DNA from: an uncultured Pelagibacteraceae bacterium
Lineage (GTDB): Bacteria > Pseudomonadota > Alphaproteobacteria > Pelagibacterales > Pelagibacteraceae
Direction: 5' to 3'
Length of the DNA: 64,000 nt
Assembly: GCA_902591185.1 (NCBI GenBank)
Contig: CACIZU010000001.1
Span: forward strand, 112,580 to 176,579
Shown: one piece after another, positions 1-64,000 of the stretch
Position numbering within the stretch: position 1 is the stretch's first letter
How the letters are laid out: every line of letters begins with the position of its first letter
Program-made: the position numbers and the translations under genes
The notes under the pieces: generated by a model
The model's database searches: none
Told to the model about the DNA's origin: nothing
The model's input: the letters and a program-made list of their open reading frames with translations, nothing else

Positions 1-1
1 A

Positions 2-94
2 AGTAAATATAGAGAAAACATGGAAAATCATTTTATGTATGGAAAGAATAAAAGAATTCCAAAACATATATCAGAATATGGTGATAAAGCTTAA
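2..94 (+). CDS. C-terminal fragment of a CDS truncated by the window edge (…SKYRENMENHFMYGKNKRIPKHISEYGDKA*), family not recognised
   Basis: Open frame from base 2 to TAA at 92-94; not in supplied ORF list because it has no start in the window. Confidence 0.5.
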   Translation, partial: SKYRENMENHFMYGKNKRIPKHISEYGDKA

Positions 95-96
95 AG

Positions 97-768
97 TTAA
101 TTAAATTCTATATTGGGTAAAAGATCTTGTAAGTTTTTGATTTCTAACTTTGGTTCATAATCTAAGTTATCAAAAATATTATTATTTCTATTTACCCAAA
201 TAGAATTGTAACCATAATTTCCAGCACCTGACACATCCCAAGTATTTGCACTTAGAAAAGCAACTTCATTCTTTTGAATTTGATATTTTTTTGTTGGCAT
301 ATCATAAACTTTTGAGTCTGGTTTATAAATTCTAACTTCTTCAATCGAAAAAAGATCATCAAATAAATTTTCTAAATTATTGCTTTTAACTAACTGATTT
401 AGAAGGGCAGGTGTACCATTTGAGAGAATAGCTAATTTTAAATTTTTTTCTTTTAGTGTTTTTAAAACCTCAGGCACTTCTTTGAATGGTGAAAGAATTT
501 TATAAAGATCTAATAATTCGTCTTTCATTGAAGAATCTATTTTGTAAGCTTTCATGGATTTATCTAAACTATCCTCAGTAACTTGCCAAAAATCTTTATG
601 CCTTTTCATTAAACTTCTTAGCCAAGTATATTCTAATTGAGTAGTTCTCCAGTAATTGGCAAAACTTTGCCATTTACCACCAATTTTATCTTTGCATTTT
701 TCTGCAGCTGAATTGACATCAAACAATGTTCCATAAGCATCAAAAATTATTGCTTTAATATTTTTCAT
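97..768 (-). CDS. HAD-superfamily hydrolase, haloacid dehalogenase type II-like
   Basis: N-terminal FDAYGTLFD motif, LAILSNG motif, KPDSKVYD motif. Confidence 0.9.
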   Translation of the reverse strand: MKNIKAIIFDAYGTLFDVNSAAEKCKDKIGGKWQSFANYWRTTQLEYTWLRSLMKRHKDFWQVTEDSLDKSMKAYKIDSSMKDELLDLYKILSPFKEVPEVLKTLKEKNLKLAILSNGTPALLNQLVKSNNLENLFDDLFSIEEVRIYKPDSKVYDMPTKKYQIQKNEVAFLSANTWDVSGAGNYGYNSIWVNRNNNIFDNLDYEPKLEIKNLQDLLPNIEFN

Positions 769-785
769 AAATTAATCTTAAAATT

Positions 786-1487
786 GTGAGTAATATTAGA
801 TTATTTTTTCCTGAAAGTTTATCAACTAATTTAACTTTAAAACTTGATAAATCTCAATCACATTATTTGATCAAAGTAATGCGAATGAATATAGACAAAA
901 ACTTTTCATTGTTTAACCAAAATGGAGAATGGGAAGCGAGAATAACTAAAATTACAAAAGGTATTGTAGAATTTTTAATTACAAAAAAAATTAGATCAAA
1001 TGATAATGAAAAAGAAATTTGGTTAGCATTTGCACCAATTAAATTAAATTATTTAAATTTAATGATACAAAAAGCTACAGAACTTGGAGTTTCCAAATTT
1101 TTACCTATTTTAACAGAAAGAACAATTGTTAGAAAGATAAATGAAAAAAGATTAAATAAAATTATTGTAGAAGCGTCGGAGCAAAGTAATAGATTAAAAG
1201 TTCCGAAATTAGAAGAAATTGTAAAATTAGATAATTTTTTAAAATTTAATCAAAAAACTAATATTATTTTTGGAGATCTTAATACAAACAATAATAAATT
1301 TAATATTAAGAATACTGAACCTTTATGTATATTAATTGGGCCCGAAGGTGACTTTACCACAAAAGAGAGAGAAAAAATTTTAAAACTTAAAAATATAATT
1401 CCATTAAAAATTAATGAAAATATTTTAAGAGCAGAAACTGCTGCAATTTCAATGATATCAATAATAGCTTTTAATTTATTATCTTAA
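786..1487 (+). CDS. rsmE: 16S rRNA (uracil1498-N3)-methyltransferase
   Basis: GTG start; motifs IQKATELGV, ILTERT, EASEQSNR, IGPEGDFT, LRAETA typical of RsmE. Confidence 0.93.
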   Translation: MSNIRLFFPESLSTNLTLKLDKSQSHYLIKVMRMNIDKNFSLFNQNGEWEARITKITKGIVEFLITKKIRSNDNEKEIWLAFAPIKLNYLNLMIQKATELGVSKFLPILTERTIVRKINEKRLNKIIVEASEQSNRLKVPKLEEIVKLDNFLKFNQKTNIIFGDLNTNNNKFNIKNTEPLCILIGPEGDFTTKEREKILKLKNIIPLKINENILRAETAAISMISIIAFNLLS

Positions 1488-2069
1488 ATATTTGTTTATG
1501 GCTTTAAACATGTCTTTATAATTTGCATGATGGCTAATTCGATCTAAATATTTGCCATTTTCTAATAATATTACTGATGAACTATGATTTATTAGATAGT
1601 TTCCATCTTCTGAAAAAATTTTTTCTGAAAGTACACCCCATGATTTTGATAAAACAAATATTTTTTTTGGATCACCAGTAATTCCATAAATTTTATTTTC
1701 AAATGAATTTAAATAATCTTTAATAATTTCAGGAGTATCTCTTTCAGGATCGATACTTACAAAGAAAACTTTAAACTTTTCCTTCTTTTTTTTATTTAAA
1801 TTATTTATTACCAAGTTTAAATTATTTAATGTCATTGGACAAACATCAGGACAATTAGTAAATCCAAAAAAAATTGCAGTTAAAGGACCTTCAAATGATT
1901 TTTCAGTAATTATATTATTGTTAACGTCTTTAAGTGAAAATGATGAACCTTTAATGGATGCGACATATTCATCTTTTTTATTTTCGACTGATAAAAAAAT
2001 TGGCAACATAATAAATAAAAAAATAAATAAGCAACCAGATATAATTGTTATTGATGTTTTTAACTTCAT
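1479..2069 (-). CDS. SCO1/SenC family copper chaperone
   Basis: FFGFTNCPDVCPMTL CxxxC motif, SIDPERDTPE, INHSSSVILL; N-terminal TM. Confidence 0.92.
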   Translation of the reverse strand: MKLKTSITIISGCLFIFLFIMLPIFLSVENKKDEYVASIKGSSFSLKDVNNNIITEKSFEGPLTAIFFGFTNCPDVCPMTLNNLNLVINNLNKKKKEKFKVFFVSIDPERDTPEIIKDYLNSFENKIYGITGDPKKIFVLSKSWGVLSEKIFSEDGNYLINHSSSVILLENGKYLDRISHHANYKDMFKAINKYLR

Positions 2070-2105
2070 TATTGAAATAATTAATTAAGCAACTATATAA
2101 GATTA

Positions 2106-2786
2106 ATGAGCAATTTATTAAAGAAACTTTTTGGCACATTACTTCAGAAACCATGGGAGAGTGAACGTGCGTCAATAGATAATGCTCATGAAGGAAAAAC
2201 TTTTGATATTTCGGTTCAAAAGTCTGCTGTGATAATTATTTTTGGGATTGCAACAGTTTTATTTAGTTTAGTATTTACAAGCTATCTTTATACTTTACCA
2301 CCAGGTCAAGATACGAAATACCTTTTAAAACCAAACTTACTTTGGATAAATACTTTAACTCTTTTCTTTGTTACCTATTTTTTTAATAAGGTTACTAATG
2401 ATTTAAAAAAAAAAGATACTTCAAAGGTTAAAAGAAATCTTTTAATTATAGGTGGATTAACTTACCTGTTTCTATTTGGGCAGTTAATTTTTTGGTTTCA
2501 ATTATTAAAAAATGGAAATTATGTTTCGACAAATTCTTATTTTGCTAATTTTTATGTTTTTACAGCGCTTCATGGGCTACATCTTTTAGGAGGACTATTT
2601 TTTTGGGGAAAAGTTTCTTCAAGAGTTTTAAAGTTAGAACAAAATAAAATTTTAGAAGAAGAAAAAAACATATCTGCTTTATCTATATATTGGACATATT
2701 TGTTAATTGTTTGGTTAATGTTTTTTTTAATGATTTATATGTTTAATGATGCATTTATAGCATGGTGTAAATCGTTAATTTCTTAG
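2106..2786 (+). CDS. Cytochrome oxidase subunit III-family membrane protein (divergent paralogue)
   Basis: Multi-TM protein, FTALHGLHLLGG motif, C-terminal WTYLLIVWLMFFLMIY. Confidence 0.8.
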   Translation: MSNLLKKLFGTLLQKPWESERASIDNAHEGKTFDISVQKSAVIIIFGIATVLFSLVFTSYLYTLPPGQDTKYLLKPNLLWINTLTLFFVTYFFNKVTNDLKKKDTSKVKRNLLIIGGLTYLFLFGQLIFWFQLLKNGNYVSTNSYFANFYVFTALHGLHLLGGLFFWGKVSSRVLKLEQNKILEEEKNISALSIYWTYLLIVWLMFFLMIYMFNDAFIAWCKSLIS

Positions 2787-2787
2787 T

Positions 2788-2979
2788 TTATAAAAATAGA
2801 ACTAAAACAATTCCTACTACTGCAATAACTGCTAAAAGAATATTTACAGATTTTAAATATTTCTTTGTTTCGGTTTTAATCTCTTTCTTTGAAAAAGCAC
2901 CTGCCCCAAAAGATATGACTAGAAAAAAAATGAATACTAGAACGAGTATTGCTATTAATATTCCCAACTTACTAAGCAT
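2788..2979 (-). CDS. Small protein with two predicted TM helices, unknown function
   Basis: 63 aa ORF filling the gap between two oxidase genes; hydrophobic N- and C-terminal segments. Confidence 0.55.
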   Translation of the reverse strand: MLSKLGILIAILVLVFIFFLVISFGAGAFSKKEIKTETKKYLKSVNILLAVIAVVGIVLVLFL

Positions 2980-3015
2980 AAAACCTTAATTACATTAGTT
3001 TATTTACTTTAAGTT

Positions 3016-3032
3016 TATGACATTTTGTCATA
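3016..3032. promoter_or_regulatory. Inverted repeat TATGACA-TTT-TGTCATA upstream of the cox operon, candidate operator
   Basis: Perfect 7-bp arms with 3-nt spacer, about 35 bp upstream of coxB ATG. Confidence 0.4.
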
Positions 3033-3067
3033 GGTATTTATACTATTAATAAACTATATAAAGAGCC

Positions 3068-3949
3068 ATGCATCCAGGTATAATATTTTTTCTAGTGATC
3101 TTAGGATCTGTACTTTTCCATATATTTACACCATGGTATTGGACTGACATTGCTTCAAATTGGGGAGGAATGGATGATACAATTACACTTACTTTTTGGG
3201 TAGGGGGTGGTGTTTTTGTAGCTGTATGTCTTTTTATGATTTATTGCGTCGTTAAGTTTTCTTATAAAAAAGATCGAAAAGCAGAATATAAACCAGAAGA
3301 TAAAAAATTAGAAAAAATTTTAACATGGGCAACTACTATAGGTGTAGCAGCTCTTTTAGCACCAGGACTTATTATTTGGAATCAATATGTAACTGTTCCA
3401 AAAAATGCACTTGAAGTTGATGTGATGGCTTGGCAGTGGGGATGGCAATATAGGCTACCTGGTGAGGATGGAAAATTAGGAACTACTCAAATAATTAATA
3501 TAAATGATAATAATCCTTTTGGAATTAATTTAGATGATCCTTATGGAAAAGATGATGTATTGATACAAAGTGATGTGATAAATTTAGAAAACAATCAACC
3601 AGTTAAAATATTATTAAGATCAGTTGATGTTCTTCATAACTGGTATGTTCCTCAGTTTAGAGCAAAAATGGATGCAGTTCCAGGAATTGTAACTTACTAT
3701 TGGTTTGAACCAAATAAAATTGGAGAATATGAAGTCTTATGTGCAGAATATTGTGGTGTTGGACACTATGCTATGAGAGGTGGCGTTGAAGTTCAAAGCA
3801 CAGAAAATTATAATAAATGGATTTCTGAACAAGAAACTTTTAATGATTTGATTGCAAAACAGGAAAATATAGAAATAGAATTAGAAAATAAAAAAATAGC
3901 TAAAAATAATAATTTTCTTTTAAATAAAGAAATATATAAGGAAGAATAA
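3068..3949 (+). CDS. coxB: Cytochrome c oxidase subunit II
   Basis: CuA motif CAEYCGVGHYAM; two N-terminal TM helices; WQWGWQY. Confidence 0.95.
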   Translation: MHPGIIFFLVILGSVLFHIFTPWYWTDIASNWGGMDDTITLTFWVGGGVFVAVCLFMIYCVVKFSYKKDRKAEYKPEDKKLEKILTWATTIGVAALLAPGLIIWNQYVTVPKNALEVDVMAWQWGWQYRLPGEDGKLGTTQIININDNNPFGINLDDPYGKDDVLIQSDVINLENNQPVKILLRSVDVLHNWYVPQFRAKMDAVPGIVTYYWFEPNKIGEYEVLCAEYCGVGHYAMRGGVEVQSTENYNKWISEQETFNDLIAKQENIEIELENKKIAKNNNFLLNKEIYKEE

Positions 3950-3952
3950 TTT

Positions 3953-5803
3953 ATGTCTGACGAATACGAAAATAAAAAAGGATATCAAGCTCAATCTTCT
4001 GAAACTATTTCTTCAGGTAGTGGCGGCGGAGGTTCAGGAACAGTGTCAGATGCGGATTATGTAAGACCTTCAGAAGTACCAGAACAAGATTTATATCATG
4101 GACATAGTTTTATTACTAAATGGATTTTTTGTCAGGATGCAAAAGTTATTGGAGTTCAATATTTTCTTTTAGCAACTTTTACAGGCATTATAGGTCTTAT
4201 TCTTTCTTGGTTAATGCGTTTACAATTAGGTTTTCCTGAAGCAGCTGGTTTTATGACTGCAGAACATTATTATCAGTTTGTTACTATGCATGGAATGATT
4301 ATGGTTGTTTATTTTTTAACTGCACTTTTTTTAGGTGGATTTGGCAATTATTTAATTCCTTTAATGGTTGGAGCAAGAGATATGGTTTTCCCTTATCTTA
4401 ACATGGTAAGTTTTTGGATGTTTTTTATTGCAGTTGGAGTTTTACTAGCAAGCTTTTTTGTTCCAGGTGGACCAACAGGAGCTGGATGGACACTTTATCC
4501 TCCACAAACAATTTTAGAAGGAACACCCGGGTCAGGTATGGGAATACTTTTAATGTGTATATCTTTAATTTTGTTTGTAGCCGGATTTACTATGGGTGGA
4601 TTAAATTATCTAATTACTGTTTTGCAAGCCCGTACTAGAGGAATGACATTAATGAGAATGCCATTAACAGTTTGGGGAATTTTTACAGCAACAGTTTTAG
4701 CAATGTTGGCTTTTCCAGCACTATTAGTAGGTTCATTAATGATGAGTTTAGATAAAATACTTGGAACAAGTTTCTTTATGCCAACAATTTTGCAAGCTGG
4801 TGAAGTTTTAGAATATGGTGGTGGAAGTCCCATTCTTTTCCAACATTTGTTCTGGTTTTTTGGACATCCAGAAGTTTATATTGTTGCGCTGCCTGCATTT
4901 GGAATAATTTCAGATTTAATATCTGTTCATGCTAGAAAAAATATATTTGGTTATAGAATGATGGTTTGGGCTATCGTTGTTATTGGTGCACTAAGCTTTT
5001 TTGTATGGGCACACCACATGTATGTTAGTGGAATGAATCCATGGTTTGGTTTCTTTTTTGCAACCACAACACTTATAATAGCAATTCCAACTGCAATGAA
5101 AGTTTATAACTGGGTCTTAACTCTTTGGAGAGGAAACATTAGACTTAACGTTGTAATGTTATGGTGTCTTGGTTTTATAGTTACTTTTGTAAATGGAGGA
5201 ATTACAGGAATTTTCTTAGGAAATGTTACTGTAGATGTTCCATTGTCAGATACTTATTTTGTTATTGCTCACTTTCATATGGTAATGGGTATTGCACCAC
5301 TTATGGTAATTATGGGAGCTGTTTATCATTGGTTTCCTTTAGTTGCAGGAAGATTTTTAGATGAAACATTAGGCAAATGGCATTTCTGGTTAACTTTTTT
5401 AGGTGCTTATTCAATCTATTTCCCAATGCATTATCTTGGATTTATTGGAGTACCTAGAAGATATTTTGAAATGTATGATAGCCCATATGTAACTTCAGCT
5501 GTAGGAATGAATGAATTCATAAGTATGGCAGCTTTTATAGTGGGTGCAGCACAATTAATATTGATTTATAATATTGTTAGAACTTTAAAAATAGGAAAAC
5601 CTGCTGGACACAATCCTTGGCAAGCGAATTCACTTGAATGGCTCACTCCTTCAGTTCCCCCAGAACATGGTAATTGGGGTGAAAAACTTCCAGTAGTTCA
5701 TAGATGGCCTTATGACTTTAGTGTTCCTGGAGCAAAAGAAGACTTTATTACTCAAACTACACCACCAAGCGAAGTTGCTGGAACTGAGGTGGAAAAAACA
5801 TAA
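3953..5803 (+). CDS. coxA: Cytochrome c oxidase subunit I
   Basis: HGMIMVVYF, WFFGHPEVYI, AHHMYVSGMNP, IAHFHMVMG motifs. Confidence 0.97.
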   Translation: MSDEYENKKGYQAQSSETISSGSGGGGSGTVSDADYVRPSEVPEQDLYHGHSFITKWIFCQDAKVIGVQYFLLATFTGIIGLILSWLMRLQLGFPEAAGFMTAEHYYQFVTMHGMIMVVYFLTALFLGGFGNYLIPLMVGARDMVFPYLNMVSFWMFFIAVGVLLASFFVPGGPTGAGWTLYPPQTILEGTPGSGMGILLMCISLILFVAGFTMGGLNYLITVLQARTRGMTLMRMPLTVWGIFTATVLAMLAFPALLVGSLMMSLDKILGTSFFMPTILQAGEVLEYGGGSPILFQHLFWFFGHPEVYIVALPAFGIISDLISVHARKNIFGYRMMVWAIVVIGALSFFVWAHHMYVSGMNPWFGFFFATTTLIIAIPTAMKVYNWVLTLWRGNIRLNVVMLWCLGFIVTFVNGGITGIFLGNVTVDVPLSDTYFVIAHFHMVMGIAPLMVIMGAVYHWFPLVAGRFLDETLGKWHFWLTFLGAYSIYFPMHYLGFIGVPRRYFEMYDSPYVTSAVGMNEFISMAAFIVGAAQLILIYNIVRTLKIGKPAGHNPWQANSLEWLTPSVPPEHGNWGEKLPVVHRWPYDFSVPGAKEDFITQTTPPSEVAGTEVEKT

Positions 5804-5815
5804 AATTAATAATCT

Positions 5816-6526
5816 ATGTCTGATCCAAAAATAGAAGGCTACGAATTTAAACCTGGTTTCAAAGGAATGGCAAAGGATACAGGTTCTGATCAAACCATGT
5901 TTAAAGGTGTGCATTGGGGAAAAGCAATGATGTGGATCTTTTTATTAAGTGATACATTTATATTTAGTTGTTTTTTGATTTCATATATGAAAGGCAGAGG
6001 ATCAACTTTAATCGATTGGCCAAATCCTAGCGAAGTATTTGCATTACACGTTGGAGGTGTTGATGTTCCTTTATTACTTATTGCAATTATGACATTTGTT
6101 TTAATTACAAGCAGTGGAACAATGGCTCTTGCAGTAAAATATGGATATGAAAAAAATAGAAAGATGTGTGGTTGGCTAATATTAGCTACTGCAATAGGTG
6201 GACTTACTTTTGTTGGAATGCAGGCTTTTGAATGGTCAAAATTAATTGAAGAAGGAGTAAGACCTTGGGAAAATCCTTTTGGAGCAAAACAATTTGGCTC
6301 ATTTTTCTTTATGATCACTGGATTTCACGGCACTCATGTTTCTATAGGAGTAATCTTCTTATTTATATATGCATATAAAACTTTTAAAGGTCATTATGAC
6401 GAAGAAAAAAGGGGCTGGTTTACAACAATAAAAGGCAACTATGTAGAAATTGAAATTCTTGGTTTGTATTGGCACTTTGTAGATTTGGTATGGGTATTTA
6501 TTTTTGCATTTTTTTATTTATGGTAA
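5816..6526 (+). CDS. coxC: Cytochrome c oxidase subunit III
   Basis: ITGFHGTHVSIGVIFL, YWHFVDLVWVFIF motifs. Confidence 0.95.
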   Translation: MSDPKIEGYEFKPGFKGMAKDTGSDQTMFKGVHWGKAMMWIFLLSDTFIFSCFLISYMKGRGSTLIDWPNPSEVFALHVGGVDVPLLLIAIMTFVLITSSGTMALAVKYGYEKNRKMCGWLILATAIGGLTFVGMQAFEWSKLIEEGVRPWENPFGAKQFGSFFFMITGFHGTHVSIGVIFLFIYAYKTFKGHYDEEKRGWFTTIKGNYVEIEILGLYWHFVDLVWVFIFAFFYLW

Positions 6527-6534
6527 ATTAAATT

Positions 6535-6873
6535 ATGAGCGATACAAAAAAACAAGAACAGGCATCAACACATAAGATAGGAATATATCTATGGATATGG
6601 GGTTTATTATTCGTTTTAAGTTTCTTCTCATATTTGGTGGACTGGTATCAGTTCCAAGGTTTGCTTAGATGGTCTTTAATTTTATTATTTATGTTTTTAA
6701 AAGCTGGTCTTATTATGGCTTTTTTTATGCATTTATTTTGGGAACGTTATGCACTAGTTAACGTTCTTTTATGGCCAATGACTGCAATAGGTTGTTTTAT
6801 ATTTTTAATGGTTGCAGAGTTTGAATATACTGTCTTTACTAGACTTTTTTATTTTGTTGTAGGGGGACAATAA
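6535..6873 (+). CDS. Cytochrome c oxidase subunit IV-like (prokaryotic) membrane protein
   Basis: Three-TM small protein in cox operon; KAGLIMAFFMHLFWER motif. Confidence 0.8.
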   Translation: MSDTKKQEQASTHKIGIYLWIWGLLFVLSFFSYLVDWYQFQGLLRWSLILLFMFLKAGLIMAFFMHLFWERYALVNVLLWPMTAIGCFIFLMVAEFEYTVFTRLFYFVVGGQ

Positions 6874-6876
6874 TTT

Positions 6877-7143
6877 ATGACTGGTTATACTGTTTTAGGT
6901 GGATTTTTAATATTTTTTTTACTTTTTATTTATTTAACTTGGTTTGGTTATTCAATAAAAATTGAAAATGATGAAAATGATGAAAAATCAAATATCAAAA
7001 TAAATCCATATGACAATTTACCACTCAGCAGAAAATTTATTGATAAAAAGAATGAACAAATAGGATTTTTTGATTTAGGCAATCATATTCTTATTATTGG
7101 AATGATATTGCTTATAATATTTGTTGTAACAAACGTAAGCTAA
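6877..7143 (+). CDS. Small membrane protein of the cox operon, unknown function
   Basis: 88 aa, N- and C-terminal TM segments, tightly packed between subunit IV and ctaB. Confidence 0.6.
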   Translation: MTGYTVLGGFLIFFLLFIYLTWFGYSIKIENDENDEKSNIKINPYDNLPLSRKFIDKKNEQIGFFDLGNHILIIGMILLIIFVVTNVS

Positions 7144-7145
7144 TT

Positions 7146-8066
7146 TTGTCTAATATAATCAGAAAAAGAACTGCTTCTATTTTACTACTAGATTTAGGAA
7201 CCTTTATTAAATCTTTATATTTATTGATGAAACCAAGAGTTATGTCTCTTGTTATATTTACTTGTGCTGTAGGATTGTTAACTTCTCCCAATCAAATTCC
7301 TTTATTTGATTCTATGATTTGCATTTTTTTTGTAACTATAGGCGCTGGCGCAGCAGGAGCGTTAAATATGTGGTATGAAGCAGATCTTGATAGTTTAATG
7401 ACAAGAACATGTCTTAGACCTATTCCAACAGGAAAAATTAATAAAGATCATGCTTTAATATTTGGAATAGTCTTATCAATAATTTCAATTATTGGACTAT
7501 ATTATTTTTCAAATATTTTGTCTGCTACATTATTATTTATAACAATTGCATATTATGTTTTCGTTTACACCATTTGGTTAAAAAGAAAGACACCCCAAAA
7601 TATTGTTATTGGAGGAGCCTCAGGTGCGTTACCTCCAGTTATAGGTTGGACGATTGCAACGAATTCTTTAAGTCTTGAACCAATTACATTTTTTTTAATT
7701 ATATTCTATTGGACGCCATCTCATTTTTGGGCTTTGAGCCTTTATAAAGCTAAGGATTATGCAAAAGCAAAAATTCCAATGTTGCCAATTACAAATGGAG
7801 TAGAAGAAACAAAGAAAAAAATCTTTGTTTATTCTTTGTTTATGCTTCCAGTAATTATAATTCCATATGCAATAGGTTTTAGTGGAAAATTATATTTATT
7901 TATCTCTTTATCTCTTACTCTTTACTACAATTATATTTGTTATGATTTATACAAATATAAGAAAAATAAATTTGAATTAAAAAAGGCAAAAAAAGTATTT
8001 GCTTACTCAATTTTCTATTTATTTTTACTATTTGTTTTGTTTCTGGTAGATCAAATTATTAAATAA
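7146..8066 (+). CDS. ctaB: Protoheme IX farnesyltransferase (heme O synthase)
   Basis: TTG start; MKPRVMSLVIFT, NMWYEADLDSLMTRTCLRP, GGASGALPPVIGW, YWTPSHFWALSL. Confidence 0.95.
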   Translation: MSNIIRKRTASILLLDLGTFIKSLYLLMKPRVMSLVIFTCAVGLLTSPNQIPLFDSMICIFFVTIGAGAAGALNMWYEADLDSLMTRTCLRPIPTGKINKDHALIFGIVLSIISIIGLYYFSNILSATLLFITIAYYVFVYTIWLKRKTPQNIVIGGASGALPPVIGWTIATNSLSLEPITFFLIIFYWTPSHFWALSLYKAKDYAKAKIPMLPITNGVEETKKKIFVYSLFMLPVIIIPYAIGFSGKLYLFISLSLTLYYNYICYDLYKYKKNKFELKKAKKVFAYSIFYLFLLFVLFLVDQIIK

Positions 8067-8112
8067 AAAAATTTATTAATCATCTTTTATAAGATAGTTT
8101 TAGTTAATTAAG

Positions 8113-8583
8113 ATGTTTAATAAAAAAGAATTTTCTAAAATATATTTGGTAGGTTTTTTTTTATTATTATTAATAATTTCTATTTTTACAGTTATAATTT
8201 TTGAAAAAACAACAAAAAATAATAATCAAAAAATTATTACATTAAATCTAGACACTAAAGTAGAAGAAAATCTATCTTGGAATTTTTCTGCAACAAATAC
8301 TTCTATGGAAGTAAAAATTGGTCAATTATACAAAATTGATTTTAATGTAAAAAATTATGGTTCCATAAAATCATCTGGAAAAGCTATTTATAATGTCAGA
8401 CCAAAATTATTAAAAAAATATTTTGTTGAAATTGATTGTTTTTGCTATAAAAAACAAACATTATTACCAAGTGAAAAATCAACATACTCAATCACTTTTT
8501 ATATTGATCCAAAAATATTAAGTGATTTAAAACCTAAAGATATTAAAGATATAAATATTTATTATACTTTTTTAAATACTTAG
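8113..8583 (+). CDS. ctaG: Cytochrome c oxidase assembly protein CtaG/Cox11, shortened
   Basis: N-terminal TM; LSWNF, YNVRPKLLKKYFVEIDCFCYKKQTLLPSE, FYIDP motifs; 156 aa. Confidence 0.85.
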   Translation: MFNKKEFSKIYLVGFFLLLLIISIFTVIIFEKTTKNNNQKIITLNLDTKVEENLSWNFSATNTSMEVKIGQLYKIDFNVKNYGSIKSSGKAIYNVRPKLLKKYFVEIDCFCYKKQTLLPSEKSTYSITFYIDPKILSDLKPKDIKDINIYYTFLNT

Positions 8584-8598
8584 TATGGCTAAAAAACT

Positions 8599-9966
8599 AT
8601 GAAATATGTAAGCACAAGAGACAACTCAAAAGAATATAATTTTGAACAGGTATTTATTAAAGGGTTGGCAGACGATGGAGGTCTTTATGTGCCTAAATCA
8701 TTAACAAAATATAGTTCTCAAGAATTATTAGAGCTCAAAAATTTAAATTATAATGAATTATCTACTGAAATAATAAATCAATTTTCATCAGATTTTATTT
8801 CAAAAGAAGAGCTATCATCCTTAGTTAAAAAATCATATTCAACATTTAGAGAAAAAGAAGTTGTAAAGATATCAAATGTTAACCAACTAAAATTACTAGA
8901 ATTATTCCACGGTCCAACGTTAGCTTTTAAAGATGTTGCAATGCAATTTATTGGTAATTTGTATGAATATTATTTAAGTAAAAATAATAAAAAAATAAAT
9001 ATAGTTGTTGCAACTTCAGGAGATACAGGTGCCGCAGCAATAGATGCTATTAAAGGAAAATCTAATTTAAATATTTTTGTTTTGCATCCAAATAATAGAA
9101 TTTCACCTGTTCAAAGAAAATTAATGACAACAGTAGAAGAAAAAAATGTTTTCAATATTGCAATAGATGGAAATTTTGATGATTGCCAGAATATAGTTAA
9201 AAGTATGTTTTCTGATCTTGAGTTTTCTAAATCTATAAATATGTCAGGAGTAAACTCAATTAATTGGGCAAGAATTATTGCACAATGTGTATATTACTTT
9301 TACTCATATTTTAAATTAAATAAGGAAAATGTTTCCTTTGCAGTTCCAACAGGAAATTTTGGTGACGTTTTTGCGGGTTATCTCTCAAAGATGATGGGAT
9401 TGCCAATTGATAAATTAATCGTTGCAACAAACGAAAACGATATTCTGCATAGAGCTATTTCAAAAGGAGATTATGTTTCAAAAGAAGTTAGAGAAACAAT
9501 CTCACCTAGCATGGATATCCAATTAGCAAGTAATTTTGAAAGATTAATTTATTATATAAATAATTCTGACTCAGCAAAAACGCTAGATACTATGAAAAAA
9601 ATTAAGCAAAATACTTATCAAATTGATAAACCAAGTTTAGAAATAATTCAAAAAGATTTTCTATCAGAAAGTTGCAATGAACAAGAGACTTTAGATATTA
9701 TTAAAAAAACTTACGAAGAAAATAATATTATATTAGATCCACATACAGCAGTTGGAGTGGGGGCCGCAAATAAGTTATTTTTTAATGATTGTATAGTTTT
9801 ATCAACTGCACACCCATGCAAATTTCCAGATGCTACAAATAATGCAATAAATAAGCATGAAAAATTACCTGACGAACTCCAGCATGTGCTTGAAAAAGAT
9901 GAAAATTTTCAAGTGCTAAAAAACAATATGGAAGAAGTAAAAAACTTTGTTAAAAGTAAAATGTGA
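8599..9966 (+). CDS. thrC: Threonine synthase
   Basis: MKYVSTRD, FHGPTLAFKDVAMQF, VATSGDTGAAA, VPTGNFGD. Confidence 0.96.
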   Translation: MKYVSTRDNSKEYNFEQVFIKGLADDGGLYVPKSLTKYSSQELLELKNLNYNELSTEIINQFSSDFISKEELSSLVKKSYSTFREKEVVKISNVNQLKLLELFHGPTLAFKDVAMQFIGNLYEYYLSKNNKKINIVVATSGDTGAAAIDAIKGKSNLNIFVLHPNNRISPVQRKLMTTVEEKNVFNIAIDGNFDDCQNIVKSMFSDLEFSKSINMSGVNSINWARIIAQCVYYFYSYFKLNKENVSFAVPTGNFGDVFAGYLSKMMGLPIDKLIVATNENDILHRAISKGDYVSKEVRETISPSMDIQLASNFERLIYYINNSDSAKTLDTMKKIKQNTYQIDKPSLEIIQKDFLSESCNEQETLDIIKKTYEENNIILDPHTAVGVGAANKLFFNDCIVLSTAHPCKFPDATNNAINKHEKLPDELQHVLEKDENFQVLKNNMEEVKNFVKSKM

Positions 9967-10366
9967 AAAAATTTATAGGAGAATTGGCATCATTAGATTT
10001 AAATACATAGTAGTTTGCATTCTTATCTTTTTTTTTAATTCTAAAGCTTTTTCTTTAGAATTAATAATGATTAACAGTAAAAATTGTGTGTATTGTAAAA
10101 AATTTTTATACGAAGTAGAACCAGATTATGATATTTCTGAATTACCTTTGGTAATTATTGATAATTATAATCCACCTAAATGGTTTAAAAAAGCTTACAA
10201 ACAAAAAAAAATTAAACCTTATAGAGGTACTCCTACCTTTATAATTTGGAATACAAGTGAAAATTATGAGATTGATAGAATCATAGGTTATTCAGGTAAA
10301 GATCGTTTTTATAAGCAGCTGAAAGAGAAATTTATTGCATTTATTAATGAAAACGAAAATACTTAA
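9947..10366 (+). CDS. Secreted thioredoxin-fold protein with CVYC motif
   Basis: Signal-peptide-like N-terminus, MINSKNCVYCKKF, GTPTFIIW cis-Pro region; start codon uncertain (TTG overlapping thrC is the ORF-track choice). Confidence 0.7.
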   Translation: MLKVKCEKIYRRIGIIRFKYIVVCILIFFFNSKAFSLELIMINSKNCVYCKKFLYEVEPDYDISELPLVIIDNYNPPKWFKKAYKQKKIKPYRGTPTFIIWNTSENYEIDRIIGYSGKDRFYKQLKEKFIAFINENENT

Positions 10367-10428
10367 TAATATTGATTTAATCAAAAAACTTTTAGGGATC
10401 GTGTTTCTGAGCCTGTTGTGAGGTGCGT

Positions 10429-10854
10429 TTACTGTGAATTTGCTGCTTCTCTAGCAATTAAATCTACTTCGTTATTTAATTTATCTGTAGAGTGTGCTTT
10501 GACCCAACTCCATTTTATCTCAAATTCATTTGATAAATGATCTAACTCTGTCCAAAGTTCTTTATTTTTAACTTGTTGTTTATTTGCAGTTTTCCATCCA
10601 TTTTTTTTCCAATTATGGATCCATTCTGTTATTCCTGACTTTACATATTTAGAGTCTGTAAAAATTTGAACTTTGCTTCCTTTAGGGATTTTATTTAAAG
10701 CTTTTATTGTAGCAAGCAGCTCCATTTGATTGTTGGTAGTATTTTTTTTACTTCCTTTTATATGAATTTTTTTTTCATCATCTATAATGATTGCAGCCCA
10801 TCCACCATTGCCTGGATTTCCTATGCAAGATCCATCAGTATAAATTTTAATCAT
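10429..10854 (-). CDS. rnhA: Ribonuclease HI
   Basis: IYTDGSCIGNPGNGGWA, TNNQMELLA, IFTDSKYV, VKAHSTDKLNNEVD. Confidence 0.96.
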   Translation of the reverse strand: MIKIYTDGSCIGNPGNGGWAAIIIDDEKKIHIKGSKKNTTNNQMELLATIKALNKIPKGSKVQIFTDSKYVKSGITEWIHNWKKNGWKTANKQQVKNKELWTELDHLSNEFEIKWSWVKAHSTDKLNNEVDLIAREAANSQ

Positions 10855-11819
10855 TAAATTAAATAATCTTTATAGGTTCTTAAATTGTTATGTGTAATAA
10901 GTTTTTGATAATATTCATTTGGATTTTTAATTTTAATTAGAGCTGTTTTAGGAGTATTTGAATAATCATAAAGTCTAGTAAGTAAATACCTAATTGCAGC
11001 TCCTTTACATAAAATGTTTAATGATTTTTTTTCTTTTAAAGAGATTTTTTTAATACTTTCGTATCCTTTAATTAAATTCTTTATTTTTTTTTTATTAATC
11101 TTAAATTTTGAATTTTTTTTATCAAAGCATAAGGCATTAATACATATAGCTATTTCGTACATCAGATAATCATTTGCAGCAAAGTAAAAATCAATAATAC
11201 CTGAGAGTTTATTTTTTTTAAAAAAAATATTATCTATAAATAGATCACCATGAATAATTCCTTTAGGTAGTTTTTTTGGCCAATTTTTCTTTATATTTTT
11301 TAAATTATTTACTAAAAATTTTTCTAAATCATTAGATTTTTTTGATTTAAATTTTATACTTTTTAGCAAAGGGTTTAAATTTTTAACACTCATAGAGTTT
11401 TTTCTAAAAAGTTTAATTTTTTTTGTGACCAAATGCATTTGAGCAATTATTTTTCCAATTTCAAAACAATTTTTTGAATTCAGTTTTTTTTTATCTTTTC
11501 CTTCTAAGAAAGAAACGATACAAGCTGTTTTATTTTTTAATTTTATAAGATAATTTCCTTTAATGTTCTTTAAAGGTTTTGGACAATTAATTTTTGAGTT
11601 ATTTAATCTATCCATTAATTTTAAAAAAAAAGGTATTTCTTTTTTCGAAACTCTTTTTTCAAAAATTGTTAATATAAATTTTTTATTTTTTGTTCTTAAT
11701 AGATAATTTGTATTTTCTATTCCTTGTTTAATACCTTGAAAATTAATAAATTTTTCAATATTAAAATTTTTATTTATATATGAAATATCTTTTTTATTTA
11801 TTTTAGTATAAACAGCCAT
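10854..11819 (-). CDS. thrB: Homoserine kinase (ThrB/APH-fold type)
   Basis: MAVYTKI N-terminus, GIENTNYLL, GIIHGDLFIDNIFF, YEIAICINALCF; adjacent to rnhA. Confidence 0.9.
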   Translation of the reverse strand: MAVYTKINKKDISYINKNFNIEKFINFQGIKQGIENTNYLLRTKNKKFILTIFEKRVSKKEIPFFLKLMDRLNNSKINCPKPLKNIKGNYLIKLKNKTACIVSFLEGKDKKKLNSKNCFEIGKIIAQMHLVTKKIKLFRKNSMSVKNLNPLLKSIKFKSKKSNDLEKFLVNNLKNIKKNWPKKLPKGIIHGDLFIDNIFFKKNKLSGIIDFYFAANDYLMYEIAICINALCFDKKNSKFKINKKKIKNLIKGYESIKKISLKEKKSLNILCKGAAIRYLLTRLYDYSNTPKTALIKIKNPNEYYQKLITHNNLRTYKDYLI

Positions 11820-12764
11820 TTAATTTAATTTTTTTGGGATTTTAAACACCACGTCTTCTTTGATTGTTTCTACTTCATCTATACTAATAGTAAATCTCTT
11901 TTTTAATTCATTTATAAAATTTTTAACTAAAATTTCAGGCGCAGATGCTCCAGAAGAAATTCCAATTGTATTTGAATTTTTAATTTGTTCATATGGAATT
12001 TCACTTTGAGAGTGGACTAATAGTGCATTTACGCACCCAGATTTCTTAGCAACCTCAACTAGTCTTACAGAATTTGATGAATTTCTACTTCCAATTACAA
12101 AAAACATATCACAATTTTTTGCAATTTTTTTAACAGCCATTTGTCTATTTGTTGTTGCATAACAAATATCTTCTTTTAATGGTTCTTTTATATCTGGAAA
12201 TCTTTCTTTTAAGATTTTGATTATATCCTTTGTATCATCAATCGATAAAGTTGTTTGAGTAACAAAGGCAATTTTTTTATTATTTTTATTGCTATATTTT
12301 TTTGCCTCATCTTCATTTTGTATAAGATCAATAGAATTAAGTGGTAATTGCCCCATAGTTCCTATTACTTCGGGATGATTTTGATGACCAATTAAGACTA
12401 TATGATAACCAGCTTTACTAAGGTTTTCAGCTTCTCTATGTACTTTGGAGACTAGCGGACATGTAGCATCAATATATGACATTTTATAATTTTTTGCATC
12501 ATTTGGTATTTTTTTTGGTACACCGTGAGCAGAAAAAATTACTGGTCTAGTTTTATCATCAATTTCTTCAAGCTCTTCTACAAAAATCGCTCCTTTATTT
12601 TTTAAATCATCAACCACATATTTATTGTGAACAATTTCGTGACGAACATAAACAGGTGCACCATATTTTTGGATTGATTTTTCAACAATTTCTATAGCTC
12701 TTTCAACCCCGGCACAAAATCCACGAGGCGCTGATAATAAAACTTTTATTTTTTTATTTTTCAT
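11820..12764 (-). CDS. ispH: 4-hydroxy-3-methylbut-2-enyl diphosphate reductase
   Basis: APRGFCAGVERAI, VRHEIVHNKYVV, DATCPLVSKVH, DICYATTNRQ. Confidence 0.96.
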   Translation of the reverse strand: MKNKKIKVLLSAPRGFCAGVERAIEIVEKSIQKYGAPVYVRHEIVHNKYVVDDLKNKGAIFVEELEEIDDKTRPVIFSAHGVPKKIPNDAKNYKMSYIDATCPLVSKVHREAENLSKAGYHIVLIGHQNHPEVIGTMGQLPLNSIDLIQNEDEAKKYSNKNNKKIAFVTQTTLSIDDTKDIIKILKERFPDIKEPLKEDICYATTNRQMAVKKIAKNCDMFFVIGSRNSSNSVRLVEVAKKSGCVNALLVHSQSEIPYEQIKNSNTIGISSGASAPEILVKNFINELKKRFTISIDEVETIKEDVVFKIPKKLN

Positions 12765-13689
12765 TTTTTTCTAAAAAATATTCAAGCAATATATGTGGAA
12801 AGGTTAAAGACGCCAAACCTATAAATATTATTTTTAAAATTGAACTATGTAAATCATAACTATTATTTAATAAATAAAGACTTATTAAACAAAAAATTGC
12901 TGTCAAGATTGTCAGTGGCAAAGCTTTTTTTGTAAATACTTTAAAACCATTAGTAAAGTTTTCGTTATCAATTTCATAAATTAAAGAGATACTGTGTCTG
13001 ATTGAGTGTAAGAAACAAAAATAAATAGTAAATGCCACTAATGGGGAAAGATAATAATTTAATATTAAAATTGAAAAATAATCAAAAAAAATTGTAAATT
13101 TTTTATTCTCAAATTTTTTTAAAAATAAATAAATACTAGAGAAGGTGCTTAGAATAATCAAAATGGGTAATACCTTGTTAGCCTCTATAAAAGCTAAAGT
13201 TGAATAAAAAATTTCATTATCAACTAATAAAAGTTTAAATATGGATACTGTCTCATTAAAATGAAAAAAAATTGGAGCAAGAATTATTAACAAACCTTTA
13301 AATAAAAAAAGTAATTGATTAAAATAAGAATTTTCATCAATTAAAAATTGAGTATCTTCTTTTCCAAAATGAAAAGACGCAACAATTAAAAAAATTATTA
13401 AAGAAGTAGATGGCATGTTTATCCATATAATAATGACCAAAATAGCTATTAAAATATATAATAAATAAAAAATAATAATCCTTTTAATATTAAGGATTTC
13501 AAAGAGTTTTTTACCTTTTTCATGGTCTAAAGAACCATGTGATATACCAATAATTAAAATTAAAAATAAACATATTAAAGGTGAAATATCAAAATTATTA
13601 AATTTATAAATTATTAAAGTAAAAATATTACAAAATAAAAAAAAGATAAAAGAGTGATTTAGATTAATTTTTTTAATTCGATTATTCAT
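12754..13689 (-). CDS. blh: Brp/Blh-family beta-carotene 15,15'-dioxygenase (retinal formation)
   Basis: Multi-TM protein with GISHGSLDHEKGK, FHFGKED, FLHSIRHS; adjacent to crtY. Confidence 0.9.
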   Translation of the reverse strand: MNNRIKKINLNHSFIFFLFCNIFTLIIYKFNNFDISPLICLFLILIIGISHGSLDHEKGKKLFEILNIKRIIIFYLLYILIAILVIIIWINMPSTSLIIFLIVASFHFGKEDTQFLIDENSYFNQLLFLFKGLLIILAPIFFHFNETVSIFKLLLVDNEIFYSTLAFIEANKVLPILIILSTFSSIYLFLKKFENKKFTIFFDYFSILILNYYLSPLVAFTIYFCFLHSIRHSISLIYEIDNENFTNGFKVFTKKALPLTILTAIFCLISLYLLNNSYDLHSSILKIIFIGLASLTFPHILLEYFLEKNEK

Positions 13690-13691
13690 AT

Positions 13692-14756
13692 TTAAAATAA
13701 CTGTTTTAAAAATATCCCCTTAGGCATTTTGGAAATTATTGAAAAATCTTCATATATACTGCTTTTATTGGATAAAAAATTTATAACTGTATTTGGAGAA
13801 CAGTTAAACATTTTATAAAATATTTGTGCCATTTTATCAGGATTATTTTTTAAAACTTTTAAAAAGATATTATCTAAAAATTGATATTTATTATTTATTG
13901 AAAATAATTTTACATCTTTAATTTTTTCTATATTTTGTCTTATATATTTACTTTGTTCTTGAATGTTTAAAAAAGTATAACCAGTACTTAATCTAGTCAT
14001 TCCTCCAGCAGTACCTATCTCAATTTGATTTAATTTTTTAATATTTTTTGGATGAAATAACGGAATGGCACCTGTCTCTTTAAAATTAACTTTATAATTC
14101 TTAATTTTTAAATTATTTTCAATATAATCTTTTAATTGATTGTCATAATCATTTATAGAAGAGTTATTGAGATCAGAAATCCATGTAGTTTCTATAAGTG
14201 CCTTTGTTTTAGAATAGGGCAAAGTATAAAAAAAATGCACACTTTCTTTTTGATCACAATCGAAGTCCATTAAGTTGAATATTTCTTCATCGAAAAATTC
14301 TTTATTTGTTTCAATTTCAAAACCTGAAAAGTGTTGCCATAAATTATTTTTACTATTTGCTATATCGCTAATACTGTTAAAAATATAAGAATTTTCAGTA
14401 TTTATTTCGTTAATATTTTTAAAAAAATATACGTTATTATTTTGTTTTAAATTATTAATTATTTTTTGATAAAATAATCCACTATCAATTGTTTGGTAAG
14501 GTGTATTTTTACATTCAATATGCTTTGTATGATTTGGAATATTAATTGTGAAGTTGTTCCAGTATTTTTTTACACAGTCTTCAAAGTTATGAGATGAAAC
14601 TTTCCAAAAAGACCATGTTTTGTCTTTTTTGTATTCATCTCTAATTTCAATTATTGCTAAAGTTTTATCTTTCAATTTTGAATGAATATTTAATTCATAA
14701 GCAAGGGATAGACCTGCACATCCACCTCCAATTATTATATAATCAAATTCTTTCAT
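13692..14756 (-). CDS. crtY: Lycopene beta-cyclase
   Basis: DYIIIGGGCAGLSLAYEL, DKTWSFW, IGTAGGMTRLSTGYTF. Confidence 0.93.
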   Translation of the reverse strand: MKEFDYIIIGGGCAGLSLAYELNIHSKLKDKTLAIIEIRDEYKKDKTWSFWKVSSHNFEDCVKKYWNNFTINIPNHTKHIECKNTPYQTIDSGLFYQKIINNLKQNNNVYFFKNINEINTENSYIFNSISDIANSKNNLWQHFSGFEIETNKEFFDEEIFNLMDFDCDQKESVHFFYTLPYSKTKALIETTWISDLNNSSINDYDNQLKDYIENNLKIKNYKVNFKETGAIPLFHPKNIKKLNQIEIGTAGGMTRLSTGYTFLNIQEQSKYIRQNIEKIKDVKLFSINNKYQFLDNIFLKVLKNNPDKMAQIFYKMFNCSPNTVINFLSNKSSIYEDFSIISKMPKGIFLKQLF

Positions 14757-15594
14757 TTAGATTCAATTCCTCGCTTATTAAAAAATGATCATGTTGTATA
14801 TAGTCATCATTTTTATTGATTAATAATAATTTAATTAAGTCAAAAATTGAAATAAAAGTCTCAATTATTTTTTCAATATTTGAAACATAAATTTTTCCGG
14901 ATTTTTTATAATTTTCAAAATTTTGCTTATTTAAAACTTTATATCCAATTTTTCTGTAAACTCTTCTTGCAACCAATATAGAAAAACGAAAACTTATTGG
15001 GATTTCTTTTATTGAGTAAAATGAGTTTTCATAAAATTTTTCTGCAAGTTTTAAAGTAGATTTTATATCATCAAAATTTTCATTTATATATGATCTACCA
15101 TTATTTAAATCTTCGATTACATCTCTTGAAATATTTGTTAGTTGCATTGCGATCCCTAAATCAATTGCTGACTTCAAAGAACTTTTTTTATTCACTTTTA
15201 AGATTTTTGCCATCATTAAGCCTACTGTGCCTGCAACTCTATATGAATAAATTAATAGCTCTTTTTTTGAGTTTAATTTTACTTTTTCTTTTATATCAGA
15301 TCTAATACCATCAAATAAATCATGAATAACTTTTAACGAAATATTAAATTCGTCTATTAGTTCCCACATGCTTTTAATGATAGGGTCATCAAAATTTTTT
15401 TGATTAAAATTATTTTCAAAATCTTTAAATTTGCTTTCTTTTATCTCAATAGAGTTTTTTTCATCGGCTATATTGTCTACAACTCTACAAAAATCGTACA
15501 AAGTGGAACATTTTTTGTAAGTTTTTTTTGGTAAAAAAAATCCTGCCCAATTAAATGATTTGGCGTAAATGGATAAATAGTTTTGATTAGACAT
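14743..15594 (-). CDS. crtB: Phytoene synthase
   Basis: YDFCRVVDNIAD, YRVAGTVGLMMAK, AMQLTNISRDVIEDLNNGRSYI. Confidence 0.93.
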   Translation of the reverse strand: MSNQNYLSIYAKSFNWAGFFLPKKTYKKCSTLYDFCRVVDNIADEKNSIEIKESKFKDFENNFNQKNFDDPIIKSMWELIDEFNISLKVIHDLFDGIRSDIKEKVKLNSKKELLIYSYRVAGTVGLMMAKILKVNKKSSLKSAIDLGIAMQLTNISRDVIEDLNNGRSYINENFDDIKSTLKLAEKFYENSFYSIKEIPISFRFSILVARRVYRKIGYKVLNKQNFENYKKSGKIYVSNIEKIIETFISIFDLIKLLLINKNDDYIQHDHFLISEELNLNERI

Positions 15595-17054
15595 TATAAA
15601 ATTTTATCTAGTACTTTTGCTGACGATAGTACTCCAGGAACTCCAGCTCCTGGATGTGTTCCTGCTCCAACAAAATAGAGACCATCATAAATTTCTGATT
15701 TATTGTGAAATCTGAAGTAAGCCGATTGAGTAAATTTTGGTTGAATTGAAAAACCTGATCCAAATTTTGTATTTAGTTCTTTTTCAAAATAATCTGGAGT
15801 TAAATAAAAATCACTAACAATGTTTTCTCTAAGATTTGGCATTAAATCTTTTTCCATCTTATCTATTATTAAATTTTTTATCTTTTCTCCTTCTATATTC
15901 CAATTAATTCCAGATTGGTTGTTAGGAACAGGTACCAAAACATAGAAGCAATCGTTTCCCTCAGGGGCCATTGATTTGTCAGTAGCAGAAGGTCTGTGTA
16001 GGTAATAACTAATATCGTTATTTAACTTTTTTTTATCAAATATATCATCGAGATGTTCTTTGTATTTGTTGCCAAATTTTATAGTGTGATGCACAACTTT
16101 GTCATAGATTTTTTTAGTTCCAAAATAATAAACAAATAATCCCATTGAATATTCCATTCTGTTTTTTTTCCATTTGAATAAAAATGAACTATTGCTATTT
16201 CCATTTAATAATTTTTCATAAACTGCTGGAGGATCTGCGTTACAGATAACATTATTTGCATTTATTTTGCTTTGATTTTTTAATTGAACACCAGTAATCT
16301 TGTTATTATTTGAAATAATTTTAGTTACTTCATTATTTTTAATTATTTCTATACCAACTTCATTCATTAACTTTTCAAAACCTATGATTATATTGCCAGT
16401 TCCACCCATAGAGTAATGTATTCCCCATTTTTTTTCTAAATAAAGAATTAACCCATAGATAGAGGTTGTAGTGAAAGGGTTTCCACCCACTAAAAGAGGA
16501 TGCATGCTTAAAATTCTTCTTAATTTTTCATTTTGTATATACGAGGAAACCAATGAGTAAACAGATTTATAGCTTTTAAGTTTTAACAGAGCTGGAAGTT
16601 GTTGCATCATAACAAATGGTTTATCAAAAGGAACTTCAGCAAGTTCAGCAAAACCTTTATCAAAAATTTTCTTTGTAAAAGTTACCAATCTTTCATAACC
16701 TTTAACATCTTCCTTATTCAACTTTTCTATTTGATTTTTCATTTCTATTTCATCGCCGGAATAATTAAACTTAGATTTATCTTCAAAAATAAATTGATAC
16801 CAAATCTTAAGTGGAGAAAGTTTAAAGTAATCTTTCGGATCTTTTTGAAATAATTCAAATAATTCATTAATTAGATAAGGCGCAGTAATTACCGTTGGTC
16901 CTCCATCGAATATAAAACCATTTTTTTTAAAAACTCTAGCTCTGCCGCCAAGATCAGGGTGTTTTTCTATTAATGTAACTTTATGACCTTTTGCTTTAAG
17001 CCTAAGTGCAGTTGCAATTCCCCCAAATCCTGAACCAATAACTATAGAATTCAT
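15594..17054 (-). CDS. crtI: Phytoene desaturase
   Basis: VIGSGFGGIATALRLKAKGHKVTLIEK, C-terminal YFVGAGTHPGAGVPGVLSSAK. Confidence 0.95.
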   Translation of the reverse strand: MNSIVIGSGFGGIATALRLKAKGHKVTLIEKHPDLGGRARVFKKNGFIFDGGPTVITAPYLINELFELFQKDPKDYFKLSPLKIWYQFIFEDKSKFNYSGDEIEMKNQIEKLNKEDVKGYERLVTFTKKIFDKGFAELAEVPFDKPFVMMQQLPALLKLKSYKSVYSLVSSYIQNEKLRRILSMHPLLVGGNPFTTTSIYGLILYLEKKWGIHYSMGGTGNIIIGFEKLMNEVGIEIIKNNEVTKIISNNNKITGVQLKNQSKINANNVICNADPPAVYEKLLNGNSNSSFLFKWKKNRMEYSMGLFVYYFGTKKIYDKVVHHTIKFGNKYKEHLDDIFDKKKLNNDISYYLHRPSATDKSMAPEGNDCFYVLVPVPNNQSGINWNIEGEKIKNLIIDKMEKDLMPNLRENIVSDFYLTPDYFEKELNTKFGSGFSIQPKFTQSAYFRFHNKSEIYDGLYFVGAGTHPGAGVPGVLSSAKVLDKIL

Positions 17055-17093
17055 TTTAATAATTTATAGCTTTTTTAAAAAAATGTAAGGATA

Positions 17094-17591
17094 TTATGAG
17101 TTAATTTTTTTCAACTCTTCTTTTGTTTCATCTAAATTTTTTTGAAATACAGTATCTAGTTTTGATTTATCTACAGATGTATTAATAATTTTTTTAACAG
17201 AGTCCACAGCAATTTTAATTGAAGCATCTTTTATTTCTTTAATAGCTGCCTCTTTCATTTGGCCTATTTTATTTTCGGCCAGATTTTTTTTAATTTCTGA
17301 TGATTTATGAAATTTATCATTTAATTCAATTATTAGTTTATCCGAGTCTTTTTTAGCTTCTTCTAAAATTTCATTACTAACTGATTTAGCTGTGTCTAAT
17401 TTATTTTGAGCATTATCAATTAACGTCTTTGCTTCAGTTCTTAATTTTTCACTCTCATCAATTTCATTTTTAATGTCAGAAATCATTTTATCTAATAGTT
17501 CGGTAACTTTTTGAGGAATCTTAAGATAAATTAGGGCACCAAAAAAAATGATAAATGAAACTGCTACCCAAAATGTTGCGTCAATTGCCAT
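17094..17591 (-). CDS. atpF: ATP synthase Fo subunit b
   Basis: N-terminal TM (AIDATFWVAVSFIIFFGALIYLKIP) plus coiled coil; internal Met at 17591 chosen over the ORF-track start at 17630. Confidence 0.88.
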   Translation of the reverse strand: MAIDATFWVAVSFIIFFGALIYLKIPQKVTELLDKMISDIKNEIDESEKLRTEAKTLIDNAQNKLDTAKSVSNEILEEAKKDSDKLIIELNDKFHKSSEIKKNLAENKIGQMKEAAIKEIKDASIKIAVDSVKKIINTSVDKSKLDTVFQKNLDETKEELKKINS

Positions 17592-18171
17592 AATATTTAT
17601 CTCCATTTCTTCTGGATAAATCATCAACAATTGCAGATATGCTGCTGTTATTCACTTCAGTACCAATAAGTTTTTGTATTAGTTCAGATGAAGTTTCAAT
17701 TGCAATTTTATTAATTTTATCAGGCGCACCATCTCGCAAATACTTTATTTCCTGTTCAGCCTTACTTATTTCTTCATCAATTTGTTTATCTAACACTTCT
17801 TTTTTAGCATTAATATCCTTTAATGTTTTTTCTCTTGCTTGATTGAAGATAGTTTTTGCTTCAAGTTTACTTTTAGAAATAATTTCTTCGTATTCTTTTA
17901 GCTTTGTTTCGCTATCTTCTCTCTGCTTCTCTGCAGCCTCAATATTTTCTAATATTTTAGATTTTCGAGATTCTAAATTATTACTAATCTTTGGTAGTAT
18001 TAATTTGGATAAGGCTATATACAAAATTCCAAAAGTCAGTGTTAACCAAAAAATCTGCGAAACCCAAAACTCGGGATTTAATTGAGGCATACCTCCGCTT
18101 TCAGCTGAAAAAGCTTCCATAAAAAATAGAAAACTAAAAAATATTGACTGAAAATATATTTTTTTAATCAT
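17581..18171 (-). CDS. ATP synthase Fo subunit b'
   Basis: MPQLNPEFWVSQIFWLTLTFGILYIALSKLILPKI, coiled coil; between atpE and atpF. Confidence 0.9.
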   Translation of the reverse strand: MIKKIYFQSIFFSFLFFMEAFSAESGGMPQLNPEFWVSQIFWLTLTFGILYIALSKLILPKISNNLESRKSKILENIEAAEKQREDSETKLKEYEEIISKSKLEAKTIFNQAREKTLKDINAKKEVLDKQIDEEISKAEQEIKYLRDGAPDKINKIAIETSSELIQKLIGTEVNNSSISAIVDDLSRRNGDKYYGN

Positions 18172-18176
18172 TAAAT

Positions 18177-18404
18177 TTAAAATGCAAAAAGAATGATTAA
18201 TGCAACTACTAATCCAAATAATCCTGTTGCTTCTGCAAGTGCGAAACCTAAAAGCAAATTAGGAAACTGTTTTTGTGCAGCAGAAGGATTTCTCATCGCT
18301 CCTGATAAATAGTTTCCAAAAATTATTCCAATACCAACACCGGCACCAGCTAAAGCTATTGCTGCTAAACCTGCTCCGATCATTTTTGCTGCTTCTAATT
18401 CCAT
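18177..18404 (-). CDS. atpE: ATP synthase Fo subunit c
   Basis: 75 aa, AAKMIGAGLAAIALAGAGVGIGIIFG; second TM carrying LGFALAEATGLFGLVVALIILFAF. Confidence 0.97.
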   Translation of the reverse strand: MELEAAKMIGAGLAAIALAGAGVGIGIIFGNYLSGAMRNPSAAQKQFPNLLLGFALAEATGLFGLVVALIILFAF

Positions 18405-18422
18405 TATATCCTCCTATGTTAA

Positions 18423-19157
18423 TTAATGGTGTAAATTTAATGCATCATTTAAATAGATGCAGGTTAAGATTGCAAAAACATATGCTTGAAGAAAAGCAAC
18501 TAAGATCTCCAAACCAGTTAATGCAACCGAAAAACTCAGTGGAAGCCATCCACCAATTATTCCAAGACTTATTACAAAGCCTCCGAAAACTTTCATCATA
18601 GTATGACCTGCCATCATGTTAGCAAATAATCTAACTGATAAACTAATCGGTCTACTTAAATAAGAAATAATTTCTATAACTACAATCAGTGGAAGTAGTA
18701 CGGCAGGAACTCCACTAGGAACAAATAATTTTAAATAACCAAAACCATGTTTAATAAAACCAATAACTGTCACTCCAATAAAAATAAATGCAGCTAATAC
18801 AAATGTTACAATGATATGGCTAGTTACTGTAAATGCATAAGGTATCATTCCGAACATATTGCAAAAAAGTACAAACATAAAAAGTGAAAAGATAAAGGCA
18901 AAATATGGTTTTGCTTTTGATCCAGCGGTATCACTAATCATTTTTGATACAAAAGTATAACTTAGCTCCGCCAAAAGTTGAATTTTATTTGGGAGTAATG
19001 AATTTTTTTTAGAACCAAGATTAAAAATTAATAAAATTGCAACAGAACTTATAATCATAAATAAACTTGCGTTGGTAAATGAAATATCAAAAGCACCTAC
19101 TTTTATTTCTGGTCCAATTCTATGAACATTGAATTGGGTCATTGGATTTCCTGCCAT
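18423..19157 (-). CDS. atpB: ATP synthase Fo subunit a
   Basis: PLIVVIEIISYLSRPISLSVRLFANMMAGH, LEILVAFLQAYVFAILTCIYLNDA. Confidence 0.97.
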   Translation of the reverse strand: MAGNPMTQFNVHRIGPEIKVGAFDISFTNASLFMIISSVAILLIFNLGSKKNSLLPNKIQLLAELSYTFVSKMISDTAGSKAKPYFAFIFSLFMFVLFCNMFGMIPYAFTVTSHIIVTFVLAAFIFIGVTVIGFIKHGFGYLKLFVPSGVPAVLLPLIVVIEIISYLSRPISLSVRLFANMMAGHTMMKVFGGFVISLGIIGGWLPLSFSVALTGLEILVAFLQAYVFAILTCIYLNDALNLHH

Positions 19158-19166
19158 AAATTTTAT

Positions 19167-19442
19167 CTATTTTTGCATATTTTTTGCAGACTTAATTACA
19201 TTGGTTATTCCTGCAATTACACCTACTAAAAAAAATATTAATATAAACCAAGGTTTAGTACCAAAGGTCTTGTCAAAAATAAACCCAATAATTGTCCCTA
19301 CTACCACTGCAGAGACTAATTCGGTGCTTAATTTGAAGGCAGTTCCAATAGGAGAAGGGTTATTTTTCTTATCATACAAATTTTTCTTTAAAATCTTCTT
19401 TTTTGCAATCTCTAAGCGAGTTTTAAACTGATCTTTTGGCAT
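19167..19442 (-). CDS. AtpI/AtpZ-like ATP synthase accessory protein
   Basis: Two-TM protein upstream of atpB; STELVSAVVVGTIIGFIFDKTFGTKPWF. Confidence 0.88.
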   Translation of the reverse strand: MPKDQFKTRLEIAKKKILKKNLYDKKNNPSPIGTAFKLSTELVSAVVVGTIIGFIFDKTFGTKPWFILIFFLVGVIAGITNVIKSAKNMQK

Positions 19443-19451
19443 TTATATAGT

Positions 19452-22025
19452 TTAGGCAACCATACTTTCTGCTTTTTGCAAATCAACAGCTACTAGTTGA
19501 CTAATCCCTTTTTCTGGCATTGTTACCCCATAAAGTCTGTTCATTTTAGACATAGTTAAAGCATGGTGAGTTACAATAATGAATTTTGTATTTGTAGTCT
19601 TTACTAGCTCTTCAAGAAGACTACAAAATCTAGTTACATTTGCATCATCAAGCGGCGCATCTACCTCATCTAATACACAGATAGGAGATGGGTTAGTTAA
19701 AAAAACTGCAAAGATTAAAGCTAGAGCTGTCAGAGCCTGCTCTCCACCTGATAATAAAGTTATAGATTGAAGTCTTTTACCAGGAGGACTAACTAACATT
19801 TCAAGTCCAGCTTCAAGAGGATCATCTGAGTCAACCAATTCAAGTTTAGCATTTCCACCATTAAAAAGCTTTGTATAAACTTCATTAAATTTTCTATTAA
19901 CTTTTTCAAATGCTTCAATCAGTCTTTCCCTACCTTTTTGATTGAGTTCATTAATACTTTCTTTTAATTTAATTATTGCAGATACTAGATCAGAACGATC
20001 TTGTTCCATTTTTTTTATTTCTTCTTCATATTTACTAGTTTCTTCATCAGCTTTTAAATTTACTGACCCTAGTCTTTCTCTTTCTTGCTTTTTTTTATCT
20101 AATGCATCTTCTTGATCGATAGGGTTAGGTAGATCTTCAACACCATTTAAGTTAGAATTTTCTAAAATATTTTCTTCAGTTAAATCAAGTTCAGAATTTA
20201 TTCTGTCTAATAAATCACTTTTTCTTTTTTGTAGTCCTTCAATAGTTGCCCCAGAACTTGCTTTTCTTTCTCTAATTTGAATTGATTGTTCTTGAATTTC
20301 ATTCAATTGTGACCTTAAAGTCTCTATTTGTTTATCGGTTTCTTCAATAATAGATTCATTATCAATTTTTTCTTTATCAGATATTCTCAGGTTTTCTGAA
20401 ATTTGACCTTTTCTCTCTGCCTGTACTTTTGGCTGATTATCTAATTCTTTTAATTGTTCTGTTAATCTATTTTTTCTATCAGTTAATTCACCAGCCATTT
20501 TTTCTGAATTAGATAATAAATTTTTCCAGCTTTCAATTTCAGTTTCTATAGTTTTGATTCTTTCATTCCGTTTAATAGATTCATTTTTGATAGATTGATT
20601 TTTACTGTATGCATCTGCATATTTTTCTTGAAGTTGTTTTATTTTTTGTGATTTTTCATTAACGCTTAATAATTCTTCTCTAGATCTATCATTTTTTAAA
20701 TCATCTAAAAAATTGTCAAGCTCAATGCAACATCTGTCTAATAAAGTAACTGCTTGGTTTATTTCGTTGGTATCAATCAATTCTTTAACTCTATAAATAG
20801 AGTTTTTGACGTTTTTGATTGGACCTATACTGATGTTTATTGTTCCTTCAGCTATATTGCTAACTACTTCATCAACAGCTTTTTGCTCCTCTTTTAGTTT
20901 ATTTTTAGCACCTTCTAATTCTTCATTAGATAGCTTTTCAGTTTCAAAATATTTAGAGTCTACCTCTATAAGGTCTGTTTTTTCTTCTTTAAGTCTTTTT
21001 TCGTTAGAATTAGCATCAATTATAATTCCTTTTTCTCTTGAAATATCTTCGTCTAAAGTTTGAAGAGATTTCTTAATAGTTTCAATTTCATCTTGTATTC
21101 TAGTATTTTCTTCATCTAAATTTTGAAGTTCTAGGTTAAGTCTTTGAATTTTTGATAAATTTTCAATATTTTTTTCTCTAAGTGGCGAGACTTTATCAAT
21201 TGCTACTTTAATTAAATTTTCTAGCTCAGATATTTTACTATTGAAGCCTTCGACTTCTCCCTCTGCTTCGTTGTTAATTTCGTATTCAATTCTAATTTCT
21301 TTATCTATTTCAATTAATTTTAAATAATACAGTCCTGCTTCTATTTTTTTAATTTCTTCTGTAATAAATTTATATTTTGAAGCTTCTTCAGCTTGTTTTT
21401 GAAGATTTGCTAATTGTTTTTCTTGTTGCCTTCTAAGTTCATCTGCTCTTTTAAGATTATTTTCTGCAGCTCCCAACCTTAGTTCAGCCTCATGTCTTCT
21501 AACATGTAATCCTGAAATTCCCGCAGCTTCCTCCAAGATAGCTCTTCGGTCAGTTGGTTTGGCGGTTACCAAGGCACCAATACGTCCTTGACTAATCATT
21601 GAGGGTGAGTGTGCACCAGTTGATAAATCGGCAAAAAACATTTGAGTATCTCTTGCTCTTACTTCCTTATCATTAATATAAAATTTAGAACCTTTATCTT
21701 TTTCTATTTTTCTTCTAACATTAATTTTCTCAAGTTCACGGTATTGTATTGGACCCTCATTATCTTTATTTTCTACATCAATAGAAACTTCTGCAATATT
21801 TTTAGAAGTTTTATTAGATGTCCCAGAAAAAATAACATCTTCCATTCCTGATCCACGCATACTCTTTGCAGATGTTTCTCCCATGACCCATCTTAAAGAT
21901 TCTACAATGTTTGATTTACCACAACCATTAGGACCTACAATTCCTGTAAGACCTTCTTCTATTAAGAAATTTGTTTTATCAGCGAATGATTTAAATCCAT
22001 TTAACTGGATTTTTTTAAACTCCAT
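19452..22025 (-). CDS. smc: Chromosome segregation SMC-family ATPase (unusually short, 857 aa)
   Basis: Walker A GPNGCGKSNIVESLRWVMGE; signature LLSGGEQALTALALIFA; Walker B PICVLDEVDAPLDDANV; SQGRIGALV. Confidence 0.93.
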   Translation of the reverse strand: MEFKKIQLNGFKSFADKTNFLIEEGLTGIVGPNGCGKSNIVESLRWVMGETSAKSMRGSGMEDVIFSGTSNKTSKNIAEVSIDVENKDNEGPIQYRELEKINVRRKIEKDKGSKFYINDKEVRARDTQMFFADLSTGAHSPSMISQGRIGALVTAKPTDRRAILEEAAGISGLHVRRHEAELRLGAAENNLKRADELRRQQEKQLANLQKQAEEASKYKFITEEIKKIEAGLYYLKLIEIDKEIRIEYEINNEAEGEVEGFNSKISELENLIKVAIDKVSPLREKNIENLSKIQRLNLELQNLDEENTRIQDEIETIKKSLQTLDEDISREKGIIIDANSNEKRLKEEKTDLIEVDSKYFETEKLSNEELEGAKNKLKEEQKAVDEVVSNIAEGTINISIGPIKNVKNSIYRVKELIDTNEINQAVTLLDRCCIELDNFLDDLKNDRSREELLSVNEKSQKIKQLQEKYADAYSKNQSIKNESIKRNERIKTIETEIESWKNLLSNSEKMAGELTDRKNRLTEQLKELDNQPKVQAERKGQISENLRISDKEKIDNESIIEETDKQIETLRSQLNEIQEQSIQIRERKASSGATIEGLQKRKSDLLDRINSELDLTEENILENSNLNGVEDLPNPIDQEDALDKKKQERERLGSVNLKADEETSKYEEEIKKMEQDRSDLVSAIIKLKESINELNQKGRERLIEAFEKVNRKFNEVYTKLFNGGNAKLELVDSDDPLEAGLEMLVSPPGKRLQSITLLSGGEQALTALALIFAVFLTNPSPICVLDEVDAPLDDANVTRFCSLLEELVKTTNTKFIIVTHHALTMSKMNRLYGVTMPEKGISQLVAVDLQKAESMVA

Positions 22026-22033
22026 ACACTAAC

Positions 22034-22612
22034 TTATATCAGTTTTTCTAGCGCTTTTTTTAAATTTTTATAATTTAGGGTTTTTTCGAACTTTTTATTA
22101 TTAATTATTATCGTAGGAGTAGCATTTACTTTAAAATTTTTTACACCATCGATTCGATCGTTTAAAACAAAATCCTCGATTTCTTTATCATTTATACACT
22201 TTTCAAAATCAATATTAAAACCTTCACTAACCAAAAATTTTTGAAGGTTTTCATTTGCCTCCTCTGCCGTGCTACCTTTGACCCATTTTTGTTGGTTTGC
22301 AAACAAACTATTTAAAATTTTCGAATCACCATCATTTTTACATTGTGAAACTTTTGAAGCATTGAAGGCTGCGATATCTAAAGGAAAGTGTCTAAATTCT
22401 ATTTTAGCTAAGCCGGTATCAAGATATTCTTTTTTAAGTTCAGGAAATACATTTTTATGAAAATTTGCACAATGACTGCAAGTCAAAGACTCAAAAGTAA
22501 TAATGGTAATCTTAGCATCTTTTTTGCCTACAATAATTCTTTTAATGTCTTCTGCACTAATATTAGAAATAGTACTAAAAAATAGTATTACAAAAATTAT
22601 AATTTTTTTCAT
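22034..22612 (-). CDS. DsbA-family thiol oxidoreductase
   Basis: TFESLTCSHCANFHKNVFPEL CxxC active site, KVNATPTIIIN; signal peptide. Confidence 0.9.
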   Translation of the reverse strand: MKKIIIFVILFFSTISNISAEDIKRIIVGKKDAKITIITFESLTCSHCANFHKNVFPELKKEYLDTGLAKIEFRHFPLDIAAFNASKVSQCKNDGDSKILNSLFANQQKWVKGSTAEEANENLQKFLVSEGFNIDFEKCINDKEIEDFVLNDRIDGVKNFKVNATPTIIINNKKFEKTLNYKNLKKALEKLI

Positions 22613-23097
22613 TTTTCTTTGAATACCCTGGTTAGTTCAATAAGTGATTTTTTAATTTTGTCATTCTTAACATCATTAATTTTGTTTTGGTATTTATTAA
22701 TTGCCTCATTTTTATTATCACTGACATCCTTTGCAAATATTTTTTGTTCATTGTCAAAACTTATAAATTTAAGCTTTTCAACTACTGAATAACCAAAAAA
22801 ACTATTCATTTTATCTAAAATATCTTTTTTTGAGTATTCCATATCAACTTCATGACCTCTTTTAACCATTATCACAAGAGTGCTTACCCCAAATTTATTT
22901 GAATTTTTAAAAGTTTTTGGATAGCAGACTTTAAATAAATTTTCCCCAACAATATATTTCCAATTATTGAGTGTTTCAGAATAAATATGACCCTTTTTGT
23001 TGATAATTTTTTTTACATTTTTAGGCAAAGTGTCTTTAAAAGATCTTAGGCCTTGAATGGCAACATTTCTCTGCTTAGTATTATTTTTAAATTGCAT
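22609..23097 (-). CDS. DUF721/DciA-like protein
   Basis: WKYIVGENLFKVCYPKTFKN and LVIMVKRGHEVDMEYSKKDILDKMNSFFGY layout typical of DUF721 proteins. Confidence 0.75.
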   Translation of the reverse strand: MQFKNNTKQRNVAIQGLRSFKDTLPKNVKKIINKKGHIYSETLNNWKYIVGENLFKVCYPKTFKNSNKFGVSTLVIMVKRGHEVDMEYSKKDILDKMNSFFGYSVVEKLKFISFDNEQKIFAKDVSDNKNEAINKYQNKINDVKNDKIKKSLIELTRVFKEK

Positions 23098-24081
23098 ATG
23101 AAAGATAAGATAATAACAAATAAAATTCTTAATTGGTATGATATTAACAAAAGATCGTTACCTTGGAGAAAAAAAACTTCTTCAAAAAAAAAGCAATATT
23201 ACACTTTAGTTAGTGAATTTATGCTGCAACAAACCCAAGTTGCAACAGTGATACCTTATTTTAATCGATTTATTAATAATATTCCTGATCTAGAAACATT
23301 AGCAAGTTTTGATAATAAAAAACTTTTCAAACTTTGGGAGGGTCTTGGTTATTATTCAAGAGTTAGAAATTTAAAGAAAGCTGCACAAAGCATCATTAAA
23401 GATTTTAATAAAAAATTACCTGATAATTTTTTAGATTTAAAATCATTGCCTGGTATTGGAGATTATACTGCAAGTGCAATATTAGCTATTGCTTTTAACA
23501 AACCATTAATTCCATTAGATGGTAATATTGAAAGAGTTTTAAAAAGATACTTGCATTTAAAAAAAGAAAATCAAATTCAAAAAAAAAATTTAACTGAACA
23601 AAAAAAAGTTTTTGGCATTTCTAAAAGATCAAGTGATTATGCTCAAGCTTTAATGGAATTAGGAGCTTTAGTTTGTAAACCAAATAATCCATTTTGCAAT
23701 CAATGCCCAATTTCAAAAAAATGCAAATCTTTTAAATTACAAGATTTTGCTTTAACAAAGATAAGTAAAAAGAATAAAGAAAAATATTTTTTGTTAAAAG
23801 TTTATAAAAAAAATAATAAATATTTATTAATTAAAAATACTAAATTTAATTTTTTAAAGAATTTTAATATCTTTCCTATGCAAGAGTTAATAAATCCTAG
23901 AAATTTTAATCAAAATTTAAATTTTAAAATGTCTAATATGAATATGAACATTAAAGTTGAGTATAATGAAGTGAGTAGCCCCATTCCTTTTTCAAATTGG
24001 ATTGATCCTAAAAAATTAAAAAACTATACTTTGCCTACTTTTACAAAAAAGATTGTTAACTATTTAGAAAGTTATCAATGA
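23098..24081 (+). CDS. mutY: A/G-specific adenine glycosylase
   Basis: LNWYDINKRSLPWR, VSEFMLQQTQVATVIPYF, LPGIGDYTASAI, CKPNNPFCNQCPISKKC FeS motif; start reset to ATG 23098 from ORF-track 23053. Confidence 0.95.
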   Translation: MKDKIITNKILNWYDINKRSLPWRKKTSSKKKQYYTLVSEFMLQQTQVATVIPYFNRFINNIPDLETLASFDNKKLFKLWEGLGYYSRVRNLKKAAQSIIKDFNKKLPDNFLDLKSLPGIGDYTASAILAIAFNKPLIPLDGNIERVLKRYLHLKKENQIQKKNLTEQKKVFGISKRSSDYAQALMELGALVCKPNNPFCNQCPISKKCKSFKLQDFALTKISKKNKEKYFLLKVYKKNNKYLLIKNTKFNFLKNFNIFPMQELINPRNFNQNLNFKMSNMNMNIKVEYNEVSSPIPFSNWIDPKKLKNYTLPTFTKKIVNYLESYQ

Positions 24082-25226
24082 AAAAAATTGCAATAATAGG
24101 AGCTGGAATTTCAGGTTTATTTCTAGCAAACTTATTTAAAAAAAATCACAATTATGATGTGATAATTTATGAAAAAAATAGCTCAATTGAACTAGATGAA
24201 GGTTATGGAATACAATTATCTACTAATAGCATTAAATTTTTAAATGAAATTGGATTTAATACTTTTAATGATGATGAAAAATTTAATCCTGAAAAAATTG
24301 ATTTTTATGAAATTAAAGATGAAAAAAAAATATGTAATTTAAATATCGCAGAGTTTAATTCCGAGGGATGTAAGTACACTACATTTAAAAGATCTAAACT
24401 AATTGAATTTTTAAAAGATAAATTAGACGATAACATAATTAAATATAATCATAATATTACTAAAATTGAATCTGATAATAATGAAATAAGTTTAACTTTT
24501 AATACAAACGAAAGAATAATTTTTGATCGTTTAGTAATTTCTGATGGTGTTTTTTCTAAAGGCAAATCATTAATTTCTAATAATAAAATAAATCCTACTT
24601 ACAATAACTCCGTTGCTATTAGAGGCAATATTTCAAGTGATAATCTTAATAATTTAAATGAAAAAAATATTTCTTTATTTTTAGGTCCTGACTTTCATTA
24701 TGTGCTTTATCCACTAAATAATAACAAAGATTTTAATTTTATTGGAGTTTTGAAACATCAATTAACAGCTAAAGAACTTGATAATTATGAGCTTTTTAAT
24801 GAAGAGCCTTTTGTTCAAGACATTAAAGATAAATTGAAAAATAAAGTTTCTGCAAAAATTTTAGACAATTTAAATAAGATTAAATGTTTCCCGGTATTTG
24901 TTAGCAAAGATTTATATAGACCAAGTAATAATATTTTTTTAGTTGGAGATGCTTTTTTTGCTTTTCCACCTTCATTTGCTCAAGGAGCTTCTCAATCAAT
25001 AGAAGGTGCATCTGAATTATTCAATAATATTATTAATGATAAAAATGATTTTTATAATAAAAGAATTGAAAGAGTGAAAATGATAAATAATAGATCAAAG
25101 CTTAATCAATTTGCTTTTCATTTATCAAATCCAATATTAATTTTTTTTAGAAATATTATTTTAAAAATTTTAACAAAAAATAAGAAGTTTTTAGAAAATT
25201 ATTTAGGTAAAATTTATAAGAATTAA
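24078..25226 (+). CDS. FAD-dependent monooxygenase (UbiH/salicylate-hydroxylase-like)
   Basis: IAIIGAGISGLFLANLFKK Rossmann, DGVFSKGK, FLVGDAFFAFPPSFAQGASQSIEGA. Confidence 0.9.
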   Translation: MKKIAIIGAGISGLFLANLFKKNHNYDVIIYEKNSSIELDEGYGIQLSTNSIKFLNEIGFNTFNDDEKFNPEKIDFYEIKDEKKICNLNIAEFNSEGCKYTTFKRSKLIEFLKDKLDDNIIKYNHNITKIESDNNEISLTFNTNERIIFDRLVISDGVFSKGKSLISNNKINPTYNNSVAIRGNISSDNLNNLNEKNISLFLGPDFHYVLYPLNNNKDFNFIGVLKHQLTAKELDNYELFNEEPFVQDIKDKLKNKVSAKILDNLNKIKCFPVFVSKDLYRPSNNIFLVGDAFFAFPPSFAQGASQSIEGASELFNNIINDKNDFYNKRIERVKMINNRSKLNQFAFHLSNPILIFFRNIILKILTKNKKFLENYLGKIYKN

Positions 25227-26293
25227 TTTTTTGAAATTAATCTTTGTCTTAGATAATCAATTGGATGTATGCTTCCATTAATATCACAATGCCAGTAAGT
25301 CCAACCATTACAGCTTTCAGCGCCTAAAATAGTTGCTGCAACTTTATGTATAGATCCTTCAGTTTGTTCATGTTTAATACTGCCATCAGCCATAATTCTT
25401 GCGGTAATTTTTTTCTTATTATCAAAAATATTAGTACCAGGTTTAATTATTCCAAGTTCAACTAAAGAACCAAAAGGTATTCGTGGTTTTGATCTATTGT
25501 TTTTAAGAGTGTCTAATAAATCGTCTTCAATAGGTTTAGTATTTTTTAATCTTTGTTCGGCAGCCTTGAAGTAATTTTTTTCTTTTTCAATTCCATAATA
25601 ATTTCTACCTAGTTTTTTTGCAACTGTTGCTGTAGTTCCTGATCCTAAGAATGGATCTAAAATCATGTCACCTTTATTTGATGATGCCAATAAAACTCTA
25701 TGAAGTAGAGATTCTGGTTTTTGTGTTGAATGTACTTTTTTACCATTTTTTTTAAGTCTTTCAGCACCACTACAAATTGGAAGATCCCAATTTGATCTCA
25801 TTTGCAGATCATCATTTAAACATTTTAATGATTGATAATTAAAAGTATATTTTGATTTTTCACTCTTTGATGCCCAAATTAAAGTTTCATGAGCATTCGT
25901 AAATCTTGTTCCTCTAAAGTTAGGCATTGGATTATTTTTGTTCCAAATAACATCATTTAAAATCCAGAAACCCAAGTTTTGAATAGCGGTTCCTACTCTA
26001 AAAATATTATGATAGCTACCAATGACCCAAATAGCTCCATCTTTTTTTAAAATTCTTTTGCATTCTGATAACCATTCATAAGTAAAGTCATCATATTTTT
26101 TAAAATTTTTAAATTGATCCCATTTATCATTAACTGCACTTACTTTAGATCTATCCGGCCTAGTTAGTTCACTTTTTAACTGTAAATTGTATGGAGGGTC
26201 TGCAAAAACTAAATCAAAGGTTTCGCTTGGGATTTTTTTTAGTTCCTCGAGACTGTTGCCGTTAATAATTTTGTTTTTAAATTCAGATTTCAT
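25223..26293 (-). CDS. ccrM: Adenine-specific DNA methyltransferase, CcrM type (GANTC)
   Basis: FADPPYNLQL catalytic motif, DPFLGSGTTATVAKKLGRNYYGIE, C-terminal domain (DGSIKHEQTEGSIHKVAATILGAESCNGWTYWH) characteristic of CcrM. Confidence 0.94.
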   Translation of the reverse strand: MKSEFKNKIINGNSLEELKKIPSETFDLVFADPPYNLQLKSELTRPDRSKVSAVNDKWDQFKNFKKYDDFTYEWLSECKRILKKDGAIWVIGSYHNIFRVGTAIQNLGFWILNDVIWNKNNPMPNFRGTRFTNAHETLIWASKSEKSKYTFNYQSLKCLNDDLQMRSNWDLPICSGAERLKKNGKKVHSTQKPESLLHRVLLASSNKGDMILDPFLGSGTTATVAKKLGRNYYGIEKEKNYFKAAEQRLKNTKPIEDDLLDTLKNNRSKPRIPFGSLVELGIIKPGTNIFDNKKKITARIMADGSIKHEQTEGSIHKVAATILGAESCNGWTYWHCDINGSIHPIDYLRQRLISKN

Positions 26294-26309
26294 TTATAAA
26301 AAATAATTA

Positions 26310-26358
26310 GACTCCAAATGGATTCTATGGTCAACCTGAGATTGAATTATTTGGATTC
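26310..26358. promoter_or_regulatory. Cluster of three GANTC sites (26310-26314, 26321-26325, 26354-26358) upstream of ccrM
   Basis: GACTC, GATTC, GATTC read directly; methylation motif of the downstream enzyme family. Confidence 0.45.
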
Positions 26359-26400
26359 GATTTGTGTTAATTATTTTAAGAGTAACTAGATATGGTGCGT

Positions 26401-26961
26401 TTAGATTTTAAATATTGGAGAAAAAGTTTTTCGATGGTGTTTTGTAATTCCAAGTTTTTTTATAGCTTTTAAATGTTGCTTTGTTCCATAGCCAAAATTT
26501 TGATCCCAATGATAACCTTTATTTTTGAATGATAATGTTGCTATGAATTTATCCCTCGAAACTTTAGCAACTATCGATGCAGCAGAAATACAGGGGATTT
26601 TTTGATCACCTTTAATTATTGCTTTTAAATTATAATTTTTTAAATCTGGTAATTTATTTCCATCAATTAAAACATGTGAAGGTTTTTTTTTTAATTTTTT
26701 AATTGCTCTTTTCATAGCAAGCAGACTCGCTTGCAGGATATTGATTTTTTCTATTTCTCTTACAGATGCTTTTCCAATTGCCCAAATAGAATTTTTTTTA
26801 ATATAATCAGATAATGATTTTCTTTTTTTTTGAGTTAAACTTTTTGAGTCTTTTAGAATTTTTAGATTTACTGATTTATCTAAAATTACTGCTGCTGCAT
26901 AAACTGGTCCTATTAAACTTCCTCGACCAACTTCATCTACCCCAGCAAAGATCTTGTTCAT
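26401..26961 (-). CDS. rnhB: Ribonuclease HII
   Basis: GVDEVGRGSLIGPVYAAAVIL, LIDGNKLP, AASIVAKVSRD. Confidence 0.96.
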   Translation of the reverse strand: MNKIFAGVDEVGRGSLIGPVYAAAVILDKSVNLKILKDSKSLTQKKRKSLSDYIKKNSIWAIGKASVREIEKINILQASLLAMKRAIKKLKKKPSHVLIDGNKLPDLKNYNLKAIIKGDQKIPCISAASIVAKVSRDKFIATLSFKNKGYHWDQNFGYGTKQHLKAIKKLGITKHHRKTFSPIFKI

Positions 26962-26965
26962 TAAA

Positions 26966-27100
26966 CTATATAATAAAGAAATGATAAATTAGTAAGCCGA
27001 TTATTAATCCCTTTATAAAAGATATCCATGCTATCCCATAATCAGAAATACCAGTTGTTTTTTTAAACCAATTTACTTTTCCTTTGTGCCACTCAATCAT
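26966..27100 (-). CDS. Small (44 aa) single-TM protein MIEWHKGKVNWFKKTTGISDYGIAWISFIKGLIIGLLIYHFFII, not in supplied ORF list
   Basis: ATG at 27100, TAG at 26966-26968; fills the gap between rnhB and UDG on the same strand; hydrophobic C-terminal helix. Confidence 0.6.
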   Translation of the reverse strand: MIEWHKGKVNWFKKTTGISDYGIAWISFIKGLIIGLLIYHFFII

Positions 27101-27109
27101 TTAAATAAT

Positions 27110-27829
27110 CTATAGAATAATATTCAATTCGTCCATTTTTTTTCTAATCTCTTTTAAATCTGCCCAAGAATATTTTTTATTTTCAGGAAATCTTATTAAA
27201 TACGAGGGATTAAATGTTATTATTAAAGGGTAGGTTTTATTCTTTAGTATTACTTCTTTCCACTTTCCTCTTTCGGATGATATTTTACTATTGATACCTG
27301 TTACAGCTTCCATTGCCGTACTTCCCATTAAAATAATAATTTTAGGATTTATAATTCCAATATGCTCTTTCAAAAAAACTGAATATCTTTTAATTTCTTG
27401 TGATGTAGGTTTTCGATCTTCTGGTGGTCTAAAATTTATCGCATAACTGCAATAAATATTATGTCTTTTTATTTTTATAGCCATCAGCATTTTGTTTAAT
27501 AATTCACCAATTTCACCTTTAAATGTTGCGCCAGCTTTATCTTCTTCTATTCCAGGTGCCTCACCAATTAGCATTATTGGGCTATTTATATTTCCATCAC
27601 CTATAATAAGGTTTTGAGAATTATCTTTTAAACTACAATTTTCGATTGAATTTATTTGATTTTTTAACCCCTTAAGTAGTCCAGCTTTATCAGCTTGATT
27701 ATGATCATTACTATTTTCAATGATATTAAATCTGTTTATGGGCTTATCGTTAAATATAAAGTTTGGTTCGATTGTATTTATTAATTCTTCGTCGAATATG
27801 CCTTTTTGATTTATTACTTTTTTAGTCAT
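27110..27829 (-). CDS. Uracil-DNA glycosylase-like protein (family 4/5-type fold)
   Basis: LIGEAPGIEEDKAGATFKGEIGELLNKML, FRPPEDRKPTSQEI, NPSYLIRFPENKKYSWADL. Confidence 0.85.
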   Translation of the reverse strand: MTKKVINQKGIFDEELINTIEPNFIFNDKPINRFNIIENSNDHNQADKAGLLKGLKNQINSIENCSLKDNSQNLIIGDGNINSPIMLIGEAPGIEEDKAGATFKGEIGELLNKMLMAIKIKRHNIYCSYAINFRPPEDRKPTSQEIKRYSVFLKEHIGIINPKIIILMGSTAMEAVTGINSKISSERGKWKEVILKNKTYPLIITFNPSYLIRFPENKKYSWADLKEIRKKMDELNIIL

Positions 27830-27840
27830 AGAATGATTAA

Positions 27841-29526
27841 ATGTTTAATAAACTAATAAAATTATTAGTAATTTCATCAATATTCTACCAGACTCCAGTA
27901 TATTCTAAAAGTGCTAGTTTTAATGATTTTAACTCAAGATATTTATCAAATTATTTTTCTGGAATAGTTGCACTTGAAAACAGAGATAATTCAAAAGCAT
28001 TGAAATTTTTTAATGCATCGAAAGTCTTACTTAATAAACATGACTCATATTTAAAAAGATATGTTTATTCTTTAGTATTAGAAAATAAGGTCACGCAAGC
28101 TATAAATATAATCAAAAATAGTAGTAATGAAGATAATTCAGATTTCTTTGAGGCTCATATTCTTTTAATTGCAGATAGTTTAAAAAAAAATAATTTTGGT
28201 GAAGCAGAAAAATATTTAGATCAAAGCATAAGATTTACAAATCAAAATAGATTTAATTTAGTTATATTTGAAACTCTAAGAAAATATATTCATACATTTA
28301 AAAATAAGGAAATCTCTTTTAATGAAAAAAATTTTGGAAATATATCAATTATTACTCAGGCATTTCAAAGATGCTATTTAAAAAAAGAAAATACCAGATC
28401 TTCTTTTTTGAATTTGATTAATAATCCTGATGGGGATTATTCTAGATATTTTTTTTTCTATATTAATTATTTAATTGAGAATAAAAAGATTGATGAAGTT
28501 AAGGCGGTAGCTTCGCAGCTAGAATATATCAGCTCTACACTTTTGTTGTCCCAAAGCAAGAGTTGGGTGGACAAAAATGAATTTAAAGAATTTAACAAAA
28601 TTTTTTCATGCAATAATCATAGCGATATTATCAGTGAGTTTTTATTTTTAATTTCAAATCTTTATTCTTCCCAAGATAATTTTGAAAAATCTAATTTTTA
28701 TTTAAATCTTTCAAATTATTTAAATTCAAAATTTATATTAAATTTATCTCTTGTTGCTGAAAATTTCTATTTTAATCAAGAATATGACAAAGCTAAAAAA
28801 GTTTTAAAAAAATTTAATAAAAAATATGAGTTTTATTATTGGTTTAGAGTTAAAAAGGAGGCACAAATAATTATTAATGAACAAGGATACGATGATGGAA
28901 TAGACTTTATAGTTAAAAAGTTTAACAAAATTGAAAATCCAAATTTAAGAATGGTTTTTGATATTGCTAACTTTTATAAAAATTCAAAAAAATATGAAAA
29001 AGCTATTAAAAATTACACTCAAATTATTTCATCTTTAAATGATGACTCTGAGATTAAATCAGATTTATTATATAGAAGAGGTGGAAGTTACGAAAGATTA
29101 GGAGATTATGAAAACGCTGATAAAGATTTGCTAAACTCATTAAAAATTAATCCTGAAGATGCATATGTTTTAAATTATTTGGCATACTCATGGTTAGAAC
29201 GTGATTATCAAATTGATAAAGCTATGAAAATGTTGGAAAAGGCATATGCTTTAAGAAGTAATGATCCTTACATTACAGATTCAATAGGGTGGGCATACTA
29301 TCTAATAGATGATTATGTTGAAGCAGAAAAATATATAAAAAAAGCTGTTGAATTAATGCCTGAAGATCCAATAGTTAATGATCATTATGGAGATATTTTG
29401 TGGAAATTAAATAGAAAGATTCAAGCAAGATATTTTTGGAACAACGTTTTAAGTTCAGATGATACAGAAGATGATTTAAGAGAAAAAGTAAATATTAAAA
29501 TAATAGAAGGTCTTAAAAATTCTTAA
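27841..29526 (+). CDS. TPR-repeat protein with signal peptide
   Basis: Multiple TPR-like units (e.g. YRRGGSYERLGDYENADKDLLNSLKINPEDAYVLNYLAYSW; AEKYIKKAVELMPEDPIVNDHYGDILWKLNR). Confidence 0.88.
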   Translation: MFNKLIKLLVISSIFYQTPVYSKSASFNDFNSRYLSNYFSGIVALENRDNSKALKFFNASKVLLNKHDSYLKRYVYSLVLENKVTQAINIIKNSSNEDNSDFFEAHILLIADSLKKNNFGEAEKYLDQSIRFTNQNRFNLVIFETLRKYIHTFKNKEISFNEKNFGNISIITQAFQRCYLKKENTRSSFLNLINNPDGDYSRYFFFYINYLIENKKIDEVKAVASQLEYISSTLLLSQSKSWVDKNEFKEFNKIFSCNNHSDIISEFLFLISNLYSSQDNFEKSNFYLNLSNYLNSKFILNLSLVAENFYFNQEYDKAKKVLKKFNKKYEFYYWFRVKKEAQIIINEQGYDDGIDFIVKKFNKIENPNLRMVFDIANFYKNSKKYEKAIKNYTQIISSLNDDSEIKSDLLYRRGGSYERLGDYENADKDLLNSLKINPEDAYVLNYLAYSWLERDYQIDKAMKMLEKAYALRSNDPYITDSIGWAYYLIDDYVEAEKYIKKAVELMPEDPIVNDHYGDILWKLNRKIQARYFWNNVLSSDDTEDDLREKVNIKIIEGLKNS

Positions 29527-30372
29527 ATGAGTTTTGGTAAAGTCAAATCATATGCTAAAATTAATCTAGCACTTAATGTCACTGGTAGACTAAAAAAGCT
29601 ACATAAGATTGAGAGCATTGTTTCATTTATTAATTTGTATGACTTAATTTTTATTAAGAACATTAAAAATAAAGATCATAAAATATCTTTTTATGGAAAG
29701 TTTTCAAAAAATATAAGCAAAAATAATACAGTAAAAAAATTATTTCAAATTTTGGATGATAATGAACTATTAAAAAATAAAAAATTTAAAGTTAAGATTA
29801 AAAAAAATATACCTCAAAAATCTGGACTTGGTGGTGGATCAATGAATGCAGCAAATATTCTTAATTTTTTAATTAAAAAAAAAATTATTAAAATTAATAA
29901 AAAAAAACTTCAAAAGATTTGTAGCTTAATAGGCTCTGATGTAATTTTGGGTATTAATTCAAAATGTACTATTTTGAAGTCAAATAATGATATTAAAAAG
30001 TTCTCAGGCTGTCCTAAATTTTATACTATTTTAGCACAACCAAATTTTGGTTGTTCTACAAAAATAATTTATTCAGGTATAAAAAAATTAACAAAACCAA
30101 AATATAATAATCCTAAAAAAAAAATGTTTTCTTCTGAATTTTTATCAAACCAAGAGAATGCCCTAGAAAAAGTTGCTTTTTTAAAGTATCCAAAACTTAA
30201 AAGTATAAAATCATATTTAGAAAATTTAAAAAACCCAATATTTGTAAGAATGACGGGTTCTGGCTCCTTAATAGTTGCGTATTATCAGTCAAAACGAGAT
30301 AGTGAATTAGCGAAAGTTCAATTTAAAAGAAAATTTAAGAATTATTGGTGCAATACATCAAAAACTATATAA
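29527..30372 (+). CDS. ispE: 4-diphosphocytidyl-2-C-methyl-D-erythritol kinase
   Basis: SYAKINLALNVTGR, IPQKSGLGGGSMNAA, RMTGSGSLIVA GHMP-kinase motifs. Confidence 0.92.
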   Translation: MSFGKVKSYAKINLALNVTGRLKKLHKIESIVSFINLYDLIFIKNIKNKDHKISFYGKFSKNISKNNTVKKLFQILDDNELLKNKKFKVKIKKNIPQKSGLGGGSMNAANILNFLIKKKIIKINKKKLQKICSLIGSDVILGINSKCTILKSNNDIKKFSGCPKFYTILAQPNFGCSTKIIYSGIKKLTKPKYNNPKKKMFSSEFLSNQENALEKVAFLKYPKLKSIKSYLENLKNPIFVRMTGSGSLIVAYYQSKRDSELAKVQFKRKFKNYWCNTSKTI

Positions 30373-30405
30373 ATTTTATTTTTTTGTGCTATACGAAAAT
30401 AATAT

Positions 30406-30479
30406 TGGGGCGTAGCCAAGTGGTAAGGCACTGGTTTTTGGTACCGGCATCCTAGGTTCGAATCCTAGCGCCCCAGCCA
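30406..30479 (+). tRNA. tRNA-Gln (anticodon TTG), CCA encoded
   Basis: Acceptor TGGGGCG/CGCCCCA, D arm GCC…GGC, anticodon stem CTGGT-TTTTGGT-ACCGG, T arm CTAGG-TTCGAAT-CCTAG, CCA. Confidence 0.97.
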
Positions 30480-30482
30480 TTT

Positions 30483-31757
30483 ATGGATAACTTTTTAGAT
30501 AAAATTTTTTTTAGATCACATAATCTTGATTATATAAGTCAAAATCTTAAAAATATTACATATCAGACACCTGCTTATAAAATTTTTGAGGCTATCAATT
30601 CTTATTCTGAAAATAGCGAAGTTAGATATGTGGGTGGCTGCATCAGGAAGATTGTTAAAAAAGAAACTGTTGATGACATTGATTTAGCTACAAATTTAAA
30701 ACCAAGTGAAGTTTGTGATGCTTTAAAAAAAAAAGAAATTAATTTTTACGAAACTGGAATTGAACACGGAACTATAACAGCCATAATAGATGAATATAAA
30801 TACGAAATTACTTCTCTTAGAAAGGATGTTATAACTGATGGAAGACATGCAAAAGTAGAGTTTTCTTTAGACTGGAAAGATGATGCTGCACGTAGAGATT
30901 TTTCAATTAATTCAATATATTCAGATAAAGAAGGAAATTTATTTGATCCTCATAATGGTAAAAAAGATTTAGAAGATGGGTATATTAAATTTATAGGAGA
31001 TGCAGAAAATAGAATTAAAGAAGATTACTTACGTATTCTTAGGTATATTCGTTTTTTTCTAAATTATTCTAATCATAAACATAAACCTGAGATTATTAAA
31101 ATAATAAAAAGAAATATTGGAGGGGTTTCTCAATTATCTTCAGAAAGGTTATTAGATGAATTTAAAAAATTAACAAAATCTGATGGTTTTTTAAAATTAT
31201 TTAATGACAAAGAGAGTTTAGAGCTTATAGGAATTATATTTCCACAACTAAAAAACTTAGACAATTTTAAAAAACTAAATTCTTATTCTCGTGATAATTT
31301 ATTTAAAGCTGATTTTATTTTTTTATTATCTCTCATGATAGTTGATGGTACTGATAATGCTGATTATTTCTTTTATAAATTTAATATCTCAAAAAAAGAT
31401 CAAAAGAGATTAAAATTAATTGATTCTTTTTATAAAGAAAAAGTGAATATTAAAAAATTTACAGAAAAGAATTTTAATAAGATTTTTTATTATGATGGTT
31501 GGCAAGCTGCGGTTGATATTATTAATTTTAAATTATTTACATCAAATAAGGTTGAAAAAAAATTAATTAAGTTAATAGATTTTTATAAAGATAAGATTAG
31601 TCCAACCATGCCAATTAACGCAAATGTTCTTATGACCAAGTTTAACATTCCCGAAGGTAAAATATTAGGCAATAAATTAAAAATGATAGAGGAGATGTGG
31701 GTTCAAAATGGTTTCCAAATATCAGAAAAACAAATTCAAAAAATTGTTAAAAGTTAA
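30483..31757 (+). CDS. cca: CCA tRNA nucleotidyltransferase / poly(A) polymerase family
   Basis: VRYVGGCIRKIV, VDDIDLATNLKP, DGRHAKVEFSLDWKDDAARRDFSINSIY, RILRYIRFF. Confidence 0.94.
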   Translation: MDNFLDKIFFRSHNLDYISQNLKNITYQTPAYKIFEAINSYSENSEVRYVGGCIRKIVKKETVDDIDLATNLKPSEVCDALKKKEINFYETGIEHGTITAIIDEYKYEITSLRKDVITDGRHAKVEFSLDWKDDAARRDFSINSIYSDKEGNLFDPHNGKKDLEDGYIKFIGDAENRIKEDYLRILRYIRFFLNYSNHKHKPEIIKIIKRNIGGVSQLSSERLLDEFKKLTKSDGFLKLFNDKESLELIGIIFPQLKNLDNFKKLNSYSRDNLFKADFIFLLSLMIVDGTDNADYFFYKFNISKKDQKRLKLIDSFYKEKVNIKKFTEKNFNKIFYYDGWQAAVDIINFKLFTSNKVEKKLIKLIDFYKDKISPTMPINANVLMTKFNIPEGKILGNKLKMIEEMWVQNGFQISEKQIQKIVKS

Positions 31758-32230
31758 ATATATTTAACATCTTTAATTTCAAAATTTTTAACCCCAGCTG
31801 GAGTTGTTATTTCTACAAGATCACTTTTATTTTTTCCAATTAGACCTTTGCTAATTGGCGATTGATAAAAAATTAGTTTTTGTTTTAAGTCAGCCTCGTC
31901 TTTTCCAACTATTTTATAATTAATCTTTTCTCCATTATCTAAATTTTCTAAAAATACTGTAGAACCAAAGATAACCTTTCCATCATTATTTAATTTTGTA
32001 ATATCAATAACATTAGCTCTGGCAATAATATCGTTAATTTCTGTTATTCTACCTTCGTTGTGAGACTGTTCTTCTTTTGCCGCATGATATTCAGCGTTTT
32101 CTTTAAGATCTCCATGTGATCTTGCTTCAGCAATAGCAGCTACAATTTTTGGTCTTTTTTTTTCTTTTAAAAAAACTAATTCGTCTTTTAATTTATTCAA
32201 ACCGTTTAAAGTAATTGGTTCTTTATCCAT
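31754..32230 (-). CDS. greA: Transcription elongation factor GreA
   Basis: EPITLNGLNKLKDEL, ARSHGDLKENAEYHAAKEEQ, SPISKGLIGK. Confidence 0.97.
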   Translation of the reverse strand: MDKEPITLNGLNKLKDELVFLKEKKRPKIVAAIAEARSHGDLKENAEYHAAKEEQSHNEGRITEINDIIARANVIDITKLNNDGKVIFGSTVFLENLDNGEKINYKIVGKDEADLKQKLIFYQSPISKGLIGKNKSDLVEITTPAGVKNFEIKDVKYI

Positions 32231-32233
32231 TTT

Positions 32234-33061
32234 TTATTTCCATTTTGCAATCGGTGGCAATGACATTAAAATTCCTTCCACATTACCACCTGTTTGTAAT
32301 CCAAATTTTGTACCTCTATCGTACAATAAGTTAAATTCTGTGTATCGACCTCTTTTAATATACTGCATCTCCTTATCTTTTAAAGTCCATTTTTTCTTAA
32401 TCTTTTTTTCAATAATGTTATTGAATATCATTTGAAAGGTGACACCAACATCTCTTACAAATTTAAAATCTTTTTCAAAGTTATCTTTTTTATAATCAAA
32501 AAAAATGCCACCAATTCCTCTAGCTTCATTTCTATGTGGAAGATAAAAATATTCATCACACCATTTTTTATATTTTTTGTAATATTTTTTATTATGTCGA
32601 TCACACATTTTTTTTAAAGTTTTGTGAAATTGTTTTTTTTCATTGTTATCTTTTAATGATGGAGTGATATCTATGCCACCACCAAACCAATTTTGGGTAG
32701 TACAGATATATCTAGTATTGAAATGTATTGCAGGAATATGAGGATTTTTCATATGCATTACAACTGAAATTCCTGATGCCCAAAAGCCGGGATCTTTATT
32801 AGCTCCTAAAATATTTTTTTGAAATTTTTTTGGAAATTTACCATAAACTTTTGAAAAATTTACACCAACTTTTTCAAAAACTTTTCCATTTTTAAGAATT
32901 CTATATTCTCCACCACCTTCATCTTTTTTTTTATTTTTCAGCCAATTAGTTGACTTAAAATTTTTTTTATTTTTTTCTATTTTATTAATGTCATCACAAA
33001 TTGCATTTTGAAGTAGTTTAAACCAATTGCTAGTTAGATTTTTTTTAACTTCGTTATGCAT
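32234..33061 (-). CDS. hemF: Oxygen-dependent coproporphyrinogen III oxidase
   Basis: FHFN-type NPHIPAIHFNTRY, WFGGGIDITP, KRGRYTEFNLLYDRGTKFGLQTGGNVEGILMSLPP. Confidence 0.96.
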   Translation of the reverse strand: MHNEVKKNLTSNWFKLLQNAICDDINKIEKNKKNFKSTNWLKNKKKDEGGGEYRILKNGKVFEKVGVNFSKVYGKFPKKFQKNILGANKDPGFWASGISVVMHMKNPHIPAIHFNTRYICTTQNWFGGGIDITPSLKDNNEKKQFHKTLKKMCDRHNKKYYKKYKKWCDEYFYLPHRNEARGIGGIFFDYKKDNFEKDFKFVRDVGVTFQMIFNNIIEKKIKKKWTLKDKEMQYIKRGRYTEFNLLYDRGTKFGLQTGGNVEGILMSLPPIAKWK

Positions 33062-33062
33062 T

Positions 33063-33521
33063 TTATATTAAATTTGTTTGTCTTAGACTTTCTGCCAAAA
33101 TAATTGCAACTGAAGATGCAATATTAAGTGATCTAGCACTTCCATTCATTGGTATTTTGAGACGATCATTTATTAATTGATGTACATTTTTAGGAACACC
33201 AGCACTCTCTCTACCAAATAATATTGTATCATTTTTTTTAAATTTAAATTTTGTATAAGATACTGACGCCTTGGTTGTCATCAATACAATTCTTTGATTC
33301 TTTTTTGCTTCAAAGAATTTTTCAGAACTTTGATATATATCAATTTTATCCCAATTTATGTAATCCATTACTACTCTTTTGAATCGTTTATCGTTAAGAA
33401 GAAAACCACAAGGTTCAATTATTTCAAGTTTAGCACCCAAACAGGCACATGTTCTAACTATTGCTGCTGTATTTTGAGGTATATCAGGCTGATATAATGC
33501 AATTTTTGGTGCCAAGTTCAT
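33063..33521 (-). CDS. trmL: tRNA (cytidine/uridine-2'-O)-methyltransferase, TrmL family (SPOUT)
   Basis: ALYQPDIPQNTAAIVRTCACLGAKLEIIEPCGF, LFGRESAGVP, LKIPMNGSARSLNIASSVAIILAE. Confidence 0.94.
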   Translation of the reverse strand: MNLAPKIALYQPDIPQNTAAIVRTCACLGAKLEIIEPCGFLLNDKRFKRVVMDYINWDKIDIYQSSEKFFEAKKNQRIVLMTTKASVSYTKFKFKKNDTILFGRESAGVPKNVHQLINDRLKIPMNGSARSLNIASSVAIILAESLRQTNLI

Positions 33522-33613
33522 AACTGTTATGTGTCATTCTATCCATAGAAAAAAGACTATTATCCTATAAGAAATTGTATATTAAATAAATTTTTAAAAT
33601 AATATTTAAAAAA

Positions 33614-34123
33614 ATGTCAGATAAAAAGCCAAAAAGAAGAGAATTTTTATTTACTGCTTCATATGCCGTTGGAGCCGTAGGAGTTGCTGCAGTCATTTGG
33701 CCATTAATTGATCAAATGAACCCTGATGCATCAGTTAAAGCATTAGCAAGCACAGAGGTTGACGTGAGTTCAGTTAAACCAGGAAATACAATAACCGTAC
33801 TTTGGAGAGGTAAACCAGTTTTTATCAGAAGAAGAACTCAAGATGAAATAACCGAAGCAAAGTTAGTTAAAATGGAAGATTTAAAACATCCTGAAAAAGA
33901 TGAGGATAGAGCAAAGAATCCCGAGTGGTTAGTGATGCTTGGTATTTGTACTCACTTAGGGTGCGTACCCTTAAATGATAAAGGCGACTATGACGGATGG
34001 TTTTGCCCGTGTCATGGTTCACATTATGATACATCAGGTAGAATAAGGAAGGGACCAGCGCCAACAAATATGGAAGTTCCAAAGTATGAGTTTGTAAATG
34101 CTAACACAATTAAAATTGGGTAA
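33614..34123 (+). CDS. petA: Ubiquinol-cytochrome c reductase iron-sulfur (Rieske) subunit
   Basis: CTHLGCVP and CPCHGSHYD cluster-binding motifs, Tat-like N-terminus KRREFLFTAS. Confidence 0.97.
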   Translation: MSDKKPKRREFLFTASYAVGAVGVAAVIWPLIDQMNPDASVKALASTEVDVSSVKPGNTITVLWRGKPVFIRRRTQDEITEAKLVKMEDLKHPEKDEDRAKNPEWLVMLGICTHLGCVPLNDKGDYDGWFCPCHGSHYDTSGRIRKGPAPTNMEVPKYEFVNANTIKIG

Positions 34124-34133
34124 ATAATAAGCT

Positions 34134-35393
34134 ATGAGTGATCACGATTATCAACCTACTTCAAAGTTAGGAAAATGGTTTAATGATCGTTTGCCTTTAT
34201 TAACTCTTTCAAATCATCTTTCAGAATATCCTACACCTAAAAATTTAAATTATTGGTGGACTTTTGGAGGAATATTAACTTTTTGTTTAATTGCACAGAT
34301 AGTTACTGGCATAGCATTAGCCATGCATTATATCGCTGATTCAGATTTAGCTTTTGCAAGTGTTGAACACATAATGAGAGACGTGAATTATGGTTGGTTA
34401 ATAAGATATGTTCATGCAAATGGAGCTTCAATGTTTTTTCTTGCAGTTTATATTCATATTTTTAGAGCATTGTATTATGGTTCTTACAAGTCTCCAAGAG
34501 AAGTAATCTGGATTATTGGAATGATTATATATTTATTGATGATGATGACAGCATTTATGGGCTATGTTTTGCCTTGGGGACAAATGAGTTTTTGGGGAGC
34601 GACAGTAATTACAAATTTATTTAGCGCAGTTCCTTTTGTTGGAGAAGGTATAGTATCTTGGTTATGGGGAGGGTTTGCAGTTGACAACCCCACTCTTACA
34701 AGATTTTATGCTTTACATTACTTGTTGCCATTTTTAATTCTTGGACTAGTAGTTCTTCATATTTGGGCATTACATGTTCCAGGAAATAATAACCCTATTG
34801 GAATTGATATAAAGAAACCTTCAAAGGATACAGTTCCGTTTCACCCATACATTGTTATTAAAGATGGTTTTGCTTTATTAATGTTTATTATAGTATTTGC
34901 TTTTTTCGTTTTTTATTCACCTAACATTTTAGGACATGCAGATAATTATATAGAGGCAAATCCAATGGTAACACCAGCTCATATTGTCCCAGAGTGGTAC
35001 TTATTGCCTTTTTATGCAATTTTAAGATCTGTTCCTGATAAATTATTTGGTGTTATAGCTATGTTTGCATCAATTTTTGTATTAGTAATTTTACCTTGGT
35101 TAGATACTTCAAAAATTAGATCTGCTGTGTTTAGACCGTTATATAGACAGTTTTATTGGATCTTATTTATTGATGTTTTAATTTTAGGATACATGGGAGC
35201 AATGCCCGCTGAAGGGCTTTATTTGTTAGTAGCTAGAGTAGCTACAGCATATTATTTTATACATTTTTTAATCATTATGCCAATTTTAGGACGCAAGGAG
35301 AAAACAATACCTTTACCATTAAGTATTACAGAACCAATTATTGGGGGATCTCCAGATTTAGCAAATATTATAAAAAAAAAGAGTTTAAATTAA
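34134..35393 (+). CDS. petB: Cytochrome b (bc1 complex)
   Basis: [61 protein letters not shown]. Confidence 0.97.
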
Positions 35394-35397
35394 TATT

Positions 35398-36177
35398 ATG
35401 AAAAAAATTATAACAATAACTTATTTAATTTTTTTATTATCGATAGGAGGATATCAAGTTAAAGCTGCAGAAAAAACTGACCTCTTGAAAATAGATTGGA
35501 GTTTTAAAGGTTTATTTGGAAAATTTGATCGTGGATCACTACAGAGAGGATACCAGGTTTATTCAGAAGTGTGTGCTGGTTGTCATTCAATGAAATACTT
35601 GAGTTATAGAAATTTGAGTGAAAAAGGTGGACCTGAATTTTCTTTTGAACAAGCGAAAGCTATTGCTGCTTCTTTTGAAGTTACAGATGGACCAAATGCT
35701 GATGGAGAGATGTTTGCAAGAGCTGGAAAATTATCAGATAAGTTTATAATGCCTTATGAAAATGAAAGGGCTGCACAAGCAGCTAATGGCGGAGCGTATC
35801 CACCAGACATGTCGGTATTGGCAAAAGCAAGAAGCGGTGGAGCTGATTATCTTTATTCTATTCTTTTAGGATATGAAGCACCTCCAAGCGGCACAATATT
35901 AGATGAAGGTGTGTATTATAATAAATATATGTATGGAAATAATATTAAAATGGCAAAACCTCTAGAGGACGGTTTGGTAGAATATTCTGATGGCACAACT
36001 GCCTCTGAAGAACAGATGGCAAAAGATGTGGTAACATTTTTAATGTGGGCAGCAGAACCACATTTAGAGTCTAGGCATCAAATGGGTTTTAAGGTAATTG
36101 TATATTTGATTATTTTAACTATCTTAGTCTATTTTAGTATGAAAAAAATTTGGTCACGTATTGAATCTGAAGTTTAA
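35398..36177 (+). CDS. petC: Cytochrome c1
   Basis: CAGCHSMKYLSYRNL heme motif, YPPDMSVLAKAR, C-terminal TM. Confidence 0.96.
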   Translation: MKKIITITYLIFLLSIGGYQVKAAEKTDLLKIDWSFKGLFGKFDRGSLQRGYQVYSEVCAGCHSMKYLSYRNLSEKGGPEFSFEQAKAIAASFEVTDGPNADGEMFARAGKLSDKFIMPYENERAAQAANGGAYPPDMSVLAKARSGGADYLYSILLGYEAPPSGTILDEGVYYNKYMYGNNIKMAKPLEDGLVEYSDGTTASEEQMAKDVVTFLMWAAEPHLESRHQMGFKVIVYLIILTILVYFSMKKIWSRIESEV

Positions 36178-37227
36178 AACATCTCCATCTTTAACAATAT
36201 AATCTTTACCTTCTAGTCTCATTTTTCCATTAGTTTTTGAATTAATCCATCCATTGTTTGTTACAAAATCTTCATAAGAAACTGTTTCTGCTCTAATAAA
36301 ACCTTTTTCAAAATCAGTATGAATTTCTCCGGCTGCTTTTGGTGCGGTACAGTTTTTCTGAATAGTCCAAGCTCTAGTTTCTTCTGGTCCAGATGTAAAA
36401 TAGGTATCTAGTTCTAATATTTTATATCCTTTTTGGATCAACATGCTTAATCCAGTTTCTTTAAGACCAATCATTTCCATATAATTTTTTCTCTCAATAG
36501 ATTCTAACTCGTTAATTTGATTTTCTATATCAGCTGATACAATTAAGGTACTTTCTTTACCAAATTTTTCTGTAAAATTTTTTGTATATTGATTTCCTTC
36601 TTGAACACTTTTTTCATCTACATTACAAACAAATATTTTTGGTTTAATAGATAGTAGACCACTTTGATTAAGTTGTTTATTTTTAAATTCAGATTTTAAA
36701 ATTGATATATCTTTATCATTATTTATACAGTCCAATGCAATTTCTAGTATTTTCGACTGCTCTTCATCAAGGTTCTTTTTATTGCTTTTTTCTAGTCTTT
36801 TTTGAATAGACTCTAAATCTGCCAACATCATCTCAGTTTCAATTATTTCAAGATCTCTTATCGGGTCTACATTTGGATTAACATTTTGAATATCATCAGA
36901 GTCAAAACATCTGATCATATGAATGATTGCATCTACTTCTCTAATATGTGAAAGAAATTTGTTTCCTAATCCTTCACCTTTAGAAGCGCCTTTTACAAGC
37001 CCTGCGATATCAACAAATGAAATAGTTGTATTTATAATTTTTTTAGATTTTGAAATTTTAGACAAATTATTAAGTCTTTCATCTGGAACTGGTACAACAC
37101 CCACATTTGGATCTATTGTACAAAAAGGGAAATTTGCTGCTTGAGCTTTACTTGAATTAGTCAGAGCATTAAATAAAGTAGATTTACCTACGTTGGGCAA
37201 ACCAACAATTCCACATTTAAAACTCAT
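36154..37227 (-). CDS. ychF: Redox-regulated ATPase YchF
   Basis: CGIVGLPNVGKSTLFNALT, NFPFCTIDPNVGVV, FVDIAGLVKGASKGEGLGNKFL, TGS-like C-terminus. Confidence 0.97.
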   Translation of the reverse strand: MSFKCGIVGLPNVGKSTLFNALTNSSKAQAANFPFCTIDPNVGVVPVPDERLNNLSKISKSKKIINTTISFVDIAGLVKGASKGEGLGNKFLSHIREVDAIIHMIRCFDSDDIQNVNPNVDPIRDLEIIETEMMLADLESIQKRLEKSNKKNLDEEQSKILEIALDCINNDKDISILKSEFKNKQLNQSGLLSIKPKIFVCNVDEKSVQEGNQYTKNFTEKFGKESTLIVSADIENQINELESIERKNYMEMIGLKETGLSMLIQKGYKILELDTYFTSGPEETRAWTIQKNCTAPKAAGEIHTDFEKGFIRAETVSYEDFVTNNGWINSKTNGKMRLEGKDYIVKDGDVLNFRFNT

Positions 37228-37787
37228 TATTTATTATTTACAGTACTAGAAAATAAATCTAATTTTTTATCTACTAAAATAGAAATAGAGTCATTAATAT
37301 TTTTTGAAATTTTTTCTATTTTTAGCATTTCTTCTTCGTCAAAATTTTGAAGAACAAAATCACTAACTTCCATTTTTTCCTTTGGTTTTCCTATTCCAAT
37401 TCTTACTCTTGAATAATCTTTACCAATAAATTTATCAATTGATGCAATTCCGTTGTGGCCTGCACTTGATCCACTAAATTTTGCTTTAATCTTTCCAAAC
37501 TCAACATCTAAATCATCATGAAATACAATTACATCTTCTGCATCAATTTTAAAATATTCAATTAGTTCCCTTATACAAATTCCAGAGTTGTTCATAAAAG
37601 TTAATGGTTTAATTGCATAAACTTTTTGGTCTCCAACATTTCCTGTTGTTAATAATCCTTTAAATTTTGGTTTTTGTTTTGATAAGCTAAATTTTTTATT
37701 GATAGAATCAATAATTTTAAATCCAACATTGTGTCTATTATTTTCACTATCTGGTGTGGGATTGCCTAAACCTACAAATAAGAGCAT
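37227..37787 (-). CDS. pth: Peptidyl-tRNA hydrolase
   Basis: VGLGNPTPDSENNRHNVGF, PLTFMNNSG, VFHDDLDVEFGKIKAKFSGSSAGHNGIASI. Confidence 0.97.
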   Translation of the reverse strand: MLLFVGLGNPTPDSENNRHNVGFKIIDSINKKFSLSKQKPKFKGLLTTGNVGDQKVYAIKPLTFMNNSGICIRELIEYFKIDAEDVIVFHDDLDVEFGKIKAKFSGSSAGHNGIASIDKFIGKDYSRVRIGIGKPKEKMEVSDFVLQNFDEEEMLKIEKISKNINDSISILVDKKLDLFSSTVNNK

Positions 37788-37828
37788 ATTTTTTTTATTA
37801 ATGGGTAGTAAAATTCAACTTTTATAGG

Positions 37829-38539
37829 TTATTTTTTTTCTTCAGCAGGTTTTTTATCTTCACCTTCTTTTTTGTCACCTTCAGCAGCTGGTTTTTCACC
37901 ATCCTCTGCTGCCTCCACTCCTTCAGCTCCCTCTTCTCCTTCAGCAGCCTCTTCTTCAGCTGGTTTTTCAGGTTCTTTCATTACAGTTGGTGCTGCTAGG
38001 GTTGCAATAACAAAGTCTCTTCCTGTAATTGTTGGAGTAACTTCACTATCTAAATTAATTGATGAAATTTTAAAACTTTCTCCTATATCAACTCCATCAA
38101 GATCAATTACAAGATTTTCAGGAATTTTTTCACTTGGACATCTTAATTCTACTTTTCTTCTTACAATATTTAGTACTCCACCTCTTTTTAATCCAGGTGA
38201 TTTCTCATGATTAATGAATTGAACAGGAACTTCTATTCTAATTTTTACACCAGTAACTACTCTTAAAAAATCCACATGAATTGGTTCATCGGTGATAATG
38301 TGGTACTTAATTTCTCTAGGAAGAACATTTTGAGTTTTTCCATTAATACTTAAAGTCACAATACTTGATAAAAAATTTTCTTTTTCAATTAAAGTTTTCA
38401 ATAATTTTTTTGAAATAGATACTTTTTCATTTTGTGCTTCACCACCATAAATTATTGCTGGTACTTCACCATTATTTCTTAGTGAATTTAGCTCACCTTT
38501 AGTTTTTGTATCTCTAATGTTTGCGTCTAATGAATTCAT
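37829..38539 (-). CDS. rplY: 50S ribosomal protein L25/general stress protein Ctc
   Basis: VPAIIYGG, HVDFLRV, LNIVRRKVELRCPSEKIPENLVIDLDGVDIGESF; long E/A/G/K-rich C-terminal tail. Confidence 0.95.
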   Translation of the reverse strand: MNSLDANIRDTKTKGELNSLRNNGEVPAIIYGGEAQNEKVSISKKLLKTLIEKENFLSSIVTLSINGKTQNVLPREIKYHIITDEPIHVDFLRVVTGVKIRIEVPVQFINHEKSPGLKRGGVLNIVRRKVELRCPSEKIPENLVIDLDGVDIGESFKISSINLDSEVTPTITGRDFVIATLAAPTVMKEPEKPAEEEAAEGEEGAEGVEAAEDGEKPAAEGDKKEGEDKKPAEEKK

Positions 38540-38584
38540 AAAATCAAGGGTTTTTAGCTCAAGTTCTTTAATAACTCAAGGTAA

Positions 38585-39517
38585 TTATTTAAATAAATCT
38601 GAAACAGAAGTTGAGTTAGATATTCTTTTAATTGCCTCACCCATTAAGCTTGAAATGGGTAGAACTTCAATGTTTTTAGCACCTTTAATTTTATTACTAT
38701 TATCAATTGTATCTGTGATTACTAGATTTTTAATTTTAGAACCTTTAATTTTTTTTACAGCCTCACCACTAAGTACTCCGTGAGTAATGTATACATAAAC
38801 TTCCTTTGCACCTCTGTCATGTAAAGCTTTGCCGGCATTAACAATTGTTCCTCCTGAATCGATAATGTCATCAACAATTACACATGTTTTTCCTTTAACA
38901 TCACCAATTATATTCATTACTTGAGACTGACCAGGCTTTGGTCTTCTTTTATCTACGATTGCAAGTCCCACATTTAAAAGTTTACCTAATGCTCTTGCTC
39001 TTTCTGTTCCACCAACATCAGGGGCAACACAAATAATATTTTTACTTTTTATCTTTTTTTTAACATGTCTTGCAAAAATTGGAGTTGCAAATAAATTATC
39101 AACTGGGATATCAAAAAATCCTTGAATTTGACCTGCATGCAAATCTACAGTGACAATTCTATCTGCTCCAGCTTTTGTAATTAGGTTTGAAACAAGCTTA
39201 GCCGAGATAGAAGTTCTTGGTACAACTTTTCTGTCTTGTCTTGCATATCCAAAATAGGGGATAACCGCTGTAATATTTTTTGCAGAAGATCGCTTTAATG
39301 CATCAATGCAAAGTAAAAGTTGCATTAAATTGTCATTAGCAGGGGATGATACGGATTGAATTATGAATATGCTATTTCCTCTGATATTTTCATTTATTTC
39401 AACATAAATCTCTCCATCTGAAAAATTTCTAATACTAGAGTTTACTAATTTAGATCTTAAATATTTTGCAATATTTTTACTAAGAGGTTTGTTGCTATTT
39501 CCGGATAATAATTTCAT
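38585..39517 (-). CDS. prs: Ribose-phosphate pyrophosphokinase
   Basis: [46 protein letters not shown]. Confidence 0.97.
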
Positions 39518-39524
39518 TAAAAAC

Positions 39525-40283
39525 CTAATTAAGCATAATTATTGAAATATTTCTACCATAATCATTATGTCTTAATGCCAAAGCTCTTCTTGCACTAAAA
39601 AATTTATTTTTAATATCAAAAGTATCAACTTTTATGGTGTCTATGTTTCTGATTTTATTGCTTTGAAGAGATGAATAAACATACTTAGTTAAATCAAAAT
39701 ACATTTTTTGTTTATTAATCTTAAAATATTTAAGATTTTTCTTATTCTTTTTGATAAATTTTTTCTTAAAATCTTCCTTAACTTCATAATTTTTTTTTGA
39801 AATTGAAGGACCAATGACAGCTGTCATATTCTTTGGATTACATCCTTTTTTAATCATGAATTTAATAACTTTATCTATAATACCCTTATAAGCGCCCTTC
39901 CAACCAGCATGTATAGCGGCAATCATTTTTATTTTGTCATCATAAATTAATATAGGAGCACAATCAGCAGTTAAAACTGCAATCGGCAAATATTTTTGAT
40001 TGGTTATTATGGCATCAGCCTTGGGTTTTATTTTTCTCTTATATTTTTTATTAATATAAACAAATTTATTACTATGTATTTGATGAATTAAAAAAATACT
40101 TTTTGCTTTATTGTTAATTTTTTTTCTTACTATTTCTAAGTTTTTTTTGATATTTAAGGCTTTATCTTTTGAGCCAGGGCCGCAGTTTAAGCTTTTATAA
40201 ATATTTGTTGATTTACCACCAATACTGTTAAAGAAACCATGTTTTAAATTTTTTATTTTAGTTAGTTTTTTAGACTTAATCAA
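39525..40283 (-). CDS. Peptidoglycan editing factor PgeF-like (laccase-domain, YlmD/YfiH family)
   Basis: [44 protein letters not shown]. Confidence 0.9.
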
Positions 40284-41331
40284 TTTGAAATCCTGTTTTA
40301 AATTTATTTTTTGTTTTTTTTATCAGCATTACTTTAAATAATTCTCCCATTTGTTTTTCATCGATAAGGCGTTTAATTCTATAGAATAAGTCAGTTTTTT
40401 TTGAAAAAGGTATACTCTTACTTACAATCTCTGCTCTCTGTAGTATTCCCATACTAGTCAAAAATTTTTTTTGATTACTAATAAGTGAACTTAGATTGTG
40501 AAATTGATTTGTAAATTTTTGAAATAATTTGAAGTTAATATTATAAGTTATATCTGAGTCTCCAATATTTTCCAAAACATTAGAATATTTATGATTATTT
40601 ACAGCTTGCAAAGTTTCATGCATTTTTGAATTTAAGTACCCATAATCAATTATTAATATTCCACCATTATTTTTTTGAATTATGTCACAAATAATCTTTA
40701 AGTATTTGAATGCACTAGGTGAATACTCAATAATATTTTGATTTTTTGATATTTCAAAATTTAGGTTCTTTTCAAGTATTTTAATATTTATTTTTTGTTC
40801 TTTAAATTCTACTTTTTTTGGATTTTTTAAATCTACAAATCTTTCAACCCAACCTTCTTTTTTTTTAAAAAATTGTTTAATTGGAATGGCATCAAAAAAT
40901 TCATTTGCCAAATATACAGTTGGATCTGAATTAATTTTTTCTATGTTTTTTATCCATGAAATTTTTTCAGATTTTAAATTTTTTTTTTGTTGATTTATTA
41001 AAAAATCACTTTTTTCATGGATCATAAAGTTACAAGTGCTAAAGCATTCTGGAAAATTTTTTAGTGTATGAGTTATTACTTTCATCATTTCACCATTACC
41101 CGCACCTAGTTCCAATAAATTAAATTTTTTTGGAGAACCAATACTTTTCCAAAAAGTTATTACCCAAATAGCGATTATTTCTGAAAAAAGTCTTGTAATA
41201 TTTGGCGCGGTAATAAAGTCTCCTTTTTCCCCAAATGGGTTTTTTTTCATGTAATACCCAGAATTTTTATCATAAAGAGCCAATTCGATAAATTTATCTA
41301 AAGGTAAACTAGTTGATCTGCTTATTTTCAT
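40276..41331 (-). CDS. SAM-dependent methyltransferase, MidA/NDUFAF7 family
   Basis: FITAPNITRLFSEIIAIW, LLELGAGNGEMM, NEFFDAIPI, IDYGY. Confidence 0.92.
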   Translation of the reverse strand: MKISRSTSLPLDKFIELALYDKNSGYYMKKNPFGEKGDFITAPNITRLFSEIIAIWVITFWKSIGSPKKFNLLELGAGNGEMMKVITHTLKNFPECFSTCNFMIHEKSDFLINQQKKNLKSEKISWIKNIEKINSDPTVYLANEFFDAIPIKQFFKKKEGWVERFVDLKNPKKVEFKEQKINIKILEKNLNFEISKNQNIIEYSPSAFKYLKIICDIIQKNNGGILIIDYGYLNSKMHETLQAVNNHKYSNVLENIGDSDITYNINFKLFQKFTNQFHNLSSLISNQKKFLTSMGILQRAEIVSKSIPFSKKTDLFYRIKRLIDEKQMGELFKVMLIKKTKNKFKTGFQID

Positions 41332-42091
41332 TTTTAAAATAAAATAGAATTATTCCGAATAATATAAATATTAGACTAATAATTTGCCCCATCGATAAAT
41401 TGAAAATTAAATAACCTAATTGTTCATCTGGTACTCTAAAAAATTCAACGAAGAATCTGAAGACAGAATAAAAAATTAAAAATAGTCCTGAAATCAAACC
41501 AGGTTTTTCTAAAAATTTTTTTTTTCTAAAGTGAAGCAATATTAAGAATAAAATTATACCTTCTAAAATTGCCTCATATAGTTGTGACGGATGTCTTGAT
41601 AAATTATCTACTTGGATAAATGTTACAGCCCAAGGAACCTCAGTAGCGTTTCCATAAAGTTCTGAATTTATAAAGTTCGCCAATCTTCCAAAAAAAATCC
41701 CAATTGGTGCAACCAATGATACTAGATCCATATACAAAAATGATTCTTGATGATTTTTTTTTGCAAAAATTATACTTGTAACAATGACTCCTATTAAACC
41801 TCCATGGAAAGACATTCCTCCTTCCCAAATTTTAAAAATATCCAGGATATTATTGACATAATAATCAAAATTATAAAATATTATGTATCCCAGTCTTCCA
41901 CCAACAATTATTCCAATAATTAAATAAGTTATATAGTCATCAAATTTTTCATTAATGTTTGATTTTTGAATAAATATTTTTTTACATAGCAACCAGCCAA
42001 TTACAATTCCTGCAATGTAAGCCAATGAATACCATCTGATTTCAAATGACATAATCTGGAATGCAACTGGGTCAAAATTATTGATGAACAT
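41309..42091 (-). CDS. lgt: Prolipoprotein diacylglyceryl transferase
   Basis: IRWYSLAYIAGI, GGRLGYIIFYN, WEGGMSFHGGLIG, RLANFINSELYGNATEVPWAV, RHPSQLYEAILEG. Confidence 0.96.
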   Translation of the reverse strand: MFINNFDPVAFQIMSFEIRWYSLAYIAGIVIGWLLCKKIFIQKSNINEKFDDYITYLIIGIIVGGRLGYIIFYNFDYYVNNILDIFKIWEGGMSFHGGLIGVIVTSIIFAKKNHQESFLYMDLVSLVAPIGIFFGRLANFINSELYGNATEVPWAVTFIQVDNLSRHPSQLYEAILEGIILFLILLHFRKKKFLEKPGLISGLFLIFYSVFRFFVEFFRVPDEQLGYLIFNLSMGQIISLIFILFGIILFYFKNENKQIN

Positions 42092-42123
42092 TTTAAATAA
42101 TACTTATAAAGTATATCTTAAAT

Positions 42124-42375
42124 ATGAAAAATTCTAAATTTATTATTGATAAGCTTGCCAAACTTTTTGAGCAAGGCATAATTTCATCAAAAGATCTAAG
42201 TTCAGAGCTTTTAAATATCTTAAGATCTAAAAGAGACGAAATTGTTTTTAAGATGAAAATCACAAGTAAAGATGAATTTGAAGTATTAGCTAAAAGAGTT
42301 GAAAATTTAGAAAATAAAATCAAAAAACTAGAAACAAAAAAAAGAAAAAAAATTAAATCGGCAAAAAGATCTTAA
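42124..42375 (+). CDS. UbiK/BMFP-type accessory factor (DUF526-like)
   Basis: Short helical protein with MKITSKDEFEVLAKRVENLENKIKKLE coiled coil. Confidence 0.78.
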   Translation: MKNSKFIIDKLAKLFEQGIISSKDLSSELLNILRSKRDEIVFKMKITSKDEFEVLAKRVENLENKIKKLETKKRKKIKSAKRS

Positions 42376-43672
42376 CTCGCAAACCATTCATTGTAGATTT
42401 TTCCAGCTTTATATTACCACCATGAGATCTAATAATATCAGAGGCAATTGACAAACCAAGTCCTACACTAGATTTTGAGTCTGCTCTTCCTTTGTTGATT
42501 TTATAAAAAGGTTTGAATACATTTTCATATTCTTTTACCGATATACCAGGACCATCATCATCTATCGTTATAAATAAATCTGTATTTTTTTTATTAAGTT
42601 TAATTTCAACATTATCAGCATATTTTAAAGCGTTATCGATTATATTATTTAGACATCGATTAATTAAATTTTTTCTTCCATTAAAATAAACTCTTGGTAT
42701 TAAATCTTTGGAAATATTTTCATTTTCATACTTTTCAATAATTTTTTCCATTAACTCTGATAAGTTGAACATTTCATCTTTTTCAATGTAAGATGAACTT
42801 GTAAATTGAAGGTATTCGTTAAGCATTTTTTCCATTTCATCAATATCTGCAGTTAATTTTTTAGCCAAAACTTTTTCATCAATGAAGGCAATTTGTAATT
42901 TCATTCTTGTTAGTGGAGTTCTTAAATCATGACTTATTCCTGATAACATTTCATTTCTTTGATTCAGGTGTCTCAAGATTCTTTTTCTCATTTTGTCAAA
43001 TTCATAACCTGCCTGCCTTATTTCAAGAGCTCCTGAAGGTTTGAATTCTTCTATTTTTTCACCTTTGCCAAATCTTTCAGCTGCGCGCGCAAGTTTAATG
43101 ATTGGCCTTGTTTGGTTTTTTAGAAATATTAGAGAAATAATCACCATGATAATAGCTGGTACTGTAATCCAAAGCGCAAATATTCTTGCAGAAGAGCTTG
43201 TAACCCGATCTTTTGGTATTAAGAATTTAAAATATCCATTTTGATATTGTAACCTCAAGTCAATTAATTCTTTATAGTTTGTTGTATTAAACCAATATTT
43301 CCCTGAATCAAAATTAGATTTTAATTCTCTTCTAAGAGTTCTGTCAATTGGACTAAACCATCTTTCTTTATATTTATTTTCAATTTTTTTATTATCAATG
43401 AATTCTATATTTAAATCTAAAAAAAGAGAAAAAATATTAGTTAATTCTTTTTTGTCGGTTTTTTCATTATCATAAATTTTAACAAACATGCTAATTTCAT
43501 TTATTAATGCCTTAGTCATTCCTTTATTTGTTTTGATCCAAAGGCTATCAAAAAAAACAATCGTTATTACTAATTGAAGAACTAAAATAGGAACCGCAAC
43601 AATTAAAAGAGCTCTATAAAATAATCTTTTTGGTAATATCTTTTTAAAAAAATCACTCAATCCAGAGAACAT
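42353..43672 (-). CDS. EnvZ-type sensor histidine kinase
   Basis: Two TMs, HAMP, GISHDLRTPLTRMKLQ H-box, DDGPGISVKEYENVF, VGLGLSIASDIIRSHGG. Confidence 0.94.
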   Translation of the reverse strand: MFSGLSDFFKKILPKRLFYRALLIVAVPILVLQLVITIVFFDSLWIKTNKGMTKALINEISMFVKIYDNEKTDKKELTNIFSLFLDLNIEFIDNKKIENKYKERWFSPIDRTLRRELKSNFDSGKYWFNTTNYKELIDLRLQYQNGYFKFLIPKDRVTSSSARIFALWITVPAIIMVIISLIFLKNQTRPIIKLARAAERFGKGEKIEEFKPSGALEIRQAGYEFDKMRKRILRHLNQRNEMLSGISHDLRTPLTRMKLQIAFIDEKVLAKKLTADIDEMEKMLNEYLQFTSSSYIEKDEMFNLSELMEKIIEKYENENISKDLIPRVYFNGRKNLINRCLNNIIDNALKYADNVEIKLNKKNTDLFITIDDDGPGISVKEYENVFKPFYKINKGRADSKSSVGLGLSIASDIIRSHGGNIKLEKSTMNGLRVKIFLPI

Positions 43673-44330
43673 ATCCAGCTCCTCTTATGGTTTGTAAAAA
43701 TTTAGGATTCTTAGGATCAATTTCAATTTTTTTTCTTAATCGAGTTATGATCACATCAATTGATCTTTCTTTATCTAAATCTATTAATCGACCTATATTC
43801 TCTCTTGAGAATGTTTTGCCAGGGCTATTAATCATTTTTTCCAGTATTGTCTTTTCAGTATTATTGATCTTAAATTCTTTATTATTTTTAATAATTAAAA
43901 GTTTGTTTAAATCAATTTTTACATTTGCAAATTCTATAATTCTTATTTGTTCAGTTTTAATAGTCTTATTTAAAATATTTTTTATTCTTAGAATAAGTTC
44001 TTTTGGCTCAAATGGTTTAGCTAAATAATCATCAGCCCCAATTTCAAGTCCTTCAACTCTTTCATTTGCTTCACCTTTAGCAGTTAAAAGGATAATAGGT
44101 GTATTTAATTTTTTTTTATGATCTTGAATAAATTCTAAACCATTTTTGCCTGGCATCATGATGTCTAAAACTATTAAATCAAATTCTATAATTTTGATTT
44201 TTTTAGAAGCACTTTCCGCACTATCTGCAGTTGTAACTAAAAAGTTATTTTCATTTAAATACTTCTTAACCAAAGATCTAATTCCATCATCATCATCAAC
44301 AACTAGGATATGTGCAATAAATTTATCCAT
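43653..44330 (-). CDS. OmpR-type response regulator
   Basis: ILVVDDDDGIRSLV, LIVLDIMMPGKNGLEF, LLTAKGEANERVEGLEIGADDYLAKPF, winged helix C-terminus. Confidence 0.95.
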   Translation of the reverse strand: MDKFIAHILVVDDDDGIRSLVKKYLNENNFLVTTADSAESASKKIKIIEFDLIVLDIMMPGKNGLEFIQDHKKKLNTPIILLTAKGEANERVEGLEIGADDYLAKPFEPKELILRIKNILNKTIKTEQIRIIEFANVKIDLNKLLIIKNNKEFKINNTEKTILEKMINSPGKTFSRENIGRLIDLDKERSIDVIITRLRKKIEIDPKNPKFLQTIRGAGYVLWIE

Positions 44331-44760
44331 TTATAATTTTTTTTAACACGTTATCAAAATTAATTACCTCTTCTGAGCTTGAGTTAAGTAATGCATTAAA
44401 AATTCTTTTCTTTTGTAGATCAAAAATTTCATTAAATATTTTTTGTCCTTTTTCATTTAAGAAAACATGTTTAATTCTTGTATCTTGATTGTCTTTTTTA
44501 AACTTTATCAATTCTAATTTAATTAAATCTTTTAGCACTCTATTTAAGCTTTGTTTTGTTACTTTTAGTCGTTTTAAAAGCTGTGAAATTGAAATGCCTT
44601 GGTACATTGACAATAAATGAATAACTTTATGATGTGCTAAGCCAATGGAATATTTATTTAATACTCTCTTTGAATCTGAAAATGTTTCTCTATAACTAAC
44701 AAACAATTTTTCAATTAAATCTTTTAACTGATCATCTTTTAAATATAAAAGTTCTTTCAT
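44323..44760 (-). CDS. MarR-family transcriptional regulator
   Basis: ISQLLKRLKVTKQSLNRVLKDLIKLELIKFKKDNQDTRIKHVFLNEKGQKIF winged-helix. Confidence 0.88.
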   Translation of the reverse strand: MKELLYLKDDQLKDLIEKLFVSYRETFSDSKRVLNKYSIGLAHHKVIHLLSMYQGISISQLLKRLKVTKQSLNRVLKDLIKLELIKFKKDNQDTRIKHVFLNEKGQKIFNEIFDLQKKRIFNALLNSSSEEVINFDNVLKKIING

Positions 44761-44831
44761 TATAGGTAAGTTATATTGACATATTACAGATACAAAGATA
44801 TTTTTCAGTTATAATTTAAAAAATTTCATAA

Positions 44832-45713
44832 ATGATACCCTACGATAAAAGATCTGGAAAAATATGGTACAATGACGAATTAGTCGATTGGGCTGACGTT
44901 AAACTTCATGTTTTAAGCCATGGTTTGCATTATGCAAGCTGCGTGTTTGAAGGAGAAAGAGTTTATGAAGGTTCAATATTTAAACTAGAAGAACATACTT
45001 CTAGATTTTTTCATTCAGCTAGAAGAATGGGTTTTGAAATTCCTTATACTGAGGAGCAGATTAATATTGCATCAAATAAAATTATTTCAACACAGAAGGT
45101 TGAAAATGGATATGTAAGACCAGTTGCTTGGAGAGGAAGTGAGATGATGGCGATTTCGGCTCAACGAACAAAAATTCATGTAGCTATAGCAGCTTGGGAA
45201 TGGGGATCTTATTTCGATCCAAAACTTAAAGTAGAAGGAATTAAATTAAATATTTCAAACTGGCGAAGACCAGCACCAAACACAATACCTTGGGATACAA
45301 AGGCTTCAGGTCTTTACATGATCTGTACTTTATCAAAACATGAAGCAGAAAAACAAGGTTACTCGGATTCATTAATGCTTGATCACGAGGGAAATATTGC
45401 TGAGGCAACAGGTGCGAATATTTTCTTTAAGGATAAAAATGGAGAAATACATACTCCAACTCCAGACTCGTTTTTAGATGGAATTACAAGAAGAACTGTT
45501 ATTGGAATTGCTAAAACTAAAAATATTAAAGTGCATGAAAGAAAAATCAATCCTTCAGAACTATCTAATTTTGTTGGATGTTTTTTAACAGGTACTGCTG
45601 CTGAAGTTACACCTGTTTCTTGTATTGCTGAAAATCAGTATAAAGTTTGTGAAACTATAATTGATTTAAATAAAAGTTATCAAGCTTTAGTTAGAAAGAA
45701 AAAAGCAGCTTAA
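44832..45713 (+). CDS. ilvE: Branched-chain amino acid aminotransferase
   Basis: VLSHGLHYASCVFEGER, EATGANIFF, DGITRRTVI, GTAAEVTPV. Confidence 0.95.
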   Translation: MIPYDKRSGKIWYNDELVDWADVKLHVLSHGLHYASCVFEGERVYEGSIFKLEEHTSRFFHSARRMGFEIPYTEEQINIASNKIISTQKVENGYVRPVAWRGSEMMAISAQRTKIHVAIAAWEWGSYFDPKLKVEGIKLNISNWRRPAPNTIPWDTKASGLYMICTLSKHEAEKQGYSDSLMLDHEGNIAEATGANIFFKDKNGEIHTPTPDSFLDGITRRTVIGIAKTKNIKVHERKINPSELSNFVGCFLTGTAAEVTPVSCIAENQYKVCETIIDLNKSYQALVRKKKAA

Positions 45714-46294
45714 TCTTTATTATCTTCAGATATTGCGTGGTCAATTCCTTTACGCATATAATCATAGCCTGTAAAAAGAGTTAAAAATGCTGACAGCCAA
45801 AGTAGAATAATTCCAATTGTTTGAGCATTATAATCTTGAAAATTTATAATTTTATTTCCTGTTTCTCCTGAAAGTAGAAATGCTATTGATATCATTTGCA
45901 AAACAGTTTTTAGTTTAGCAAGATTTGATACTGGAAGTTTAATTTTTCCTTTAGCTAAAAATTCTCTTAATCCTGAAATTAAAATCTCACGAGTTAGAAT
46001 TATAATTGCAGCAATAACTTCATAGTGTCTAATAGTTCCATCCATTACTAATAAGATAAGTGCAGTTGCAACTATAATCTTATCTGCTATTGGATCTAAT
46101 AATTCACCTAATTTAGACTCTTCACCAAGCATTCTGGCTAACATTCCATCTAAGAAGTCAGTGAATGAAGCGACAATAAATAATATTAGCGCTGTTAAAT
46201 CACCATAAAATCCGGGAAGATAAAATGCTAAAACAAAAAAGGGGACAATGATTATTCGTCCAATGGTCAAAATATTTGGAATTTTTTTAAGCAT
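45710..46294 (-). CDS. pgsA: CDP-diacylglycerol-glycerol-3-phosphate 3-phosphatidyltransferase
   Basis: NILTIGRIIIVPFFVLAFYLPG, DFLDGMLARMLGEESKLGELLDPIADKI. Confidence 0.95.
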   Translation of the reverse strand: MLKKIPNILTIGRIIIVPFFVLAFYLPGFYGDLTALILFIVASFTDFLDGMLARMLGEESKLGELLDPIADKIIVATALILLVMDGTIRHYEVIAAIIILTREILISGLREFLAKGKIKLPVSNLAKLKTVLQMISIAFLLSGETGNKIINFQDYNAQTIGIILLWLSAFLTLFTGYDYMRKGIDHAISEDNKD

Positions 46295-46296
46295 AA

Positions 46297-48162
46297 TTAT
46301 TCGTGGAAAAAATTATATATCTTTTTTGCAACTTTTTCCTCAACACCTTTTACAGATTTTATTTCATCAAAACTAGCAGACTCAACAGCTCTAGCTGATC
46401 CAAAATGGTTTAATATGGCTCTTTTTCTCATCGTACCAATTCCTTCAATTTGGTCTAATAAAGATTTTTTAATTCCCTTTGCACGTTTTGCTCTATGAGT
46501 TGTGATTGCAAATCTATGAGCTTCATCTCTAAGTCTTTGCATTAAAAACAAAGCTGGATCATTTTTCTCAAATTTGAATGATTTTCCCTCGTAAAAAAAG
46601 GTTTCATTTCCACTATTTCTAAATTTACCTTTTGCAATTGCAATTATTGGCAAATCGTGTAATCCAAATTTATTTAGAACTTCTTTAGCTGAGGAATATT
46701 GTCCCTTACCACCATCAATTAATATTAAATCTGGCAATGTTAGGTAGTTTCCTTTTTCAAGCATAGCTCTTTTAAATCTTCTTGTTAAAACTTCTTTCAT
46801 CATTGCAAAATCATCTTGCTCAGTCCCTTTGGTTTTAATATCAAATTTTCGGTATCTTTTTTTTATAAAACCTTCTTCACCATATGTAATTAAAGCGCCA
46901 ACGCTATTTGAGCCTGAGATATGACTGTTATCGTAAACTTCAATTAGATTAATTTCTGAAGTTAAATTAAATTTAGAGTTAATTCTATCTAGTAACTCCC
47001 TGTTATTTTGACTTTCATAAAGTTTTCTTGTTAAGCTATCTTTTGCATTTTTTATAGCTTGATTAATTACTTTTAGTTTAGATCCTTTTTTTGCCACAGA
47101 AATTGCAATTTTTTTATTTTCTTTTTTAGATAGTGTTTTTTCTATCAAATTTTTTTCTTTAATAACTTCACTCAATATAATTAATTTTGGCACACTTTTA
47201 TTTTCATAAAACTGTGAAACAAAAGAATTAAGTATCTCTTGTAAATTTTCATCAGGATCATGTTTTGGAAAAAAAGCTTGATTGCCCCAATTTTGTTTAG
47301 ATCTGTAAAAAAAAACTTGAATACAAGTTTTTCCTGACTCTTTATATCCTGCAATAACATCTGCTTCTATTAAGTTTGCTTCATTAATTTTAAGTGATGA
47401 CTGAATTATATTTAGTGACTTAATTTTATCTCTTAGAATTGCAGCTTTTTCAAAATCAAGTTCATTACTTGCATTCTCCATTTGAATAGAGAAGCTTTTT
47501 TGAATTTTTCTATATTTACCACTTGAAAGAAATTCATCAGCAGCTTCTACTAATTTTGCATAATCTTCTTTACTAATTTTGCCACCACATGGACCAGCAC
47601 AACGTTTAAGATAATAATTGAAACAGGTTTTGTTTGCCGAAGCAACTTGTTGGTCAGTACAAGATCGAAGTAAAAATATTTTTTGAAGAGTTTTAATAGC
47701 ACTATTTACAGCCATTGCACTTGCAAATGGCCCATAGTAGCGACCAGATTTACTTTTTTTTCCACGATGTTTTTCAATACGTGGAAATTCATGGTCTGAT
47801 AAGAAAATATATGGAAAAGATTTATCATCTTTAAGTAAAATATTAAATTTTGGTTTATATTTTTTTATTAAATTTGCTTCTAACAACAAAGCTTCACTTT
47901 CATTTACAGTAGACGTAACTTCGATCTTAAAAGTTTGTGAAAGCATTCTTTCAGTTCTAATGATGTGATTTTTTTCAGATACATAACTTTTCAATCTATT
48001 TGGAAGGTTTTTGGCCTTACCAACATACAAGATATCTCCTTTATAATTTAACATCCTATAAATCCCGGGAAGTTTTGGAATTAACGGGAGTTCTTTTTTG
48101 ATTACTTCTTTTCCAAGATCAGAGCTTTTCATGACTTCTTTTTTTGGTAATTTGAATACCAA
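46297..48162 (-). CDS. uvrC: UvrABC system protein C
   Basis: [35 protein letters not shown] domain, UVR motif, [14 protein letters not shown]-terminal HhH; start may be internal Met at 48132. Confidence 0.96.
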
Positions 48163-48544
48163 CAGACGTACATTCTTTTAGAATTTCGAGTTTTTCTATT
48201 TTAAGCATTATTTTGCCAATTCTTTTATCTTTAAATAGGATATCAAAAACATCTTCAGCAAGTGTTTCTAAAAAATTATAATGTTTATTTTTGGTTAATT
48301 TTTCAATTAATTTTACTACTTGCGCATAATTTACGATAGATTTTATGTCTTTATCGCTGGTTGGTTTTTTATCTTCATAATCAATCTCTAAACTAAATTT
48401 TACTTTTTGAGGTTTTTCTTTTTCAAAGTCGTAATAACCTAATTTTAAATTTAAAGTTAATTCTTTAATAAGAATTTTCTTTTCGTAATTAAATAGGCTT
48501 TTATTTTTATCTATCTTAATTACTTTAAAGTTATTTTTTTTCAT
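48119..48544 (-). CDS. folB: Dihydroneopterin aldolase
   Basis: [62 protein letters not shown]. Confidence 0.88.
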
Positions 48545-49296
48545 TCTTTTCCACTCATTATATCTGGTGTTTGCCAGTTTAAATTTTGACCACTATCAAT
48601 AGCTAAAACTTGTCCAGTAATAGAGCTGTTTTTAATAAAGAAGTCAACTGCATTGCAAATTTCATTTACATCAACTTGTTTCTTTAAAGGTGTAGCTAAA
48701 TATTGTTTTTTGAAGTGTTTTTCAGATTGTCTTTTATTTTTTATTGTTGGTCCAGGAGCTATACCATTTACTCTTATATTTGGCGCCATACTCATGGCTG
48801 AAGTTTTAGTTAAAGTATAAAGACCAGTTTTGCTTATTGTATAAGAAAAGAAGTAAGGAGTAAGTTTAAATACTCTTTGATCAATTATATTAATAATGTT
48901 GTTATTTTTACCTCTAATATTTTTAGAAAATTCTTTGGATAGTAGAGCAGGCGTTCTTAGATTTGTCCTTAAGTGTCTCCCCCAACTATCGGTAGTAAAG
49001 TTATCTAATTTATCATTTTCAAAAAGAGAGGCATTATTAATCAAACAGTCAAAATATTTTAATTTTGATTTTGCAAATTTAACTATTTTATTTACATCTG
49101 CTTCTTTGCTTAAATCTCCTTTAATTAGATAGATTTTAGTGCCATTTTTTTCTAATTTTTTTTTTAAACTCTCAGCTGTAGATTTTGACTTGTAATAATG
49201 GATTAATATTTCTTTATTAGGGCCCGACAATTTCTTTGCTATAGCAGCACCTATTCTTGTTGCTCCACCAGTAATAATTATTTTATTTGCTTCCAT
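48541..49296 (-). CDS. SDR-family oxidoreductase, pteridine-reductase (FolM)-like
   Basis: [65 protein letters not shown]; next to folB. Confidence 0.85.
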
Positions 49297-51449
49297 TTTT
49301 TCCTACCTTTTTGTGCTCTTGTGCCCGGTAGACCCATAGTTGATCTGCCTTTTGGATAAATTTTATTATTTGTACTATATTTTTTTACTTTAGGGTTTAA
49401 AGTAATTTCTAATTCAGAAGCTTCTAGTTTTCTTATTTCGTCTCTAATTTTAGCTGCTTCCTCAAATTCAAGATTAGTAGCAGCCTCTTTCATTCTTTTG
49501 TTGAGTACTTTTAGGTGTTTTTTAAGATTACCGCCAATATTTTCATTAGTTCCAACTTTTACATAATCTTTTTCATAAACACTTTCTAATATGTCTCCAA
49601 TTTCTTTTTTAATAGTCTTTGCATCAATTTTGTTTTTTTTGTTATAGGCAACTTGAATAGTTCGTCTTCTATCTGTTTCTTTGATTGCGTTTTTAATACT
49701 TTTTGTTTCTTTATCAGCATAAAGAACAACCTTTCCATCTAGATTTCTGGCCGCTCTTCCAATTGTTTGGATTAAAGAAGTTTCAGATCTTAAAAAACCT
49801 TCTTTGTCAGCATCTAAAATCCCAACTAATGCACATTCGGGTATATCAAGTCCTTCTCTTAATAGGTTAATACCAACCAATACATCAAATACACCAAGTC
49901 TTAGATCTCTCATGATCTCAATTCGTTCTAAGGTGTCTATATCTGAGTGCATGTATCTAACTTTAATACCATTTTCATGAAGGTATTCTGTTAAATCTTC
50001 TGCCATTTTTTTAGTTAAAGTGGTAACAAGTACTCTGTAATTTTTATCAATTACATTTTTACATTCATGCATTAAATCATCTACTTGATTTTTAGCTGGT
50101 CTTATTTCAACTGGAGGGTCAATTAAACCAGTTGGTCTAATAACTTGTTCTACAAATTTATTTTTTGTTTGTTTTAATTCCCAAGGTCCGGGTGTTGCTG
50201 ATACAAAAACTGTTTGGGTTCTCATGGCATCCCATTCTTCAAATTTAAGTGGTCGGTTATCCATACAAGAAGGTAATCTAAAACCATACTCAGCAAGATT
50301 ACTTTTTCTGGATCTATCACCTTTATACATCCCGTTTAATTGAGGAACTGTTACGTGACATTCATCAACAAAAATAAGAGTATTATCTGGAAAATATTCA
50401 AATAGAGTAGGTGGTGGTTCTCCAGGTTTTCTACCAGATAAAAATCTTGAATAGTTCTCAATTCCAGAGCAAGAACCTGTGGCCTCAATCATTTCCAAAT
50501 CAAATTTAGTTCTTTCTTCTAATCTTTGTGCTTCAAGTAATTTATTTTGCTCTTTAAATTTTTTTAAAGTAACTTCTAATTCTCTTTTAATTTTAATTAT
50601 TGCTTGTTCGATTGTAGGTTTTGGTGTGATGTAGTGACTATTTGCATAAACTTTGATTACATTAAGTTCATTAGCCAAATCACCAGTTAGTGGATCAAAC
50701 TCTTCTATTTTTTCTAATTTATCTCCAAATAAACTCAACCTCCAAGCACGATCCTCTAAGTGTGAAGGAAAAATTTCAAGATATTCTCCTCTAGCTCTAA
50801 AGGTTCCTCTATAAAAATTTTGATCATTTCTTTTGTATTGAAGTGCTACTAAAGATTTTATTAATTCTTCTCTATTATAATCGTAACCAGTTTTTAAACT
50901 TAAGGTCATTTTGCTATAAGCTTCAACTGAACCTAGTCCATAAATACAAGAAACACTGGATACAATAACTACATCGTCTCTTTCTAATAATGATCTTGTT
51001 GCTGAGTGACGCATCCGGTCAATTTGTTCGTTAATTGATGCCTCTTTTTCAATATAAGTGTCTGAGCGTGGAACATAAGCTTCCGGAGTGTAATAATCAT
51101 AGTAAGATACAAAATATTCGACAGCATTGTCTGGGAAAAAAGATTTCATTTCACCATATAGCTGTGCTGCTAAAGTTTTATTAGGTGCAAGAATTAAAGC
51201 TGGTCTGTTAGTTTTTTCGATAACCTTAGCCATTGTAAAAGTTTTACCAGATCCAGTAACACCAAGTAAAACTTGACTAAGTTGATCCTTGTTTGCACCA
51301 TTAACTAATTGTTTAATTGCTTGAGGTTGGTCGCCCGCAGGTTTAAAATCAGTTTTCATTTGAAATTTTTTTCCACCCTCAAGTTTTGGGCTAATCTCAG
51401 GGTTTTTATTTTGAATTTCAGTAATTAAATCTTGATATGTATTCTGCAT
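49278..51449 (-). CDS. uvrB: UvrABC system protein B
   Basis: [83 protein letters not shown]. Confidence 0.98.
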
Positions 51450-51484
51450 TATTTATAAAACTAGTAGATTAATTTTATATTTCA

Positions 51485-52672
51485 ATGAGCATAATATCAG
51501 ACAGTTTAAAAAGAATTAAACCATCTCCAACAATTGCTGTTACTCAAAAAGCTAGAGAATTAAGAGCTGCTGGCAAGGATGTAATAGGATTAGGTGCTGG
51601 TGAACCAGATTTTGATACTCCCAGCAATATTAAAAACGCAGCGATAAAAGCTATTAGAAGCGGTGATACAAAATATACTGCTGTTGATGGAACTCCAGCC
51701 TTAAAAAATGCAATAATAAAAAAATTTAAAAAAGAAAATAATTTAAAATATTCTGCAGAAGAAATAACGGTTGGAACTGGTGGTAAACAAGTTCTTTATA
51801 ATGCTTTTATGGCAACCTTGAATAGGGGTGATGAGGTAATTATTCCAGCACCTTTTTGGGTTTCTTATCCGGATATGGTTTTGTTAGCAGGAGGTAAACC
51901 AAAAATTGTAAAATGTAGTGAGGCTGAGAATTTTAAAATAACTCCAAATAAATTAAGAAAAGCTATTTCTAAAAAAACAAAATGGTTAATACTAAATTCG
52001 CCTTCAAACCCTACAGGTGCAAGCTATACTAAAGCTGAGATAATTAAGCTTTCTAAAGTATTAGCTAAGCACAAAAGAATTCATGTTTTAAGTGATGATA
52101 TTTATGAACATATTACTTATGATAAATCTAAATATTTTACTACTGCTCAAATTTCTAATCTGAAAAATAGAACTCTTACTATGAATGGTGTTAGCAAATC
52201 TTATGCCATGACAGGATGGAGAATAGGTTATGCAGGAGGTCCCAAAGAAATTATTAAAGCAATTCGTAAAGTTCAATCACAATCAACATCAAATCCTTCT
52301 TCCGTAAGTCAGGCTGCAGCAGTTGAGGCTCTAAATGGAACTCAGAAATTCATAAAAACAAGATCTAAAGAATTTAAAAAAAGGAGAAATTTTGTAGTTA
52401 GTAGCTTAAACAAAATTAAAGGTATAAACTGTTTAACGCCCAATGGAGCTTTTTATGTTTTTCCTAGTTGCAAAAATTTATTAGGAAAAAAGACTAAGCT
52501 AAAAACAGATTCTGAGTTTGTTGAAAAACTACTAGAAAAAGCAAATGTAGCTGTCGTGCAAGGATCTGCATTTGGTTTGCCTGGTCATTTTAGAATTTCT
52601 TATGCTACATCGATGAAAAAATTAAAAGTAGCAATGGTGAGAATAAAATCTTTCTGTGAAAACTTGAACTAA
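51485..52672 (+). CDS. aatA: Aspartate/aromatic aminotransferase (class I PLP)
   Basis: IGLGAGEPDFDTP, NSPSNPTGASY, SDDIYEHITYD, NGVSKSYAMTGWRIGY. Confidence 0.93.
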   Translation: MSIISDSLKRIKPSPTIAVTQKARELRAAGKDVIGLGAGEPDFDTPSNIKNAAIKAIRSGDTKYTAVDGTPALKNAIIKKFKKENNLKYSAEEITVGTGGKQVLYNAFMATLNRGDEVIIPAPFWVSYPDMVLLAGGKPKIVKCSEAENFKITPNKLRKAISKKTKWLILNSPSNPTGASYTKAEIIKLSKVLAKHKRIHVLSDDIYEHITYDKSKYFTTAQISNLKNRTLTMNGVSKSYAMTGWRIGYAGGPKEIIKAIRKVQSQSTSNPSSVSQAAAVEALNGTQKFIKTRSKEFKKRRNFVVSSLNKIKGINCLTPNGAFYVFPSCKNLLGKKTKLKTDSEFVEKLLEKANVAVVQGSAFGLPGHFRISYATSMKKLKVAMVRIKSFCENLN

Positions 52673-53619
52673 TTTTTAGAGGATAAATATTTTTCTGCTT
52701 CAAGTGCAGACATGCACCCCATTCCGGCAGCAGTAACAGCCTGTCTGAATATTTTATCCTTTACATCTCCAGCAGCAAAAACTCCTGGTATGTTTGTTTC
52801 AGTTGAGTCTGGTTTAGTTATCAAATAGCCTTCTTTATCCATATTTAATTGATCTTTGAATAATTGTGTTGCAGGATCGTGACCAATAGCAATAAAAATA
52901 CCATCAATCTTTAATTCTTCAATATTATTGGTTTTTACATTTCTAATTTTTAGCCCTTTTACATTTTTAGGTTTTTCATCACCAATTACTTCTTCAACAA
53001 CACTATCCCAAATAATTTCAATTTTTTTATTTTCCATTAATTTTTTTTGAAGTAATTTTTCCGCTCTTAATTCATCTCTTCTATGAATTAATTGTACTTT
53101 TGACGCAAATTTTGTAAGAAAAATTGCTTCTTCAACCGCAGCATTTCCTCCACCCACAACTGCTACCGTTTTTTCTTTAAAGAAAAATCCATCACATGTT
53201 GCACAAGCTGAAACTCCAAATCCTCTAAACTTTTGTTCAGAATCAATATTTAACCATCTTGCCTGAGCTCCAGTTGAAATTATAATTGAGTCTGCTGTAT
53301 ATTTTTGACCACCATCTCCAACCACCTCAAATGGTTTAGATTTTAAATTTACTGAAGCAATATGATCTTCAATCATTTCTGTTCCAACAGCTTTTGCTTG
53401 CTCTTTCATCTGCTCCATTAGCCAAGGTCCTTGAATTACTTCAGCAAAACCAGGAAAATTTTCAACATCAGTAGTAGTAGTTAGTTGTCCACCAGGTTCT
53501 ATTCCATGAACTAAAATAGGTTTTAGCATTGCTCTTGCGGCATAAACAGCAGCAGTGTACCCAGCGGGACCGGACCCAATTATTAACACTTTTGTGTGTT
53601 TAGTTGGATTTTGACTCAT
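52669..53619 (-). CDS. trxB: Thioredoxin reductase
   Basis: VLIIGSGPAGYTAAVYAARA, SACATCDGFFFK redox Cys pair, FAAGDVKDKIFRQAVTAAGMGCMSALEAEKYL. Confidence 0.97.
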   Translation of the reverse strand: MSQNPTKHTKVLIIGSGPAGYTAAVYAARAMLKPILVHGIEPGGQLTTTTDVENFPGFAEVIQGPWLMEQMKEQAKAVGTEMIEDHIASVNLKSKPFEVVGDGGQKYTADSIIISTGAQARWLNIDSEQKFRGFGVSACATCDGFFFKEKTVAVVGGGNAAVEEAIFLTKFASKVQLIHRRDELRAEKLLQKKLMENKKIEIIWDSVVEEVIGDEKPKNVKGLKIRNVKTNNIEELKIDGIFIAIGHDPATQLFKDQLNMDKEGYLITKPDSTETNIPGVFAAGDVKDKIFRQAVTAAGMGCMSALEAEKYLSSKN

Positions 53620-53640
53620 ATCAAAGCTATATAATGATTA

Positions 53641-54585
53641 ATGTCTAAATTGAAAGGTCTTTTATTAACGGAGGGGATGCATGGTATGATAAGCCAAGTT
53701 GAAGGTTTAGCTAAAGCTTTAAATATTGATTTTGTACACCACACAGTTGAACTAAATAATTTTTGGAAGATGATCCCACCTAAGCTGACACCAATTTCAC
53801 AAAGTGTTTATACAAAAATTGATAATAATTATTTTGATGTGATAATTTCATGTGGTCGTAAAAGTATTGTTCCGTCAATTCATTTAAAAAATTCATCGAA
53901 TAAAAAAGTATTTAATATTCATATTCAAGATCCAAAAGTAGATTTAAGTCATTTTGATTTTATTGTGGCTCCAGAACATGATGCAATAGAAGGGCAAAAT
54001 GTTATTAGTACAAAGGGTGCAATTCATTATCTTACAGAGAATGAAATTAGTGAAAATAGGGATTATTTAAATTCATTTATTAAAAAAGATGAAAGAAAAA
54101 TTTGGGCTTTAATTATCGGTGGTCCAACAAAGTATTATGATTATTCAACAAAGAATATGAAACATATTTTCACGATGTTATATAAATTGTTGAAAAAACA
54201 TGATTTTCAACTCGTTGTAATTCCATCAATGAGAACACCTATAAACACAATTCATTATGCCAAAGAATATTTTGGAGATAATCACACAGTTATAATGGAC
54301 GTTGATAAAAAGGCTTATTTATCAGCTCTAGCAATTGCTGAAAATATAATAATTACTTGCGACTCAAGTTCTATGATATCTGAAGCAGCTTTAACTGGAA
54401 AACCAATTTATATAGCTAACATTTTACCTAAAAAAAATGACAAAAGATTTCAACGATTTAGGAATTTATTTAGAGAATTAAATATTACTAGAAATTTAGG
54501 TGAAGAGGTAGAAAGTTGGAACTATCAAAAACTTGATGAAACGAATAGAGTAGCAAATATTATCAAACAAAAAATTAATTCTTAA
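53641..54585 (+). CDS. ELM1-family (mitochondrial fission ELM1-like, GT-B-like) protein
   Basis: MHGMISQVEGLAKAL, ISCGRKSIVPSI, HIQDPKVDLSHFDFIVAPEHD, IIGGPTKYY, ITCDSSSMISEAALTGKPIYI. Confidence 0.88.
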   Translation: MSKLKGLLLTEGMHGMISQVEGLAKALNIDFVHHTVELNNFWKMIPPKLTPISQSVYTKIDNNYFDVIISCGRKSIVPSIHLKNSSNKKVFNIHIQDPKVDLSHFDFIVAPEHDAIEGQNVISTKGAIHYLTENEISENRDYLNSFIKKDERKIWALIIGGPTKYYDYSTKNMKHIFTMLYKLLKKHDFQLVVIPSMRTPINTIHYAKEYFGDNHTVIMDVDKKAYLSALAIAENIIITCDSSSMISEAALTGKPIYIANILPKKNDKRFQRFRNLFRELNITRNLGEEVESWNYQKLDETNRVANIIKQKINS

Positions 54586-55247
54586 TGTCATTTTTAAATT
54601 CAATTCAAACTCAATCAAAAAAACATGAAATTCCCTTTGACCATTGGGAATATCATAATGCACTTACAGATGGAGCAATAGAAGAAATAGTTAAAGCTGA
54701 TATACCAGATGTCAGCAAACATAATCTTAATTATGATGGAACTAGAGCAATTGATGGTGGAGCCGCTGAATTTAGAGAAGGAATAGCCTCAGGGGGCGAA
54801 GCAATTAAATTTAGATGTTTTGTAACAAATGAAAACGAAAAAAAATTTCCAAACTTAGTAAAATTTATTAACGAACTTCAATCCAAAGAAGTTCACCAAA
54901 CCATTTCAAAAATGATCAATAAAGATTTGTCAAATTCATATGTTCGAGTTGAAGTTATTTGTGATCGAGAAGGTTTTTGGTTAAAGCCTCATTGTGATAT
55001 TAAAGAAAAACTAATGTCAGGCTTAATATTTGTTAATAATGCCAATGAATCTGAGGATCTAGGTACAGATTTTTATAATGATAAATTAGAAAAAGTAAAA
55101 ACAGTTCCTTATAAAAATAACTATGGATACATGTTTACTAGTGGACCTAACACTTGGCATGGTATGGAAAAAAAGAAAATAGTTAAAGAGAGACGTTGCA
55201 TTCAAGTAAATTATGTTACCTTTGAAACAGACTGGAAAGTTTTGTAA
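54585..55247 (+). CDS. 2-oxoglutarate/Fe(II)-dependent oxygenase-like protein
   Basis: FWLKPHCDIKEKLMSGLIFVNN (HxD), TWHGMEKKKIVKERRCIQVNYV (distal His and Arg). Confidence 0.78.
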   Translation: MSFLNSIQTQSKKHEIPFDHWEYHNALTDGAIEEIVKADIPDVSKHNLNYDGTRAIDGGAAEFREGIASGGEAIKFRCFVTNENEKKFPNLVKFINELQSKEVHQTISKMINKDLSNSYVRVEVICDREGFWLKPHCDIKEKLMSGLIFVNNANESEDLGTDFYNDKLEKVKTVPYKNNYGYMFTSGPNTWHGMEKKKIVKERRCIQVNYVTFETDWKVL

Positions 55248-58200
55248 TTAAATATATTGAAGTGAAGTAACTTCTAATTTTTTAGTTTTAAGAGATTTGA
55301 TTGCTTCCAAACATACTTGAGCAGTTGACATATTAGTACAATAGGGAACTTTATTTTTAAGTGCCGCTCTTCTAATGGCGATCGCATCACTAATTCTATG
55401 CTCTCTGTTTCCACCGCCCGTATTAATAACGAGTGCAATTTTTTTAGAGTCCAAGACATCAACTATATGCGGGGATCCGGTACTTACTTTATTAATAATT
55501 CTACATTTCATTCCATGTTTTTGAATATATTCAGCAGTTCCTCTAGTTGCACATAAAGAGAAATTTAATTTAAGCAGTTGTTTTGCTAAATCAATTCCTT
55601 CATCTTTATGAGAGTCTTTTAAAGAAATGAAAGCAAGCCCTTGTTTTGGTAAAGAGTTTGCTGCAGCAATTTGACTTTTAGCAAATGCCATCCCAAAGTT
55701 TTTATCAAACCCCATAACTTCACCGGTTGACTTCATTTCGGGACCTAAAAGCAAATCACTATTAGGGAATTTATTAAAAGGAAATACCGCTTCTTTAACA
55801 GCGTACATGCCTTTAGATTTATCTTTTAAATTAAACTTAGATAATTTCTCACCAGCCATCACCCTAGAAGCAATTTTAGCAAGAGGGAGACCTTTTGCTT
55901 TTGATACAAATGGTACAGTTCTACTTGCTCTCGGGTTTACTTCGATCACATAAATTTCATCTTTTTTTATTGCAAATTGAATGTTCATGAAGCCTTTAAC
56001 TTTCAAAGCTAAAGCTAACTTTTTAGTCTGATTTTCTATTTCTTTAATTAAGAATGGTTTAATTGATACAGGAGGTAAACTACAGGCAGAGTCACCCGAA
56101 TGAATTCCAGCTTCTTCAATATGCTGCATTATACCAGCAACATGAACTTGTTTCCCATCAGATATTGCATCAACGTCAACTTCCATTGCATGATCGATAA
56201 ATTTATCGATTAGAATTGGGTTTTCTTCAGCAGCTTTAAATGCCTCTTCAACAAAATTTTTAAGTTGACTTTTTTTGTGAACAATTTCCATTGCTCTTCC
56301 ACCTAAGACATAAGAGGGTCTAACCATTAATGGCAATCCAATTTTTTCAGCTATTTTGATTGCTTGTTTGTATGTTTTGGCAATACCACTTTCAGCTTGT
56401 TTTAATTTTAATTTATTAAGAAGATTTCTAAATCGATCTCTGTCCTCTGCTAAATCAATTGATGTGTATTGAGTTCCTAAAATTGGAAGTTTGTTGTCAT
56501 GTAAAAATTTAGCAAGTTTAATTGGAGTTTGACCACCGAATTGAGCAATAACACCAACAAGGTTTCCTTTTTCTTTTTCTTTTTTAATTATATTAAATAC
56601 GTATTCTTCTTTTAGAGGCTCAAAATATAATCGATCACTAGTATCATAATCAGTCGAAACTGTTTCAGGGTTACAGTTCACCATAATAGTTTCAAAACCA
56701 GCATCTTTTAGTGAAAAACTTGCCTGACAACAGCAATAGTCAAACTCTATTCCTTGTCCTATTCTGTTAGGACCACCTCCTAGAATAATGATCTTTTTCT
56801 TTGTAGATGGCTCTGCTTCGCATTCTGAATTAATTGAAAAATTACGCTGATATGTTGAATACATATAAGGAGTAAAAGATTTAAATTCAGCAGCACAGGT
56901 ATCAACCTTTTTAAATACGGGCGATATTTTAAGCGCCGTTCTTTTTCGTCTTACAGCATCTTCAGAGTTGTTAGTTAGTTCTGATAGTTTTTTATCAGAA
57001 AAACCAATCGATTTTATTCGGTTAAACTCGTTGAAATCTTTAGGTAAACCTTTATTTTTAATCTTTGTTTCGTTATCTACAATTTCTTTGATTTGCTCTA
57101 AAAACCATGGATCGATTTTAGATAAAGCAAAAATTCTTTTTAAATTGATTTTTTTTCTTATCGCTTCAGCAACAAGTAAAATTTTATTTGGAATATTTTC
57201 TTTAAGTTTTTTTTCAATTTGTTTTTTATTTAGATCAAATATTCTATCTAATCCTGAAAATCCAGTTTCAAGGGAAACCAATGCTTTTTGAAGAGATTCT
57301 TTAAAGTTTCTTCCAATTGCCATAGCTTCACCTACTGATTTCATTGATGTCCCTAATATTGCTGGTGAAGTTGAAAATTTTTCAAATGTAAATCTTGGAA
57401 TTTTAGTTACTACATAATCAATACTTGGTTCAAATGAAGCGGGTGTTACTTTTGTAATTTCATTTTTTAATTCGTCTAAGGTGTAACCAACGGCAAGTTT
57501 TGCAGCAACTTTTGCAATTGGAAAACCTGTTGCTTTTGAAGCAAGAGCTGATGATCTTGATACCCTTGGATTCATTTCAATTACAACCATTCGTCCGTTT
57601 TTAGGATTAATTGCAAATTGAACATTTGATCCACCTGTCTCAACTCCAATTTTTCTCAAACATGCAATGGAAGCATTTCTCATTACTTGGTATTCTTTAT
57701 CAGTTAAGGTAAGAGCAGGAGCAATTGTTACCGAGTCTCCAGTATGTATTCCCATTGGATCAACATTTTCAATTGAACAGATGATAATACAGTTATCTTT
57801 CTTGTCTCTTATAACTTCCATTTCAAATTCTTTCCAACCTTCTAAGCATTCTTCAACTAATACCTGGTTAACAGGGGATTCGTGTAATCCGTTTTTAATG
57901 ATTTTTAAAAAATCTTTTTTATTTTTAGCTATTCCTCCTCCAAGACCCCCAAGTGTAAAAGCAGGTCTAATGATTGCGGGTAATCCAATTTTTTTTAAAA
58001 CTTTTGATGCTTGATTAATATTGTTGATGATTTCAGATTTAGGTAAATCTAAACCGATATCAATCATGTTTTTTCTAAATTTTTTTCTATCCTCTGCATT
58101 AGAAATAGCTTTAGAATTTGCACCAATAAGTTCTATTTTATATTTTTTTAGAATTCCCTTTCTCTCAGCTTCCATTGCAAGGTTAAGAGCAGTTTGACCA

Positions 58201-58472
58201 CCCATTGTTGGAAGAATTGCATCTGGTTTTTCTTTTTTAAGAATTTTCTCTAAAACCTCTAAAGTAATAGGTTCAATATAAGTTTTGTCCGCAACATCAG
58301 GATCAGTCATAATTGTTGCTGGATTTGAGTTAATTAAAACTACTTTATAACCCTCATCTCTTAACGCTTTACAAGCTTGAGTTCCTGAGTAATCAAATTC
58401 ACAAGCTTGGCCAATAATAATTGGACCAGCACCAACAACTAATATTTTTTTAAGATCTTTTCTTTTTGGCAT
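55248..58472 (-). CDS. carB: Carbamoyl-phosphate synthase large subunit
   Basis: [37 protein letters not shown], duplicated ATP-grasp domains, MGS-like C-terminus. Confidence 0.98.
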
Positions 58473-59646
58473 TTTTTTTCATGTTGTTAATAAATTCTTG
58501 AAACAAATAAACACTATCTTGTGGTCCAGGATTAGACTCCGGATGATATTGAACAGAAAACACAGGTTTATTTTTTAGTCTGATACCTTCAATGCAATTA
58601 TCAAAAAGTGATTTATGAGTTACTTCAATATTTTTTGGTAAACTTTCTCTTACAATTTCAAAACCATGGTTTTGACTAGTAATTTCAACATTATCGTGAA
58701 CCAAATTCTTAACAGGATGATTTGCACCTCTGTGACCTAGTTTCATTTTTTTTGTCTTAGCACCCAAAGTTAGTGCAAGTATTTGATGACCTAAGCAAAT
58801 ACCAAATATAGGTAGATTTTTTTTAATAAGATTTTTAATTATGTTAATTGCATATTTTCCTGTTGCAGCAGGATCTCCAGGTCCATTAGATAGAAACACA
58901 CCATTTGGCTTTAGAGCTAAAATTTTTTCTGCGGATGTTTTGCACGAAACAACTGTAACTTTACAATTAAAGTCAGAAAAATATCTTAAAATATTTTTCT
59001 TTATCCCATAATCAATTGCAACTACATGAAAAGAACTTTTGGTATTCTTTTTATAACCTGTTTCTTTCTTCCATGTTTTAAGTCCTTTCCAAATATAATT
59101 TTTTGAAGTAGTTACTTTTTCTGCAAGATCAAGATTTTTTAATCCGCCCCATTTTATTGTGGAGTTAGTTAGTCTACTGATATTAAATTTACCAGTTTTT
59201 TTATAAGAAATAGTCCCTTTAGGAGCACCCTTGTCTCTGATAAAGTTAGTTAAACTTCTAGTATCTAATCCAGTAATTCCAACTATTTTATTTTTTTTAA
59301 GCCAAGCATTAAGATGAAGAAAAGATCTATAATTTGATGGTGAAGTTATTTCTGAATTAAAAATTACTCCTTTAGTCCAAATATTATCAGATTCGTAATC
59401 TTCTTTGTTGGTCCCAACATTTCCAATATGAGGGAAAGTAAAGTTTATAATTTGTCCTGCGTAAGACGGATCTGATATAATTTCTTGGTAACCAGTTAAT
59501 GAAGTGTTAAAGCAAACTTCTCCAGTTGTTTCTCCCTGATAACCAATCCCAATACCTTTAAAAACCCTTTTGTTTTCAAGAATTAAAACGCCTGTATCAA
59601 TTTGTGATTTTTTTTTTGAGTTAGTTTTTTTTGCTTTTTTGATCAA
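58450..59646 (-). CDS. carA: Carbamoyl-phosphate synthase small subunit
   Basis: [61 protein letters not shown]. Confidence 0.97.
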
Positions 59647-59710
59647 TTACAACTCATAAGTTAAAGGTTAATACAATAATTGCTTTATTATCGCAACAGA
59701 GATGTATTAT

Positions 59711-59732
59711 AAAATTGTAAAAAAACAATTTT
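59711..59732 (+). other. Hairpin AAAATTGT-A6-ACAATTTT in carA/yqeY divergent region
   Basis: 8-bp complementary arms followed by TTC; possible 5'UTR hairpin/weak terminator. Confidence 0.25.
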
Positions 59733-59773
59733 TCTTTTGAAGAATTTTTTCTTTGCAGTAGATTAAAAAAATT

Positions 59774-60235
59774 ATGTCTCTAAAAGAAACTATCGAAACT
59801 GAATACAAAAATGCTTTAAAATCTAAAGATAAAACTAAAATATCAACCTATAGGTTAATATTATCTTCAATAAAAGATTTGGATATTGTTAACAGATCTG
59901 GTCCTAACAAAAAGGATACTGATGATGAGGATATTAAAAAGCTTTTAAAAAAAATGGTCAAGCAAAGAACCGAATCGATAGATATTTACAAAAAAAACAA
60001 CAGAGCAGATCTATTGGAGATTGAGCAAAATGAATACGATATTTTAACAGGATTTTTACCAAAACAACTTGGCGAAGAAGAAACCAAGAAAATATGTTTA
60101 GATGTAATTTCAAAACTTGGAGCAAGTTCAATTAAAGATATGGGTAAAGTAATGGGTGAATTAAAAAAGCAGCATGCTGATGAAATTGATTTTGCAAAAG
60201 CAGGTCCTCTAATTAAGGAATTATTAAACAGTTGA
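59774..60235 (+). CDS. GatB/YqeY-domain protein
   Basis: KSKDKTKISTYRLILSSIKD, DDEDIKKLLKKMVKQRTESIDIYKKNNRADLLEIEQNEYDILTGFLPKQL, MGKVMGELKK. Confidence 0.94.
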   Translation: MSLKETIETEYKNALKSKDKTKISTYRLILSSIKDLDIVNRSGPNKKDTDDEDIKKLLKKMVKQRTESIDIYKKNNRADLLEIEQNEYDILTGFLPKQLGEEETKKICLDVISKLGASSIKDMGKVMGELKKQHADEIDFAKAGPLIKELLNS

Positions 60236-62010
60236 TGAAATACCCTAAAGAATATCTTGATGAAATTAAGACTAGGTTAAAAGTTTCAACGGTTGTATCA
60301 AAGTCAGTTACCTTAAAAAAAAGAGGCAAAGAATATGTTGGCTTGTCTCCATTTAAAAATGAAAAAACTCCGTCTTTTACAGTTAATGATGAAAAAGAGT
60401 TTTATCATTGTTTTGCAACATCAGAACATGGCAACATTTTTGATTTTGTAATGAAAACTCAAAATTTCAAATTTGGAGAAGCTGTTAAGCACTTAGCTCA
60501 ATTAGCTGGTATGCAACCCTACATGTTTTCAAAACAAGACGAAGAAAGAGAAAAAAAATGGAAAGAGTATCTGTCTATTTATACTCAGTACGTAGACTTT
60601 TATCATGAAGAATTATTGAAAAACGAAGTTCTTTCTAATGCTAGAGATTATTTAAAAAATAGATCTTTAGGTAAAGAAGAGGTTAAGAAATTTAAAATTG
60701 GATATATAGAAAAAAATCCAAATTTTTTTGATAAATTAACAAAAGAATTTAGTGAGCAAGCTTTAGTTGAAAGTGGTTTATTCTATTTAGATGAAAAAAA
60801 GAAAATTTATTTAGAAAGATTTAGAGGTCGATTAATTTTTCCAATTAATAATATTTCGGGTCAACCTATCGCATTAGGTGGAAGAATAATTGAAAAATTG
60901 GATTATTTAGCAAAGTATATCAATTCACCAGAGACTTCTTTTTTTAAAAAGGGTTCAAATTTATATAATTTAGATTTAGCCCGAAAATTATCAAATAAAT
61001 TAGATCATATTTATTTAGTTGAAGGCTATATGGATGTTGTTGGTTTAAGTAAAAATGGAATTGAAAATGCTGTTGCAAATCTGGGAACTTCTTTAACTGA
61101 TAAACAAATCTTAACTTTAAATCAATTTTTTGATGATATTATTATTTGCTTTGATGGTGATGAAAGCGGTTATAAAGCTGCTTTAAGAGCCGCGGAAAAT
61201 TCGATTAAAGAATTAAGACCAGAAAAACAAATTTCATTTTTATTTTTACCAGATAAAGAAGATCCTGATAGCTATGTAAATAAAAATGGTAAAGATAATT
61301 TTGTAGATTTTACTAAACAAAGAAAACTATCTATTCATCAGTTTATCTTTAGTCATTATAAAAAACAGACAGAAAATAATCCATCATCAATGGCTATTTT
61401 TGAAAAAAAACTAAGAGAAATAGCGAATACTATTAAAGATGATTTAATTAAAAAGTATGTTCTTGAATATTTTTTAGAAAAAATTGCAGAACTAACTCCT
61501 CATTTAAATCAAAATAAGAAAAAGTTTTATGTTAAAAAAGCAAAAACATTAGACTCTACTAAAAAGCATTTTAATGAAAGTAAGTCTTTGACCGGAGTGG
61601 AACTTAAAGAGTTTTCTTTACTATATTTGATTATGAATAATCTAGCATTGCTTCAAGCAAATATTTATTTAATTGAAAATATTAAATTATTTACAGAGGT
61701 TAATAAGCAGATCTTAGAACTAATTATTCAAAAGTTAAAATCTGGCGAACAGATTACTGTTGAAAGTTTAAATTTAGATAAACAATTGTTAGATAAAATA
61801 AATAAATTTGCACCTATAAAACATATTCTGAAAAATAAGACTGAAAATGATCATGAAATCATGGAATTGCTTGAAGACATTTCTAGAGATTTGATGAATT
61901 ATGATCTTGAGTTTAGAATTCAAGAATTAGAATCGAAGTTCTCAAGAGATATGAGTGAGACAACGTTTAATGAGCTAAAAGAGCTTAAAAAAAAGCAAAA
62001 TATCAATTAA
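60232..62010 (+). CDS. dnaG: DNA primase
   Basis: LSPFKNEKTPSFTVNDEKEFYHCFAT, RFRGRLIFPINNISGQPIALGGRII, LVEGYMDVVGL, ICFDGDESGYKAALRA TOPRIM. Confidence 0.97.
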   Translation: MMKYPKEYLDEIKTRLKVSTVVSKSVTLKKRGKEYVGLSPFKNEKTPSFTVNDEKEFYHCFATSEHGNIFDFVMKTQNFKFGEAVKHLAQLAGMQPYMFSKQDEEREKKWKEYLSIYTQYVDFYHEELLKNEVLSNARDYLKNRSLGKEEVKKFKIGYIEKNPNFFDKLTKEFSEQALVESGLFYLDEKKKIYLERFRGRLIFPINNISGQPIALGGRIIEKLDYLAKYINSPETSFFKKGSNLYNLDLARKLSNKLDHIYLVEGYMDVVGLSKNGIENAVANLGTSLTDKQILTLNQFFDDIIICFDGDESGYKAALRAAENSIKELRPEKQISFLFLPDKEDPDSYVNKNGKDNFVDFTKQRKLSIHQFIFSHYKKQTENNPSSMAIFEKKLREIANTIKDDLIKKYVLEYFLEKIAELTPHLNQNKKKFYVKKAKTLDSTKKHFNESKSLTGVELKEFSLLYLIMNNLALLQANIYLIENIKLFTEVNKQILELIIQKLKSGEQITVESLNLDKQLLDKINKFAPIKHILKNKTENDHEIMELLEDISRDLMNYDLEFRIQELESKFSRDMSETTFNELKELKKKQNIN

Positions 62011-62049
62011 TCTGATCAAAATAGCAATGGATTTTTGTTAATTTGATAT

Positions 62050-62074
62050 TATATAAGTCTTTCAAACTTATATA
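62050..62074 (+). other. Hairpin TATATAAGT-CTTTCAA-ACTTATATA immediately upstream of rpoD GTG
   Basis: Perfect 9-bp stem, 7-nt loop, ends 3 nt before the start codon. Confidence 0.4.
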
Positions 62075-62077
62075 GCT

Positions 62078-63904
62078 GTGGAAAGAATAATTACTAAATC
62101 ATTTGCAAGATTAATGGGTCGTGGAACTCATAGAGGTTTTATAACTTATGAAGAGCTAAATAAATCTTTAGGAAAAAGAAATTTATCTAAAGAAAATTTG
62201 GCTCAAGCATTTATTCATATTTTGGATGAACATGTAACCTTAGTCGAAAAAAAATCTGATTATAAAGTTTTAAGAAAAAAAGAAAATTCTTCAAAAGAAG
62301 ATGGTAAGACAATTGAAAAAAGTGACGACCCTATTCGAATGTATTTACGTGAGATGGGTGGAGTTGAATTACTTTCAAGAGAAGGTGAAATTGCAATTGC
62401 CAAAAGAATAGAGGCAGGTAAAGATGTTATGTTAATTGCCCTTTCTCAAAGCCCAATAACTGCACAACAATTTTTTGAATGGAATGATCAACTTCAAAAA
62501 GATGAAATTTTAGTTAGAGAAATTATTGATATTGATACAAATTATATGGAGGATGAGACAACAGGCCCAAGTGCAAAACAAAAAAATGCAGGTGAAACAG
62601 ATAAAGAAGAAGGTTCTGGTGATAGTGATGAGGATGATTTTAATCCCACTCTTGCTGCAATGGAGAATGAGATTAAACCAAAAGTTTTAAAAACTGTTAG
62701 CACATTAACAAAAGAATATAATAAATTAATCAAATATCAAAAAGAAAAACTAGATTGTGTTTTAAATTCCAAAAATTTTTCACCTTCAAAAGAAAAAAAT
62801 TATGAAAAAATTGTTAATGATATTTTAGAAAATATTAAATCTCTTCAATTATCTCCGTCCGTTTTAGAAGAGCTTGTACAAAAACACTATATAGAGAATA
62901 AAAGAATTATATCACTAGAAGGTAATCTTTTAAGATTAGCGATGGATCATAAAATACCAAGAAATGAATTTATTAAATTTTATATAGGTAATGAAATTAA
63001 TCCAAATCTTAAGAAATTTTTAGATACAAATGCAGTTTGGAAACAGTTTTTTACTAAAAATAAAGATAAATTTAAAAATATTAGAGAAAGATTGATTGAA
63101 ATAAGTCATAAACTTGGAATCTCAGTTACTGACTTTAAAAAATTAGTAAGCAGAGTTCAAAAAGGTGAAAAAGAGTCTAGAATTGCAAAAAAAGAAATGG
63201 TTGAAGCCAATTTAAGATTAGTAATTTCAATTGCTAAAAAATACACAAATAGAGGTCTTCAGTTTTTAGACTTAATTCAAGAAGGAAATATTGGATTAAT
63301 GAAAGCGGTTGATAAATTTGAATATAGAAGAGGGTATAAATTTTCTACATATGCAACTTGGTGGATTAGACAAGCAATCACAAGATCAATTGCCGATCAA
63401 GCAAGAACTATTAGAATCCCAGTTCATATGATTGAAACAATTAATAAGATTGTAAGAACTCAAAGATTAATTTTAAGTGAATTTGGTAGAGAGGCTACAC
63501 CAGAAGAATTAGCGCAAAAATTAAGAATGCCACTTGATAAAGTCAGAAAAGTTTTAAAAATTTCTAAAGAACCTGTTTCATTAGAGAAGCCAGTTGGAGA
63601 TGAAGAAGACAGTAGTCTAGGAGATTTTATTGAAGATACAAAAGCTTTAGCTCCTTTAGAACAAGCTATTAAATCAAATCTTGGAGAAGCAACAACTAAA
63701 ATTTTATCAACTTTGACTCCTAGAGAGGAAAGAGTTTTAAGAATGAGATTTGGAGTTGGCATGAATACTGATCATACATTGGAAGAGGTAGGCCTTCAGT
63801 TTTCTGTGACCAGAGAGAGAATTAGACAGATTGAGGCAAAAGCTCTTAGAAAACTAAAACATCCAAGTAGATCTAAACAACTAAAAAGTTTCTTGGAAAG
63901 TTAA
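62078..63904 (+). CDS. rpoD: RNA polymerase primary sigma factor (sigma-70)
   Basis: [96 protein letters not shown]-terminal region 4 HTH; GTG start (ATG at 62114 possible). Confidence 0.98.
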
Positions 63905-63911
63905 TTTTACT

Positions 63912-63986
63912 GGGCCGTTAGCTCAATAGTAGAGTACTGCATTGACATTGCAGGGGTAGTTGGAGCGTAACCAACACGGCCCACCA
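63912..63986 (+). tRNA. tRNA-Val (anticodon GAC), CCA encoded, aberrant D- and T-loops
   Basis: Acceptor GGGCCGT/ACGGCCC, D stem GCTC/GAGT, anticodon arm CTGCA-TTGACAT-TGCAG, T stem GTTGG/CCAAC with loop AGCGTAA, discriminator A, CCA. Confidence 0.85.
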
Positions 63987-64000
63987 TTTAATTATTATCT

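Follow-up and report, generated by a model that had tools for sequence, protein, structure and literature searches.

A tRNA-Val(GAC) of a SAR11 bacterium with an apparent alternative elbow shared by further SAR11 tRNAs and by viral tRNAs

We describe a tRNA-Val(GAC) gene of a SAR11 bacterium that very probably encodes a working tRNA, decoding GUU and GUC and built with an alternative elbow, a view reached without expression, charging or structure data. The gene lies in the window, the whole stretch of 64,000 nucleotides from an uncultured Pelagibacteraceae bacterium that was analyzed. Two of the elbow contacts, G18-Psi55 and T54-A58, are taught as nearly universal features of tRNA, and they are the targets of TruB, TrmA-type and TrmI-type enzymes. 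On the best reading of the sequence, this corner of the molecule would be rebuilt in tRNA-Val(GAC) with alternative tertiary pairs, leaving no place for m5U54, Psi55 or m1A58; the geometry of A18/G55 and A54/U58 and the lack of these modifications in vivo are inferred. The case appears to be one instance of a recurrent alternative elbow with covarying pairs of its own, and not a peculiarity of a single gene.

Structure of the tRNA-Val(GAC) gene

The gene scores 53.6 bits against the Rfam model RF00005 (gathering cut-off, 29), which meets the requirement for tRNA membership. Its acceptor (GGGCCGT/ACGGCCC), D (GCTC/GAGT), anticodon (CTGCA/TGCAG) and T (GTTGG/CCAAC) stems are all paired in a perfect cloverleaf that is also the minimum-energy fold; TA follows the 5' strand of the acceptor stem, a single A precedes the anticodon stem, and the 3' end reads ACCA (Table 1). 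An earlier note on this DNA had claimed paired stems, a normal anticodon loop and an encoded CCA, all of which were confirmed by the sequence, ARAGORN, Rfam and the fold, and the covariance-model score that it proposed to inspect is well above the cut-off. The tRNA starts 7 nucleotides past the rpoD stop codon (gap 63905-63911), from which we infer that the two genes are probably co-transcribed. In other SAR11 genera (L065-L067), rpoD is followed by a tRNA-Met gene, with no tRNA-Val between them.

Table 1 Features of the tRNA-Val(GAC) gene and other features of the window
Feature	Position in the window	Strand	Basis
rpoD (sigma-70)	62078..63904	+	ORF; same neighbor in most relatives
tRNA-Val(GAC) gene, CCA encoded	63912..63986	+	ARAGORN; Rfam RF00005; conserved in 235 SAR11 genomes
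D-loop AATAGTA (A14 A15 U16 A18 G19 U20 A21), A18 instead of G18	63925..63931	+	sequence; near-invariant in 12 distinct copies
Anticodon GAC in the normal loop TTGACAT	63944..63946	+	sequence, ARAGORN; loop invariant in 12 distinct copies
Variable loop GGGTA, A48 (normally Y48) facing A15	63954..63958	+	A48 invariant in 12 copies
T-loop AGCGTAA (A54 G55 C56 G57 U58 A59 A60)	63964..63970	+	54, 55, 56, 58 and 60 invariant, 57 purine, 59 covaries with 16
bablM sRNA (RF01784)	26290..26358	-	84.8 bits

The departures from the canonical elbow are G18>A, U55>G, U54>A, A58>U, Y60>A and Y48>A, and with A18 G19 and A54 G55 C56 G57 U58, the tRNA does not meet the criteria for that elbow (G18, G19 and U54 U55 C56 R57 A58). 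At the level of contacts, A18/G55 stands in for G18-U55 and A54/U58 for U54-A58, and position 60 carries an A. The exposed G19-C56 elbow pair can still form, since both of its nucleotides are retained. Together with complementary nucleotides at 16 and 59, these states satisfy the criteria for the alternative-elbow class. The non-canonical T-loop reported in the earlier note is evident in the sequence, and its point that neither m5U54 nor Psi55 could form without U54 stands, in that A54 and G55 are seen and the absence of modification in vivo is inferred. The same note went too far in stating that G18-G19 was lost from the D-loop, where G18 is replaced by A, but G19, like C56, is retained. Its proposal that both halves of the elbow have changed is supported by the joint occurrence of A18 and G55, but the G19-C56 half is intact, and the changes at positions 48, 58 and 60 had been missed.

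Conservation and compensation in SAR11

Among the first 61 relatives compared, about two dozen copies from the same genus are 99-100% identical to the gene and five are 80-90% identical; divergent SAR11 copies have different stems and the same two loops. With up to three mismatches allowed, 235 of the 398 genomes of the order carry the tRNA pattern; six of these carriers come from g7 and g8, two further genera of the same family, and the sister family contributes none. Chance or a base-call error is ruled out by the identical or compensated copies in these 235 genomes, single-contig ones included.

We aligned 12 distinct versions of tRNA-Val(GAC) and counted 23 named pairs, that is, those of the cloverleaf, G19-C56 and 16-59. 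Every cell of this alignment is paired (276/276, 23/23 pairs in the 12 copies), and 12 of the 23 pairs, including one tertiary pair (16-59), show compensatory change on both sides. The observed pairing and compensation were matched by 0 of 500 shuffles, and slid controls were only 34-49% paired. Positions 18, 19, 54, 55, 56, 58 and 60 are unchanged in the 12 versions, and position 57 is a purine throughout; nine versions have U/A at 16/59 and three have A/U. U56 occurs in one g8 genome (G339). Judging from these alignments, the gene is not decaying. The comparison of SAR11 homologues suggested in the earlier note, made here on the 12 distinct versions, returned conserved loops and compensated stems, and the description of an unorthodox but functional tRNA free of decay is upheld as far as sequence evidence reaches, given also the lack of a second tRNA-Val(GAC) in a complete relative.

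Probable decoding role and joint switching of the loops

The complete genome of this relative (G012; 1,343,202 bases) encodes 32 tRNAs, including a single tRNA-Val(GAC), which is the one with the odd loops, and one canonical tRNA-Val(UAC). No second tRNA-Val(GAC) was found among the 32; a canonical copy elsewhere in the genome, which the earlier note had named as a refutation, is therefore missing from this relative. The valine determinants A35, C36, A73 and G45 and the anticodon GAC are present, so that the sequence criterion for a decoding tRNA-Val is met, and the minor element G20 is absent (U20), the list of valine identity elements being that of PMC9976931. GUU and GUC account for 61% of the Val codons in the longer ORFs of the window, which makes a working GAC tRNA plausible as a main valine decoder, with charging and use on the ribosome inferred. 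In principle, tRNA-Val(UAC) could read all four Val codons, so codon coverage does not force the use of tRNA-Val(GAC).

In the sister family, tRNA-Val(GAC) is canonical (AGTGGTA/TTCGATC). Two genomes of the window's genus (G081 and G082) carry a tRNA-Val(GAC) whose acceptor stem and D-stem are the same but whose loops are canonical (ACCGGTTA/TTCAATT and ACTGGTTA/TTCGATT), GG and TTC occurring together in place of the odd loops. The D- and T-loops thus switch together within a recognizable gene.

The same elbow in other SAR11 and alphaproteobacterial tRNAs

The sister family has the exact pair of loops, AATAGTA with AGCGTAA, in its tRNA-Thr(GGT), as do four genomes of another alphaproteobacterial family, and the window's genus has it in tRNA-His(GTG). 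Various SAR11 genomes contain a half version, A18 with U54 G55 C56 R57 A58, in Phe, His, Thr or Tyr tRNAs. Of 201 distinct SAR11 tRNAs, 169 have G/U at 18/55 and the other 32 have A/G, without exception (Fisher test, 7e-38, uncorrected for relatedness). Separately, tRNA-Thr(GGT) of L018, from the window's own genome, and of L458 has the T-loop GTCAGTA, that is, G54/G58 with G18 G19 U55 C56 kept, which by its sequence is another unusual closing pair.

Alternative elbows in viral tRNAs

A scan of IMG/VR for the exact loop pair matched at least 116 contigs, with at least 98 distinct viral tRNAs of about 20 isoacceptors and unrelated stems. Among the matches listed, the commonest isoacceptors are Gln, Met, Asp, Ile, Gly and Val, and in the 67 module tRNAs with an encoded CCA that were recovered there by our cloverleaf finder, the median identity outside the two loops is 0.45; one viral match is annotated as a tRNA-Met of Acinetobacter phage Ac42. 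The presence of the same loop pair on unrelated stems implies that the two loops make up a single tertiary unit, interchangeable with the canonical one.

For an unbiased survey, a purpose-written cloverleaf finder that is blind to the D- and T-loop sequences, requiring only U8, U33 and stem pairing, was applied to all viral loci; tRNAs matching any retrieval pattern were removed, and the rest were thinned to less than 85% identity, leaving 611 tRNAs. The p-values assume independent sequences, relatedness in the viral set having been reduced by the thinning, and the simple rule used to assign position 18 could misplace it in unusual D-loops. In this set, 18/55 is G/U in 433 tRNAs and A/G in 120, with nine exceptions (A/U, 5; G/G, 4; Fisher test, 1e-110), and 54/58 is U/A in 500, A/U in 51, G/G in 33 and A/A in 16. 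A60 accompanies A54/U58 or G54/G58 in 108 of 111 tRNAs, compared with 10 of 143 with U54/A58 (p = 2e-55). Within the A54/U58 class, tRNAs with 7-nucleotide D-loops have A/U at 16/59 in 19 cases, U/A in seven and other combinations in four (p = 2e-4). The 15/48 combination is less regular in this class: A15/C48 is the commonest, and A15/A48, the state in the window, is a minority.

Viral matches to a G18/G55 pattern carry no tRNA calls and mostly lack a proper cloverleaf; they were not counted as counter-evidence, and the unbiased survey was used instead. The classic phages T4 and T5 were rejected as precedents: A18/G55 was found in none of their tRNAs, nearly all of which have G18 G19 and TTC. 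Other viral loci (L170-L197, e.g., L175, L177, L184 and L194) contain tRNA-like elements without CCA that have A18/G55 loops and unusual anticodon arms; in five of these loci, Rfam gave no match above the cut-off at the tRNA-like elements. A further recurring viral element (L202-L238, e.g., L202, L204 and L213) resembles a tRNA D-arm at its start (TAGCTCAATGGTAGAGC) and has GTGCAAATC at its end, without forming a cloverleaf tRNA.

Comparison with known folds and a possible mechanism

The canonical bacterial elbow (G18-Psi55, G19-C56, T54-A58) shares with tRNA-Val(GAC) the cloverleaf, the 7-nucleotide loops, G19, C56, the purine at 57 and G53-C61. In contrast to it, tRNA-Val(GAC) has A/G at 18/55, A/U at 54/58, A60 and A48 and offers no site for m5U54, Psi55 or m1A58.

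In T-loops of the UGNRA type (type R1 lonepair triloops, found in riboswitches and rRNA), an outside A joins the second-position G to complete a composite GNRA fold (PMC2258182). A second-position G partnered by an A from outside the loop is common to both cases, the contact being inferred in tRNA-Val(GAC), and A18/G55 fits the composite-GNRA rule and covaries as that rule predicts. However, the loop of tRNA-Val(GAC) lies within a tRNA, and its closing pair is reversed to A54/U58, unlike the SAR11 Phe, His, Tyr and Thr versions, which keep U54-A58. The loop falls outside the UGNRA class (U1 G2 N3 R4 A5 and an outside A) because A and U occupy positions 1 and 5, even though G55 and A18 match and covary; by analogy, the likeness appears to be one of working only. 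By the same analogy, A18 would stack into the T-loop and form a sheared-type pair with G55, the geometry being inferred. Within the A54/U58 class, positions 16 and 59 covary across the two loops as U16-A59 or A16-U59. On this model, the L-shape would be maintained without m5U54, Psi55 and m1A58, and so would the G19-C56 face exposed to the ribosome, RNase P and ValRS, which is likewise an inference.

Partial precedents exist. In eukaryotic tRNA-Ala, A54 occurs with A48 and a purine at 60 (PMC7566577), the combination seen here; however, this tRNA (R15/A48, A54/A58) and the initiator tRNA (A54/A58) differ from tRNA-Val(GAC), which has U58, and A/G instead of G/U at 18/55. Like tRNA-Val(GAC), tRNA-Pyl is devoid of the GG and T-Psi-C motifs, but it is defined by a short D-loop, a longer anticodon stem and the lack of G19 and C56 (PMC7609411). 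With its ordinary cloverleaf, 7-nucleotide D-loop (5 nucleotides in tRNA-Pyl), 5-bp anticodon stem, G19 and C56, tRNA-Val(GAC) does not meet these criteria.

Alternative explanations

It is unlikely that the gene or its elbow entered SAR11 from a phage tRNA. Such an origin would be in line with the abundance of the loop pair in viral tRNAs and with the rpoD-tRNA-Met arrangement of other SAR11 genera. However, the tRNA has no match in 50,697 phage records, and the best identity among the viral tRNAs compared is 71%, to a tRNA-Val(UAC), on which grounds direct import from phage was rejected. Moreover, the canonical-loop Val genes of the same genus (L515 and L516) share the acceptor stem and D-stem, which favors a switch in place.

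Loss of TruB, the Psi55 synthase, could have freed positions 55 and 18 so that the elbow drifted, an explanation to which we give little credence. TruB (TIGR00431) was undetected in all 37 genomes of the genus and in the tested g8 and g9 genomes, compared with 21 of 24 sister-family genomes in which it was found; it was also found in g5, g6, g7 and g11. However, the TruB-bearing genus g7 has the odd tRNA-Val(GAC), and the sister family combines TruB with the exact loop pair in tRNA-Thr(GGT). Because TruB-bearing relatives have the same elbow, the loss is not needed and was rejected as a necessary cause, although it may have eased later switches.

A specialized tRNA diverted from translation, in the manner of the S. 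aureus cell-wall tRNA-Gly, is very improbable. The elbow change could weaken some contacts, and tRNA-Val(UAC) might cover decoding. The position 18 change is common to both tRNAs, but in the non-proteinogenic tRNA-Gly, 18 and 19 are both replaced, and the pairs A49-U65 and A51-U63, weak for EF-Tu, are present (PMC4052509), whereas tRNA-Val(GAC) keeps G19 and C56 and has G49-C65 and U51-A63. Furthermore, tRNA-Val(GAC) is present only once, and its elbow is shared with Thr, His and many viral isoacceptors. Finally, a decaying pseudo-tRNA with drifting loops, to which the off-consensus loops and an Rfam score among the lower ones of the genome's tRNAs might point, is next to impossible to reconcile with loops fixed over many species, compensated stems, the sole tRNA-Val(GAC) of the complete relative and the recurrence of the loop pair in unrelated tRNAs.

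Discussion

In our literature search, no description of the alternative-elbow class was found, with the limitation that subscription tRNA literature, including the D-/T-loop selection studies cited in PMC7912444, lay mostly outside the search. Alternative-elbow tRNAs often escape ARAGORN, with consequences for annotation: it called just 46 of 122 viral module copies among the matches listed and missed the SAR11 tRNA-Thr(GGT) and tRNA-His copies of the module.

We advance only tentatively, as a possibility short of an even chance, a general reading in which A18/G55, A54/U58 or G54/G58, A60 and 16-59 make up a second natural elbow, widespread among viral tRNAs and fixed in several host tRNAs of SAR11, that would support the L-shape without T-loop modifications and that may be favored because it frees the tRNA from host T-loop modifying enzymes or elbow-sensing quality control. 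The tRNAs described here provide ready natural test pairs for the role of the elbow and its modifications, as well as alternative tRNA scaffolds for engineering. In natural sequences from a very abundant bacterial group and in many viral tRNAs, the elbow pairs are exchangeable pair by pair; judging by this recurrence, the 'universal' corner of tRNA would have a second natural solution.
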